In this document: positions 1 to 64,000 of the stretch, piece after piece | Position numbering within the stretch: position 1 is the stretch's first letter | Layout: every line of letters starts with the position of its first letter | Source of the DNA: Zarea fungicola | Taxonomy: Eukaryota > Ascomycota > Sordariomycetes > Hypocreales > Cordycipitaceae | Length of the DNA: 64,000 nt | Assembly: GCA_900169235.1 (NCBI GenBank) | Contig: FWCC01000239.1 | Coordinates: forward strand, 1 to 64,000 | Reading direction: 5' to 3' | Translations under genes and position numbers: made by a program | Notes under the pieces: model-generated | Told to the model about the DNA's origin: nothing | Database searches by the model: none | Seen by the model: the letters and a program-made list of their open reading frames with translations, nothing else

Positions 1-1019
1 GTTTTTTTGTCACCCCCTTGCCTCTTTACCAGCTGCTCGTAGCAAACATCCATATCTCCTAGTCGCATCCTCACCCCCGCCTCCCAGCCTCGGCGGCCTT
101 GGCATCACATTCGAGGCGAGTCTAGAATAAAGTCGATTGAATCGAGCAGCAGATGTTGCCTCATAGATTTCGAAAAATAACGCACAAGCCGTAATTAATT
201 TGTTCATGGAACCGTATTTCCCTATGAGTGTGAAATTCTGCTAACTTTAGACTATTAACAGCGTCCTTCCGCGATCTGGGCCACTTTATGATGGCTCAGC
301 CTTACGGCTCACTTGACGGCACCGAAGTACGGAGAGCCTAATTAAAAATAAAACGATATAAAAGATCTACATGTGAAGCTCACAACACTGTTTTCCCGAC
401 TTTATCCTCAGCGTCAATGCTGGGGCAGGCGGTGTTCATTCCTCCTATGTTGCCTACGGACCACACGCGTCGGTTATTGCAGAACTGACGAAGAAATCAT
501 TTACATTCAACTTGGGCTATGGAACGTATTATAGCCTGGGGCAAGACATAAATCAATAGATATTCTGACTGAATAAATATTAGACGGCACGGAGCACTTG
601 GAATTGCTTCGAGTTGCGCCTCACTTGAGGGGACAATGCAACTGCAAGATGTAGTACACGACAATTTCCAGTTGAAGGAAGATGCGAATGCCTCACTCGA
701 GACGTTTCCTCTAAAGTGCTACCTAACGAGTGTGACAAGTGTTCAGATGTATGACGATGCCAATACCTCGGATGATTGTTTGTTGTCTTGTTTCGGGGGT
801 ATGTGTTTGTTTGTTCTAAGCCTGACATCACTTATTGCTGCCATTACTTACCTCACTTGAGGCAGATGCGCCAAGTAGCAAATAAAGAACAAGTTTGGGG
901 CAGAACCGTCCTTGGCAAAAAGCTGTATCCCACTAGAGCGCCCGTGTTTTTCGTTTACGAGAAAAAAAGCAGTAATTTTCTTGCTTTGCAGATCAACGAA
1001 CCGAGAGCACAGAGCACGG
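1..1019. other. Intergenic, no supported gene
   Basis: No convincing coding region or RNA gene is visible. Two identical copies of the partly palindromic 12-mer CCTCACTTGAGG lie at 619-630 and 851-862, with a related copy near 691. The right end is the 3' flank of the minus-strand ABC transporter. Confidence 0.6.
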
Positions 1020-4000
1020 CTACTCTGCGCCACCGCTGTGCTCCACCATGTTATAAAACATGCTCTTGGAATCCAGCAGTTCCTCGGGACTTCCCATCTC
1101 AAGCACCTTACCAAAACCCATGACGATGACTTTGTCATAGTCCAAAACCGTCTTGAGCCGATGTGCCACGGTAATCAAGCCACTCCGCTTCTCGCCGTCG
1201 CCACACAGCTGCGCCCGGAGAATGCCTTGCATCGCACGGTCGGTCTCCATGTCTACGCTGGAAGTCGCCTCGTCCAGCAAAGTAAGCTTGGTCTTTCGCA
1301 CCATGGCCCGGCAAAGCGACAGCACCTGTCTCTGCCCATGTGAAAAGTTGTTGCCCCCCGGGCTTACCGGTGTGTCGAGAGTCAGGCCGTGCTTTTCTAC
1401 TTGGGACTTCATGGAGCTGAGAGAAGTGCACGCGGAGAAAATTTCGTCTAGATCGGGTTCAGGAATGGTTTGGGATGGGTCAAGATTCAAACGGATGGTG
1501 CCTTGGAAAAGCAGAGCATCTTGTGGGACCATGCTCGTGATTTGCCGAAGTCTTTTGAGAGGCACTGTACTAATGTCTACTCCGTCGTAGAGAATCTTGC
1601 CTGAAACGATGTGTGTAAATCCAAGAATGGAAAGTATGATCTGAAGTAAGAAGACTTAGCGCAGAGTCAATGATTTCAAGACGCAGGTGATGATACATAC
1701 CGTTGATTTACCACTACCTGTACGCCCAACAATGGCACTTCGCTGACCGGCATCGAAAGAAAAGCTCACATTCTTCAGGACATCTGCGCCATTGAGTGAG
1801 TACCGAACCGTGACATTTTGAAACTCAACCCGAGAAGATTGCGGCCAGGACGGGCTGAGACTAGACGTTTCGCCTTTGCCACATGTCTCCTCTTCCAGTG
1901 GAAGATCACAATATTCTTTCACGCGATGAAACTAGCATAAAATGTCAGCAGATGATATTGCCAAAAGCTTAGCAGAGGTTCTGACATACAGACTGTAGTG
2001 AAACGTTCAACTCATTGAGCCTGAATATAAGTCTCAGGAGCCCGTTGCTAAGCGACGAGGCCTACGCGAGCGAAAACCCAACTAGACCTGCTGAGATGCT
2101 GCCACTGGCACGCAAAGCCAGAATACCCGCGATCAAGTTGATGAGAGCTGATAAAAGGGACATACGGAATTTGAGCCACTGGTCACAGTCTCGCTGTGCT
2201 GCCGCGGCGCGAGCCGAATTGTAAAGCAAGCTGAAGATGGCCACGTTAAATGCAGACTGGACCTTTTCGTCGCGAGCGCGGATTACTGCCATACCATCCA
2301 TGGTTTCAGAAAGTTGAGAGATGACGGGTGCCTGTGCCGAAGACGCAATGTTCTTCACGAGCTTGATTGCGCGACTATAGGCTTCACCTATAAGAGCACC
2401 TGCTGCGGATAATATGACAGCGGGCGCCACAATGAGTGGTAATATACCGCTGACAGCACCTAGCATCATGATGGCCTTGAACGCCTCATCAAGAAACTCT
2501 TTTAAAGGTTCCGATATATTCTGATCCAGAGAATCAACATCTGACGAGAGCCGCCCCATGATGTGGCCAATCGACGTCCTTTCCAGCCAGCGAATTGACG
2601 TATTGAGAACAGAATTAACAAATAATAAGTGGAGCTTTCCCGGTGCCACCCAGCTTCCACGCATAAAGGCCAGATTTGTGATTCCTTCACTGAACGTGGT
2701 AAATAGGGAGAGTAACACGTAGACTCGTAGGTAATAAGCAGTGGTGTAGCGGCTTGACTTGGCTTTCTCAATGTCGACCCAGGACGTGAGCCAAAGGTCG
2801 GTAGCCATTCCCGCTAGGATAAAAATTATTAAAGTTGACATTGTTACTGCAATTGTAAATGATGTACCAAAATAACCGATGTATTTGATCCCTGATATAA
2901 TTAGCCGCGTCTCGATGGATACAAGGAAGCAACATACATTGGAAACGGCTATGGCGACTAGGTCGCGGAGACTCTATTTTATCCGTGCTTTTACCTTTGG
3001 CCTCTGAGTTGCTTCTGTATTTCCCTTCAATTGCCTTTGCAGAATTGCCAGAACTGTTCTGAATACCAGAAACCGCAAAGGATTTGGGCTGCCGTGTGGC
3101 CGTATTGGTGGCCGATGTTGCGCGGCCATTTTTCATGGTCACAACGCAATCTCCTTCTGCTGCAATCCAAGGAAGCTGTGTCACGAGAACAACAGTCCGA
3201 CCACTCAAAAGAGAGCTGCAAAACACATTATTCCATACTGATATAGAGGTAGTGCTATCAAGTGAAGAAAATATGTCATCCAAGAGAAGCAATGGGGCGT
3301 CGCTGAACAAAGCCCTCGCCAACGACAATCTGGCTCTCTGTCCTCCTATAAACACTTTAGTATGGCGAGAATAAAAACAATAGAGAGATATAAATGAGAA
3401 CCAAGATGTACATACCAGACAATAATTGCCCATTCTCGCCGATATTCGTCCCGTCTCCATCCGCCAGCTCTTCCAAATCTACGTCGAGGCAACATGCTTG
3501 AATCACTTGCCAGTATCTGGCCGCATCGTAGATGGAGGTAAAGCGAACATTGTCACGGAAAGATTTGGCTTGAAGCCATGGACTCTGAGGTGCAAAAGCC
3601 ACGTTCCTTGGCCTGGTGACATTTCCGGACTTCCGGACTGTTTCTCCAAGGATCGAGAGAAGCAATGACGTCTTACCACTGCCACTTGAGCCGACAACGA
3701 CATTTAAGCCACCGTCCACAAAATCGAGAGAAATATCCTGCAACTTAAAGTCGGCAGAAGCCGTACGCTGAAAAGTGGCATTTTTAATACTCAACGCGCC
3801 TTCGGGGAAAGCTGCTATTGGAGATGCAGCTTCAATATAGCGGTCGATACGCCTCATGGAAAGCCGTATCTTGGGAACCATTCGTCCAACCGTAGATACA
3901 ACTGTAGTATTATCTCGGATGATTTCCATCAGATCAATAGTAATAAAAGCGATGGATGCTGTCATGGGATGTCCCTGGACTCCGGAGTAAAGTGCAAAAA

Positions 4001-5549
4001 TAACGACCAGCGCAAGAGAGGGGATCATGTAGGCCACGCTCGTAGATGCGATGGAGAGAAGCGCCACCCTCCAAAGATGGCGCTGCTCTTCATACCGACT
4101 CTTTTCCATCTGGTCAGCGACAACGTCTTCCCAAGCAAAATACTTGACAATCTTGATGGATCGGAAATATTCCGTTGATAAGGAAACGCGAGCATCTTGG
4201 GAGTCTTTAGCCTTTTCTTCAGCGTCTGACGCGTAGTTGGAAATCCAAGCGGTGATTGGTGTCCCAAGCAGAGTAATTGCCAGCCCAACGAGACAGGGCC
4301 AGCCAATAATCCTGTACAAGCTTACAAGTCCGATGATGCCACCGACAGGGCCCCCAAACACAACCATGATTAAAATCCTCCCTTGCATGATTGTTTTAAC
4401 ATCAGTCGATATAAGATTGGTGAGAAGACCCGTTGAAGAGCGTTTAGTATTTTTGGCCGAGTTGCTGAGAAAATCATAGTCTAACTCGCGTGATTGCATT
4501 GCGTGATGGTAGATTTCACCGGTGAGGGCGATTTGAAACTTTAGAGACGCGCGACCAGAGTGGAATGCCAGCTGCTGCTGTACAATAGAACCAAAGAGCT
4601 TGGCAAACATGATGACAAAGAGCCAGAGATGTGGCTGAAATACTGCTTCTGCAGGATTGGCAAGATAATTTAGGAGATGGTACATGCCGAGTGGTTTTAT
4701 GAGCTCCGTGATAAAAAACAGCGACGCCGAGACTGCAGCGATTGACAGGTCGAACCACAGAAAAGCAAGCAACGTCCTCGCAGTTGATTGGTGTTTTTGC
4801 CGGAGATGCATAATCCGCTGCAAGAGCAACTTTGGTTGGTAGTCCCATGGCAGAGAAGCAAGATCCTGTTGTGTTATGTTCCCATCCCAGCCTTTCGCAA
4901 TGAGCGGAGTCAGGCGCCCAAATGTGCACCAATAATCCAGCCAACTTGCAGTTTCTTCTTGGGATGGCCCTGACAATTTTGCTTCCTGATAGCTTATTGG
5001 TGTTATCCAGTCCCTTGGTGTAATGGAACTGACGAGAATCAACAGGCACAAAAGTGTGGTGCTGACGAGTGCCTTTGGGTCGGGGTGGATGTCGCTGCCT
5101 ATGACCAGAAGCGGCACAACGTGGGCTGTGAACATGAGTGCAAATGTTGATATGGACAGCAGAACTGTTTGTTGGAGTAAATGGCAGGCACGCGTAGAGT
5201 TTGACTGCGTCTTTGCGACACTGAGGACGGAGATGTAAGCCAAGGCAAACATGGTGGACGAGTATCTCTCCGCCGCAAATTGCGACATGTACAGTGAGAC
5301 AAAACTTGACACTCTCAACACATGGTTGACCAGCTCATAAAGTCCTCGCTTGCCATTCTCTTGGACATTGTGTTTATTTTGAGCCGTAAGGAAATGCAAG
5401 CTCGTGCCAAAGAAGGACAGAATGACAAGGTATATTTCAATCTGTCCTTCCTGGGCGGCTTTGATCATCATGTCAAGCCATGACGGAACACTATCCCCAA
5501 GGTTAGCTTGAAGCTCGATCTGGAATATTACTGCCGAAAAACCTGCCAT
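1020..5549 (-). CDS. ABCC-type (MRP-like) ABC transporter, interrupted by an in-frame stop
   Basis: Five exons read 5549-3416, 3345-2938, 2891-1990, 1931-1701 and 1640-1020, with compatible phases. The product is a full-size ABCC exporter with an N-terminal hydrophobic region, TMD1 (about residues 265-540), NBD1 with Walker A GSSGSGKTS near residue 620, the split signature LSGGQ and Walker B ending LLLDDIFSSLD, then TMD2 and NBD2 (Walker A GRTGSGKST, degenerate signature FSHGQ, Walker B LTLLDEATSSVD). Members of this family export conjugates, drugs or secondary metabolites from the plasma or vacuolar membrane. Codon 1124 is TAG (2062-2064), where the last TMD2 helix normally has a tyrosine, and the frame is open and well aligned on both sides. 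As read, the protein loses NBD2. A 45-bp in-frame intron (2065-2021) could remove the stop but would delete 15 codons of the helix. More N-terminal sequence in an upstream exon cannot be excluded. Confidence 0.85.
2062..2064 (-). other. In-frame TAG stop inside the ABC transporter
   Basis: The reading frame before this codon (…VGFSLA) and after it (ASSLSNGLLRLIF…) keeps the spacing expected of the last TMD2 helix. The TAG replaces the family's usual Tyr, so a single-base change from TAC or TAT explains it. Confidence 0.7.
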
Positions 5550-6842
5550 TTGTAGATTAAATCGGTGGCATTGTACTCTGGATTATCCACCATTGTTTAT
5601 GACTTGCCGATGCGACAGCCTGACGCTGAACAGAGATGTGGTTTTGACACCAGGATTAAGAAGTTCTTGGGAAAGGTATCAACGATTAAACATGGACAAA
5701 AGAAAAATCTGGATAAGGATTTGCCAGTATAGTTGAGATTTTCACGATTATGCTCTCTGCAGGACTTGAAGGAAGGCGGGTTGGCACCGACAAGCTGTGA
5801 GAAATGGACTGAGCGTTAGACGAGGCAACGGTGGCGGGCGTGGAGGAGGCTGCAGACCTGTGTGGAGAGAAAGTTATCACTGAGGCTTTGGGATCCGACA
5901 AGGGTTCCTGTATCGACTCTTTCGTGTAGTATGTGCGCCTGCATGTCCTAATGGTAGCCTAGGGGCAAACATTCTTCGTGGAGGGACTTTTTCTCCTCGC
6001 ACTGTGCAAAGCAAATACAGGCTGCATTATCAATTTGCAGCTGCTGCAGCCTGAATGCAAAAACGAGGGGTCACAAGGTTTATAATGACGCCCAGTTACC
6101 TACCAAGCCTTATCAAGACCGCAAATGAGACGGCCACGAATCATAACACGGCTGTCAGATGGAAACTAGTAATTATGACGTTTAATCCATGCAGATATGA
6201 AAGAGGCAGTTTGTTTCTATTTAAGAACTGGGCGTCATCGAAGGGAATAGGGAGGGCTGGATGCAATATGATGCATCAAAGAGCAAGACACAGCGACAGG
6301 TTACAACTCACGGCGGCTGTAAGCGGCTACATAATGAACTCACCGCAATAGCTAGCAAGATAATGATTATTATCTTCCACTTCTTATTGTATATAGTAGA
6401 AGTGAGAATTGCAGAATTAAAAACATCTCGAGTATTCTCGTAGTTGAAAGTTAGCGACCCGCCACAATTCACACGCACGCAATGGCCATTACTAGGTCTA
6501 CCATGTGATTCGGGAGTAATAAATTTGCTGCACCTTTAAGATATACTCTAGAAAAATTGAAGAATAAATTTTTAATCTTAATAGCTGCAGTGAATATAGA
6601 TTTAGCCGAGATCTGAATTATTGTAAAGCATCATTCGCGCATAGTATAATCATCCTGTTTTGGTGCAACAAGGTTTCCTCAAGGCAATGTCCATAATAAC
6701 CCATGCGGTCGACGTTAGCGGCTGTGCTGCATGGGCGGGCTTGTTAGGCGCTCTAATCTTGGCTTTATAGGCCTGAAACCACGAGCGGCACGCAAGCCCC
6801 AAACCACCACCTCACAACCCACGACAGAACGCGTCAACCATC
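5550..6842. other. Intergenic; flanks ABC transporter and MOZART1 gene
   Basis: This holds the upstream region of the ABC transporter (minus) and of the MOZART1 gene (plus). About 6340-6640 is markedly A+T rich. I see no supported gene; short open frames here resemble no known family. Confidence 0.55.
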
Positions 6843-7218
6843 ATGCCCGAGACCGACAAGCGCGTCGCTGCGCAGCAAGCAGTCGATATTCTACACGAAA
6901 TATCCACCATTCTGGTATACCTGCCAAACCACCCCGTCTCTGGCAGATGTCATGTAGCTAACGCGTGGGCTTGTGCCCCTCCAGAACTGCCACCTCGATC
7001 GCAAGACATTGTCCATCTGCATTGCCCTGATTGAACGTGGGGTGAACCCGGAAGCCCTGGCAGTATGTCTAGCCCTTGACTAAATTCCATATTTAATGTG
7101 CCGGTTACATTTTTGGTCGAGCAATGGGCTAATTCTGGTACACCCTCTTTTGCAGCAAGTCATCAAGGAGCTTCGACAACAAGCACAAATCGTGGAGCAG
7201 GACATGGAGCAGCAATAA
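6843..7218 (+). CDS. MZT1: MOZART1 / mitotic-spindle organizing protein 1 (gamma-tubulin complex subunit)
   Basis: Three exons (6843-6914, 6985-7062, 7156-7218) give a 70-residue protein, the usual size of the family (about 70-80). Exon 1 carries the first helix (…[12 protein letters not shown]), exon 2 the core ([19 protein letters not shown]) and exon 3 the end of helix 3 (VIKELRQQ) with a charged tail. This matches the MOZART1/Mzt1/GIP1 fold, in particular LSIC…L…G(V/I)NPEAL…VIKELR. The protein binds N-terminal extensions of GCP subunits and is needed to recruit and activate gamma-tubulin complexes at spindle pole bodies. The 70-bp and 93-bp introns fragment the gene, so no exon is an obvious reading frame alone. 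The start is the first ATG in frame with the first helix. Confidence 0.9.
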
Positions 7219-7703
7219 ACAACGCGACAACACAACCGCGGAACCGATACCCCCTCTCTGCGCATGAAATGATACGAATAATGAATATGCACATATATTT
7301 TACAAAAATTTTTTTTTATTTTTTTTTAATTTTTTTTAAAAACGGCGTTTGAGCCTTCAATGACATGGAGCATGGCGGAATTTTATAATGGTTACTAATT
7401 GAATCATGTGCCGTTCCTGATTTGCAGTCTCATACTATCCTTTTACTCGCCCAAGTGCCCCGAGAGAGAATCCTTCTCGTTATAAAACCATACCTTGCTG
7501 CACTTTGCGGCCAATTCGCTCTCAAACAAATATTTGCGCGCCCAACATCCAACACCAAAAAAATACCAATAAATAAATAAACGCCTCATGTACAAAATAA
7601 CGAACCCTTGCCTCTAATTGTATTCCCCAATCCCAATGCCTTCCCGTGATGCTGCCATGAGTATATGCAAGAAAAAATAAAGAAAGTCATGTTTACCAAC
7701 TTC
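7219..7703. other. Intergenic between MOZART1 and CHY/RING genes (convergent 3' ends)
   Basis: The region contains a long T-rich tract (about 7305-7341), probably 3' untranslated or polyadenylation-related sequence. No gene is supported. Confidence 0.5.
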
Positions 7704-9563
7704 TCATCGATGTCCAATGAGAACAATCTCGTTTGGGTCTTCCTCCTCCTCATCGTCGAGTTCTGGGAGCTCATCGCTGTCAGTGTCATAGTATTCCTCT
7801 CCCGAATCCTCGTCGCTGGATTCTTGTCCGGCTCGGCCCCATAGACGAAGGATATCGTTATCCGAGTCTTCGTCCGCTGCAGTAATGGTCGGTAGGCGGG
7901 CATCCGAAAGCAGGGGCAGCGGCGACAGAGACCTGGCAATTCTGTCCGGTACTAGATGCTCTGCGTCAACATTCAAGCTAGACGAGTGCCGCCGTCGGTT
8001 CATCGCCCCGCTAGGCCGGTTACCCGTGGGAATGGCGACGGCCTGCGATGTGGCCACTACATCTGAAGCCACTGATGTGTTGTTCTCCTCCCTGTCATTG
8101 GCGGCCGCCTGCAGGGCCTCGCTGTTGCGGCCCAGAATCTGCAATTCGGCGGTGTTGTAGGAAAGACAGATGGTGCACTTGAGTCCAAGCCAGTGGTATG
8201 GCACTGTGCATTTTCCAGAGCAGTCGTTGCAGAGCACCACTGCCTTTGTATCGCGGAATTCTGCAGGCATGGGCTGCGCCTGAATCAGCACGTCCAAGTT
8301 GCGGAACTGGGTCTCCATGTTGGCGAGACTCTTGTTGCAGATGGGGCACTTGTAAGCTACTCTCATATGCTGGTCATAGCACTTCTTATGTATGCTATGG
8401 CCGCACGTCATGAAAACAACGGGCTTTGGCGAAGTAAACATGTACTCGCCGCAGATGGGACAATCGCAGTCTGTTGAGCGCTCAATGCATTTGTGAGAGC
8501 TCTCAATGGATGTCGTGATGCATGCCCGGCAAGTCTTGCAGTGGAAAAAGTCCTTGCCTAGGCCATGACCGCGGCGGCAAATCCCACAGTCATCGCAGTG
8601 ATAAATGGGTTTGCTTTTGCGGTTCTCCCACAGCTTGCAAATGTTGCAGTAGTACTGAGCCGCTGTTTCACCGCAGTTGACGCAAAGCTCGGACGCCTTT
8701 TGGGGCGTGCCGCAGAGCATGCACAGCATGTGCTTGGTCTCATTGCGAATGAGGTTGTGGTCTTCCTCTGCATCGTGGCAGAAGCGGCAGGTATACCACT
8801 TGTTGCAGCTCGAGCACTGAAGCTTGACGTTGCGCTCGTAGTGGGCGCAGCCCAGTGGCGGGACGGCATCTGGTGGCGGAACCGTTTCCCTGCTACCGTC
8901 TGCGCTCTTGGGGAGACGAATAGGGGCGTAGGTTCGGGCGAGGTCGGCTTCACTAAGCAGAAACTTTTCAGCAGCTGCTGACTCTCCAACTTGATTTTGC
9001 CAGAACTTCAGCGACTCCAAAGTCATGGGCACGGGAGCCCGGTACTCGCGCGAGGTGTCCCCAGGCGTGGGCTCTCTGCCTGGGCTGGACGGCTCCAAAT
9101 GCGGTCGCGATGCACGATATCCTTCCAAAAGGATTTCATGGATCAATTTAGCCTTTTCGGACTGCTCAATCGAGAGAGCATTGACCTGGTGTATCCGTCG
9201 CCGCAGCGCACTCATGCCATCATCCTCCGGGATCGGCCCGCCAGGCTTTCGTGGCGAAAGCGGGAAGCCCAGGTGGTCATGAGGCGGGGTGCTCATCGAT
9301 GATCGAGGTGTCGAGAATGCCGCTGCAGAGTCGGACAACGGCTGGGCAGCGGGGCTAGACGGCTCAACGGCCGGGCTTGAGGGCGCTGTATGGGTGTCAT
9401 CCTGGGGTTCTGGCTCGGCCTCGGAGGTGTCGACTATAGCTTCGGGTAGGGCGGTTGCGGCGGCAGGATCCTCACCGCCGAAAGTCGATCTTGAGATTTC
9501 GGAAAACCGGCGTGCCTGTCGCAAGACGGGGTTGATGAGGAAGTCGGAGACGAGAGACGGCAT
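7704..9563 (-). CDS. CHY zinc-finger and RING-H2 ubiquitin ligase (PIRH2/RCHY1-like)
   Basis: Single exon, 619 residues. The N-terminal 230 residues are low-complexity and Ser/Pro rich. They are followed by a CHY zinc finger (from about residue 239, GCAHYERN then many CxxC pairs), a CTCHY finger (about 315-375, …HCDDCGICRRG and FHCKTC), a C3H2C3 RING (about 375-420, CPICGEYMF … CGHSIHKKC … CPICN) and a C-terminal zinc ribbon (CNDC … CTIC). The C-terminus is acidic (Asp/Glu-rich). This order is diagnostic of PIRH2/RCHY1-type E3 ligases, conserved from plants to animals. Fungal orthologues have the long N- and C-terminal extensions seen here. The substrate is unknown. It is transcribed divergently from PMT2 across a 1.3-kb spacer. 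Confidence 0.93.
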   Translation of the reverse strand: MPSLVSDFLINPVLRQARRFSEISRSTFGGEDPAAATALPEAIVDTSEAEPEPQDDTHTAPSSPAVEPSSPAAQPLSDSAAAFSTPRSSMSTPPHDHLGFPLSPRKPGGPIPEDDGMSALRRRIHQVNALSIEQSEKAKLIHEILLEGYRASRPHLEPSSPGREPTPGDTSREYRAPVPMTLESLKFWQNQVGESAAAEKFLLSEADLARTYAPIRLPKSADGSRETVPPPDAVPPLGCAHYERNVKLQCSSCNKWYTCRFCHDAEEDHNLIRNETKHMLCMLCGTPQKASELCVNCGETAAQYYCNICKLWENRKSKPIYHCDDCGICRRGHGLGKDFFHCKTCRACITTSIESSHKCIERSTDCDCPICGEYMFTSPKPVVFMTCGHSIHKKCYDQHMRVAYKCPICNKSLANMETQFRNLDVLIQAQPMPAEFRDTKAVVLCNDCSGKCTVPYHWLGLKCTICLSYNTAELQILGRNSEALQAAANDREENNTSVASDVVATSQAVAIPTGNRPSGAMNRRRHSSSLNVDAEHLVPDRIARSLSPLPLLSDARLPTITAADEDSDNDILRLWGRAGQESSDEDSGEEYYDTDSDELPELDDEEEEDPNEIVLIGHR

Positions 9564-10873
9564 TACTCCGACTGGGGATGCAAAAGCGGTGGCTATGGGA
9601 TAACGTATAGATGGGTGCCACGCAGCGGGCTGGCTCTATACGTTGTCCTCGATGATGGGCTGTGTATAACTATGATGTGTTATGCTACATGGTCTCGCAT
9701 GCGGTGCTGTAAAGGGTGAAACAAAACGGTCATGAACCGGACGTGCCAAAGGGCGGGATGTTGAGAGTGTCAGGATGACCTAATCCGCCAGAGTATTGAT
9801 GGGCCAGCATTGATGGGCTAGCATGTGATGGGACGGAACGGGAGGTCCGAAGTGTTGGGCAAGTCCTCCGTACTCGCTAGCAGCAGACTGCAGTACGTAC
9901 TTTGTACTTTGGTCAAAGGTTGGTTCCGGCGGTCAAATGTGGCGCCGAGGGGTATCTGTGGCAGTGAAACCAACCAGTGGCTGGTGAGGAAGTGTCTTGG
10001 GTGGTCTATTGGCATGGTTCAACACGAACCGGGAAGCATACCGAATGAGATGCGTTCGGTTAATTACCAGCTAGGTCGCACCAACATTTTAGACACTCGT
10101 GCACACATATGTGGTCTTGAGAAAGTACTCCGTCTGTTATGCCTGTATTCTTGGGGCTTGAATTCGTATTAGTTAACAGTCATCGTCCCCAGCTGAGCTG
10201 AGCTGGGGCTCCAATCAAGCACCTGGATTGTTCTAATAATAAGTGTGCCAGCCGTGAGCCGTAACCCGTGGCCCGGCAGGCCGTAAAAGGCCCCAATTGT
10301 AGCGCGGCGCGAGCACAGCACAAAACCACCAGCGCCCACCGCTGCGTGCATCCAGCTTGTCCCACTAAAACCTGCGCAGCCCACTAATTACAGTGCCCCG
10401 TCTCTGCAATCTGGCCAATATGCCCCCGCTACTGGGCTCGCTCGCGCTAGGCCCTGAGCTGGCCCTGGACTGCCCTGGAAGCGGATGCACAGCTAAGGGG
10501 GTGCGAATCCATTGTTCGTATCCGGAGGAGCCTCGACATCCCCTTTCGACACAGGCTGCCTTTTCGTCGACAAGGCAAACTTACTTCTCCTTGCTCTCTA
10601 TCCATCATCTCCGTCAAACGCGATTGCTATGGTCGCTGTTTGATGCTGGGGGTTTTAATTCTTCTTTCTTCTTTCTCCTAATTTTTATTTACTCTTTTGA
10701 GTCTTCCAGCTCGTCCCTTCGTTAACCATCTCGAGGTCTTCTGCCTGGTCCAGCTGCGCCTCTCCTTTTTGAATCTTCTCAGCCGCACGCTTTGGCGTGG
10801 CCTTCATTTGTTCTCCTCGACACGATTCGAATTTTTCTCAACGCAACCCTCAACAACACAATAATACGACACA
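9564..10873. other. Divergent promoter region, CHY/RING and PMT2
   Basis: No gene is supported. An inverted repeat at 10187-10208 (arms CCCCAGCT/AGCTGGGG around a 6-nt core) could form a hairpin. Pyrimidine-rich tracts at 10560-10860 are typical of a fungal 5' leader before the PMT2 start. Confidence 0.5.
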
Positions 10874-13207
10874 ATGGCTGCCGATCGGGCCGCCGCCTCC
10901 GGCATTGATGCTGGGGATGGCCTTCGCAAACGCGCCGTCGGCTCTCCCAAGGAGTCCCCTTCAACCCCTCAACCCGTCGACAACAAGAAGCTCGCCAAGA
11001 AGGTTAGTTGACCTGCATTAACATGCCATCGACTGCTGCATCTGACAATTTGTTCCCAGGAGCCTACATTCTTGGACCACTTCAATCAATGGGAGCCCAT
11101 CGTTGCCCCGCTGATCTTCACCGCACTGGCTTTCTTTACCCGTCTGTACAAGATTGGCCTCAGCGATATTGTTACCTGGGATGAAGCACAGTAAGTCCCT
11201 GAAGCTTGATTTGCGATGGCTATGCGAGCTATACTAACATGCTGCAGTTTTGGCAAGTTCGGAAGCTACTACATCAAGCACGAATACTACTTCGATGTTC
11301 ACCCCCCGCTGGGCAAGATGCTGGTTGGTCTTTCTGGTGTCATGGCTGGTTACAATGGCTCGTTTGAGTTCAAATCTGGCGAAAAGTACCCCGAGGATGT
11401 CGATTACACCTTTATGCGCGCTTTCAATGCCTTTTTCGGTATTGTCTGCATTCCCCTGGCCTATTTCACTGCCAAGGAGCTCAACCTTCGTCGTCCTGCC
11501 GTCTGGTTCGTCACCCTCATGGTCCTCTGCGAAAACTCATACACCACCATTAGCCGATTCATTCTTCTCGATTCTATGCTTCTCTGCGGTACCGTCGCCA
11601 CTGTCTTCTGCTGGGCCAAATTCCACAGCCAGCGCCACAACAGCTTCGAGCCTGAGTGGTTCCTTTGGCTTTTCCTTACCGGAGTCAGCATCGGCTGCGT
11701 CTGCAGTGTTAAGCTCGTCGGCCTCTTTGTCACGGCTCTCGTTGGTCTCTACACGATCGAGGATCTCTGGGCCAAGTTTGGCAACGTCAAGATGCCCGTC
11801 ACCACTCTTGGCGCCCACGTCGTTACTCGTGTGGTTGGTCTCATTGTTGTGCCTTTCCTCATCTACATGCTCTCCTTCGCTCTCCACTTTGCTATCCTCA
11901 ACAAGACTGGCCCAGGCGATGCCCAGATGAGCTCTCTGTTCCAGGCCAATCTTCAAGGTACCGACGTTGGCAAGGATAGCCCACTTGAGATTGCCATTGG
12001 CTCCCGCGCCACCATCAAGAACATGGGCTATGGTGGTGGACTCCTTCACTCGCACGTCCAGACCTACCCCGAGGGTTCGCAGCAGCAGCAGGTTACTTGC
12101 TACCACCACAAGGATGCCAACAACGACTGGTTCGTCTACCCCAACCGCAACGAAGCCGACTACGACGCCAATGCTACCGACATCCGCTACATTGCCGATG
12201 GCTCTGTCGTTCGCCTGATCCATGCCTCCACCGGTCGCAACCTCCACTCGCACGAGATTGCTGCCCCTGTGACAAAGGCTGACCGCGAGGTTTCCTCTTA
12301 CGGTAATCTGACTGTTGGCGACGACAAGGACCACTGGCAGATTGAGGTCGTCCGTGACGCTGCTTCGCGCGACCGTAGCCGTATCCGCACTCTGACTACT
12401 TCGTTCCGCCTCAAGCACCCTGCCCTCGGCTGCTACCTCCGCGCTGGCAACACTAACCTTCCTCAGTGGGGTTTCAAGCAGATTGAGGTCACCTGCACGC
12501 CCAAGAACAACCCGAAGGATGCCTACACCCACTGGAACATTGAGTCCCACTGGAACGACAAGCTCCCGGCAGCCGACGCTGGCGCGTACAAGTCACCCTT
12601 CTTCCATGACTTTATCCATCTCAACGTCGCCATGATGACTTCGAACAACGCCCTCGTTCCCGACCCTGACAAGCAGGACGATCTCGCTTCTCAGTGGTGG
12701 CAGTGGCCGATTCTACATGTCGGTCTGCGCATGTGCGGCTGGGACGACAACATTGTCAAGTACTTCCTTCTGGGTAACCCCTTTGTCTACTGGGGCTCCA
12801 CCATCTCGCTGGGTCTCGTTGGCCTCGTTGTGGTTTGGTACATTCTCCGATGGCAGCGCGGCTTCAAGGACCTTAACGAGAGCGAAGTTGACCAGATTCA
12901 CTATGCTGGTATCTACCCTGTGATTGGCTGGTTCCTTCACTACCTTCCTTTCGTCATCATGGCGCGTGTTACATATGTCCACCACTACTACCCTGCTCTG
13001 TACTTTGCCATTCTCGCTCTCGGCTTCTTCGTCGACTGGATGGTGAGAAACCGCAACCAGGTGGTGCAGGGTGTTGTTTACGGTGTCCTGTACACTGTCA
13101 TTATCGGACTATACATTGCCTTTATGCCTATTTGCTGGGGTATGACAGGCCCGAACAAGCAGTACTCTTATATGAAGTGGTTCGACACGTGGCGCATGTC
13201 CGACTAA
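10874..13207 (+). CDS. PMT2: Dolichyl-phosphate-mannose–protein mannosyltransferase, PMT2 family
   Basis: Exons 10874-11002, 11060-11190 and 11248-13207 give 739 residues. Intron 2 has a textbook branch site (ATACTAACAT) just before its acceptor. The enzyme transfers mannose from dolichyl-phosphate-mannose to Ser/Thr of secretory proteins in the ER membrane. Seen: a cytosolic N-terminus, the catalytic acidic pair in TWDEAHFGKFGSYYIKHEY followed by FDVHPPLGKMLVG, several N-terminal membrane segments, a luminal MIR region (about residues 320-530, with GGLLHSHVQTYP and STGRNLHSH), and four C-terminal membrane helices. IKHEYYFDVHPPLGKMLVG, SIGCVCSVK and GPGDAQMSSLFQ place it in the PMT2 rather than the PMT1 or PMT4 subfamily. 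PMT2 proteins normally act as heterodimers with PMT1. Codon use is strongly biased to C-ending codons, as expected of a well-expressed gene. Confidence 0.96.
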
Positions 13208-13798
13208 ATGAGTCGGAAGCCTGCGGCGCCGGCCACTCGGTGTCGGTGGTCGGAGTATTGCGAATCAAATCTAGCGTTGAATACTTGCTAGTTAGAATGT
13301 TTAGTGGGAAGAAAAATTGCGCCGATATTGGCAAGGGGTTGATGTCTGCGCGGGAGATTTTTATGAAAAGCTGCTATGAAATGTATCAACACAAACACAC
13401 ACAAGAGAATCAATCATTGGGTTTCTTTTTTCTTCTTTTCTGGTAAAAAAAAGTAGTAGTTTCAAGAAGGGTAGTTTGCGTCTAATGCAGTATGTTTATC
13501 TTTTTGCCTTTTGGATACGTTGAAGCAGTGGCCATTGAAGATGCAAGTAAGAATGTGAGGCTTGTGATGTACAAAAGAGGGACTGTCGGGTATCTTGTGA
13601 GCCATGCTGTAGAGGAAAGATGTAGAGGAAAGACTCGATCCAACCGTCTACCATGTTACCATGTCCATCAGCTTGCCCACCGCCATTTTCCCATGCATGG
13701 ACTATCATTACAAAATTACAAGTGCGTGTAGCGCTCCCTCTGTTTCTGTTTCAATGCTTTGTGTTTTTTTAATATCATCTTCTTCTTTTGCCGTCTTG
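13208..13798. other. Intergenic between convergent PMT2 and Rab genes
   Basis: 3' flanks of two convergent genes. No reading frame here resembles a known family. Confidence 0.55.
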
Positions 13799-14671
13799 TT
13801 AACAACACCCGCCGGTCAAAGACTTGCCGGCACTCGTCCCCGACAATTTCACCTGCCGGCTACCAGCGCCGCCGGCACTCGGACCCTTGACGCCGGACCG
13901 CCGGTCGTTCAAGTCGTACTTGCCCGCCTGTATGTTTTGGTATATGCGCTCGGCGACGCGCATAAAGGCGTTTTCCACATTCTCGCCGCTCTTGGCGCTC
14001 GTCTCGACGTACTCGAGGATGCCGTTGCGGCGCGCCCACGCCTCCGCCTCTTGCCGCGTAACCTGTCGCTGGTTCTCCCCGGAGCCGCCGTTTCCTTCCT
14101 CCGCCGTCTGGGTGAGGTCGGCTTTGTTGCCGACGAGGACGACGACAATGTCCGGCTCGGCGATTTGGCGGAGGTCGTTGAGCCAGTCGGTGACGTGGTC
14201 AAAGGTGGCCTTGCGCGAGAGGTCAAAGACGAGGAGCGCGCCCGAGGCGCCGCGGAAGTAGGAGCGGGTGACGGATTTGTACGTCTCCTGGCCGGCCGTG
14301 TCCCACAGGGAGAGCTTCATGTGCTTCTGGGGGTGCTTGCTGGTGTCGCGCGGGGGGTCGGGGAGGCCGGCTGGTGCAGTTGTGGTGGTGGTTGTGGTTG
14401 AGGATTCCGTTGCAGCCGTCGTCGTCGTCGGCGCCGTCGTCGCCGTATCGGTTGCCACCGGGGTGTCGGATGGTGGCGGTATTGAAGGAAGAATGGTTCT
14501 GCTGTGAGGGGGCCCGACGGGGACGATGCGCGAGCCGAATTCAACGCCAATGGTGACGTCGTGGTGCGGCGAGAAGCGCCCCTCGCAGAGGCGGATGGTG
14601 AGGCTCGACTTGCCGCATCCCGAGTCGCCGATGCAGACGAGCTTGGCAATGTAGTCCCACGGCGCGGACAT
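13799..14671 (-). CDS. Rab4/Ypt4-type small GTPase with a Ser/Thr/Pro-rich interswitch insertion
   Basis: Single exon, 290 residues. P-loop GDSGCGKSS at about residues 15-23, switch I VTIGVEFG, switch II WDTAGQETYKS, NKADL for guanine recognition, ETSAKSG, and a C-terminal CC for double geranylgeranylation. The sequence around switch II and the start (MSAPWDYIAKLVCIGDSGCGKSS) is closest to Rab2/4/14, and fungal Ypt4 is the likely counterpart. Such proteins act in endosomal recycling. Between residues about 49 and 113, where beta2 normally leads straight to beta3, it carries about 60 extra residues of Thr/Ala/Pro-rich low complexity. The DNA there is G+C rich with no branch-site-like sequence, so it reads as coding rather than an intron. 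A second small insertion follows NKADL. Confidence 0.92.
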   Translation of the reverse strand: MSAPWDYIAKLVCIGDSGCGKSSLTIRLCEGRFSPHHDVTIGVEFGSRIVPVGPPHSRTILPSIPPPSDTPVATDTATTAPTTTTAATESSTTTTTTTAPAGLPDPPRDTSKHPQKHMKLSLWDTAGQETYKSVTRSYFRGASGALLVFDLSRKATFDHVTDWLNDLRQIAEPDIVVVLVGNKADLTQTAEEGNGGSGENQRQVTRQEAEAWARRNGILEYVETSAKSGENVENAFMRVAERIYQNIQAGKYDLNDRRSGVKGPSAGGAGSRQVKLSGTSAGKSLTGGCC

Positions 14672-16023
14672 TGGGGAGAAGAAGAGGGGGACAAGGACAG
14701 GTGGTTCGGATGTTTATATGTACAAAAAGAATTTGGATTTTTTTTTATAAGAAAAAAGTCTTTTGGCAGAACTGGAAAGTTGGTGTCGCCTGGAGGCTGA
14801 TGGGGAGTAAAAGCTGGGGCGGAAGCTCTGGTGGAGCGACACTGAGGTTCCTATGACGGCACGTGCGATCCGGTCCGGATAACGATCCTTGTATGTAAAT
14901 AGGAACGGCTCGCGGGGTGGACTGGGGAGAACAAGATGGTTTCCGCTTGAAATGAGGGTCTGGAATGGAAGAACAGTATTAGGTATTAGGTTGATAAAAC
15001 ATGGGAGAGTGTGGTTCGGGCTCGAGATAATGATGGAGGAGAACGGCAGTTGCCAAGACAAGACAAGACGAGAGGCAGGCGAGCCAGAGCTGGCAAAGCG
15101 GCAAAAGCTGTTGGGCAGCCACACCTCGTCACAAGGCCGCTGTGGGGAATCTTGATACGTGTGGAATCATACAGAGCGCCTTTCCCTTTTATATTAACCT
15201 CTACTTGGTTAGACCAGGTACTCATTAGGCATCTTTGGTGTATGGGTTGGATGGGGCTATCTCATCGCTACTGTATTATATGCAGCAGGAGAAGATTACA
15301 ACGATTGTGCTATGAATCTAAGTTATGGCAAAAAGAACCATATCAGTTGGACCATCGGTCTTTGGTGCGTCCTGCGAGCTCTATTTTGGCTTGGTGTTGA
15401 ACAGGGTGCGTCATAAGAGTCCAACTACAAAAAATCAATGACGCTCAATATTAATAACATGATAAACTACTAAAAATTATTTAAAGAATTTCATCTATAA
15501 ATAGAGGTAAATATTCCTCAATAAATTATTTCTTACTCATCCGCGTCACACAGGTCTCTGGCCCATCATCGTTACATCGCTAGCTGGTTTTCCCTTGGAA
15601 CTCTCCGTAGTCTCCCAGATCAAAGGTTTCTTATATGCTGCCATACGTCGATTTGCTGCACATGTGGACAAAGTTCGAGGCCGCGACCGCATCTCCGTAA
15701 CCCCCACCATGCTAAGTGGTTAGGCAATAAAGCATACAAACCCGAGAAGATCATAACATAACCTGACATAATTTCAATATCCATGACCTCCACTGCAGGA
15801 ACCTAGAACAATGTATAAAATACAGAAATACTTTAAAGGAGATTGATAGCTTATTTCTATCTAACTGTATAAGAGGTATTATAGCCACTGTCGTATAGTG
15901 TTATTCTAGTATTGTATGCTTAAATACAAGATTATCTAATCAACTAGAAGGTACCTGCCTTGTTCAAGTAAGGACCGTGACGCTGGAAGCAATATTACCC
16001 CTTTAAGCTCTGCTCTGTCCCGC
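14672..16023. other. Intergenic; Rab promoter side and A+T-rich spacer
   Basis: The first few hundred bases are the upstream region of the minus-strand Rab gene. From about 15,420 the sequence turns A+T rich, with no supportable gene. This is where the conserved block (6.8-14.7 kb) gives way to less conserved content. Confidence 0.5.
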
Positions 16024-16894
16024 TCAGTGAGGAATTACTTGCGCTGCCATGATCCCTGTTCCCAAGTTGGAGTGCGTATGAGTAGTCGTTTGCAATTTGA
16101 ACGACATACGTGCCATATCATTTCGTCCCGGGACCATGCTATCAAGCATATTGGCAAACGAGCGCTGTAGAACAAGCTGTGTATCAACAGTATGTAGGAT
16201 GCTCGTAACAACCGTAACACTGAGTCGGTATGTATATCCAGATAGCGGGCCGTCAAATGAGAAGTTTATGTTATGGCCTCCTTCTGTCGTTCCTGAAGTC
16301 GGTATCTGCGCGGTTATGCCATTAATAACTGCCTCCCACTCTTCCATCCGAACTGGAGCAAGCGGCGCATTAGCTTGGAGTGACAGGTCTCCGAGGAATA
16401 CCAGAGCTGCCACACCCGCATCTTTCAATGCAATAATCTTTTTGTTCACACCCAGCCTGGTCAGTAGGTACGCGAATGTAATCCGCTTTTCCAGCGCATT
16501 ACCCCTTGCCTCAACACTCTCAAGTCCTCGAATTGCTCCTCCACCGCCAACTGCCCTCTTCTTCTCCGGGAAGCATTCGAGTTGATAGGCCTGGGCACCC
16601 GGTGGACGTAGAGAAATTTCGTGCCCTGATTTGTCCGTACTGGAAAAAAACGGCACTAAACCCGGAGCAGCCCTCGTTTTGCCACAAGATAACAGTGCAT
16701 GGTGCGTTGTCATTGCTTATCCACAGCGACTTGGTCACAAATCCAAAGGGTGTACACCCGGCACTGTCTGAACCTATAACAGTGAGAGCCGAGCCAAAGT
16801 CGCCTTGTACTTGGTCTGCGCTTAACTTCGAGGAGAAGTCGACAGTGGCAGCATAGGCAGCACCTAGCAGCAGGAATAGTCGGAGTAGAGCCAT
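16024..16894 (-). CDS. Putative secreted protein, frame broken at a homopolymer
   Basis: The gene starts at 16894 with a clear signal peptide (MALLRLFLLLGAAYAA). The secreted part opens VDFSSKLSADQVQGDFGSALTV and contains several cysteines (GCTPFG, CTVILW, GCSGF). Codons then move by one base at a run of seven A (plus strand 16644-16650); the next frame continues with SGHEISLRPPGAQAYQL and runs to the stop at 16024. One base fewer in the run would give one frame of 290 codons. The TTTTTTTCCAG there also resembles a 3' splice site, so a weak-donor 45-bp intron is an alternative. I do not recognise the family; the product is predicted extracellular, and no function is assigned. Confidence 0.55.
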
Positions 16895-18516
16895 CAATAA
16901 GTCTGGCCAGTTAGCATCCAGGTGTTCCATGGTTCTTAGTATAATAGGAAAAAATTTACCAATAAAAGTCCAATGAAATGGGTTACAAATAATGGAATTG
17001 GTAATTAGATTCTTAATCAATTAATCTTATATTAAGCTCTGAAAAAAATTAGGGCTGGGCATCACGATTTATATAAGTAAAATATAATCAGATAAGTAAA
17101 GCGCCTTGCCATGCAAGGGCACATTTACCATCTTTGCCGAGTTTCCAAGTTAGTCGAGTTTGCCGAGTTGCAGACAAAGATCTAGACTACCTTGACTCGC
17201 ATGTACCGGCCATGCCCATTTCTACTGTGTCGAGCGGGCACTAAAAAGACACACACCCCTCCAAATGCGGCTAACTATTTTTTTTGAGCATCCATATTCG
17301 CTTCGAGCGGTCCGCGGGTCATGCTCTCTAACCGTATACCTTCCTTGGTAAGTCTACTTTGAATCTTTCGCACTAGCACGCGAATGTGAATCGTGAAGTA
17401 AACCAGAGACTGGAGTATTACAACTATGTAATTGACCTAATTAGGGTGGTATTTTCGACACGAGAGAGCTCTTTGTATTAGTACTGATATCGTACTCAGG
17501 ATTTCTACGTGCGACGAGGCGAACACTTGCACTCGAGGATGGGTTTAACCCGACGGTGCTCTGTCATTAACCGACGAGCTTGCATGACAGTAGACAGCAG
17601 GACCAACTTCTTTAAGACGACTTAAATACCGAAAGCTTCAATTGCCGTCCTGTGCTTTTGCAAAGACATTGATCTCTGCATGTAAATTGCAGGCGTAGCA
17701 TGGTGGGCTTTGCCCGATGTACGGCGTGTCTGGTTGGCGATTTTGATGACAACTCTTTCAGGTTTCATGGACTTCAGCGTTGCTCCCTATGTAGAACACA
17801 ATGACTGTGCCACCTTGAATTCCAATCAAGCTTACCAATGGCCTCATGTTCAAATTTTCTCGATGCTGATAGCAGATGTACGTCTACACCTCCCTCTGCC
17901 GTAGCTTCTAATAAAAGTTGCTGATTCCTGAAAGCAGCGTGGCGCCGGTACTTTTGCTCAACCAAGCACACTTGGTCAGCATGATACATTATCCGGCAAC
18001 ACCCCTAGCTTTGCAGTTTAGTGTCTAGTAGCTAGTGCTGCAAACTATATAAGCAAAGCTGCTTGCTAAGCGTTCCGCGCTATACCTGATGCTGCACATG
18101 TAAATACTTTCTACGTCAGTGGCCTCGAATGTATATATTGGATGCTATGAATACCCGGCCACGGCTAGTTATTGCTTTATCTTTTTAGGTCTCTGTGGTC
18201 AAGTGGTTACCCTGCACTCTTGTCCTTACGTCCTCTCTTGTCATCCTCCTACTACTTATGTCCCTTTTCACTTCCCATCTGTACTTGCAAGCTTTGCCTA
18301 AGCCTTAACAATCCCACTTGAAGGACACTATAATAAGAACTTGGCCGGAGATGGATCTAACTAACGCTCAAGTGGAAATAAATATTTATTGCTCTATAGG
18401 CGAGATGGCTAAAAGCCTAGGTCATAAATCTTCTAATAAAGATTACTTCCCAGGAAAACTACCATATATGCAACACTTTTAGACTGCTACAAAGGCTCAT
18501 AGTGACTTCAGTCTTG
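16895..18516. other. Gene-poor spacer
   Basis: No supported gene. The sequence is A+T rich near 16,960-17,100. Short open frames show no recognisable domain. Confidence 0.5.
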
Positions 18517-18935
18517 TCACTCCTCAGCTTGCACATGTGCCTCGTGATCTTCCCCTATTGTATGAACATGATCTTCATCCTCGCCTCTCTTGTTGCATCT
18601 TGGACAGCCTAACAGTGGGATGCACCGACAGTAGATCTCGCACTGGTACATTTCAAACCGCTTTTCCATATGTCCTGTGAAAATTGGACACCAGTAATTG
18701 TATGGAGCTCTGGTACACTGATCTTCGTAATAGTCGCAGTGGATGATGTACTCTTCAATGTCGGGTTGGGGGCCTGCTGATTCTAGCTCTGTCGAGTTTG
18801 AATCTGTGGGCGCAGCTCTCACGAGGCCCTGCGCAAGAAGAGCCATAGTAGCTGATTGTGAGAGTAGCAATGTTAATTTCCATCTGAACAGTAAGGCATA
18901 GAAAGAGATATCTTACTCAGAACAGAGACTCTCAT
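18517..18935 (-). CDS. Small cysteine-rich secreted protein (effector-like)
   Basis: Two exons: 18935-18917 (19 nt) and 18851-18517, joined by a 65-bp intron. The splice creates a start MRVSVLTTMALLAQGLVRA with a predicted signal peptide cut near VRA-AP; without it, exon 2 has no suitable signal peptide. The mature part has eight cysteines (HC, DQC, YWC, YQC, IYC, RC, GC, RC) between residues about 45 and 95, then an acidic His-rich tail. A TATATATA element lies about 80 bp upstream of the ATG. Length (117 residues), signal peptide and even cysteine count fit the general class of fungal small secreted proteins. The family is not recognised, and any role in host interaction is only inference from size and composition. 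Confidence 0.7.
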
Positions 18936-20661
18936 GTTGCAAGATATTCAAAGAGTTTGAGGGAAATAAAGATGATGAGATACTGAATTGAGAAGAAATA
19001 GAAAGGGAAGCAGCGTATATATACTTGTTTTATTTACTTTTATGAAAACTGACATGGAGCACATCACTTGCCGGCTTCGCGGCTTGCTGACTGGCTTCTG
19101 GACTGACTTACCGATTTGAAGAGTTAGTCGGTCAAGGTTACGTCGCGTAGCCTATTCCTACCTCTAGTATGAAGGGGACTACGGTGTTGGCTTTAATATA
19201 CCGACTTGTAACAGACAAGGTCCTTTTCTAACATTTGCTTCTCAAACTAAGTCACGCCGTCATCCCAGGGGTTCAGTCTCACAGGTCCAGCTTCTTAGCG
19301 CCGACTGAAGACCGGTTAGAGAGATTGCTTGTCCACAATGCATTCTGATACGGTTTTCAACATGGTGTAAGAGCCCGCTCTCTCAGAGACTGTCATTCCG
19401 AAGAGATAAGGTGCCGTCTGTTGAAATCCCAACTATATCTAGTATTTTTTACACAGGAGGTCATCGCTGCTCTACCAGCCCAAAGGGAAACACCCAGTAA
19501 GCAGAACTCATTATACCAGTAATAATTGGGCAGGGGTGATGCTCAGTCAAGCGGAAGCCAAGGAGCATATCAATCAAATACTCAGTTCTAGTGTCGCAAT
19601 AACCCCACATGGTCTAATTGCACTTTTATAAAGAGATCCATCCAAGCGGCGCCGGAGCAAATTTTTAAACGCCCGCCTTTAAGCCGATGGCATCGGTAAA
19701 TTCCACATGCTGAGGCCCTACAAGGCAAAATAACCGGCCGGCCCAGAGTGCGGAGAGTCCGCCGTTGCCCGATAAGGCTTTCGGCTGTTGCAAGCTGCTG
19801 GTCAGACGCCGTCGCATAGGACGTGAAGCAACCCAGTAGCTTTTTGTCACAACTATGGCCCTGGGCCCCTTTGGGGTTCTGGAGGCCAGACCGCCACGAC
19901 TTTATGTTGACAATGCTGCCCAGCCCAGAGCGCAGGATACGAACCATGTAACTACAAGAACCGTACTAAAAAATGCACCATGCCAAATTTGGAGTCCCAA
20001 GTTTGCCGACAGGAACCGTCGCAGCCACTACTTTCGCTGAAACCACTGCAGATTTGATGGTCAACTTGATTCTCCGAAATACCTTTGCCCCCCGATTCCC
20101 AAGAGCGTCCTCTCTCAGGCAGCCTCCACGCCATATTGAATACTGCGGCCTAGAAACAGCCTACCAATGCAACGGCAGAGATGTAATTAATCCGTGTAAT
20201 TAACGAGCGATTGATGGAATCTGAATTGCTCTGTCCAGGCTTAATCAAGTTTCGGCGATTCATTACTCCGTCCAGTGGGCCATTTACTTGCAACGATCTC
20301 GGAACCATCCTTGGACATGGCCGGCCAAGAATTTTACTGGTAAATAGAGGTAAAGGGTTAAAAGAAGAAGGAATGGGATCTCACTCGTATTATACCGTTA
20401 AATTTTTTTTAAATTTTTTTTTTTTACTTTACCGTATAGGTGGTGATTTGCTTTCTTGGGACGGGCTCCATCGTGGCTTGGTTGCTGTACAGTACCTGCA
20501 TACTTAGCGTCTTACCGGAGGTGGTGAGGAGGGGGAATGACTAGCATGTACCAGTATAAAGCTACAAGAATGTCCCTACCATTTTAACAATTTTCATCTA
20601 TACTCTATTCAAAACGCAGGGCTTTATCATTATTTCATTAAAGTCATCACAGAAATACAAA
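18936..20661. other. Intergenic; upstream regions of small secreted protein and transaldolase
   Basis: No gene is supported. A long T/A tract at 20401-20427 and a TATAAAG near 20555 lie upstream of the transaldolase start and may belong to its promoter. Confidence 0.5.
19016..19023 (-). promoter_or_regulatory. TATA box of the small secreted protein gene
   Basis: TATATATA about 81 bp upstream of the start codon at 18935, followed by a purine/pyrimidine-biased leader. Confidence 0.45.
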
Positions 20662-21944
20662 ATGGCAAAGACTACCTGGTTCGACGTGCTCCAACAGCAG
20701 AGTAACTCACATCCAAGACTTACACTCACGACAAGTCACTAACACGTAAATGCAGTCAAAATTGATGTCGACTGCATGGACCCTGCCGAGACCAAAGTCC
20801 TCCTCCCGTACATTCCTTTTGATCAGACAAGCAATCAGAATCTCGTCTATCTGCAGATGACGGCTCCTGAGAACCGTGAGCTCCTCGTCCAGACGGTCAA
20901 GGAGCACAAGGACGCCGGGTGGCAGACTATTCTCGACTGCATGGTAAGTGGATGCAAATGAAATAAAACGAAGCCAATTACTAGGCATGAAATAGTCACT
21001 AATTCTGTGAAACAAAAAACTATAGAGCGTCCGTTTGTGCACACTCAACAAGGACAAGATCCAGGGCCGCTTCCTCCTCCAGACCTCACCGTTTGACGCC
21101 TACGACGAGGCCAAGACCATCGCCCACGCACGCTCCTACGCGCGCGAGTTTGCCAAGGTGGGCATCTCCAAGGACCAATTCTGCATCAAGATTCCATCCA
21201 CCGGTCCTGCCCTCAACGCCGGCCGCGTGCTGCTGCAGGAAGGCATTCGCACGCTGGGCACGTCGCTGTTTGGTGTCCCGCAGGCCATTGCGGCCAGCCA
21301 GGCGGGTTGTCTCTCCATCAGCCCATACTATAACTGTACGTTTTTCCCTCTCTCCTGCATTCCATGTATGGAATTTTTGACTGATTTATACAACCCTTTT
21401 CTTCTTTGCAGTCTCTTGGTATCACTCGGACCGCTCCCAGTGGCCCGACGTCGCCGACCCGGGTCTCGAGCACCCCATGTCCCCGCGCATCATCCAAATC
21501 ATGCAAGTCTACAAGAAGCTCCACCAGGACACGGGAAAGACCCAGCCCATGCTCAAAATGGCCAGCTTCCTTTCGCCCATGGAGGCCATGGCCATGGCCG
21601 AGTTTGGCTGCGAGCACGCCACCATCCCGGACAACATCCTCACGGAGCTGCGCACGCTCGACGTGGAGACGAAGCCGCCGCCGCCGTACAAGAGTGAGGC
21701 GCCCGGGGTGCCGGCGGCGCGACTGGCACATTTGGCGGCCACGGATCCGATTGCGGGACCGGGCTGGGATGGCAAGATTGCTTCCGTTGATGTAGATTAT
21801 TTGGCTGATGGCGGCAAGGAGCTCGACAAGGCGATTGAGGCAGATGAAATGACAAAAAGGGGATTGAAGGAGGCGTTGGAAATGTTTCAGGAGCGTGAGA
21901 GGCAGAGTCGCGCGGCGATTGAGGAGGTTCTCAAGGAGATTTAG
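20662..21944 (+). CDS. Transaldolase family protein
   Basis: Four exons (20662-20701, 20756-20943, 21026-21335, 21412-21944) encode 356 residues. Transaldolases move a dihydroxyacetone unit between sugar phosphates in the non-oxidative pentose phosphate pathway, in the cytosol. The Schiff-base lysine is K131 in FCIKIPSTGPALNAGRVL. The N-terminal DVDCMDP carries the expected acidic residue, and LFGVPQAIAASQAG and SPYYN follow the TIM-barrel pattern. Divergence from the canonical yeast TAL1 sequence suggests a paralogue or an atypical fungal transaldolase rather than the main enzyme. The C-terminal 60 residues form a charged helical tail (KRGLKEALEMFQERERQSR). The 39-residue fit across exon 1/2 (LQQQ-IKID) supports the chosen start. 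It converges on the bHLH gene. Confidence 0.9.
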
Positions 21945-22015
21945 GCGATCAAGTTGGCAGAAAGAGTTTTGCTATTACTAACATGGTTTATATTATTTAT
22001 ACAGCGCCTGTCGTT

Positions 22016-23035
22016 TCAACATATTCCGAGTCCCGGCCAGGGGTTACCTATACCGTCGTGGTCCAGTGATGTAGCATGTAAGCCCACGTCTGGTATTGGC
22101 TCTATTGGATAGGAAAAATGTGCAAATAGAGAATCTGGCAGGCCAATACCGGGCGATGGCGGCAAATCAACGGGTGGTGGCACGACTGAAAAGATTTCTG
22201 GTCCGACAGAATGTGCAGACAAGGGCCACGGTGGTTGTCCGAGTTGCCGAGAGTCTGATGCCGGCACTGTAAATCCAAATGGAGTATGCCATATATTCTG
22301 ATCATTGCTGTTGTCAAAGACAGCAGCAGAGTCCCTTTGCACGGCGGCAAGAGTTGAAGATTGCTGGGGTTGAATTACCGGCCCTGGGACGGCGGATGGT
22401 GGCGACATCATCTTGCCGCGCGGCTCAGGCCCTTCATTGGCATCTCGCAGCGTGGCCGTGCCATGGCCGAGACTACATACGCTCAGCAACCGACTCAATG
22501 TCCCGGGCATCGGTAGCACCTGTACCGACTCCTCTGCCAATGCGGTCGCCGCCATCCCAGTTGTGGTGCTTTGCGACGGCCCGGCTGGCAGAGCCGATCG
22601 CAGCACGTTGACCTGGGCCACCAGACGGTAGTTTTCGGCCACCAGCTCCTGCATGTCTCGGGCAGCCGATGCGCATAGCTCGCGCTGCTCCCGCAGATAC
22701 TCGATTGTCTGGTGTACGATGTGCACCTTGGTCAGGCGTTGGGTGTTGGCGATGGAAGGGACCAGATATGCGAGGTCCTGTTTGTAACACGAACATTTCC
22801 GTATTAGCAACTCATGCCGTTTTTCTTTTAAAAAGATGGATTTTTTTTAATTTTTTTTTAGGTTTTAAATTTTTAGGCTTACCAGGAAATTCCCATTCAT
22901 TTGCTCTCGACGCTTCTTTTCAATTGCTAGATTTCGGGCATTGACGTGGGGTAGAGGACGCGGCCGCTTCTTGCGCCCCGCGGCGGCGGCGGCGACAGTG
23001 CCGTCTGGCCGCCGATTCTGTGAAGAGGCGGACAT
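22016..23035 (-). CDS. bHLH transcription factor
   Basis: Two exons, 23035-22883 and 22777-22016, give 304 residues. A basic N-terminus (GRKKRPRPLPHVNARNLA) leads into a basic helix-loop-helix, with the intron inside the domain: IEKKRREQMNGNFL joined to DLAYLVPSIANTQRLTKVHI. Helix 2 continues (VHQTIEYLREQREL) into a leucine-rich segment to about residue 115. The E-K-R-R pattern in the basic region is typical of E-box (CANNTG) binders. The remaining 190 residues are Pro/Ser rich and probably regulatory. An alternative start 19 codons upstream (23092) is possible. It is divergent from the dehydrogenase gene; the target genes are unknown. Confidence 0.85.
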
Positions 23036-23987
23036 GGTTGTGTTTCTTCGAGAGTGTGGCAGGTTTATTGCTGGGGTTGTTGCTGCTATCAACAGTATGA
23101 TTGGCAGGCCATAAGCAAGTTTCCTTGAATTAGTACATACTGGATTAACAAACTGGCTTGGTTTCTTGTCGTCGCTGCCTGGTGACAGAACCCTTCTGTC
23201 CCAACCATTTGCACTATGCCTTTCCCCACATCACATCTTGAGCTATTCTCCGGCTGGCGGAGAGCCCTTGGTGATGGTGGGTATCGGACTTGCCCATTAT
23301 GGCTGACTCTTCCCTCGCCGCTTTTGAGGGTTGGATAGTAAAGCATGAATCGTCCCTTGTTAGGCGCTACAGCCACCTACAGCACCAGCTGGAACACTTC
23401 TGTAGGGTTAGGGTTGTCGGCAGTGCAAAAGCGGCGATGCCGGGATTACTTGTTTCGGAATGTTCATTGGCCACGGCGAGGCTTCAAGTTGACTTTTTAA
23501 TGAGGACTAGAGGCAATTCCATGCACATAACTAGCCGTATGTTCTGGAGTCTCATCTTACTAAAGGTCATGTCTCTTTCCTAGCAATTCACTTACACTGC
23601 GTCATCGTCTTCACCACTGTACTGCCCAGTTCGGTCCCATTCACTACACCCACCAGCGATGCATTCACCAATCATGCAGTGCCTGCCTTGAAACCCCACC
23701 ATTCTTCTGCAGTTGCTGTACAGTGCAGTTCGGCCACTATTTACTACAAAAGGCAAGATCTTCGGGGACATGCGAGTTCTAGATTGCTTGGTAGCTGTTA
23801 GTCGCGAGCCTCAGCCGCTTGGTCACCAGCCTGTTCGTCTCTCACAGCCTTTAAAACGGACGGCTTTGTCCTGATTGTAGACATATATTTTGTTTTCATC
23901 CCCGTTTCAGTAACTATATTTCCTCAATGCAATTTTCTTTTTTCTTTTTTAATTGTATACTCGCATTGTATAATTCCTTTGCCAGCC
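23036..23987. promoter_or_regulatory. Divergent promoter region, bHLH and SDR genes
   Basis: No gene is supported. A telobox-like double repeat TAGGGTTAGGGTT lies at 23403-23415, about 370 bp upstream of the bHLH start. A pyrimidine-rich leader precedes the dehydrogenase start at 23988. Confidence 0.45.
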
Positions 23988-24893
23988 ATGTCAGTCCCTC
24001 GATCTGAGCTACGATTCCGAAACACGCCGTCCATGACACTCAGCGACGGCTCCTCTACATCTCACACGGCCGTTCCGAAAACTGCTGCCGCTGCTGCATC
24101 GCCCGCCGGTCGCGCCAAAGCCCGCTTCGCCGTGACCGGAAATGCCATTGTCACCGGCGGCGTAGGCGATATAGGCGCCGTGTCCTGCCGCGCGCTGCTC
24201 GAGCACGGCCTCGAGGGCCTCGCCATCTTTGACCTCCATCCAGATATTGGCTCCGCCACCGTGGCCCGTCTCCAGGCCGAGTTCCCTGCTGCCAAGATTG
24301 CCTTTACCAAAGTCGACGTGACCGATGCCGTGGCCGTCGCCGGCGCCGTCGCGCAGGCGGAGCAGCATCTCGGACCCATCAGCACCTGTCTGTGCTTTGC
24401 CGGCATCGCCTTTGCCATTCATGCCCTCGAGATCCCCCCAGAGCAGTTTCGCACCATGCTCGACGTCAACACCACCGGCGCGTTTCTGTGCGCACAGGCC
24501 GCTGCCAGGGCCATGGTCGCCCGCGGCTCCGGCTCCGGCGGCAGCATCATTCTGATGGCGAGCATCTCGGGCCATGTAGTCAACTTTCCGCAGCCGCAGG
24601 TGCACTACAATGCGGCCAAGGCGGCGGTGCTGTCCATGAAGAGCTCGCTGGCGGCGGAGTGGGCGCGCTACGGCATCCGCGTGAACAGCATCAGTCCGGG
24701 ATACATGGACACGATCCTGAACGAGGGCGATGGCTTGGCGACGCATCGCGCGACGTGGGCGCAGAGGACGCCGTTTGGACGCATGGGCGACCCGGAGGAG
24801 TTGACAGGCGCGGTTGTGCTCCTGGCGAGCCAGGCTGGGAGCTACATAACCGGAGCAGATATTCTTGTCGACGGCGGAATCTCTGTGTTTTAA
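23988..24893 (+). CDS. Short-chain dehydrogenase/reductase (SDR, classical type)
   Basis: Single exon, 301 residues from ATG 23988. Classical SDR motifs: cofactor-binding TGGVGDIG (about residues 56-63), a catalytic Ser in ILMASISG (about 192-194) and YNAAK (Y207, K211), then the structural ISPGYMDT. It is an NAD(P)-dependent oxidoreductase, with spacing most like polyol (mannitol/arabinitol-type) dehydrogenases or 3-oxoacyl reductases. The first 45 residues are Ser/Ala rich and not part of the fold; a later Met (MTLSDG, about residue 16) could be the true start. It is divergent from the bHLH factor and convergent with the arylsulfotransferase gene. The substrate cannot be assigned. Confidence 0.9.
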   Translation: MSVPRSELRFRNTPSMTLSDGSSTSHTAVPKTAAAAASPAGRAKARFAVTGNAIVTGGVGDIGAVSCRALLEHGLEGLAIFDLHPDIGSATVARLQAEFPAAKIAFTKVDVTDAVAVAGAVAQAEQHLGPISTCLCFAGIAFAIHALEIPPEQFRTMLDVNTTGAFLCAQAAARAMVARGSGSGGSIILMASISGHVVNFPQPQVHYNAAKAAVLSMKSSLAAEWARYGIRVNSISPGYMDTILNEGDGLATHRATWAQRTPFGRMGDPEELTGAVVLLASQAGSYITGADILVDGGISVF

Positions 24894-25067
24894 TCAGTTT
24901 TTTCTTTTGTAAAATAATTCTCAATTGTAGCCACAAACCTAAAAGACCATGTCGCAGAAGTAGTCATTACGCTCAAAATTGTGGCTAGGTAGTCTCGATT
25001 CACCAAAGAGTGAAAAATACATTCATCTAATTTAAATATACGTCTCTAGATGCTCAGCGATATGCCA

Positions 25068-26648
25068 TCATTGACTTTGCGAAACGGCCACGACTTTCGA
25101 GTCGCGTTTCCCTCGAGTGTGCACTGCGGCAACCTTGACGTACTTTGTTGTACTGCGAATCGCAGCCCTTGTTTCAAAGCCGGTACTTTTGACTGAGTGG
25201 GTATACTTGATATCCTGAGCCGTCGTGCCCTCATATATATCCCATTTCCGAATACCTGTTGCTCCATTCCAGCTTGCATACACATGGCCCGTCTGCGCAA
25301 AGACGGCGGGGTCGGCTGCTGGCACGCCTTCCCACTCCAGACGATATGCTCTGTATGACTGCTGGTTGCCGTTCAAGTCGCCGAATTGAAGTGACAGCCG
25401 CACATCGCCCCTCGGCCCGTATTCCTTGACAATCGGAATCTGGCCGTAGCCTTGCAACATGTTGCCATTGGGGAGCAGGCTCAAGGATCCTTGGCTGTTA
25501 GCAAAGAGGGCCTGTCTCGGATCGTGGTATTCTTGGATTAGAGTAGCTGTTTTCTTCCCAAGGTCGAGCGAGAGTAACAAGCCAAGAGTTTGGTTGACAC
25601 CGGAAAAGGGTGGTGAGGAATTAGCATTATCAAAGAGGTGAAGTACAGCACCGGTAGGTGTGATCTTGGAGATTCGTGCATGATGCTGCCAAGCCTATTA
25701 TTGCCGTTAGAAATTGGACGAAAGGCTTATATGGAAAGTATACATACGAATTGTATACCCGGTCCAAGGTGAAAGTCTCCTCCATTGGATCCCTAGAGAT
25801 GATGTTAGTCCGACACGTTTTTTGGAGTTACAGTAACTACTAGGCAGTACCTCTAAGCGCCACTGTACATCACCCCGTGAGCTAAGCAAGTATGTGGTCC
25901 ACGTATGCCTGCTGTTGACTAAATAGCTGCTCCCAACGCTCTGGATGGCGTTGATATGGAAGAAGTCGTATGGCTGCGCTTGGGTCCCTGAACTTCCAAG
26001 CGGTTGTTTTGAATCGGAAATTTTAATTCCACTTTCAAATGCGCTCCACGAAAATAGGATCTTTTGAGTCTGAATGTCTACTTCAAAGACCAAACAGTCA
26101 TAAATCCAACCGTTAGTCGGCCCGCCTTTTGGGGAAAGGTCTGCTTGGGTGACATTATACGCAGTGACGAGCAATGTGCCGCGCTCCGTTACGTATGACT
26201 CGTGCGTATCAGCCTGACACTCAGCTCGCTTTGATCCGTCTGCTGAAAGGCCAAGGTCTAAGCACAAGTTGTGTTTTGTAGTGTAACTAGAATCTAGTAT
26301 CTGGACGCTCCCGAAACCATGCCCTGCTGTCTGAGGATTTGGCGAACCGGTTCCGTTCCAGTAAGTCAACACCGGCTTCGAGTTCAGAGTTTGGACATTG
26401 AGGTTGGTGTAATCGCCCACGGCACTGGCCCATACAAGCTCCCCTTCATCTGTAACAATGATAGAGGCTGAATTAGGAGTGCCACTAGCTGTGAGGAACA
26501 AGTAGCCAGGTGCGAGTGCTCTTCCTGACTTGGTAACATTGAAAGCTGGGACGACAAATGGCACAGACCGATATGTCTGTGACGACCACGCACTAGACGT
26601 TGCCGACCATAAAGAAATGCCAAGCAATAATGAGTTGGAGAAAATCAT
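25068..26648 (-). CDS. Secreted arylsulfotransferase-like (ASST family) protein
   Basis: Exons 26648-25851, 25792-25748 (45 nt) and 25694-25068 give 489 residues. The chosen ATG gives a signal peptide (MIFSNSLLLGISLWSATSS); an extended frame upstream has no ATG. The pattern APGYLFLTASG, then DEGELVWASA, the repeated beta-propeller-like blades, DTHESYVTERGTLLVTAYN, DFFHINAIQSVGSSYLVNSRHT, and the short central exon GSNGGDFHLG with AWQHHARI, matches the arylsulfotransferase (Arylsulfotran_2) family of fungal secreted proteins. Conserved His residues in DTHES, FHIN, SRHT and WQHH lie where the bacterial ASST active site has its histidines. Enzymatic sulfotransfer is established for bacterial ASST but not, to my knowledge, for this fungal group. 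It converges on the SDR gene. Confidence 0.85.
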
Positions 26649-28358
26649 GATTAGAATAGAGGCAACAGTAAGAGCCAGCCGCGCAGAAAACACCCTTAAC
26701 AGAGTCGCGAGCGAAAGCAATGAGACAATAATACTCTAGTTAAGAGACATGAAGTGCGATTTATATACTTGTAAATAACGTAACTACCATTTACCGCAAC
26801 TTTCTCTTGAAAGCAATAAATTAAAATCATCATGTTCCAAGTCTGTTAAACTACGCAACAATGGCGAAGTTAAATCATCAAATGGCGACACTCACTAATT
26901 TGCCTGTTTATATTTCCGATCGACGTACTATTGGTCCACACTTGGACGCTAAGCGGCGATGGCGAAATCGTGCCAGCCGATGGCGACCATTGTTGTCTAT
27001 GAAGCGTTAATTTATTATCAATTTAAAAGCTATTTCATCCGAAATAATTTCCTAAACAAGTCAACGGCTTGCGGCTGTTGGGTGTTTTTATTGTCTTGCT
27101 TCCTTGGCTTAAGGCTAGTAGCTCAAGTGCTGACCAAGAGAATAAGCTGTGCTGTAGACCGACTCTACGCACAAGACCAAGTCGAAATTTTGCTCATTTT
27201 CAAGGACGGGTAATACTCTTGAACGTAATTATGATTTATAAAATTGTAGCTAATATTTCTCTATTACCTGTTAAATATAATTCGTAGAGAAAATGATCCT
27301 TATGAACATCTATGGATACCACATCGTCGTCATCGCGATCTTGCTTGGCATCTCCAGGATCGCGTGGATATAATCAGCCATGTTCAATCGGCATGTAGAG
27401 AGCTCTTGGCAAGTCATCTTGATTATCAAAAGCCACAAACCATCGCTCTGACTGCGTAGTCCTTGGCAGGTTTTTTTCCGATACGAACACACGAGGCTAA
27501 TGTGAACGGGCTGAATAAAAATGCCAGAGAGAAGTGAAAAGTATATGTGACGAGATTGATCCCTCATTCTGCAGGTTAATGCCTCGCTGATAAGCACTGA
27601 CTAAGATTGTGGCTTGTAGCCATGCCTCCTAGATAACCCCGGCAGTATTATGTTCGGGCGGCATTTGGCTGGGAGACCGCATAGAATCAGATTAGATCCA
27701 TCTCTCCGACAAAAACTCCGCTGGCCGAGACTAACATCGTTGTGGACCAGTTGGTTGTGCCCCTGCACATTTCCGCCGCGGTGCTACCATTGGCCCGTTC
27801 TAAACTAGAACTTTGTACACGGAGTTCCGTGAATGTCCTGAACTACACTTGATACCCGCCACATTCTGTAATGGTAGAAGTTTTTACACGGATTTCCGTA
27901 CTGCCCCCTTGATGAATTAGTAAAAAAGTCTGGTCATTTCCGCAAAAGACCACGATTAATATACTTCCACTCGAAGATGCCCCCATACCTTCAGGAAGAC
28001 TTCTCATCTTAGCGACGGCCATAGCCTTAACTCCGGGGGTTTTGACAGTTTCTTCCATAGGCTACACATTATTTTCATATAGTCCGCTAACATTTTCACA
28101 CAATGAGAGAAGATCAAGCTGATGCCAAGTCCACGAAGTGGAATGCTATGAAAGAACCTGGTTTCAAGTCCGCAATGACGATTCAATAGCCATAATAGAT
28201 CCATTCAGACACGATTGTAAAGAGTATAAAATGAACTTGATGCTCCCGCGACTTTCCAACTCAGATAGTCCACTACCAAGTTTCCTTTCTAGCAACCGAC
28301 CAATCTACATTATTAAGCAGTCCTCTCAGGATCCAATCCAACAACTCATCTCTTCAAC
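26649..28358. other. Intergenic; contains a duplicated inverted-repeat element
   Basis: No gene is supported. Two 25-nt direct repeats, 22 of 25 identical, lie at 27806-27830 and 27875-27899, each containing an inverted repeat (CACGGA/TCCGTG type). A TATAAAA at 28225-28231 precedes the aldo-keto reductase. Confidence 0.5.
28225..28231 (+). promoter_or_regulatory. TATA box of the aldo-keto reductase gene
   Basis: TATAAAA 128-134 bp upstream of the ATG at 28359, the only clear TATA element in the proximal promoter. Confidence 0.4.
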
Positions 28359-29519
28359 ATGACTGTTCCAACTCGTTCTCTGGGTCGCAATGGTCCTCTT
28401 GTTCAAGCCATTGGCTTTGGAGCAATGAGTTTCGCCGGTGTCTACGGTCAGACAACATCCTCTGCAGAGAAGCTACAAGTTCTGGACCGAGCCTATGAGA
28501 TTGGTGAACGATTCTGGGACACAGCAGATGTGTATGGCGACAGTGAAGACCAAATTGGCGAGTGGTTCGCAAAGTCAGGCAAGCGCGATGACGTCTTTAT
28601 CGCGACCAAGTTTGGTATTGTCGTTTCGCCTACTGAGGGGCTTACGGTGCGCACTGATCCAGATTATTGCCGTGAAGCATGCGAGAAGAGCTTGAAGAGG
28701 CTTGGAGTTGAAACAATTGACTTGTACTATATGCACCGCATTGATACTACCACCCCTATTGAAAAAACCATTGAGGTCATGGTCCAGCTAAAGAAGTAGG
28801 TTGCTGAAGCCTCGGTTCATAATAAGCTTTACTTTGCATAGCGCCTCAATATTGAAGAATAATGCTAATAATGAATTTAGGGAAGGAAAAATTCGCCATC
28901 TAGGACTGTCAGAGGTCTCAGCATCTGCTCTCCGCCGCGCCCATGCCGTCCACCCTATCTCAGCCTACCAGGTTGAGTATAGCCCTTTCAGTCTCGATAT
29001 CGAATCGCCCGAGTCTGGTATCCTTCAAACCTGTCGGGAACTCGGTATCGCGATTATCGCATACAGCCCTATTGGTCGAGGGCTTCTTACCGGACAGATT
29101 AAGAGCCCTGAGGACCTTCCAGAGGGTGATTTCCGGCGCAATGCTCCCAGGTACTCCCAGGAGAACTTTCCTCGCATCTTGGAACTGATTAAAAAGATCG
29201 AGTCCATTGCTGCTGTACACAAGTGTACAGTTTCACAAGTTTGTTTGGCCTGGCTACTTGCTCAGGGAAATGATATCATTCCAATCCCTGGCACCAGGAC
29301 GATCAAGTATCTGGAACAAAACACGCAGGCAGCCAACATCACATTGACTCAGAAAGAGGTGGACGATTTGAGGAAGTATTCAGAGGAGTCGAACATTATC
29401 GGACAGCGTTTTCCAGATTCGTAAGTTGCTTGAGGTTTGACGAACGCAATTCATGCTAACAGTTTCTCAGTTACAGCAACTTAGCCGTCCGAGACTCGGC
29501 CCCTCTTGATACAAACTAG
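28359..29519 (+). CDS. Aldo-keto reductase
   Basis: Three exons (28359-28795, 28881-29420, 29471-29519) encode 341 residues. The NADPH-dependent AKR tetrad is visible: Asp and Tyr in [11 protein letters not shown], Lys in FIATKFG, His in [30 protein letters not shown] and IPIPGTR complete the (beta/alpha)8 pattern. The family is closest to the AKR13/pyridoxal-reductase-like group (fungal YakC-type). Exon 3 is short; without it the protein would stop at a TAA formed by the donor site, and joining it yields [15 protein letters not shown], the usual C-terminal tail. The donor, CTAAC branch site and acceptor are all present. It is convergent with the broken reductase gene at 30.5-31.7 kb. The substrate is unknown. 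Confidence 0.92.
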
Positions 29520-30528
29520 GAGGCGTCCTACCGGACCACACTATCCCACCAGTTGTTCCTGTTCTACAGCTCTAGGTGGTATTGCCAGGTGCAGATTCCT
29601 TTAGTGCTAGAAACAGAGAGGTATCGGGATCGGCTCAGCTAGCGAGCTAGACAGAATAGTTGGTACTGCGTGGCGGGTACTTAGTGAACATCAAAGACTA
29701 CCTTTATCGCAGGAGATCAGGGAACCCCAAATTGGTGCATATTTTTGCTGCAAATTTATGGGAATTAAAGAGACTACATAAAAAGCTTTGAAGTGACATT
29801 GTGACGCATCACCTGATTGAGATAGTAGTTACAAGAGCAGACGAGTCAGTAAGCTACAGCTATCTCCCAACTAGACTACTGTAGCATTACTTATCGTTCT
29901 CTGAGATGCGGTGTGTATCCATATCCCAACTTTGGCCGGCTTTAAGAAGGAAATACCCTGACTATGGAGTGACTTAGCAACTGCATTCAATATTAGCGGA
30001 CCAGCCTAGAGGAGGACAGACTTCGCGTTTCCTCGGAGATAAATGGAAATTGTTCCCATCAGATCGACCCCAGCACGCATGCCGCATTTTGGTACTGTAT
30101 TTGGCCTAGTAGATTCAGTCCCACAGTGATAACGTTTTTCTTCATGGAGGTCGGAGATGGTGTGATGGCTGCCCCAGTGTAGGTGCGCGAGCGTTGGTAC
30201 CATACTCCTTATTCAGTGTAGTGTCTTACTTGGTGGAGACTGAAACTGGCTTTAAAAACTGCCTCTTTTGGCGCGGCAAAACTGTCTCGGGTCCAGGGTC
30301 CAATGGAGGATATTTCAATACCATTCACCCAAAAAGGGATAGCTTTAATTTAGGCTTCTTGACCTTGATAATATTAGTTTGCAGTAAACAATCTAGTAGC
30401 ACTGATGCGTGTAAATCTACGGTACAGTGATCAAACCTCCAATAATACAAGAGTCCAAGGCAAAACTTCGATTAACCAAGTGTAGCTCGTTCCGCCCACT
30501 GTACTTTCTCATACGGAGATACATTCTA
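29520..30528. other. Intergenic between convergent AKR and broken reductase
   Basis: About 1 kb with no supportable gene or repeat. Confidence 0.5.
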
Positions 30529-31702
30529 CTACTTTATGCCCAGCAGCTCTAGGTAGTGGCCTACCACACTAAGAACTTGCTCTTCAAACGACTTAAACTT
30601 GATGCCAAAGGCCTCTTCAGCCTTGGTGCTGCTCACACGCATAACACCCGTCAATGGTCGCTCCGTTGTAGTCTTGAACACTCCCTCTGCACACTCTTTG
30701 GGATATTTAGCTTCAATAATGTCGAAGATACGCGCCCACTCAATTCCATCCGGATGTTCAGAGCTTGCAAGAAACTCCTGATTACCGGGAATATTTTGGC
30801 GCAGAGAGTGCACGTGCATTAATGCAACATCGTCAAGATGCACCGACGCGCCGGGGTATGGGCCCATTGGATATCCAAGCAGCGGACCCATGATGAGAAG
30901 ATTCGTGCCCTTTGTGATTTTTTTCGATTTCTGTAACGGTGTCATCACGACCAAGAACAAATGTTGGCTGAATGTGGATGACGTCAAAGTACGGCCTGTG
31001 TGTAGCCATCCATTCTTTCGTAGCATTGAAGGCTCTTGACTTTGCACCCACATACGCAGTCATACTGTTGGTAAAGGGTCCCTCAGATTCGGCGGATCGA
31101 CGCGACTCTGCGAGAATTATCAGCTCAAGCAGATTCATTGGAAGAATCGTCGTGGTATTGTGGCGTCACGTACCGTCAAGTACCAGATCGGAACCAATAT
31201 CGCATATGCCAATAGTAGATGATACAGACCCGGTAATTACGATTCTCTTGATCCATGTGGTTCGTTTTGCTGATTCTAGCATCCCGATGGTTCCTCTCAC
31301 AGCGGGATTAATGAGCTCGGTTTCAAAGTCTGCATCGTCTGGCACACTCGCGGCTATCGGTGACGCCACGTGGATGATGTACTCGACTCCCTTAACGGCA
31401 TCGTCATATGCACCGGAAATTGTAATATCTGGGACAATGATAGCTGTAAGTTGATCTATGTATGGTAATGTCGGCTTCAAGGTTTTGATCTTGTCAAAGC
31501 CAGCTTGATTGCGGACAGCCGCCCGAACCTGGTAACCAGACTCTAACAGTCGAACCAACACACGGTATCCAATCCTTCCCGTGGAACCGGTTAGCTAGAG
31601 AATTTTCCCGGTTAGAATCGCTAATCCTTTCTAGGGCAACTGAGTAGACGACATTTTCCGGGTTCATTGGGAAGTTATACTAACAAGAACAAAACTGCCC
31701 AT
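30529..31702 (-). CDS. NAD(P)-dependent reductase/epimerase (dihydroflavonol-4-reductase-like), frame broken
   Basis: Exons 31702-31685 (18 nt), 31594-31174 and 31107-30529. The 6-codon first exon joined to exon 2 restores the Rossmann glycine motif TGSTGRIGYRV at the very N-terminus (GxxGxxG). IIHVASPI, VITGSVSS and the catalytic YVGAK (Y164, K168) identify an extended SDR related to dihydroflavonol/aldehyde reductases. After VTEIEK the frame shifts by one at a run of seven T (plus strand 30918-30924); the second frame then reads ITKGTNLLIMGPLLGYP and completes the substrate domain to the stop at 30529. One base fewer would give 338 residues, the normal family length. As written the protein ends early and lacks the substrate-binding half. 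Either recent inactivation or a homopolymer assembly error explains this. Confidence 0.8.
30918..30924 (-). other. Frameshift site in the DFR-like reductase
   Basis: A seven-base homopolymer (A7 in coding orientation). Family-like sequence continues in the +1 frame immediately downstream, and the total length becomes normal if the run is one base shorter. Confidence 0.7.
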
Positions 31703-34211
31703 GGTTGAATTCGTGATATTCCGAGTCTAGTTAGTTCAATTTAAAGTATATGTAAATGGCATAAACCCATTTGATGGAATTTGAGTACCAGTTTCACTAT
31801 TTTATCGGACACATGGTTTCTCTCTCGCTGTGTTATTAAATAGTCCCTCCGTTGCCAGAGAGTCATTCTATCCGTAGCACCCGTCCGGTCAAATAAGCAT
31901 TCGTCATCTTGTCAGACGATTTTGAGCCAATGTGGATATACTGCTGATATTCGCTTTCCAAACACCCGCCGATTATAGACGCGAACGCTAGACGTCAACA
32001 AAGTGGGAGATTTACTGCAACTGGAAATTTGTCGCGCGGCCTTTTGTGGATACAGATGGACCTTTGCGAGTCATTTTCCTGCACTGCCCAAAACTCTCAA
32101 GGATAATACGCAATTCATGGATTCCGGGACTGAATCTTGATACATGTAATAGTGGTACAGGCCCCGCGGAGAAGGTCCGTGGCCTAGTCTGCGTAGTCTG
32201 TTGACCCATCCTGATTGTTTCCATCAACGGCTTCATCGGCCACTCGACGTTAGCATAACGAGCTCACTTTTCCCCTTTCAGATAGTTGATCCATGGTCTG
32301 TTCAATGAAACTTTTCTTGGCACCGTTTCTTTCTGGCTCGTTGAGCCAGTCATCACATCAAATACCAGTATCCATTTACCGTCAATCTATTCTAGTGTCC
32401 AATGGAAATGAGTCGCGATACCACGATGGCTAGTACCCTAGGGTCAATGCAAAACAAAAAGAGAAAAAACCCGGCATTTGCATTGAAGAGTCAAAATGGA
32501 AGCTGCCCAGTTCATGGTATCTTCCGCAGAGCGGTACTTTTCACCGCAGCGTTAAAACGTTCTGCATCATTGAGTTAAATAAAATAGAAAGCAATTGGTG
32601 TACCAGTAAAGGTTTTTTTCAGCACTCGGATCAGAAACTTTCGCTTGCGGATCGACAGAAATATCATTTTGATTGTAAGTAGACGAGGTCTCGGTACACT
32701 TGGTAGTACTGGCAACCTTCAACAACTACGATCAGGCTGTAGAAGCTGAGAGATAAACTCCTCTGAGAAGTCTTTCAGTATATCAAATCTGGTCCAATAT
32801 TGTATATGCGATATTTACCACGTTTCTAACGCACCGAATGGCGCCTTTGTGGAGGTCAGGTATGCTCTATGGCTGTCTGAGGGCTCACAGGTTGGTACTG
32901 ACCACTGCATCCACAGTAGTGTCTTTTGGCTGTGTCAAGACTCAATATCGCTGTTCAATATTCACACAAGCTAAGAGCTACCTCTTGAGGTGTGGTAGGA
33001 CTTCGCCGATTCCAGCGTGCCATAGAGGACGTCTTAGCCGTTGAAATGTCACTGCGAACAGCTATTTTCGTCTGGCAAGACAACTTCTGGAGTGCGATGC
33101 TGCTTTAGCACTTACATTGCAAATCTTAACACATGCAGTCTCTTGGGTCTACTGTTCCTGAATATCATGCTAGGACGCCGAGTCAGGTCCCTGGAAACGC
33201 AGAATTCAGGTTCATTATGCTTTTTACTATCATGGACCTCTATGTGACCTGCGACCGCGCGGCAATTCATGCCTACGGCAAAAGCATAAAAAGTCTGCCT
33301 AGTACTCGCGGTGTCGTGGCCGTCGCCGTCTATAAACCCCGCCAATGATAGCTAAAGAGGTCCAGTCCAATCCTTGCTTTAATGCAGCCACAGTTCCTGT
33401 TAATGGCTTTGATCAATAAAAGATGATCGGCGGCGGGCCGGCTTCTCATCGGCTGCTTTCTTGGAGTCTCCGATTCTTAGTAGGCGTCAGGGAGAGAAAT
33501 TGGGTGAGCCAAAGTAGATGCAACATCGAATTTCTCACAATAGGTATGGCGCTCAAAGTAAAAGCCATTAATGTATCAGAATCTTCGAATGTTAATCTAA
33601 CCACAGCTATCTCGGGCGACAGCAAGATAAAAACGTAAGGAGGGAGGATCTACCACGAAGGCAGCGCGATCTCGTTACCGGACGTATTTGGCCACTGGTG
33701 GGCTAATCGAGCTGCGCTTGATCGTTACCCCGTATTCTACTGAAACAGCTTGAGCTGAAATGCCATGGTCACTGGTAAATGCAGCTGCTTTTCAGCTCTG
33801 CCAATCGGCCCCTAAAGGTCATCATTGGCGTAAGAGAGGGACCCTCAGCAATTTGCAAGACAAAGCCGAAGTAAAGGGTGACGCATACTCCGATTCTATA
33901 TTCTATTGGTCTCTGCTTTGTTTGACAGCACATCTGGATTTACCACATGCATCGGCAATGGTACGCCGCCTTTCCTCACCGCTCCGATGAATGGTGTGCG
34001 CCCGTTTACGACTTTGTGCGTTGGGCGTGAGGTATTCTGGCAGCTACGTGGTGAAAATCTACTGGTAGTTAGTTGACACCCTTTTCTTTTGCATTTCCGG
34101 TATCGGAAATCAGGGTTTATGGCCAAAGACTATGCTTTTGGGCATCAACCTACTGCACCATCATTTGATCAGATATCAGCACACGCATACTATTTTTGAC
34201 TGCATTCAACC
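31703..34211. other. Long gene-poor spacer
   Basis: 2.5 kb without a supportable gene. A minus-strand stretch at about 33,905-34,020 reads NGRTPFIGAVRKGG, weakly like an ankyrin repeat, but is short and interrupted. It may contain decayed coding sequence. Confidence 0.45.
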
Positions 34212-34812
34212 ATGGATCTCCTGAAGTCGTTTATTAATTGTTTAGATAAGGATCAGCAGGCTAGAAGTCACGTTCCTGAGGTGGCTGATGATGTCGTCGC
34301 AATTCTTTTAATCACCGAAAAGCACGGCGAAAGCTTGAAGAAGAGCCTCGATGATGCCGTCAGCTCTCTTGGTTGGTCTAGTTGGCTTGCCGAAAATGTT
34401 CTGAAGAAACTGGAGACAGCATTGAACGAAGGTCGTGACCGCATGGGTCCTGCAATGAAGAAGGCATACGATGACGCGGTGGAAGCTGCGGAGGGCGCAT
34501 TTGAGGAACTCGTCCAGCAGGCTCGTGATCATCCACTGGAGACTGCTGCAGTTGTACTACTATCAATCCTGGCACTTGGCGTGCTCGTGGCCTTGGCTCC
34601 ATACATTTTGGAGCTCTTGGGATTTAGTGAGCTTGGGCCAGTCGAAGGTAAGCGGGCATCCACAGATTTCACGACAGCTAAACGTCCGATATTAACAGGC
34701 GATTTCAGGCAGTTTTGCAGCCTGGTGGGAGGCAACGTACGCCGGCAATATTCCTGCCGGGTCACTCTTCTCCTATTTCCAGCGTTTGGGCATGGTTTGG
34801 GCCTGTGGGTGA
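34212..34812 (+). CDS. ISG12/IFI6-IFI27-family small membrane protein (fungal type)
   Basis: Two exons (34212-34647, 34709-34812) give 179 residues. The N-terminal 100 residues are helical and charged (KKSLDDAV…, MKKAYDDAVEAAEGAFEELVQQA). A hydrophobic stretch (ETAAVVLLSILALGVLVALA) starts near residue 112. The join to exon 2 gives VEGSFAAWWEATYAGNIPAGSLFSYFQRLGM. The SFAAWW…Y.G..PAGSLFS..Q..GM block is the hallmark of the ISG12 (IFI6/IFI27) family, whose animal members are interferon-induced, mainly mitochondrial membrane proteins linked to apoptosis. The function of fungal members is not established. Its 3' end faces the NOS gene, 432 bp away. Confidence 0.85.
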
Positions 34813-35244
34813 AGCACTACACAAGAATACCTCAATGCTCGTAGCGTGCAATCCTTCATAGACAGTGAAGCTGTGATTTATGTACAGTCTTTTAAATAAT
34901 AACCTATACATTATTGTGGTAGTCCGCAACGGCCAAGGCAGTTTGTTGTTTCCATTTTGCACTCTAGGATTGGCTAAAAATACTCCACAGAGAGCAGCAC
35001 CGAGGTCATTGGCGGCGCTCCTGTAAAGAAAAAGAAGACTTCGGTAAAAAACCGAGGCGGCGCCGTATCTATGATTGGATTTACACCAGTCGTAGAGGAC
35101 GGGATATAATAACCTATTTATCTGACTGAATGAGCAGGGCTTGAGCAATATAAATTATACTTGTAACCCAGCTTTTCTGCTTAAAAAAGAGATTTTTTTT
35201 GTTTGATTAGTTGCCAATCTATGTTGTTATCATACTAGTGATCC
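34813..35244. other. Spacer between convergent ISG12-like and NOS genes
   Basis: 3' flanks only; no gene is supported. Confidence 0.5.
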
Positions 35245-38200
35245 TCATTGCGTACATGCGTAGACCTCCTCAACCCACCGCTCTCCCAACGCCTCCCTGA
35301 TAGATGTTACTCCTATTATTGCTTCCAGATTTCGTGCAAAATCATCTGCTGCCTCCTTTGATGCACAAACAAAAACATTTGCTCTTTCATCCCGAATTTT
35401 GGACTTGATTTGTTCCTTAATACTCTCTTCAAATACTCTGTCCTGAACTCGCTCCTTCGCCGGATTGCTTGGCATAAGATGTAGCATATCGACCAGGCCC
35501 AGATTAATCGCTTCCTGGAAGGAGTCTTTGATAATTGGCAAATCACATGACCTGAAACCAAGGAATAGAGAGATAGGGCCGTTTGAACCCTTCACGTCAC
35601 CTGTGACGTCTTCCAGCTTTGAGCCATTTTCTGCTGCTTTCTTGATCACAAGATTACACCTGGCCTGCAACAGACCACGCAGTGGTGCAATACCGGATCC
35701 AGTTGTGAAGACAATCAGAGGCTTCTGGTCATGGACCAAGTGCTCGCCCGGTCCTTGGCGCATCCGGACGTGCAGCTGGTCTCTCTTCTCTGCGTCGGAC
35801 AGGAAGCAGTCCGTAAAGAGTCCGCCAGTATGAGTCTGTACGGCGAGTTCTAATATACTGCTCATGCCGAGTGCGTCCCAGTATTCTTGAGACGAGGCGG
35901 CAGAAAATGTTCTTGACTGCCGAATGGGAAGTGCTTGAAGGAAAGCAGAAAGATCTCCGCGCTTAAGTTGTGCCTGCCAGCAGACCGGTAAACTTTGCAT
36001 GGAAGTTTCCAGCGGCATCTGGAGAAACTTGACAGAGTTGACTTCAGAGATTTCCAATCCGAGTTTGGTTGCCCACTGAAGGTTCCTAAATGGTGCTGTT
36101 GGGTCCACGAGCGAGAAGACCTGTCTCGTGCTAACCTGTGTCTCACCCAATGTCAAGACCTCGTTGCCAGTAAGCCTGCAGGTACAGAGAAGACTGTCGA
36201 CTGCATCTCTGTTGAGCGGCACGAACACATCAACATGGCTCATGTGACTGTATTTGAGCCCACCTACGTCAAGGGCCACATGCTTAATGCCCGATGCATT
36301 GGGTTGCTGAATGGAGCCTATCTCCACTAGTGAAAGCTGATCCAACAGCTGCCCAAGAGCATCGTCGACCACTACATCGGCATCACAAGATCCGTCTGTA
36401 TGGTCACTGCTATTGCCATATCTCGCTCTGACGAGATCCGACCACGCCTCGAATTGTCTCCAAGGCGGGTCTTCCTTGAGTGTATCCGCGTAAAACAACG
36501 GTAAGTCACACTTTAAGCCAGAGTTGCAGAGCGCGCTCTGTATCTTGGTGCCAGCGCCGTTGAAGTTATCCCCATACGAAGAATTGCCGTTACCGAATAT
36601 GCAGAAAGAAGCCCCACCTTGTTGGGTCGATTTGCGTGATTTGCATTTTGCCAACAATGACGCGCCATTCACTGGTACATCACCACGGCCGCGGGAACTT
36701 GCAATGATGAAGATGACATCCTCATCGGAAAGAGTGTCCGGTTCAAGCTGGTTGAGTGGCGCTACCGAGGGGACCATGTGGTGTCTTTTGCTGTCTGCCA
36801 TTATTCCTGCAATCCTCTGCTCCAATTTGGTAGCTAGACGGTGAGCAGTAGTGCCGGAGCTGCAATAGAATATCCGTATCGCCGGTCTAGCCGGCGGTGG
36901 TACGACGTTGGTGTTGCTGCCATTGCCCAAGCATTTCGGCAGGGTAACCATGGTTCCATTAGCTCCATTAGTGTACCCATTGCAAAGCAGATTGCCATTC
37001 GACTTTGGCTTTGCAGTGTCTTTCTCAGCCCTCAGCCTCCTCCATACCTTAATTGGACTCTCCTTTAGTCGGCAAATCATAGGCTTAGGCTGATAATTGG
37101 GCGCAGCTCCGCGGTGCCATATTGGGATGATGCTGCCTTCTGGAGGGGCCAGCCAGTAAGGGTCTGCTGGTAGGCGGAAGCCGTATCGCTCCAGGTGATC
37201 CTCATCAAAGCTAGTGTACATGGCACTTGCGGTGAGACTATCGCTCATTCGAACACCGGCTTCTTTAAATGACCAGTGCACGGCGAAATTGAGTTCCGCC
37301 TGAGCATGGGACAGGAGTGCAAGTTTCTCGCTTTGAGACAGTTCGTCAAGTTCCTGACCGGGTTGAAGGAGTTTGAGAGCTGAGACAACTGACGGTAGGA
37401 CATTGTATCGAAAGCTGTCGGCGAGATCACGAACGCCGATTTCAGCATCCATAAACCAGCCGATGAAAGGGGCGGCTGTGTATTGCACACCACCGATATC
37501 AAACCCCAGTTGGGACAGGGCTGGTGCGGGAACCCAACGAAGTCCCAACTTTTCGAATGCGAGAGAATATTCTTTGCGCGGGTGACGAATCTGGACAAGT
37601 GGGAACAAATCTTCTGGGATTGGCGTTATGTACGGCTCATCGCCATCCATCATGGTAACAAGGGGAAGAAGGTCCCAACGTGTGCGCAGCATTGGGGGTT
37701 TCCAACCAATGGAAATAATAGCATCTGTCAGAGACACATTTACGGGATCTCCTAGTATGCTACCATCCGGTTGGCGATAGCCCGCAAATGCCAACAACTG
37801 CTGGTTCCACACCATAGGGCCAGGGCGGCCACGCGGCTTAGGTGTGAAGACAAACACTACTATGTGTTAGATGAGAACATCATACTAGTTCTTCACATAT
37901 TGGGGTGCATAATACCTGAAGGGTCTATATCTCCGCCATTAAACGCTTGATGCATCCCTTCAAGCAGAGCTTGACCCATCTCTTTGCTGGTGGTCAGGTG
38001 CCTCAAGTCGCGTAAACTGTGAACATGGAGTCAGACTTTCCGTGGAACTAAGACTTTGAACGGGAAGCAGAGATAAATTACCGTAAGCTATTATATTCAC
38101 TTCGCATGATGCACTTTCTTGCGTGCTTCCAGGATAACCTGACGCCATGCTCGAGCTCCGGAGGTGACTGATGCCAAACGCCGGAGTTGGGCTCGGAAGG

Positions 38201-38524
38201 AGGTTCAGTGCCTTGTCCGTTTGTATGTGGTGGTCGAAAAACATTGGAACGAAGCTCATTGAGAACGGTAAGCACTCTTTCTGCTAGAGATGTATCGCTC
38301 TTGATGATGCCATCTCTCCGGAGTTGGTGCAAGAAGTCAACCGCTTCAGCTTCAACAGTTTCGTTGTCCTGACAATCAATACCTACTCGCTGCTCATCCG
38401 TATGCACCATTCTACCACTCTGACAGAATGATCGAGTACATCCTGTGGATGAGAGCTGAGGATAGTGCTTTTCTATTCTCCTGAATTCCTCTTGAGGGGA
38501 TGGTATTTTGGTTGTAAAAGACAT
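35245..38524 (-). CDS. NOS: Nitric oxide synthase (full-length oxygenase-reductase)
   Basis: Three exons (38524-38082, 38016-37916, 37859-35245) give 1052 residues, close to inducible animal NOS. The protein should oxidise L-arginine to citrulline and NO using NADPH, FAD, FMN, heme and a pterin. Oxygenase (about 1-440): zinc CX4C (C29-C34), heme ligand C138 in SWKHARKCIMR, AFAGYRQPDGSILGDPVNV, the arginine-binding Glu (E321) in GWFMDAEIGVRDLAD, and PADPYWLAPPEGS near the dimer/pterin surface. A basic linker (about 444-470, KVWRRLRAEK) follows. Then a flavodoxin domain (about 507-665: FYCSSGTTAHRLA, FGNGNSSYG) and a FAD/NADPH module (RTFSAASS, TTGSGIAPLRG, VFVCASKEAADDF). Every splice junction preserves conserved sequence, and the reading frame is intact. 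The start is the first ATG in the exon-1 frame. NOS is sporadic in fungi; Zn, heme and Arg residues argue for activity. The neighbouring flavohemoglobin suggests a NO role. Confidence 0.93.
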
Positions 38525-40611
38525 TGCAGAAGTATTGGGGTGGTATTCATAAGAAGGTCTTTGCTTTTTCCGGGATGAATAACCGTCACTCAAAAACAAA
38601 GTAGGTCAGAGCATTTTATATCCCTGCTGACTGCCAATAATTACAACAAGGCTACTGGGGAGTGTAAATAGATGAGAGATGGGGTTAAAGAGCGAATGCT
38701 CTTGATTCGACTGATCGGCATCACTCTGCAACTATGATACGCCATGCTTGAAAGTAACCGTATTACTCTCGACACTACCAGGAGGGCGTATGTCACACAA
38801 AGTATGCTCATAGAGTCATAATATCTATGCACCACTGCGGTCGCCACTCTTGGCATAGTGGCTTTGCTCCGGCATAATTGCATCCTGCATACGGGACTTT
38901 TGTGACTGTTGACTTGTTTGCAAGCAACGTATCCATGGATGCCTGATGCCTGACCTGGATACGAGACGGTCAGGCCATGACGGTGGCTGTGGATATTTGC
39001 TGTTTGCTGTTTGCTGCGTGAAAGGGTGTGGCACTATTTGAGCTGTATGCTTCTCACGGCGTGCGAACAAATGGTACGATACTACGATGACAGATTCTAA
39101 AAAGTCGCAAGGCAATTAAAATGAACAATTCTCTTCTCCAAAATTAACTCTTTGAATAGTTCTTTCTGAGGATCTCAAACTCTCTTGGGGCTTAAGATTA
39201 ATACAAAAGTGGTGCCTTTTATGCAACCCCGGATGTACTCGAAGCGTATTCGATCACAGATAAAGAACTCGAAAAGATAGAGTATGTATGACTAGATCTG
39301 CCATCTAAGGTTAATGTGGTCGACCAAATTTGGACGATTGGCCGACTGAAGTCTACTTCCTTCATTACTAAAATGAAAACTCTGAAAGTCATGCGTATAA
39401 AGTAACGTAACACACGTCAATGCATACGACCAGTCAAAATGGCTGTGTCTATTCGAGAAGCATACAGGAAGCACCTCATCTGAAGTCCGTAAGCTGATCG
39501 ACACATTTCAGCACGCCACATGTTATAGTATAGCAACCCACGTATATTTGAGAAAGTGACGTTTGAATCAGTTCATTCGTCATCACAGCTGCAGAGCGAG
39601 TCATAATAACTGCGACATGATGTATACAAGCACGCATCTTTCAGGTGCAGTGTCGCAATTGCCAATTTGTGATCTTGGCTAAAGTTCAGCTGCGGGGGTG
39701 CAAGAGACTATAGAACAGTAACTGACGTTGAGGTCGTACAATGCATCAGGTGACTGTTGCAAGATAATAATAAGAAAAATAGAACTGGTGTGGGCTTTTA
39801 AGCCACCGTTATCTCGATAGAGCCACAACGCGAGGGAAAGGCAGACATTGATTCCGGTCCCGAACCCCCGAATCGCGAAATCAATAAACCCGATGGCTTT
39901 TCTGGGGAGCTTGTGGCTGGCTCCGCTGGACGTAAGATCTGTCCCACATGGTGTCATCGCGCACATCGAGCCTGCCTTGTGGATGAGATTGGGGGTGGCA
40001 AATTTAAGAGGAAATAAGTTGCGAGCCAAGAGTCGGGTGGGTGCGGATGAGAAAGGCCCCGAGAGTCTAGAAATCTTTTACTGCTCTGCCGTAGGTAACC
40101 CTTCTATTGCTAGCCGGCGCTTCCTCTCTACACAGTAATGTCTATTCCTATGTTACCGCACCGTGTGCAAGTTCAAATTAGAATTCAATACGTGCCAAAT
40201 ATTCCGTTACATGTGTATCGCGAGGAGGATTTATGAGGCCGGCAGCAAGATTAAGCAGGCGGATAACGCCAGTTAACTAATTAGTGGCGGAACAGAATTT
40301 CCCCAGAGTCGCTAACTCCGAACTCATTCTTAACCCATATGCCATGGTAGAAGTGGATTCGCCTTTCTGCATCGCGGGGCCCCCCAGGTCTCGCATGCCG
40401 TCTCGCCAATCGGCTAGCATCTGATACCGGGCGCTCACTTGCCCAGATAGCTGCCATGGTCGCTCGTACGTAACTCTTTAATGGCTTCAGCGCCAGTTTA
40501 TTTCCAACAATGCGTTCTACATCAATCCAGTCATGCTCACAAGCGCTTTGCTGAAGCGGCAATCCTTCAGCGCCAGACCAGAACGTCGGAGACGTGGATC
40601 AATCCGGCACA
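38525..40611. promoter_or_regulatory. Divergent upstream region of NOS and bZIP genes
   Basis: 2.1 kb shared upstream space. Candidate bZIP sites are TGACGT at 39557-39562 and GAGTCA at 39598-39603; both are short and could be chance. A membrane-protein-like fragment lies within (listed separately). Confidence 0.4.
39679..40029 (-). pseudogene. Possible membrane-protein exon or remnant
   Basis: An open stretch of 116 codons reading SHKLPRKAIGFIDFAIRGFG then INVCLSLALWLYRD looks like a first transmembrane segment of a fungal integral membrane protein. No convincing continuation is found downstream, although another open piece at 39413-39219 is in the same direction. Unrecognised; it may be a decayed gene or chance. 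Confidence 0.2.
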
Positions 40612-41310
40612 ATGATGAACGCAGCAGATGTCGTTTTGGATGGAATTTCCGTCATTGATGGCGAATTTCTCAGCACGGATCTCAATTCATCTGTGTTTCC
40701 ACCCTCCCTTGGCTCAAGTGGAAGCATTTCTAGCTTACTGCCCAACATGAGGATATTTTCGCCCCAGGATCTCCGAGTTCCCGAGTCTGTCATATCTGCC
40801 TCTGGCTCCGCTTCTACTGATACTTTAACGCCTGAACTTACATGCAATGACTCATCAAACTTGTTTGGTAATGGTGGACTTTTCAACCACAAGTCTGCTG
40901 ATGCCGATGCCGATGCCGTGAAAGACAATTTGCATCCGTTGTTCCGTGGGGATTCAAACGATCCCGTGGCTGCGAAGCCAGAAAGGTCTCACGAGACCGG
41001 ATCCAACTCTGTTATAAAGAGTTACAGACACAATACCCGCCAGTCTAGCGGATTTCATGTCTGCAGTTGTCACCACACTACCATTGCCGGTGTCAACGGG
41101 AGCGAGCGTTACAAGCCTCTACTGCTTACTACCAGGGAGCAAGGTAACCAAGTTGCCGCTGCAAAGAGAGTTCGCAATACTATCGCGGCTCGAAAGTCTC
41201 GAGAGCGTAAAGCTCAGCGTATGGATGAGCTCAAGAATACAATTACCAAGCTCGAAGCGGAGCGCGACGACTGGAAAAGGGCAGCTCTGTCTCGATTTGA
41301 AGCTCAATAA
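40612..41310 (+). CDS. CPC1/GCN4-like bZIP transcription factor
   Basis: Single exon, 232 residues from ATG 40612. The N-terminal 150 residues are acidic and Ser-rich with a DADADAV repeat, as in activation domains. The C-terminus is a bZIP: AAAKRVRNTIAARKSRERKA, then RMDELKNTITKLEAERDDWK and a short tail. The basic region NTxAARKSRERKAQR is nearly that of cross-pathway-control factors (Neurospora CPC1, Aspergillus CpcA, yeast Gcn4), which bind TGACTCA and activate amino-acid biosynthesis on starvation. The zipper is short. The long 5' leader with upstream reading frames needed for Gcn4-type translational control was not resolved. Because the main cpc1 orthologue is usually a larger gene, this is more likely a paralogue. 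It lies between NOS and flavohemoglobin, so it is a candidate local regulator. Confidence 0.85.
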   Translation: MMNAADVVLDGISVIDGEFLSTDLNSSVFPPSLGSSGSISSLLPNMRIFSPQDLRVPESVISASGSASTDTLTPELTCNDSSNLFGNGGLFNHKSADADADAVKDNLHPLFRGDSNDPVAAKPERSHETGSNSVIKSYRHNTRQSSGFHVCSCHHTTIAGVNGSERYKPLLLTTREQGNQVAAAKRVRNTIAARKSRERKAQRMDELKNTITKLEAERDDWKRAALSRFEAQ

Positions 41311-42502
41311 AAGCCTGCCTTACTAGTGCTAAAGGCCGATGTTATTGTTCTTTCAATTGCTCATGTACTATTTCTATCTGCATTTTTAAGGTGTCAATGC
41401 AAACGAAAATAAGAATGATTTTAGACAGTTGACTAATAGTCAGGTCATTCTACAAAGCCTATGAGCCCAAAGGAAACCATTAACAAAGCCTCAATTGTTA
41501 TCTTTTCGTCCAGGTCACTGTATGAATGTTTGCACTCACCAAGTCGCTTGCACGTGCCACAGCCAGTAAATCGGGAAACTCGTTCATGGTCATTGCCGAG
41601 ATGTAGAAATGAGCTCCTGAAGTTTCATCAAACAGTGTGTAGCATTCTCGGAGTACTCTTGGCATGCGGGGGTGTGGCTCGTCGGCGTACTTTAGCGTAT
41701 TACTACTCGTGCATCGGCACATTATTCTTTCGACGAATCCGACGGCTAACACCTCTTGCCAAGATAGCACGCAATACCTCCATCAACTGCCAAGCAAAGT
41801 CATGTCCGTTAGTCCTGCCGGTAGGCCGTAAACCAGTGGCGTTACTTGGCGATTTGTACCGTTATGTAAGTTATGGGCACACACCCCTCCCCGCGATGAG
41901 CATGAGCTTGGCGAGCCGGGCTCATAATACTTCAACAAGAAACAGAAGCTAGTACCCCGGACAAGTATTTGGAATTTTTCATTGCTCGGCGTTACTTTAT
42001 ACGCTCCAAGAAATGCCTAGGTAGTACCACAATGCCGTGTTTGGAATTCAGTTCTAATGTCAGAATAACTAACAGACGCATATAGCTTAAAATATCTGTA
42101 ATGGTCATCATTAATAGGATACAATTTCTAGAACTATGTTACAAAAGATTCACCAGGCACTAGCTGTAGCAGTCACTCATTCTGTGGACTGTGTTACCTG
42201 TAATTTTGTATTGTAGTACAGGTTTGCAGGGCCTTCGATGCAGCTATTGCGGAGGTGCTACTTTTCAAGCATGTCTCAGTAACATTTGATATATATTTGG
42301 GGGGATATCCTGCTCAACTGGAACTTTATTTCTTCCTAGACTCGTTTGTCCCCGACGATTCTTTGTATAAGAGACACCTGCGTTCCTCCCTTTTTCATCC
42401 TCGTAAGTTTGGACGCAGTTCTGCTTTGCGCCGATAAAACGAGGCATCACTTTGAATATTCTACACACCTCATCCTCCTGCACCAAGATCACTCCCGCAT
42501 CC
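41311..42502. promoter_or_regulatory. Spacer upstream of the flavohemoglobin gene
   Basis: A near-perfect inverted repeat TGACTAATAGTCA at 41430-41442 contains AP-1/Yap-like half sites. A possible F-box gene fragment lies at 41498-41770 (listed separately). The flavohemoglobin promoter itself shows no clear TATA box. Confidence 0.4.
41498..41770 (-). pseudogene. Fragment of a protein-coding gene, possibly F-box-type
   Basis: The 90-codon open stretch reads HPRMPRVLRECYTLFDETSG, HFYISAMTMNEFPDLLAVARASDL and NIHTVTWTKR, which looks like genuine protein sequence. It resembles the region after the F-box in fungal F-box proteins, where hits end in a TVTW-like strand. It has no start exon or C-terminal continuation. 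The assignment is weak. Confidence 0.25.
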
Positions 42503-43840
42503 ATGGCTCTCACGCAGTCCCAAATCGACATTGTAAAGTCGACCGTGCCTATCCTTAAACAGCACGGTAACACAATCACCACCATCTTCTACCAGAACCT
42601 GTTTAACGAGCACCCCGAGCTTAAAAATTACTTCTCCCTCCGTAACCAGGCGACTGGCGCGCAGCAGGCCGCCCTCGCTGCCTCTGTCTTTGCCTATGCC
42701 ACCTATATTGACGATCTCCCCAAGCTCCAGAATGCTGTTGAGCGTATCGCCCAGAAGCACACCTCACTATTCATCAGGCCTGAGCATTACCCGATTGTTG
42801 GTAAGCACCTTGTCGGTGCCTTTGCGGAAGTCCTCGGTGACGGGCTCAGCCCTGAAGTGGCCGATGCTTGGACGGCGGCATATGCGCAGCTCGCCGACAT
42901 CTTTGTTGCACGCGAGAAACAAATTTACAACTGCGCTCCTACATGGCAGAGCTGGCGTGATTTTACCATTGCCGCTATTGAAGACGTTGCTCAAGGTATC
43001 GTTAGCTTCTATCTAGAGCCTGAAGACGGGATGCCCGTGCCGAGTTTCCTCCCCGGCCAGTACGTCTCCGTCCAGATTCCTATCCCGGAGCTCGGTGGTC
43101 TACTGCAGAGCCGCCAGTATAGCCTCAGCACCGCGCCGGGCGAGCACCTCGCCGGATACCGCATCACTATCAAGCGTGAGGGCAGCGGCGGCAGCGGCAT
43201 CAGCAACAGCAATAACAGCAACGGTGTGAACGGCGCCGACGCTTCAGAGCTTACGGCCAGCCGCATTGCCGGCGTTGTTGGCAACCGCCTGCATGACCAC
43301 TACCGCGTAGGCGACAAGGTCCAGGTCAGCCCGCCCCGCGGGGAGTTCGTCTTTGACGCTACCAAGATTTCCCCATCCACTCCCGTCGCCCTCATCTCTG
43401 CCGGCGTAGGTGCCACACCGCTGCTCTCGATCCTCTATTCCATCTGGGCAGCCAGCGCTGACAACAACACCGCCTATAACACCGCTTTCCCCGCGGCCCG
43501 TTCCGTGACTTGGGTGCACGCTGCACGCAACTCCGGCGCCGTGTGCTATGGCAAACAAGTACGTCAGCTTGCTGCCGATGCCGGTGCCAACATCACTGCC
43601 AAGGTGTTCCTTGATAGCGTCACCGAAGCCGACACTCCAGGAATTGATTACGATTACGCTGGCTTCTTTGATATGACCGCACTCCTGGAGGACGAGGTCC
43701 TGCCGCTGGGGAACCGGGATGCTGAGTACTTTATCTGTGGTCCCAAGGACTGGATGCTCAAGGTCCGTGCTGACTTGTATGCCAATGGGGTTGACTCAGA
43801 CAAGGTGCATCTCGAGCTGTTTGCTACAGGCGATGTATAG
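42503..43840 (+). CDS. FHB: Flavohemoglobin (nitric oxide dioxygenase)
   Basis: Single exon, 445 residues. It converts NO and O2 to nitrate with NADPH, in the cytosol. Globin domain: Tyr B10 in FYQNLF, Gln E7 in SLRNQ, proximal His in QKHTSLFIRPEHYPIVGKHL. The FAD site RQYSLSTAPG and the NAD(P) site GVGATPLLSIL follow, ending VHLELFATGDV. Overall organisation is that of bacterial Hmp and yeast Yhb1. Between the FAD and NADPH parts (about residues 226-256) it carries a Gly/Ser/Asn-rich insertion absent from Hmp. The ATG is the first that aligns with the family start. The gene is G+C rich with strong codon bias, unlike NOS. Fungi often have two flavohemoglobins; this copy sits 4 kb from NOS and is well placed to protect the producer from its own NO. 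Confidence 0.96.
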   Translation: MALTQSQIDIVKSTVPILKQHGNTITTIFYQNLFNEHPELKNYFSLRNQATGAQQAALAASVFAYATYIDDLPKLQNAVERIAQKHTSLFIRPEHYPIVGKHLVGAFAEVLGDGLSPEVADAWTAAYAQLADIFVAREKQIYNCAPTWQSWRDFTIAAIEDVAQGIVSFYLEPEDGMPVPSFLPGQYVSVQIPIPELGGLLQSRQYSLSTAPGEHLAGYRITIKREGSGGSGISNSNNSNGVNGADASELTASRIAGVVGNRLHDHYRVGDKVQVSPPRGEFVFDATKISPSTPVALISAGVGATPLLSILYSIWAASADNNTAYNTAFPAARSVTWVHAARNSGAVCYGKQVRQLAADAGANITAKVFLDSVTEADTPGIDYDYAGFFDMTALLEDEVLPLGNRDAEYFICGPKDWMLKVRADLYANGVDSDKVHLELFATGDV

Positions 43841-44233
43841 AGACTTGCTACATACTCATTGATCCTATTAGTTATCCCTTGAGTAAAACCTCAATAAAGT
43901 TATTCCCAGTGCCTCCTAGCCAGCGAGCCCGCCACCGAGCGAATTGTTCACACAGTACCTGTGCCTTCGGTGAATTCCGCCAGTCGCAATCTTTTGGCCC
44001 ACTGTAATAGTCACTGATCCTCAGATCGTTGACCATTTCCCGTCGGCTTTTGCTGCTTCGGTCCATAAGCCTGACTTGTCCTTACCACGACGTCAGGTTG
44101 GCAGTGGAGAGACATCCTCTGCTCCACTTTCTACAGAGAAGTTAAACATGGCCTTAAATTGTCACTGCGTATTAGTCCAATACTGTTTGTACTGTGTATG
44201 TTCTAATTATCTGCCTATTCATCCTAATTAGTC
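43841..44233. other. Spacer between convergent flavohemoglobin and aminotransferase
   Basis: Only 3' flanks; a short minus-strand open frame (44066-43872) resembles no family. Confidence 0.5.
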
Positions 44234-45755
44234 TTAGATGTAGGCTTTAAGGCCCCTCAGCCTCTCCTTAGCCATGTCTAGAACATCGTCATTCTTGCAT
44301 ACAGCAAATCTCATATACTGCTCTCCAAGATGTTCGTGCTCAGGGGTATAGAACTCAGTCGGCGGGATGGCAGCCACACCAAGCTCCATAATTAAGAACC
44401 ATGCCAGCTTGAAATCCCGGCGACGACTCTTGACATGCTCAGGGAACACATAGTCTGCAGGTAGTTTGACCTTGGCCAAGTTGGCAAGTACGAAGTAGCC
44501 ACCTTCTGGGTCCGTGTACGGTATACCCAATTCCTTGAATACCTCACAGAAACGATCCATTTTAGCTCTCATCTCCGCCTTCGTCTGAGACCAAAATCCA
44601 TTCGTCAAACTCTGCTCATAGGCCACTGCTGCTCCTTCTTGCAGAGGACTAGGAGTACAGTAGCAAATCTTTGTGTGCGCAAAGGCGACATAGTCTATAA
44701 GTTCAGCAGGGCCAATGACCCAGCCCACTCTCCATCCTGTGCAAAAGAAATGCTTTCCAGCAGAGCCGACCGTCAGGGTTAAGCGTTGAATCTCGGGTGA
44801 GAGAGTGGCGATGCGTGTGAACGGGACGTAATCGAGGCTATCATATACTTCATCGCTGAGAATCATAATTCGGCGCTGGACGCAAATGTCGCCAATTTTT
44901 TGGAGCTCCTCTCGGGAAAAGATCTTGCCGATAGGGTTGTGTGGTGTGTTGATGACAACCATTTTCGTTCGCGGTGTAATAGCAGCCTCAAAATCGGCAA
45001 TGTCGAGCGTCCATTCCGATGACGAGCATGTTTCCGAGTCGCCTCGTGCAGGGGGGTGTAGTGGGACGCATTTAATTACGCCGCCTGGCATTCTGATGTT
45101 TTCGAGATACCTGTGAAATGGAGTTAGGCAGTGGATAACATACGTGAGGATGGGGCTTACTGACTGGTCAAAGTAAGGTTCAAAGATAATAACTTCATCT
45201 CCCTGCTCGATAAAAGACATGAAGACACTAAGCATGCCTTTGAGATGGAATTGGTTAGAAAAAGAGCCCAGTTCGCCTTCTACACTTTCAAGGTTACCAA
45301 GGATTAGCATACCTTCATTCGCACCAGTTGTAATGGTGATTTCGCTGTTTGGGTCCAGCTTTCTGCCCCAGTGTGGCGAGTACATTGACGATAAAGCTTC
45401 CTTCAGGCGAGGGCGGCCTTTGGTGGGCGCATATTGGTTACAGTCGAGGCGGTCAATTGCCACCTTTGCGGCATCTCTAATAAAATCCGGGGGGTTGTAG
45501 CCACTGTTTCGCTTTATTAGCATCATAATTAATTAAATGTTAAATTCATCTTGCTGCGACCTACAAAAATCCCTGACCCATATTAACAAGTGGCTGGATT
45601 GGCGATGCTGAAGCAGCCTCATTAATGAGGGACCTAACCACGGAATAAGTTAGAATATTGCATAGCTCCGGCTATTGCATCTCGTGGGTTAAATACCAGA
45701 CATCCTGCCTCTTGCTAGCGAATCGCTTCGCCGGCAGCACGGAGAGATCACCCAT
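44234..45755 (-). CDS. Kynurenine aminotransferase-type PLP aminotransferase (class I/II)
   Basis: Five exons (45755-45697, 45633-45565, 45503-45313, 45237-45165, 45110-44234) give 422 residues, the family's usual length. Exons 1-2 restore the conserved start PAKRFASKRQDVWSLINEAA and PLVNMGQGFF, joined to GYNPPDFIRDAAKVAI. CNQYAPTKGRPRLK, TTGANEGML, NTPHNPIGKIF, DEVYDSLDY and the PLP lysine K250 in GSAGKHFFCTGWRVG identify the kynurenine–oxoglutarate aminotransferase / cysteine-conjugate beta-lyase group (fungal BNA3-like). Introns 3 (75 bp) and 4 (54 bp) are multiples of three without stops, so retention would simply lengthen the protein by 25 or 18 residues. Members transaminate kynurenine and other aromatic amino acids. 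It converges on the flavohemoglobin gene. Confidence 0.93.
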
Positions 45756-47180
45756 TCTAGCGTAAAGTTATGAAAGTTGTACGACCGAGTAGGCGTTGTT
45801 CGTCCCGCACACGCGCACAGATAGTCGATATGATTGAATCCCTTCAAATTCTTCCTCGGGTTGAAATTGAACGTGAGATATGGGCGAGTTTTTAATATTT
45901 GATCTGTCCTTAAGCCCCGACATCGGATAAGCACAATAATCATGATAAAGAACGAATATGTAAATTATTGTGGCACGTGTAAGCACTACCTCGTTATACG
46001 AGTCAGTTCCACCTCTCTTCGACGGACTTCAGCCTTGTTAGGGTCGGAGCGTACGGCAGCTACCGGATACTTCGGAGCCAACCAATAACCAATAACCAAA
46101 CAAATGTCAACTGTGGGTATTGGCTGCTGGGGATAACCCATAAGTTACCAACAGTATATCCACATGGGCAGTGTCTAGTTTCCCCTCTGGGTTAGTGTTG
46201 CACAGAAAAGTGGCAGCCAGACCAAGGCTTGTTTGTACGCAATTTTTCGGGTAAAAAGGCTCCTACCTCGCTTTTACTTGCGGCTCGCGGCCAACCTATT
46301 ACCCAATGTGGCGTTAGGTATACATAAACAGACCCTAGACTAGGTTAGCTCATTCTATTTTTATTTTAGCATTTAACGGCGATGAAACGGTAGTTGAGGC
46401 GGCTTTATTACCCCGTATTAGGCAGTTGTATTGGAAACAACATTAACACTCTATATTCTCTCCACACTTTTTGGCTCATGATATCATAATATGAGTACAG
46501 GCTTGTGATTCTATACCAAGTAATTGGACTTTGCAGCATTCATCGGCCATCTGGCAGTTCCAGCGACAAGTCGCCTGTGACCATGAGTCGTCCTCAATCA
46601 TTCGAGAGTCCTTTAGGGCCCCGGATTCCTGCTCAATTGAGCAGGAGAATGCTGAAGTGAAAGTAAGGGTGTTAGTTACTTTCAAGGCTATCTAAATTTT
46701 GCAGTTTCAGTGTTCTCTATGTTTGGATGCCAGGGGCTAAGAACAATTTTGGTACCAGACTTGAAACGTGATTTAAGCTTCACAATAAAATAAAAGCCAC
46801 ATATTTCGTGCCTTGCATGCACTAGGAAATATAAGCGCTTGTGCCACTTGCGCATGCAACACAAATGTCGGCGCCTCGGCAGCTCGGTGCCCGGGAGCTC
46901 TTTGTCCGGTAGCTCGGGAGTCGCCTTAATGTTGAAGTCCGCTCTCGCACTCGGACATGGACAAGTCTATCTTAATCCGATCCCGCCCCATCGTATGAAA
47001 TGCCATGGAGTAACCACAATCATGAATCATGAATAGTAAACTAGGAAGATTTCGACTGCGAGATGCTGATTCATACTGCCAATTCAGACGATACTAGCCG
47101 CATTACCGATTACCGCATAGGATCACAAAAAGTGGCCTTCTGTCGTATATATCCTCTGCCACTGCTGCCTCTTGCTCTCT
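45756..47180. other. Intergenic; aminotransferase promoter side
   Basis: Apart from the CCAAT cluster (46082-46123) I see no gene or repeat. Confidence 0.5.
46082..46123. promoter_or_regulatory. CCAAT-box cluster upstream of the aminotransferase
   Basis: CCAAT at 46082-46086 and 46089-46093, CCAAA at 46096, and the reverse-oriented ATTGG at 46119-46123, all within 42 bp and about 330-370 bp upstream of the start at 45755. Tandem CCAAT boxes are the binding sites of the HAP/AnCF complex. Confidence 0.4.
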
Positions 47181-48161
47181 TTAGGTCAATTCACTCTGCA
47201 AAAACTCCAATATCTCGGTAAAAAAGGCCTGCTTCTTCTCTATCCAGGGAATATGCCCACATTCAGGATAAATCACATGCCTTGCCTTGTCACCAAGAGC
47301 CTGAGCAACTTTATTGCTCGCCGGGGGGCCACAAATAAAATCATTTGCTCCTGTAATGAGCAGAGCCTTTGCCGTCACTTTATCTAGACCATGGACCATA
47401 TTTGCTTCTGGGAGCCTATCGGCCGCATCTTGTTTAAAATATGCCCATGTCTGAACAAGTTCTTTACCGGCAGTGTTTACGTACTCCTGTGCTTTTGCTG
47501 GATTGTAAAAGTACAGAGGCATTATGGACGATTTCCAGATAGAGAATTCTTCGTCTGTTTCCGGTAGCGAGTGAATGCGCGCCATAAACTGATTAGCAGC
47601 ATAACGAAACCTTGGGTCCTCTCTGAGCTTTGAGACCACATCAAGCGCGGTAGTGGCATGATTTATATAACCCAGGAGCTGCGTCGAGACGAGAATGGCC
47701 CGTTTACAGTGTTGCGGAAAGAGTTCGGCATAACCCAGGGCGATCGCAGCACCGTTCGAGTGGCCGAAGATATTGATGGCATCTTGGCAAAGGTGTTGTC
47801 GCAAGCCGTTAATATCAGCCGCCATATGCCTCGACCCCATTAGCCGCTCATCTATCGGTCGTTTCGATGGTAGTGTTCCACGCGTCTGAATTACGACAAG
47901 GGTTAACCTGCCGCTTTGCGTGAGGGGCAGAAATGCTTCGGGTATGTAGTTTAGCCCACCACCCCAACCAGGACAAGTCGCAACAAGCAAGATTGGGCCA
48001 TAGCCACAGACATGGTAAACTATGGATGTTCCATCAAAAGAGGAGAAGGTATAATTGGCTGGTGTATTCTGCTCGCCTCGCAGAGCTTGCTGAACGTGCT
48101 CCAGCCCCCCGTTGTCATAAATTGGCCGGTCTAGTGCATAGGTCCTCATAGTGCCATTCAT
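47181..48161 (-). CDS. Alpha/beta hydrolase
   Basis: Single exon, 326 residues. Core of the alpha/beta-hydrolase fold: CPGWGGG oxyanion-hole region, nucleophile elbow INIFGHSNGAAIALG (GHSNG), acid in LLITGANDF, and His in CGHIPW near the C-terminus. No signal peptide or membrane segment, so probably cytosolic. It resembles proline-iminopeptidase/epoxide-hydrolase-like members often found near secondary-metabolite genes; the substrate cannot be assigned. A TATA-like ATATATAG at 48224-48231 lies about 60 bp upstream of the start. Its nearest upstream gene is the Zn2Cys6 factor on the same strand. Confidence 0.87.
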   Translation of the reverse strand: MNGTMRTYALDRPIYDNGGLEHVQQALRGEQNTPANYTFSSFDGTSIVYHVCGYGPILLVATCPGWGGGLNYIPEAFLPLTQSGRLTLVVIQTRGTLPSKRPIDERLMGSRHMAADINGLRQHLCQDAINIFGHSNGAAIALGYAELFPQHCKRAILVSTQLLGYINHATTALDVVSKLREDPRFRYAANQFMARIHSLPETDEEFSIWKSSIMPLYFYNPAKAQEYVNTAGKELVQTWAYFKQDAADRLPEANMVHGLDKVTAKALLITGANDFICGPPASNKVAQALGDKARHVIYPECGHIPWIEKKQAFFTEILEFLQSELT

Positions 48162-49216
48162 CTGGAAGGAAAGAAAAACATGAAGTATTGTCTGTTTAAA
48201 TGAATGTGGTTGGTTGGGGTGAATATATAGATTATTGATGCACCTGCAGTCCGGTGGGAGAAATAGACTCCGCTCATGCTTGCCGGGGCATTTCAGTGAT
48301 CGGCAGCGCTCATTTCTGTTTCCAGTTCATGGTACCCTGGTCAAATTATGGACTTGCTGAGAACTGCAGTATTTCCACCATGGACTCACTGCTAGAAATT
48401 GAGCTACAGACAGCCATGATGATTACCCGCATTAGTTAGTGTTTGGTTCCTAGATTGGGCTAGCTTTACATCTGGAACCAACAGTTATTTAGGTTGCTCA
48501 ATGTTACGCTGCTCAATCTGACCAAGACCAGGGCTGTTCACATACATTCAAAAGCATTCGCACATGGATTATTGCTATGAATGCAGCATGTCTAGGGATT
48601 TGACTAGCATTATTTAAGCGACAATGCCATTATTGCCCACTATTTATGGCAACAGGTTGTAGATAGTACTGGCCATTAAGATTAGCTTACAAGTCAGATC
48701 TTAGGGTCGCCACACTGAGCGTCAATTCGCAATTGCGCCAGTGACCTACCAGGTTGCGAACACGAGCTTTGCCCACTGACTATGCAAGTTAAGATGATTA
48801 GCCATAAGCTTACTATTTAGCGTCAATTTATTGAGCATTTTGATTCCCAACCAGCCTTACATTCCAGGTCCGTTAACATTATGCCACCAAGCACTGGCTT
48901 CTAGGCCGTGTTATTGTTGGCATCCGTACAGGTACTGAGAAACGAAGGTATATAAGGACCATGAAACCACTCAGTATGATAGGAAAACGTATCCAGCTCA
49001 TGCAAATTCCTTCCAATACCAATATGTCACTGCATTATGCCATCTCCGTCCACTTTTCTTATAACTTGAAAACCCCAGCAACAATGCGCGTCATTGTGTC
49101 TGCCATTGCGCTAGATTCGCCATTTGGAGACTAGTAATATGAAATCAATGCATCTCTTTAGTCTATATAGCATTTCTATTACTCCACTCAAGTTCCTTTT
49201 TGTTACGACCGTGTCA
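48162..49216. other. Intergenic between hydrolase and Zn2Cys6 factor
   Basis: About 1 kb, moderately A+T rich; no supported gene. Confidence 0.5.
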
Positions 49217-51035
49217 TTATCCATGTGCGGCGTCTTTTACAACGAGAGACTCGTTATGCGTACCCTCTTGCCCGCAGAGCGTATACTGAATGTTCAGCTT
49301 GGCCGTAGCCGGGCTGCGCCGGCATTGAAAAAAGGTAAGATCTTCTACCCGCTGACACAACGAAACCTGTTCCATGCTGTGAATTGCAGCCCCTTGCCCG
49401 GACCCGCTCTCTTCAATCTCAATAACACGTTCTACTATTCTTGCTGCCACTGCACTATGCCAGAGCGCTTCCCGTACCGTCTGCCGCCGTAAAATGTATA
49501 GCGCTTGGCGTCTTACCATGGGATGCCGGCATTTTGATCCAATAACGTACAGAGCCGGAACCACTCCCAGCTCTGGTGTAAAGTTCGACTGAAGCGGCCC
49601 GTCATGCTCCAACGCCACCTGGTCCGCCAAGAGGATGCACTCCTGGAAGCACGGCAGCAAATTGTCAAACTCCATTTCCTTGCCGGGCCCTAAGCTATTG
49701 ACCATGATCCATGATATGCCATGCTGTAAGCGCAGCAGCGAAATTAAGCGCCTGGCTTTGGAATCTGCCTGGTAGGTACTGCCGTGGCGCGACAGCAGAT
49801 TTTCGAATAAAGTTGACCATTTCTCCAAGTTCACAGTAAGGGAATTTTTTAGCGCGGAAGGATCTGATGGCATTGTTCTGCCTGCTGGGTGCAGTTTCTG
49901 CGATGCATTGCGCAGCATGATAGCCCCGGCGATTAGTTGTTGGAGGTGGTCGGCAGCGTTGTCCAAGGACAGGAATCCACCACTGTACAAGGACGGAAGC
50001 CGGGGCACAGCCTCCTCCTGCAAATCGACGGGGGTCCAGTCAAGCAAAAATGTCGCTGCCTGAAGGTCTAGACGGCGAATCTGTCTCGTGACCTGGCCGA
50101 TGAGCATGTCAATCCCAGATGGTCTTGCATCATTTATACCAGCATCGCTGTCTAGTGCAGTTCTGTCAATGGTACGAGTGAGTTCCACACCGCCACGCAG
50201 ATGCAGTATTGCTCGTGAACTGTTGCCCGCAAGATGGTCAAAACAGGTGAAAAGATGACAGACCAAAAGGGTGATTGCTTTTGCTTCCGTGTTGCTGGTT
50301 CCAGTCGTTTCTTGGCTTAAAAGAAGCCGAATGGCCTGGTTGTAGTGAAGCAGCGCCGCCGTCTCTGAAAACTCGGCATTCGTTTGTAGTTGTTTATGTA
50401 GGTTCTTTTCGGATTCACGATGCAAGCAAGCTCGGTGCATCAGGCTTAGAGCAATGGCCGCATGTCGTACCGGAGGCACCGTTTGGGCGAAAAACATGAG
50501 AGTCCGTTGCCAACTCTCGCCGGGTTGATATTGGCTCAGATTTTGAAGGCAGATGTGCTGGAAAAAGCTCATAGCCTCCGTCTGTGTCGACCCATTCGCT
50601 TGCAACACCATAAATGGCCCAAGATTGTCCAAGGCTGTGCTATCGCTCTTTGCGAGCCATTTTCTCGCCCCATCGCTGCCAACAGACCGGCTGTGGTCAG
50701 GTTTTTTGCACTTCTCCTCCCTCTTAATTAATACGAATTCCGTTCTAAAGGTATGAGGTATGTCTCTGTATCCATCGCAGATCCGGCCACTAGACTGGCA
50801 TTTTGAGCATGAAGGCCGGGACAGATCACATTTTATTCGTCTTAGCCTGCGGGGTGCATAAGAATTAGTGACTTCCGTTGAGTCTGCGAGATCAATTGAT
50901 CGCCTGGCAACAAACAGTTATTAGTCCTTACTTGCAGTTCTTACACCCCAGCCGCGACTTGGGGGCCCACTTGCGCGTTCTTTTTTTAAAGCCTTGATTT
51001 TTCGGGTTGGCACTGCTATCTGTAGACTCGTCCAT
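49217..51035 (-). CDS. Zn2Cys6 fungal transcription factor
   Basis: Exons 51035-50932 and 50846-49217 encode 577 residues. The zinc cluster spans the splice junction: LGCKNCK joined to LRRIKCDLSRPSCSKC, then GRICDGY (Cx2Cx6Cx5Cx2Cx6C), preceded by a basic stretch. The rest is the fungal-specific transcription factor regulatory region (FFQHICLQNLSQYQPGESW, APPVRHAAIALS-like …HYNQAIRLL, TLLVCHLFTCFDHLAGN, AILHLRGGVEL), typical of the Fungal_trans_2-type middle domain. The intron removes an 85-bp piece; without it the cluster is not readable. Target genes are unknown; the neighbouring alpha/beta hydrolase on the same strand is a candidate. Confidence 0.9.
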
Positions 51036-52940
51036 CTTTGTCGCGTCAAGAAACAGTGCGTGGTCATACGGAGCCTTGTCCCATTGTCGCTCCAGAAGCC
51101 AGGCACCTAGCGGTCACGATACTGCCTTATGAAGCAGCGCTAACACAACGATGCGTACAACAGCAGTGAACTGATGTCATATAGCTGCTAGGCCCCTCGG
51201 AAGATATCAAGACCAGGAAACAAGGCTTGGGGAGGACGGCAGGAATGGCAGGACAGGCTGGCAACTACAAAAAATTCAGTTAGTGCCGGATGGTGAATGG
51301 CTGGCTCGCAACTACTGGTATTTGTACTTCCTTCTTGTAGCCTGGTGGAGACTTCACCGAGACACTCACTAAATATCAGGCTTGGTAGCTGACTGCTGTG
51401 ATTGGATGTCAAGCCACTGAACTTTGTCAGATTTGCTTGTGAACAAGATTCAGTTTCATGAATACTTGGATATGTCAAGAAGAGTCGGTCAATGGCTGTT
51501 CAAAGTGTCTGAGCCGTCTCATGAAAGCTTCAGTGAGCCTTGACTATATGCGGTATTAGTTCTGAGCCAGCGCAGCACTGTATTAGTAGGGGCAGACTAT
51601 GCGGCATTGGCTCAGGGATTGGACACTCCTCTGCAGTTCAAATACTACCTCGTGTGCTCATTGCGTATATGGAGCGCGCCACCAGGTGTAGCAATGCAAC
51701 GCTTCCTGTTCCTAAGCAAGAGCCAGAGATTTTTGACGTGCGCAAAGGGGCATATCTCAACGCCGACCGCTGGTAGAGCAAAGCCACATCTACGGCTGGT
51801 GCCGCTCATCCGGCCGGCCCCCACGAGATCGTGAAGACAGCCTTACCCAGTGTAGCCGGCTCAGATCCCAGCTTATGTTTTCAAGAGCAAGTGTATGAGT
51901 GGAAATAGTGCCTGTTTGTCGACAATTAGTATGTATTCCTCCCATATATTATCTGATTATTGCTGTGTTTTCTATTGTTCATTGCCAATGTTAGCTTGTT
52001 CTTTAAGCAACCGCGCCGCTGCGAAAATGCTGAGCCAAAATCCTATTCTCAGGTGCTCAGGCTCCTAGGCCGGGCGACAGACCTCTTCTGTTCTGTGGGA
52101 GCGAGCTTCTAACAACCTGCATTAGAGCACGTGAAATTGTATGTCGCACACAGGCTTATACCACAATAGTAATGAAGTTATGGTAAATATGCAGTAATTT
52201 AAGAGCTATTGCTGTGCGAGCAGGTCCATCTGAAATTCTACTTGGCGCTGGAGCCGAATTCACACCACTCATCCACAGGTGAACATCGCAGTTGGCATTT
52301 GTTTGGGTGTCAGTTAGCTTATTGGCGGCGCCGATCAGGGCCACCGAATTCTTGGAGCGCAACTGGCCATGACATATCCTTGCAAGGGCCAACATTGGAA
52401 TTCCAAGGCTGACAAATGTCCTTGTTCAATTACAAAGCAATTCAGTCGTTGCTGTTCGTATTGAGAAGGATCTATTCTAAAGCTAGCGCGGCCTCGTATT
52501 AAGCTTATTATGCCCAATTAGATGCTAAAATAGAAAGGAATCGGCCAATCAGAAGCCAGAATTTTGAGCAGGGAAACGCTGGGAGTGATGGTATCTATTA
52601 ATCGTTGCCAACTATACAGCAGGCCACTTCTTATTGTCCAATATGCACTAAATTGGTAGACCACCTAATAATCGGACAAAGTCACTGGGCCGTTGTAGTT
52701 GAGGCTTGCCCGCCCATACTCTATGTGACTAAATATGAATCCTTCACAACTTGGCAGATGTAAATATGAGTTCGTTGTTTATTATGATAAATTAGGGGCT
52801 ATGGAAGAGATCTGAAGTATCGTGATAAATTCATGGTACAGTACGTCTCAACGTTGATGAAAGATGAAATCTACATGTCCGCTCTTGAAAACTCTCTGGG
52901 TGAAGCCACAATGTCAGGGAAGTAGAACTCATTGGAGCTC
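51036..52940. other. Gene-poor spacer
   Basis: 1.9 kb with no supportable gene; short open frames show no recognised domain. Confidence 0.5.
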
Positions 52941-54167
52941 TTACAAGGCAAGCATGGCACCAAAGGCAGCGGCCATGGCGAAAGTGGCCTTAACAGCGGC
53001 AGCGCCAGAGCCGGGGGTAGTTGTCGTAGGGCCTGTTGACTGCGTGCTAGTGGAAGACTGGCTGGATATCTTGCTGGCGCTGCTCGGGGTCGTGTTGGAA
53101 GCGACAGTCGCGCTGGAATGAGTCGACTCGGCGGTAGACGAGGCGGTGATCGAGGTTGACGCAGAGGTCGACTCAGCAGTGCTCGACTTGGTACTGGACT
53201 TGGTGCTTGACTCTGTTGTTGCGGAGGAGCTGCTAGACGAAGAGCTGCTGCCGGCAGTGTCGCTGGAGCCATCGTTGAGCGTGATCTTAATGCTCCCGGC
53301 GCTGCCAGAGTGGTCACCATATGAGTACTCCTTGACGTTCTTGCTGGTGGGGGCGCTGCCGCCGGCGTAGTCGGTGATCTTGACGTTCTTGTAGTAGGCC
53401 TTGACCGGGCCATGGGAGAAGTCGGTGAGGCCGCCGGCCCACGAAATGGTGCCCGGGTCGTTGCCCTCGTAGCCGGCGATCCAGGCACCGAGCTTGACCT
53501 GGGTGGGCGAGGTCGGGAAGCGTGCGCCCGCATCGCCCGCGGTCAGGGTGCGCTGGACGGTGCCGTCGACGGACCACTCGATGCGATCGGGGGTCCAGTC
53601 GATGGTGTACTTGTGGAACTTGCCGGAGACGTCGTCGACGGGGTGGAAGCCGCCGAGCTTGTGGTAGGTCTGATCGCCCTTGGAGAAGATGTTGGACTGG
53701 ATCTGTCTGTTGTCGGAGCCAATGGCCTCCCAGTCAATCTCGTCGAGGTCGTCGGAGAGGAGGACGACGGTGCTGATAACGCCTGGGCCAGGAGCGGCCT
53801 GCATCTCAACCTCGACTCGGCCAAAGAAAATGTAGTCCTTGGAGCGGATCGTTGGGGCCTGCTTGCCGGCGTCCATGGCGCAGACTGCGCCTTGAGAGTT
53901 GTAGGTGACTGCCTTGCCGGGGACTGGCTCAAAGGCAGCACATTCGCCCTGTGTAAAGTCGCAGTTGATGCCCTTCTTGCCAACAGCACAATCAGCAGGG
54001 CAGGCTAGAGATGGCAGGAGTATATATAAGTATACAGCAATAAACAGGACTAAAAGGGTTCAAAACGTACACTTTTCAAGCGGGTTGCAGACAGTGGTGG
54101 TCTGCGCAGAGGCAGTCAAGGCGGTAGCCAGAACCACGGCGGTGGCAACGAACGATCTTGACAACAT
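52941..54167 (-). CDS. GPI-anchored Crh-type GH16 cell-wall transglycosylase
   Basis: Exons 54167-54071 and 54004-52941 give 386 residues. Signal peptide MLSRSFVATAVVLATALTASA, then VCNPLEK-SCPADCAVG after splicing. The GH16 catalytic signature DEIDWE (E121, D123, E125) lies in DDLDEIDWEAIGSDN, followed by HKYTIDWTPDRIEWSVDG. A Ser/Thr-rich stalk (about 262-360) and a hydrophobic C-terminal tail (AAVKATFAMAAAFGAMLAL) indicate GPI anchoring. Crh1/Utr2 enzymes join chitin to beta-glucan in the cell wall. The gene shows strong codon bias. Cysteines in the first third match a short chitin-binding-free Crh type. The splice donor is chosen so that the Cys-Pro-Ala-Asp block stays in frame. Confidence 0.94.
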
Positions 54168-55352
54168 TGTTGCGCGAAAAGAAAGGGCAGAATTGTGAGG
54201 AATAAACTAGAGGAAAATCGAAAAAGAAAATCGAAACTGATAGCGATAGCGATAGAAAATAGGAAAGACCACAAGGACGAGTGAGTGTGCATGTGCGTGA
54301 AATAAAAGCAAAAGACAGACGCAACTTGGGAACAGGCCGGAGACAGCCCGGGTGTCGGGCACGTCCGTCCCAAACTTGCCCTCTTTCTCGGATCCCCTGC
54401 ATATTTTGAGCTAAAATACGAACGTAACAGATAACAACACGGGGCCTGAAGGATACGAGTGTGGTGGCGATCGTATTTGTTGCTAGACTAGGGGTTCGGT
54501 GCCATTGAGAACACTGACGAGGCTGCGAGAAACGCCAAGTTAACCGCTTCGGGCTGTCATTCACGACGACTTGCAGCCTGCCTACAAAGGCTAGTTAATA
54601 ACTTGATTGACCTTTCCATGACGCCGCTCAGGAGCTGCTCAAATCCGGTTCCGAATGTTTCTGACAATCAAGCATTCGTTACAGGTGTAAGTGTCGAGAA
54701 GACAGGCACTGGTGGGTTGGCCATGTCGCCCATTGAGATTTGAAAGTTTTGGATTAGCATGAAATATTTTAAGCTTATATTCATCACCAGAATCTCAAAT
54801 GGCTGCAATCTCGTCTGCAAGTTCTCAACGGTCTGAGCTGGGATCTGGCTTGGTAGCGCTCAGTAGCCTCGATGCTAGTCGATGTGTGGGCTAAAATTCA
54901 CCAAGACAAATTTATGTCCATTGAGCCAAATAGATTGAGAAGCTTTTTGTACTCCGAAAGTGGTATCAAAGACTTTGAAAAAGAGTGGTTGAAAGTATCC
55001 CGTGGTGAGCCTGTTTCAGCGGGGATGTACTCCGGACACATTGGATGAGCTTGGCCATGAGCCATCTCTGTTTTCCCTGCAGCAGCGTCCACATTAATTC
55101 TATGACCGACAAGAACTCATTTGTCGTATGCTAGCAGACTATATAAGAATTTCTTCCCAGTGGTGGTAGATGTGAATGTTTCCTATTCGGGAAGGTCCGT
55201 CAACGTCGATGGATAGTATCACTCAGGCTACTGGCCAAGACCATGTGGAGGCTTGTACGCCCTCCCTCTCCATGTATTTTTACACGCATATTCCTGCTTT
55301 GGGACCACAGTTAGTTGTGGTATTTTTGTACTCTAGCCTCACGCAGCCAGCC
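54168..55352. other. Intergenic upstream of Crh (minus) and amidotransferase (plus)
   Basis: Shared divergent promoter region. A short GATAGC tandem repeat is near 54,238-54,257. No gene is supported. Confidence 0.5.
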
Positions 55353-56214
55353 ATGTCCCCTCAGTGTATCAATGTGGCCATTTTGGAGTGTGACCGCTCT
55401 CTGGACCATGACCGAAGCCGCTATGGCGGTTATGGAGGCCTCGTGAAATCCTGGTTGGACTCTCATGATTTCTTTCGCAGCAATACAAGCATCACCATCT
55501 GGGATGTCTGTGAAGAGCGCGAGTACCCGAAGCCGGGTCAGTATGATGTACTGTTCATCACTGGATCTGGTATTCATCACCTCTTTCCTTTTATCACGGC
55601 CCACGAACTGACAGTCCGCGACAGTGACATCTGTAGAGAGCGGAGAGCCCTGGGTGGAGACACTTTTACAGTTTTTGAGCGCTGTTGTAAATGACGACGC
55701 GAACGAAACTCGAATTCTTGGTGTTTGCTTTGGGCATCAAATTATTGGCAAGGTTCTGGGATCTGGAGTGGCAAGGTCGAGCAGCGGCTTTGAGTCGTCC
55801 TTGACAGAGATTCAGCTCACCGCAGAGGGGGCGCGTCTGTTTGGAAAATCGGCGTTGGTTAGTACATGAGTTGTGTCCGCTTCCTTGGCAACAATGCCAG
55901 ATTGGCTGACATGCGAGGCAAAGAATCTGTATCAAATGCACTCGGATCACATACAGTCCGCCCCGAGCTCTGCCATAGTGCTGGGGTCGACAGAACATAC
56001 CCAGATCCAGGGTCTTTACAAGCCAAAGAGACTCCTTACAGTACAAGCTCATCCAGAGTTTGATGGTGCGTTTATGCACCTGGTGTATGACTTGATGGAG
56101 GATCACGGTGACTTGACAAAGGCCGAGGTTGCGCAAGGGAAGGCTCAGATTGCGGGAGAGACGGACGCCAAAGTTGTGCTTGACGCTTTTGCGAGGTTTT
56201 TAGTGGAGGGGTAG
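55353..56214 (+). CDS. Class I glutamine amidotransferase-like protein
   Basis: Three exons (55353-55569, 55625-55857, 55918-56214) give 248 residues. Class I GATase triad: nucleophile C107 in GVCFGHQII, H195 and E197 in QAHPEF. The first exon ends YDVLFITGS and exon 2 opens VTSVESGEPWVETL. The last junction gives LFGKSAL joined to AKNLYQMHSDH, the family pattern QMHxD. Such stand-alone fungal GATase proteins resemble the amidotransferase half of GMP synthetase but lack a synthetase domain, and their substrates are mostly unknown. The start is uncertain: an upstream in-frame ATG is possible, but only from this Met does the start align. Donors are less certain than the coding motifs. Confidence 0.82.
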
Positions 56215-57668
56215 TTGTGGAAAGCTGGCAGGTCTTTGGAAGCGCAAAGGAAACCAAGTTGTGTAAATCATGTCTACTTTTTTATTCATCTGTGGTGTTG
56301 GAAGACACTGGCAGACATGGCGTGAACGGTACTTGGCATGCACAAAGAAGCGCCAGCCTCAATTAGTGGATTGTGTGACGATTCAAAATAAAACTGGAAA
56401 TATTCCTTCTTTCTGAGAGACAGAAAAAAAAAAGGTCTTCAATTTTTGGTCTAGTTACCTGGTAGCAACTGCAGACAGCTACTCAAGGCCTAGGCCTCAT
56501 GATTCATTCCCGACAAGCAGAAACCACGTAAATGGGCAAGATGGAAAGAAAAACGTAGAATTTAGCAGAAATATCTCCAGAGCACTTGAGTGTGTTGTAG
56601 AGAGACTTTGAAGAATTGGAGAATTTTCATGAATACAGTCTGTCAACATAGCTCCTCTTGAGATGGCACACTGGTCCAAGGGGAAGGGCTGTTCAGTTGC
56701 CCCGACTTGGTGTTTTGCAACAGTTTGGTTGTGCCACCAATCAGCACATGTTTAACGGGCATTTGTTTATAGCGGCCAAGTCAAATGACCATACTTGATG
56801 ACACGACCGGATGTCCGACGTTGAGTTGGAATGATTGTTTCATAATTTGGAGCAAACACCAGTAATATCTCACTTTTTGTATTTCTTTTTTTCTGTGACT
56901 ATTTCTTTCTTTGTACTACATTTTTTCCAGGACAGTATCGTTCATGATGTAGAGTATAGGGTGGCTGAGATTGCCGCTGTGGCCGGATGCGTCACCGCCT
57001 GGCGTCGAGGCAGCCAGAAAGGTCATGGCGTCGCCGTGGCACTGTGGCAGGTACCTGGGCTGATAACAAGGTACCACTTGCATAGCGTCACTGGCCTGTA
57101 TTATGCCTTGAACATGGGCTGTAACTAGTGCTACTATGTAGAGCTCAGCACAATGACACAGCTTTCCCACTGTGGTTAGACACTCTAGCGCACAGGCAGC
57201 TGCCTATCGCCGCTTCTCACGCAACAAAGCCAGCCCAGCTCAGCCAGTCAGCTGCTATCTTTCCAAGTCACCTTCAAACCCCACGCTCTCGGTCCAACGT
57301 CCCATGACCGCCGTCTCTAACCATTTGCATTTACCACCAAAACATTACATTACTCCTCTGCGTCGTCGACACTTTGTTGCATCTTATCACGTCTTGCCTA
57401 CTTCAACTCTACCAACCACGATAGCGACAGCGAGCACGACCCCGACCGTCATCGTGTACCCGACCAATCTACCGCCCAGCCGTGTCCCAGGCATCTTGTC
57501 TAGTGCGTAATCGGATCTCGTCATTCACCTAATTGGCGACGAACCCAGCCTGCTCAACCTTGCCACCATCTCTCCACCACTATTCACTCCGGATACACGA
57601 ATTCCAATACCAGGAGAGTAACCACCCCATTCTCTCGGCGAGGTGGCGGTTCGGTCCAGTAACTCATC
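56215..57668. other. Intergenic; leader of the choline-transporter-like gene
   Basis: Unassigned spacer followed by a C/T-rich stretch (57,200-57,660) that is probably the 5' leader of the downstream gene. No supported gene. Confidence 0.5.
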
Positions 57669-60035
57669 ATGTTTTCTGAATGTGCGTACCCAAGCCCGTC
57701 TTGCTGCCTTGAGGCCGACCCTGCCTAACAAGCTCTCCATCTAGACGCTTCCAGGTTCCTAGCCCAGTCCCAGTCTCGCCTCTCCAACTTTGGCCAGCCC
57801 GATCACGACGACAACACCACACCCGACTGGCCACCCTCGAGGCCCGGCCGCAATCATCAGCGCGACACCGCCGGCCGCGGCGCCCCCGGCACACGATCCT
57901 TCCTGTCGCGTGGCTATGGCGGCAACCCCTACCAGCAAAACGGCACCGGCTCACGCTTCGGCAACCTCGCCTTTGCCTCCCGCATCTCCGCCGCCCAGGA
58001 TGCCCCGCTCTTCCACGGCACCCTCGACGAGTTTCGCGAGGAGGATGACGAGGAGGAACGAGATCGCGAGGCCGCTGACATGTTTGCCCTGCAGCGCTCA
58101 CGCCGTGTAGCCGCGGCCAGCAAGCTCGCCGAGAGCGTCGAATCCGACTACCACAGCAGAGGCTCGCTCAACGAGAGTACAGGCCACGACGACGACCCAT
58201 ACCGCGGGCGCGGGGCCGGTCGCGGCCTCCGAAGCAGTTGGAACGGAACTAGGAGCGGTTATCAACACCATGTAGCACACGACACACTTCTCGAAGAAGC
58301 CGAGGAGGTTGCCTCACCACCAAATAGAGCCTCGCCACAGAGCCGGGGTGCTAAGTCTGCCATGGTTGACGTAGGCTTGGAATCACAGGAAGAAGAGGAC
58401 GACGAACCGCCAGAATCACTTCTCGGCGAAGCACACACCGACTCGAGCCCGCCACCATTCCAGCGTTTTAAACAGCCATCAGGAGAGCAAGCTCCATTCT
58501 TACGACGCTCATCAACAGATCGATCAGAGCTGAGCAGTCTGCAGCGAGACGATCCGGCGCAAGGAGAACCCATGGAGGCGGGTCCCATGTATATTGAAGG
58601 CGAAATCTTTCGACACGACCCCTTCTTTGCCTGGATCTTCCTCATCAGCTTTGCTGCCATGCTCTCCACATTCGTCTTGGTATGGCTGCACACAGCCCCT
58701 AGGAAAAGCCCCGTGGGCGATACCATTTATACAACGCTCCAGAGCTCATTCCACATGCTCGCGGTGGACACCGTCGTCGCCATCTTTGTGTCATTTATCT
58801 GGCTGGCGGCATTGCGCTCCTTTGTTCGACCCCTGGTCAGCGTTATTCTTGTTGCTGTGCCAGTCATCATGTTTTCATTTTCACTATATGCATTTATATC
58901 TTCCTTCAAGGGTCGCACGCACGGGACCAGCACCCAAGACACGGTGATGCGCTGGGTGGCTGTTATCCCTGGCATATCGTGTATGCTGTGGCTATGGATG
59001 GTCAGCAAGAGCCGCAAGGCCATCCAGCAAGCCATTGAAATCTTGCAGTTTTCCTCGAGGATTCTCGCCCAAAACGCCGCGCTGCTCATCATGGGCTTCA
59101 GCTGCCTCGCCCTCATTGTCCTGTGGACGTGGGCCTGGCTCGTCATGTTTACGCGCGTTTTTATGGGCGGCTACTTTTCCAAGTCGCTCGTCCGCTTCGT
59201 CATCCAGGTATCGAGCTGGTGGCTCGGCGCCGCCTTTGTCTTTATGTACATGTGGACCATGTCTGTGATCAACGGCGTCCACCGCGCCACTACGGCGGCC
59301 ACAGTCTCGCAGTGGTACTTTCACCGCAACGCCGGCCCGGCCGCGCCGTCCAAGGACATTGTCGCGGCTGCTCTCGGCCACGCGGCGACTACGATTTTTG
59401 GAAGCATCTGCCAGTCTACGCTCCTGTCGCTGCTCGTGCGCGCGCCCTTGCTGTTTCTCCCCCGCCGGCTAGGCGCGGCCGTGACCAATATCGCCTCGTT
59501 CTGGATTCCGACGCCCGTCGTGGCATTGACTAACCCCCTCACTGTCACGTATGCGGCGATTCACTCTCAGAGTCTGGCGACGTCGGCCCGCGGCCTCGAC
59601 CAAATGGAGTTTGTGACGCCCGCGATGCCGACCACGACACTGACGCCGCGAGCTCTCCGCATGCGCGGCCAGCAAAATGGCTTGCTGCCGTACCGACTCG
59701 CCAAGCTTCTCCTAGTCGCCACGCGACTGATCATGGCTACGGGGCTTGGTTTCGCCGGTTGGGTTATTACCGCCAAGCAGCTGAACCTGACGCTCCCGGA
59801 CGGCATGGGCATGCGCGGCTCGGCGTATGCATACGTCGTCGGCCTCATGGCCAGCTTTATCGGATACTCGGTCATGGGGGCCATGGAGGGTGTCTTGAGC
59901 GGCATTGTCGATGCAGTGCTCATCTGCTACGGCAGCGAGAGGCGGATGGAGATGGGCCACGGGCGTTTCTGCTTGGAGGCTGCGTATTTGTTTGGCGAGA
60001 GGCGTGCCGGCGGCATTGGCGATGACCGGGTCTGA
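57669..60035 (+). CDS. Choline-transporter-like protein (CTL/SLC44, Pns1-type)
   Basis: Exons 57669-57681 (13 nt) and 57745-60035 give 767 residues. The first ~210 residues are hydrophilic and acidic (EEDDEEERDREAADMF). About ten membrane segments follow from residue 200, with the CTL core near the end: PYRLAKLLLVATRLIMATG, GSAYAYVVGLMASFIGYSV and CYGSERRMEMGHGRFC. This C-terminal pattern is that of the choline transporter-like family (DUF580). Related fungal proteins sit at cell tips and septa, and their choline transport role is debated. The tiny first exon MFSE plus exon 2 YASRFLAQSQSRLSNFG gives a natural start; starting inside exon 2 would lose this. Confidence 0.9.
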
Positions 60036-61745
60036 GTGCCCGGGTCTGATTGCCCAGGTAGGCGAGATTCAGTTTTGCCGTCAAATGTACGATAATACTA
60101 AATATGAAGGGGGATGGGCGATTTTGACGGGAAGGAGTTAGATGTAACGCCGAAGATTTTTAGAAGGATGAATACCCCAGCGTTAATTTATTACTGCATT
60201 ATCATTACGTCCGTCGGCTTCTCCTTTTTGATGGAAGCTCAAGTGGCGCATTTTTGTAAAGGTTGGGCGAAGACTATACAAAAGTAAGATGGGCTGTACA
60301 TCGCACGGAAACGACCACTGGCGTTCCCTGCGCACCTCTAACTCAAGCCTGCTCACCTATTCTCGAGGGTGCTTGATAAAAAGCAACCAACATGGTGTGT
60401 CAATATCTGCGTCGCTGGACCGACTGTTTTGGAGCTCTCATGAATCAACACTGAGTCACCAGGGCTAGCCAAGCCACACCGATGCCTGCCATTAAATTTT
60501 AAATCCGGCCCGTTTTATTCTATTTCTGCAGTACCCTTCGTGAGAGTCTCATCTTCTGAATGATTAATTACGGAGTTTGAGTAAGCAAAAGTCGCCAGAT
60601 GGGAAACAGTTCGGCTTACTCGTCCCCGATCCCGAATGAAACTAGGCTGTCGGGTTTTTATTAGCGCCACGATTGGTTGTTAGTGAGACCCGGTTGCGTC
60701 ACCGTCTCATATTGTGAACGGCTGAAAATGAAATGTTACAATAGCCTTATTTTGGGGGGTGAGACTTTGCAGACCGCGGCGGTGCACAATCTTGACCCGG
60801 TCCCGAGCGGGATGATTCATCGTGTGCCATGACAGTCGTCGACTTTTTTTTAAAGCTTTGAAATGCATTTTAAGAATTAAAAGTGTTACAATGGCGTTGG
60901 TGTATCCACATCCGCCTTGTAATTAAAAAAGTTGAGCACAACGATGACAGAATACAATACATCAAAGGTATGGGCACTCGAATTACACGACAGCACAGCA
61001 AGTGCTACTACCGGCACTGCTTCAGATTATTGACTTATCTACGGAGTATGTTTCTCAAAAGACATTAAAGAAAGATGCCACTTGAGCATTGAGTAATCAG
61101 ATCGTGTCAGAACATTGAAATGTTACCTCAGCAAGCCCCCAGTCCGTTACGCTAGGCCCTTTGCTTGCTCCATTCCATGGGTCCCGTCTGATCCGCTCCG
61201 CGGACGGTGATTCAGCGTGGGGGACATCTTTGACCACACCATTGGTCGATATTTTCCAAGTGGTTCCTCACCGCTGATTCATTGCCAATCTGCAAGGCAG
61301 TCAAATTGGAGGTGAAAGTGGATGCTCGCGTTGCCCAGTGTCGGACTACCATGGAGATTAACGGGCTTTGCTCAAGTTTTACTGCACAGAATCGCACCTC
61401 GCATAAGGAGTACCCCCAATGGGATTCCATTTGGGCTGTTCAATGGAGCCTTCCCTCTGTCCTGGATAGGGCGCTGGGATGATCCCCTCGGACCCGGGCA
61501 GCTATTAATTCCGTCAAGGGAGGGAGGGGTTGAATGTGGGAAATCTTTTGTTTTTGTTCCCGACGTCGATCTGTTTTTGTAGGAACAAATTGGATTCTGT
61601 TTCAAAATCATCTCGTAGTAGATAAATGGCAGCGTCTCCCAACTCTCACTGTCCGATTGTCTCACATTTTTTTGGTAAATCGACAACAAGGCTTGTCCAT
61701 TAGCTGAGGAGCAAAAAGAAATCCGGACAGAGCCCGACATTCACA
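60036..61745. other. Intergenic upstream of MFS transporter
   Basis: 1.7 kb with no supported gene; may include the long MFS promoter. TACGGAGT-like motifs recur (60570, 61038) without clear meaning. Confidence 0.5.
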
Positions 61746-63474
61746 ATGACGAGCCATTCAAACACAAGTTCAACAACAATAGACCATGCGGCCGCGGCCA
61801 GCACCGTTCCGGACCCGACAATGATGACGGCGGCGACGGAGGATGTGGAAGCGCAGCTGAAAAAGGAGACGACATCGACGTCCAAGCTTGACCGTGTGGT
61901 GTTTCCCGTGACGGATCTCGACGCGGGCATCGTCGGCTGGGACAGCCAGGACGACCCCAAGAACCCGCAAAACTTTGCGCCGCGCAAGAAATGGTTGATC
62001 CTGGCGCTTCTGAGCGCCATGACCATCATCTCGCCGCTGGCCTCGAGCATGTTTGCCCCTGCCGTCGGCTTCATGGCTCGCGAGTTTCATGAAACGAATG
62101 AGACGGTGATATCCCTGACCGTCAGCATATACTTGCTTGGCTACACTGTATGTTTTTAGACCCTTTCCTTCTTTCTCTTTTTTTTGTTGTCTTGAGATTT
62201 TGTTTTGCTAATGTAGAGACGTGAAATTTAAGGTCGGCCCCCTTCTACTCGCACCGTTGAGCGAAATCTATGGCCGCCGCATCGTCCTCAGCGCCGGCAA
62301 CTGGTTCTTCGTCGTCTGGCAGATTGGCTGCGCCCTCGCCCACAACATTGAGACGCTCGTCATCTGCCGCCTCCTCGCCGGCATTGGCGGCTCCGCGTGC
62401 CTCACGCTCGGCGCCGGCGTCATCGCCGACCTCTTTAGCGTCCAGCAGCGCGGCATGGCCACGGCGCTCTGGGCCCTGGGACCGCTCATCGGTCCCGTCG
62501 CCGGGCCAATCGCGGGAGGCTTCCTCGGCCAGGCGGCAGGCTGGCGCTGGGTGTTTTGGCTGCTGCTGATTGCGGGCGGTGTGCTATCGCTCATCGTTGA
62601 CCTGGTGAACCAAGAGACGTATGCGGCCGTGCTCCTGCGCAGAAAAGCGGCCGCGCTCGCCAAGGAGCTGGAGAGACCTGAGCTCCGGAGTGCGTTGGAT
62701 CCTGCCACGAAGATCTCGGCACGGGCTACGCTTAAAAAGGGACTGCTGCGCCCGCTCATGCTCTTGACCAAGTCGGCCATTGTCTCTCTTTTGTCAATTT
62801 ACATGGTATGTGCAAGAACTGCCCCCCCAGTGAATGCAATGTATGAAACTCTTACTAATTCATTAAAATAGGCACTCACATACGGCCTTTTATACCTTTT
62901 CTTCACAACCATCACGACCGTCATGACGGAGCAGTACGGCTTCTCCACTGGCCTCTCAGGTCTCGCCTACCTCGGCATCGGCATGGGCTTCTTCGCGGGA
63001 CTCATCGTCCTCGCCCTCGTCAACGACAGGATGATGATCAAGCTCGCCGCGCGCAACGGTGGCAAGTCCGAGCCCGAGATGCGCCTGCCCCTCCTCGCCT
63101 TCTTCGCGTGCATCCTGCCCATCAGCTTCTTCTGGTACGGCTGGACGGCCGAGAAGCACGTCCACTGGATCGTGCCCATCATCGGCATGTTCCCCTTTGG
63201 CTTCGGCATGATGGGCATCTTCATGCCCATCCAGACGTACGTGATTGACTGCTACCCGCTGTACGCGGCCTCGGGCAACGCCGCGCTCACGGCGACGCGC
63301 TCGCTGCTCGGCGCGCTGCTGCCCCTCGCCGGGCCGTCCATGTTCAAGTCGCTCGGCCTGGGCTGGGGCAACTCGCTGCTGGGATTCGTGGCGCTGGCCT
63401 TTGTGCCGCTGCCGTTCATCTTTACCCGCTACGGAAAGGCCATTCGACAGCGATACCCAGTGAATTTTGACTAA
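61746..63474 (+). CDS. MFS multidrug transporter (DHA1-type)
   Basis: Three exons (61746-62147, 62233-62805, 62872-63474) give 525 residues. A hydrophilic N-terminus ending DPKNPQNFAPRKKW is followed by 12 predicted membrane segments. Between TM2 and TM3, VGPLLLAPLSEIYGRR is the DHA1 motif A-like loop, and LGPLIGPVAGPIAGGF is the motif C of H+ antiporters. The second half opens ALTYGLLYLFFTTI. This family (Flu1/Tpo1-like) exports drugs or polyamines at the plasma membrane using the proton gradient. The substrate is not inferable. It is convergent with the DUF3425 gene at the edge. Confidence 0.93.
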
Positions 63475-63654
63475 ATGAAAGAGGAGCAACTTTTCCCTTT
63501 TCATTAAACTCAAGTTTCAAATAAAGGAGTCAGGAAATAGAAACACTGGGGTGTTTCTTGCCATTCACCACCCGACTCAAAAATTGGCCATCTTAATCCT
63601 TTTTTTACATACATTTTTGTATATACATGTTTTTACATATAGTTTCCATCGTAA

Positions 63655-64000
63655 TTAGATAAATTTATAGAGTATAGAATCAAGATGCATACCGACAAAA
63701 ATGTCCGGATACTGATCCACAAAGTCGCGCGTAATGGTCCAGCCATCCTCGCTGCCCGTAATCATCCTCTTAAAGCCTTCCCGCAGCACCAGCGCGTTGT
63801 CCTCGTCCCGCTCCAGCACGCCCTCCCCCCACGGCCAGCGCACGCGGAGGCAGCACGCCATCAGCGCAATCATGTCGCGCGAGGTGCTCCGGTACCGCGG
63901 CCACAGGCGGATCAAGTTGAGCCGCGCCGTCGGCCAGGGCACCAGATTCAGCGCCACGGGGTGCGGGATCGCGAGCTGGTCGCCCACGGGCCTCATGAAG
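63655..64000 (-). CDS. C-terminal end of a DUF3425 protein (bZIP-like transcription factor), runs off the window
   Basis: Partial: stop at 63655-63657, the rest lies past the right edge. About 113 residues are visible. HPVALNLVPWPTARLNLIRLW, then WPWGEGVLERDEDNALVLRE, FKRMITGSEDGWTI and DFVDQYPDIF match the conserved end of DUF3425, usually found behind a bZIP domain in fungal factors. The last ten residues after the YPDIF block are not typical and may include an unrecognised intron. The DNA-binding half is not in the window. Confidence 0.75.
   Translation of the reverse strand, partial: FMRPVGDQLAIPHPVALNLVPWPTARLNLIRLWPRYRSTSRDMIALMACCLRVRWPWGEGVLERDEDNALVLREGFKRMITGSEDGWTITRDFVDQYPDIFVGMHLDSILYKFI

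Follow-up and report, generated by a model that had tools for sequence, protein, structure and literature searches.

Globin–NOS fusions of the SyNOS type, found in cyanobacteria and Spirosoma, couple a globin with an NO synthase (NOS) and a diflavin reductase, and the globin serves as an NO dioxygenase. Bacterial NOS functions with folate-type pterins, and Aspergillus carries flavohemoglobins (FHbs) in pairs, one cytosolic and one mitochondrial. To our knowledge, the route of NO synthesis in fungi, and the part that NOS-like genes play in it, is an open question. Here we analysed a 64,000-nucleotide stretch of fungal DNA (the window) and the 43.1-Mb genome to which it belongs, in which a single-copy, complete NOS gene adjoins an intact FHb gene, 4 kb apart. 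The original prediction had read the two, with a bZIP gene between them, as a compact NO source/sink/regulator module. Both enzyme genes were confirmed, and their functional pairing is plausible, with a shared 15-nt word as the one sequence feature in its support. It is quite possible, though we hold it at a little under even confidence, that NOS and FHb form a divergent NO source/sink pair sharing at least one upstream control element.

The locus contains a complete NOS gene and an intact FHb gene

A full NOS had been claimed at 35245–38524 on the minus strand, and this region indeed encodes an open frame of 1051 aa, in three exons with two short introns, that has both PDB and Pfam matches. 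Exon 1 (38082–38524, minus strand) carries the start ATG, a C-x4-C motif and the W-x5-C loop of the heme Cys, which reads KCIMR; it is followed by exon 2 (37916–38016, minus strand) and by exon 3 (35245–37856, minus strand, including the stop), which encodes the remaining oxygenase with the motif GWFMDAEIGVRD, a linker, a flavodoxin domain and a FAD/NADPH reductase. An alternative acceptor 3 nt earlier is possible for the last intron. The best PDB sequence match of NOS has an E value of 3.6e-69. Exon 3 matches the Pfam NO_synthase family (PF02898) at 216.8 bits (cut-off 22.7) and Flavodoxin_1 at 31.8 bits; it stayed below the Pfam thresholds of FAD_binding_1 and NAD_binding_1, and its 52.8 bits against the cysJ model are far under the equivalog cut-off. 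The reductase can be aligned along almost its whole length with one of the CYP505 type (24% over 558 positions), and exon 3 including the reductase aligns with a Spirosoma NOS (25% over 910 positions). Oxygenase, FMN and FAD/NADPH parts in a single chain are the eukaryotic-type diflavin reductase arrangement. A structure prediction of exon 3 with 11 sequences gave a mean pLDDT of 52.1 and a pTM of 0.30 and was set aside.

The FHb, a member of the NO dioxygenase family, is likewise intact as claimed: at 42503–43840 on the plus strand, transcribed divergently from NOS, lies an open frame of 445 aa that is free of an N-terminal presequence. It scored 403.9 bits over residues 3–442 on the NCBIfam model 'NO-inducible flavohemoprotein', under the model cut-off of 432, and matched Pfam PF00042 and PF00175; FAD_binding_6 had no Pfam match in it. 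Its FY, AQQ and KHTS motifs, which we take to be the conserved Tyr, Gln and His of the heme pocket, align with those of a second flavohemoglobin (FHb2) and of FHb-like proteins neighbouring bacterial NOS. FHb2 is encoded elsewhere in the genome and has, by eye, a mitochondrial-type presequence. The two genes differ mainly at third codon positions (mismatches of 0.22, 0.16 and 0.49 at the first, second and third positions), so both are under selection.

The surrounding genes had been described as broken. Support for this was found in one gene, a reductase at 30532–31594 (minus strand) whose overlapping frames resemble, by eye, a frameshift; the aldo-keto reductase at 28317–29421 appears by eye to be an ordinary intron-containing gene. 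The Pfam scan in the window covered 10 chosen frames. A secondary-metabolite cluster with NO-based nitration was considered and rejected, as no PKS, NRPS or P450 backbone was seen among the frames read by eye. A scan for sigma-70 promoters and terminators, a bacterial-type scan that is meaningless for a fungus, gave nothing clearly above chance.

The intervening bZIP gene is a diverged CPC1 paralog

Between NOS and FHb, the claimed CPC1-like bZIP gene is present at 40612–41310 on the plus strand (first ATGs at 40612 and 40615, with the ORF running to 41310). It matches PF07716 at 28.8 bits and is a full-length paralog, 45–46% identical, of the genome's C189, which we take to be CPC1. Mismatches between the two of 0.37, 0.32 and 0.48 per codon position indicate weak constraint, and judged by its sequence the bZIP looks relaxed. 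The regions upstream of NOS, bZIP and FHb contain no TGASTCA site, although the bZIP ORF itself holds one, and TGACGTCA is absent from all three regions as well. Two TGACTC half-sites lie upstream of NOS, against 1.0 expected, and the two 14-nt repeats there that contain TGACTC are no longer than other repeats in that region. Compared by blastn with the CPC1 leader, the bZIP upstream region gave a 36-nt match beside the start codon and one insignificant 15-nt match. We rejected the idea that the bZIP controls NOS and FHb in the manner of CPC1, given the missing sites and the weak constraint relative to CPC1, and the predicted role of this gene as regulator of the pair is unsupported. The source/sink reading probably does not need it.

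A genome-unique word lies upstream of both NOS and FHb

The word CGTTACTTTATACGC occurs in exactly two exact copies in the 43.1-Mb genome, one upstream of NOS and one upstream of FHb. The first (39393–39407, minus strand) is 883 nt upstream of the NOS start and the second (41990–42004, plus strand) 513 nt upstream of the FHb start, each in the reading direction of its gene, so that the orientation relative to the gene is the same. In a simulation of 2000 promoter pairs, 4 pairs had a word of at least 15 nt in common in the same orientation (0.002, a post hoc value for a word found after other searches) and 7 had one in either orientation (0.0035). When overlapping placements of equal geometry were moved along the window, 4 of 240 reached 15 nt, all 4 of them containing the CGTTACTTTATACGC pair, and one other place reached 14. 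With one mismatch allowed, the genome holds 4 copies versus 3 of a backward-read control, so only the exact copies stand out; the two one-mismatch copies adjoin genes without evident link. We know of no described site that the word resembles. A repeat search found a short dispersed repeat, one copy of which lies upstream of NOS at 38885–39015 (no strand assigned), and another short repeat close to NOS; the word is covered by neither. A small local duplication could alternatively have produced it. The predicted shared regulation finds sequence support in the word upstream of both genes and not in the bZIP as regulator.

As to enzyme activity, location in the cytosol, joint regulation and physiology, we infer the following for the pair. 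NOS, with its own diflavin reductase, would convert L-arginine to NO and citrulline, and the adjoining presequence-free FHb would convert NO and O2 to nitrate, a reaction that would limit cytosolic NO and may return the nitrogen as nitrate. At least one control element upstream would probably be common to the two genes.

NOS and globins are repeatedly coupled in bacteria

In 9 of the 80 bacterial NOS loci kept, a globin above the Pfam cut-off is fused in one frame with NOS (L018, L020–L024, L026, L028 and L025, the last with the architecture Globin-NOS-Flavodoxin-FAD-NAD). Two weaker fused globins bring the total to 11: that of L017 scored 21.1 against a cut-off of 22, and that of L027 matches the second Spirosoma globin only. 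No globin was found in L029 and L030, which were left out of the fused count. A separate globin or FHb-like match lies within 2 kb of NOS in a further 8 of 80, and 61 of 80 have no counted coupling. In six of the loci with a neighbouring match, all actinobacterial, the NOS frames are 398–582 aa long and too short for a reductase, unlike the fungal NOS, and the FHb-like protein at these loci may therefore donate electrons rather than act as a sink. This, and the many loci with no counted coupling, weigh against the source/sink pairing. Across the survey, NOS and globins have come together on more than one occasion, through fusion or as neighbouring genes; this suggests that making NO and dealing with it locally frequently belong to a single function.

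Chance neighbours and non-classical activity as alternatives

It is possible, if on balance doubtful, that chance brought NOS together with a CPC1 paralog in decay and an FHb of general detoxifying function, with NOS having a separate role and FHb answering to NO of any origin, be it nitrate or nitrite reduction, hosts or competitors. Codon composition is consistent with this: the GC3 of FHb (0.67) resembles that of the conserved neighbours PMT (0.70), CHY (0.66) and PNS1 (0.70), whereas NOS (0.51) and bZIP (0.47) are similar to the accessory stretch, and with GC3 this different nothing points to common codon selection on NOS and FHb. GH16, read out of frame, was left out of this comparison. 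The 4-kb separation and the intervening gene also fit chance placement, as do other NO sources and sinks in the genome, namely a nitrate-reductase-like frame, a P450nor gene and FHb2. The GC3 difference, and FHb2 and P450nor as other removers of NO, count against the source/sink pairing as well. The original prediction had itself raised the point that other FHb copies might remove NO; such removers exist, but of the two FHb copies the presequence-free one is that of the locus. Against chance, random placement would put either FHb gene no more than two gene positions away from the sole NOS in only about 5 in 10,000 cases, by our own post hoc arithmetic assuming about 15,000 genes; the upstream word common to NOS and FHb is unique in the genome; and NOS–globin coupling recurs in bacteria.

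Less probable still is a NOS-like enzyme that is no classical NO producer, one that has low activity, uses a pterin of the folate type or makes a different product, which would make FHb irrelevant. In the heme loop W-x5-C-x-G-R, the fungal NOS keeps Trp and Cys, common to SyNOS-type and human NOS, and has Met for Gly (CIMR), compared with C[IV]GR in 78 of 79 parsed bacterial loci (CIGR in 65, CVGR in 13, CIAR in 1; 80 kept). At the flavin sites, CAS replaces CGD and SSRGRGD replaces STFGNGE, a site that also varies in some bacterial rows. A tetrahydrobiopterin pathway was not found, as searches of the genome for PTPS and biopterin hydroxylase returned neither. These features favour the non-classical enzyme, but the motif GWxMxxEIxxRD, present as GWFMDAEIGVRD, has W, M, E, I, R and D in common with SyNOS-type and human NOS; what we take to be the heme Cys, the substrate Glu and the pterin-site Trp and Arg are kept; the reductase aligns almost throughout in an intact frame; and folate-type pterins serve bacterial NOS.

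Comparison with known systems

Animal NOS (nNOS, iNOS and eNOS) has the same order of oxygenase, FMN and FAD/NADPH parts, and an N-terminal C-x4-C is also found in the fungal NOS. The fungal protein differs, by eye, in its CIMR heme loop, in lacking the long nNOS-type FMN insert and in having a low-complexity linker without a recognisable calmodulin site. As in the Aspergillus-type FHb pairs, there are two copies, one with a mitochondrial-type presequence; unlike in those pairs, one copy is linked to NOS. Actinobacterial NOS genes (Kribbella, Nocardioides, Embleya and others) similarly have an FHb-like globin-reductase gene within 2 kb, but it is mostly on the same strand and upstream of NOS (7 of 8), and the five such proteins scanned reach 95–134 bits on the flavohemoprotein model, versus 404 for the fungal FHb. 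The best PDB sequence match, the 9q05 chain, which we take from its name and length to be SyNOS, has an oxygenase 40% identical to that of the fungal NOS. In SyNOS-type enzymes globin and NOS form one polypeptide, whereas the fungal locus has two divergent genes and a globin with its own FAD/NAD reductase. An intact NOS beside a presequence-free FHb, with a unique word in common, provides a concrete pair for functional study; it may even be, though we consider this rather unlikely, a eukaryotic two-gene counterpart of the globin–NOS fusion, a self-limiting arginine-to-nitrate route linked on the chromosome and switched by a dedicated, genome-unique shared upstream element.

NOS and flavohemoglobin as a candidate NO source/sink pair

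The NOS gene (38524 to 35245, minus strand) encodes a continuous 1051-aa protein once two short introns are removed, and the flavohemoglobin gene FHb (42503-43840, plus strand) is open throughout its 445 aa, with no presequence at its start. This confirms the original prediction of an intact NOS near an intact flavohemoglobin. The best single reading, which we hold tentatively, is that the two form an NO source/sink pair. Substitutions between FHb and FHb2, a 70% identical second copy on a contig other than that of NOS (C96), are concentrated at third codon positions (0.22/0.16/0.49), and therefore both genes are, by this codon pattern, constrained. By eye, FHb2 starts with a presequence of mitochondrial type (MFRLSPLTRRTLKSTLQQPFRPP...). 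P450nor is found on C157 (7 matching pieces, 60-73% identity), and C210 carries a nitrate-reductase-like frame (by eye). Judged from sequence, the genome therefore has further NO sinks besides FHb (FHb2 and P450nor) and, in this frame, another possible NO source. The proposed counter-argument, that other flavohemoglobin copies do all NO removal, is borne out in part: a second copy exists, and P450nor besides.

The adjacency of NOS and FHb may also have arisen by chance, a lesser but quite plausible explanation. GC3 is 0.51 in NOS, 0.47-0.48 in the bZIP gene between them, 0.67 in FHb and 0.87 in FHb2, compared with 0.70, 0.82, 0.70 and 0.66 in the window genes PMT, Rab, PNS1 and CHY and 0.48-0.55 in its accessory genes (ABC transporter, aldo-keto reductase and others). 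By GC3, NOS and bZIP resemble the accessory stretch and FHb a conserved gene, which counts against a block inherited and tuned jointly. Elsewhere in the window lie an NAD-dependent reductase-like gene (30532-31594, minus) with overlapping frames, probably frameshifted (by eye), and an arylsulfotransferase-like gene (ASST; 25068-26735, minus) matched in two open pieces.

The intervening bZIP gene

The bZIP gene (40612-41310, plus), predicted to be CPC1-like, turned out to be paralogous, along its full length, to CPC1 on C189 (146 bits, 46%). Mismatches between the two by codon position are 0.37/0.32/0.48, a third-position excess far weaker than in FHb and suggestive of relaxed constraint or of saturation. 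Upstream of NOS, bZIP and FHb there is no TGASTCA site. Given this and the weak codon-position constraint, bZIP was not accepted as a regulator common to NOS and FHb, and the proposed three-gene module under its control is left unsupported. Upstream ORFs are expected for CPC1/GCN4-type translational control, and the CPC1 leader has three in the 900 nt before its start, 45, 2 and 40 codons long; a search upstream of the window bZIP showed nothing similar to them.

A 15-nt word shared by the two upstream regions

A search for repeats between the genes gave a perfect 15-nt inverted pair (39393-39407 and 41990-42004). The word is CGTTACTTTATACGC; as NOS and FHb are divergently transcribed, it points the same way relative to each gene, at -883 from NOS and -513 from FHb. 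Only these two exact copies exist genome-wide, and two more sites have one mismatch, one in a kinase-like frame and the other by a gene without evident link. With up to one mismatch allowed, the word has 4 matches and a backward-read control 3, so the word stands out by exact copies only. Among 2000 simulated pairs (first-order Markov versions of the NOS and FHb upstream regions), 4 had a common word of at least 15 nt in the same orientation (0.002), and 7 had one in either orientation (0.0035). The same geometry, shifted by 250 nt at a time through the window, yielded 240 overlapping placements. Four of them reached 15, each containing this pair, and 14 was reached by five overlapping ones near 12.8-13.8 kb. 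In the 10-kb region surrounding FHb2 there is no site at up to 3 mismatches and one at 4. As post hoc evidence of shared NOS/FHb control the word is suggestive; the pair would also fit a small local duplication. The NOS upstream region also contains a short dispersed repeat (38885-39015), of which the rest of the genome holds at least 22 partial copies, and a 123-nt stretch at 39788-39910 has one copy on C162 at 93% identity.

Domains and active site of NOS

The genome (43.1 Mb in 456 contigs, the window being part of C278), which by its introns and genes resembles that of a filamentous ascomycete, has a single NOS copy, and its sole other match is a P450-reductase fusion protein on C85. Residues 114-432 match NOS in a PDB sequence search (best 9q05, E 3.6e-69). 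A Pfam scan of exon 3 reported NO_synthase (216.8 bits) and Flavodoxin_1 (31.8 bits), and neither FAD_binding_1 nor NAD_binding_1. Despite these missing matches, the FAD/NADPH part is, on alignment, present, because NCBIfam cysJ (52.8 bits) covers residues 324-735 of exon 3, the reductase of the C85 fusion (CYP505-type, by eye) is 24% identical to NOS over 558 positions, and Spirosoma NOS is 25% identical over 910.

Compared with SyNOS-type and human NOS, the protein retains Trp and Cys in the heme loop, Glu and Arg at the substrate site and Trp at the pterin site, but has Met instead of Gly two residues after the heme-loop Cys. In 79 parsed of 80 bacterial loci the heme motif is CIGR (65), CVGR (13) or CIAR (1), and never CIMR. 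That the protein is an atypical NOS-like enzyme is considered rather unlikely. GTP cyclohydrolase I was matched on two contigs (C301 and C115), each time in two pieces, so the search can detect intron-split genes, while neither PTPS nor a biopterin-dependent hydroxylase had a match in the genome at E 0.001; the NOS cofactor is therefore likely a folate-type pterin. The second cyclohydrolase copy might supply it in this genome without detected PTPS.

Globin coupling in bacterial NOS loci

Scanning bacteria with an alignment of three NOS sequences produced at least 599 stretches, 583 of them confirmed, and the best 80 were kept, a set skewed to the first alignment sequence (SyNOS-like). Five globin queries (E 1e-4) matched in 22 of the 80 loci and not in the other 58; some of the 80 are shortened by contig ends. 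In 13 the match shares one open frame with NOS, with a Pfam globin above cut-off in nine and weaker globins in L017 (21.1 bits, below cut-off) and L027 (blast only). L029 and L030 were excluded from the fusion count, as checking showed no globin. The cyanobacterial L017 protein (8801-10000) has two EF hands before its globin remnant (EF-hand_1, 48.9 bits), making calcium control possible. In L032, L033, L050 and L068, NOS lies within a single frame of 1066-1093 aa; the N-terminal half of the first two has two cyclic-nucleotide-binding domains, a BFD-like [2Fe-2S] domain and an FAD/NAD reductase (Pfam), and the other two are similar by eye. This type is possibly a ligand-controlled self-sufficient NOS.

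In eight loci a separate globin match is at most 2 kb from that of NOS, seven upstream on the NOS strand and one (L095) opposite; one further lies at 9.6 kb. All six of the eight that were Pfam-scanned have a globin above cut-off, and five (L031, L045, L066, L067 and L075) add FAD_binding_6 and NAD_binding_1; the open frame of L090 ends at 228 aa. Alignment is the sole basis for L069 and L095. The actinobacterial L031, L045, L066, L067, L069, L075 and L090 carry an FHb-like globin-reductase gene upstream of NOS, whose product could be either sink or electron donor. Because the NOS frame is 398-582 aa in six adjacent-globin cases, the FHb-like protein may donate electrons to NOS there. Finding at least eight of nine separate genes within 3 kb has P 0.0004 under an even spread over 10 kb each side, a value that ignores cut flanks; several of the genomes, moreover, are related to one another. 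NOS-globin coupling recurs in 17 of the 80 bacterial loci, or 19 with the two weaker cases.
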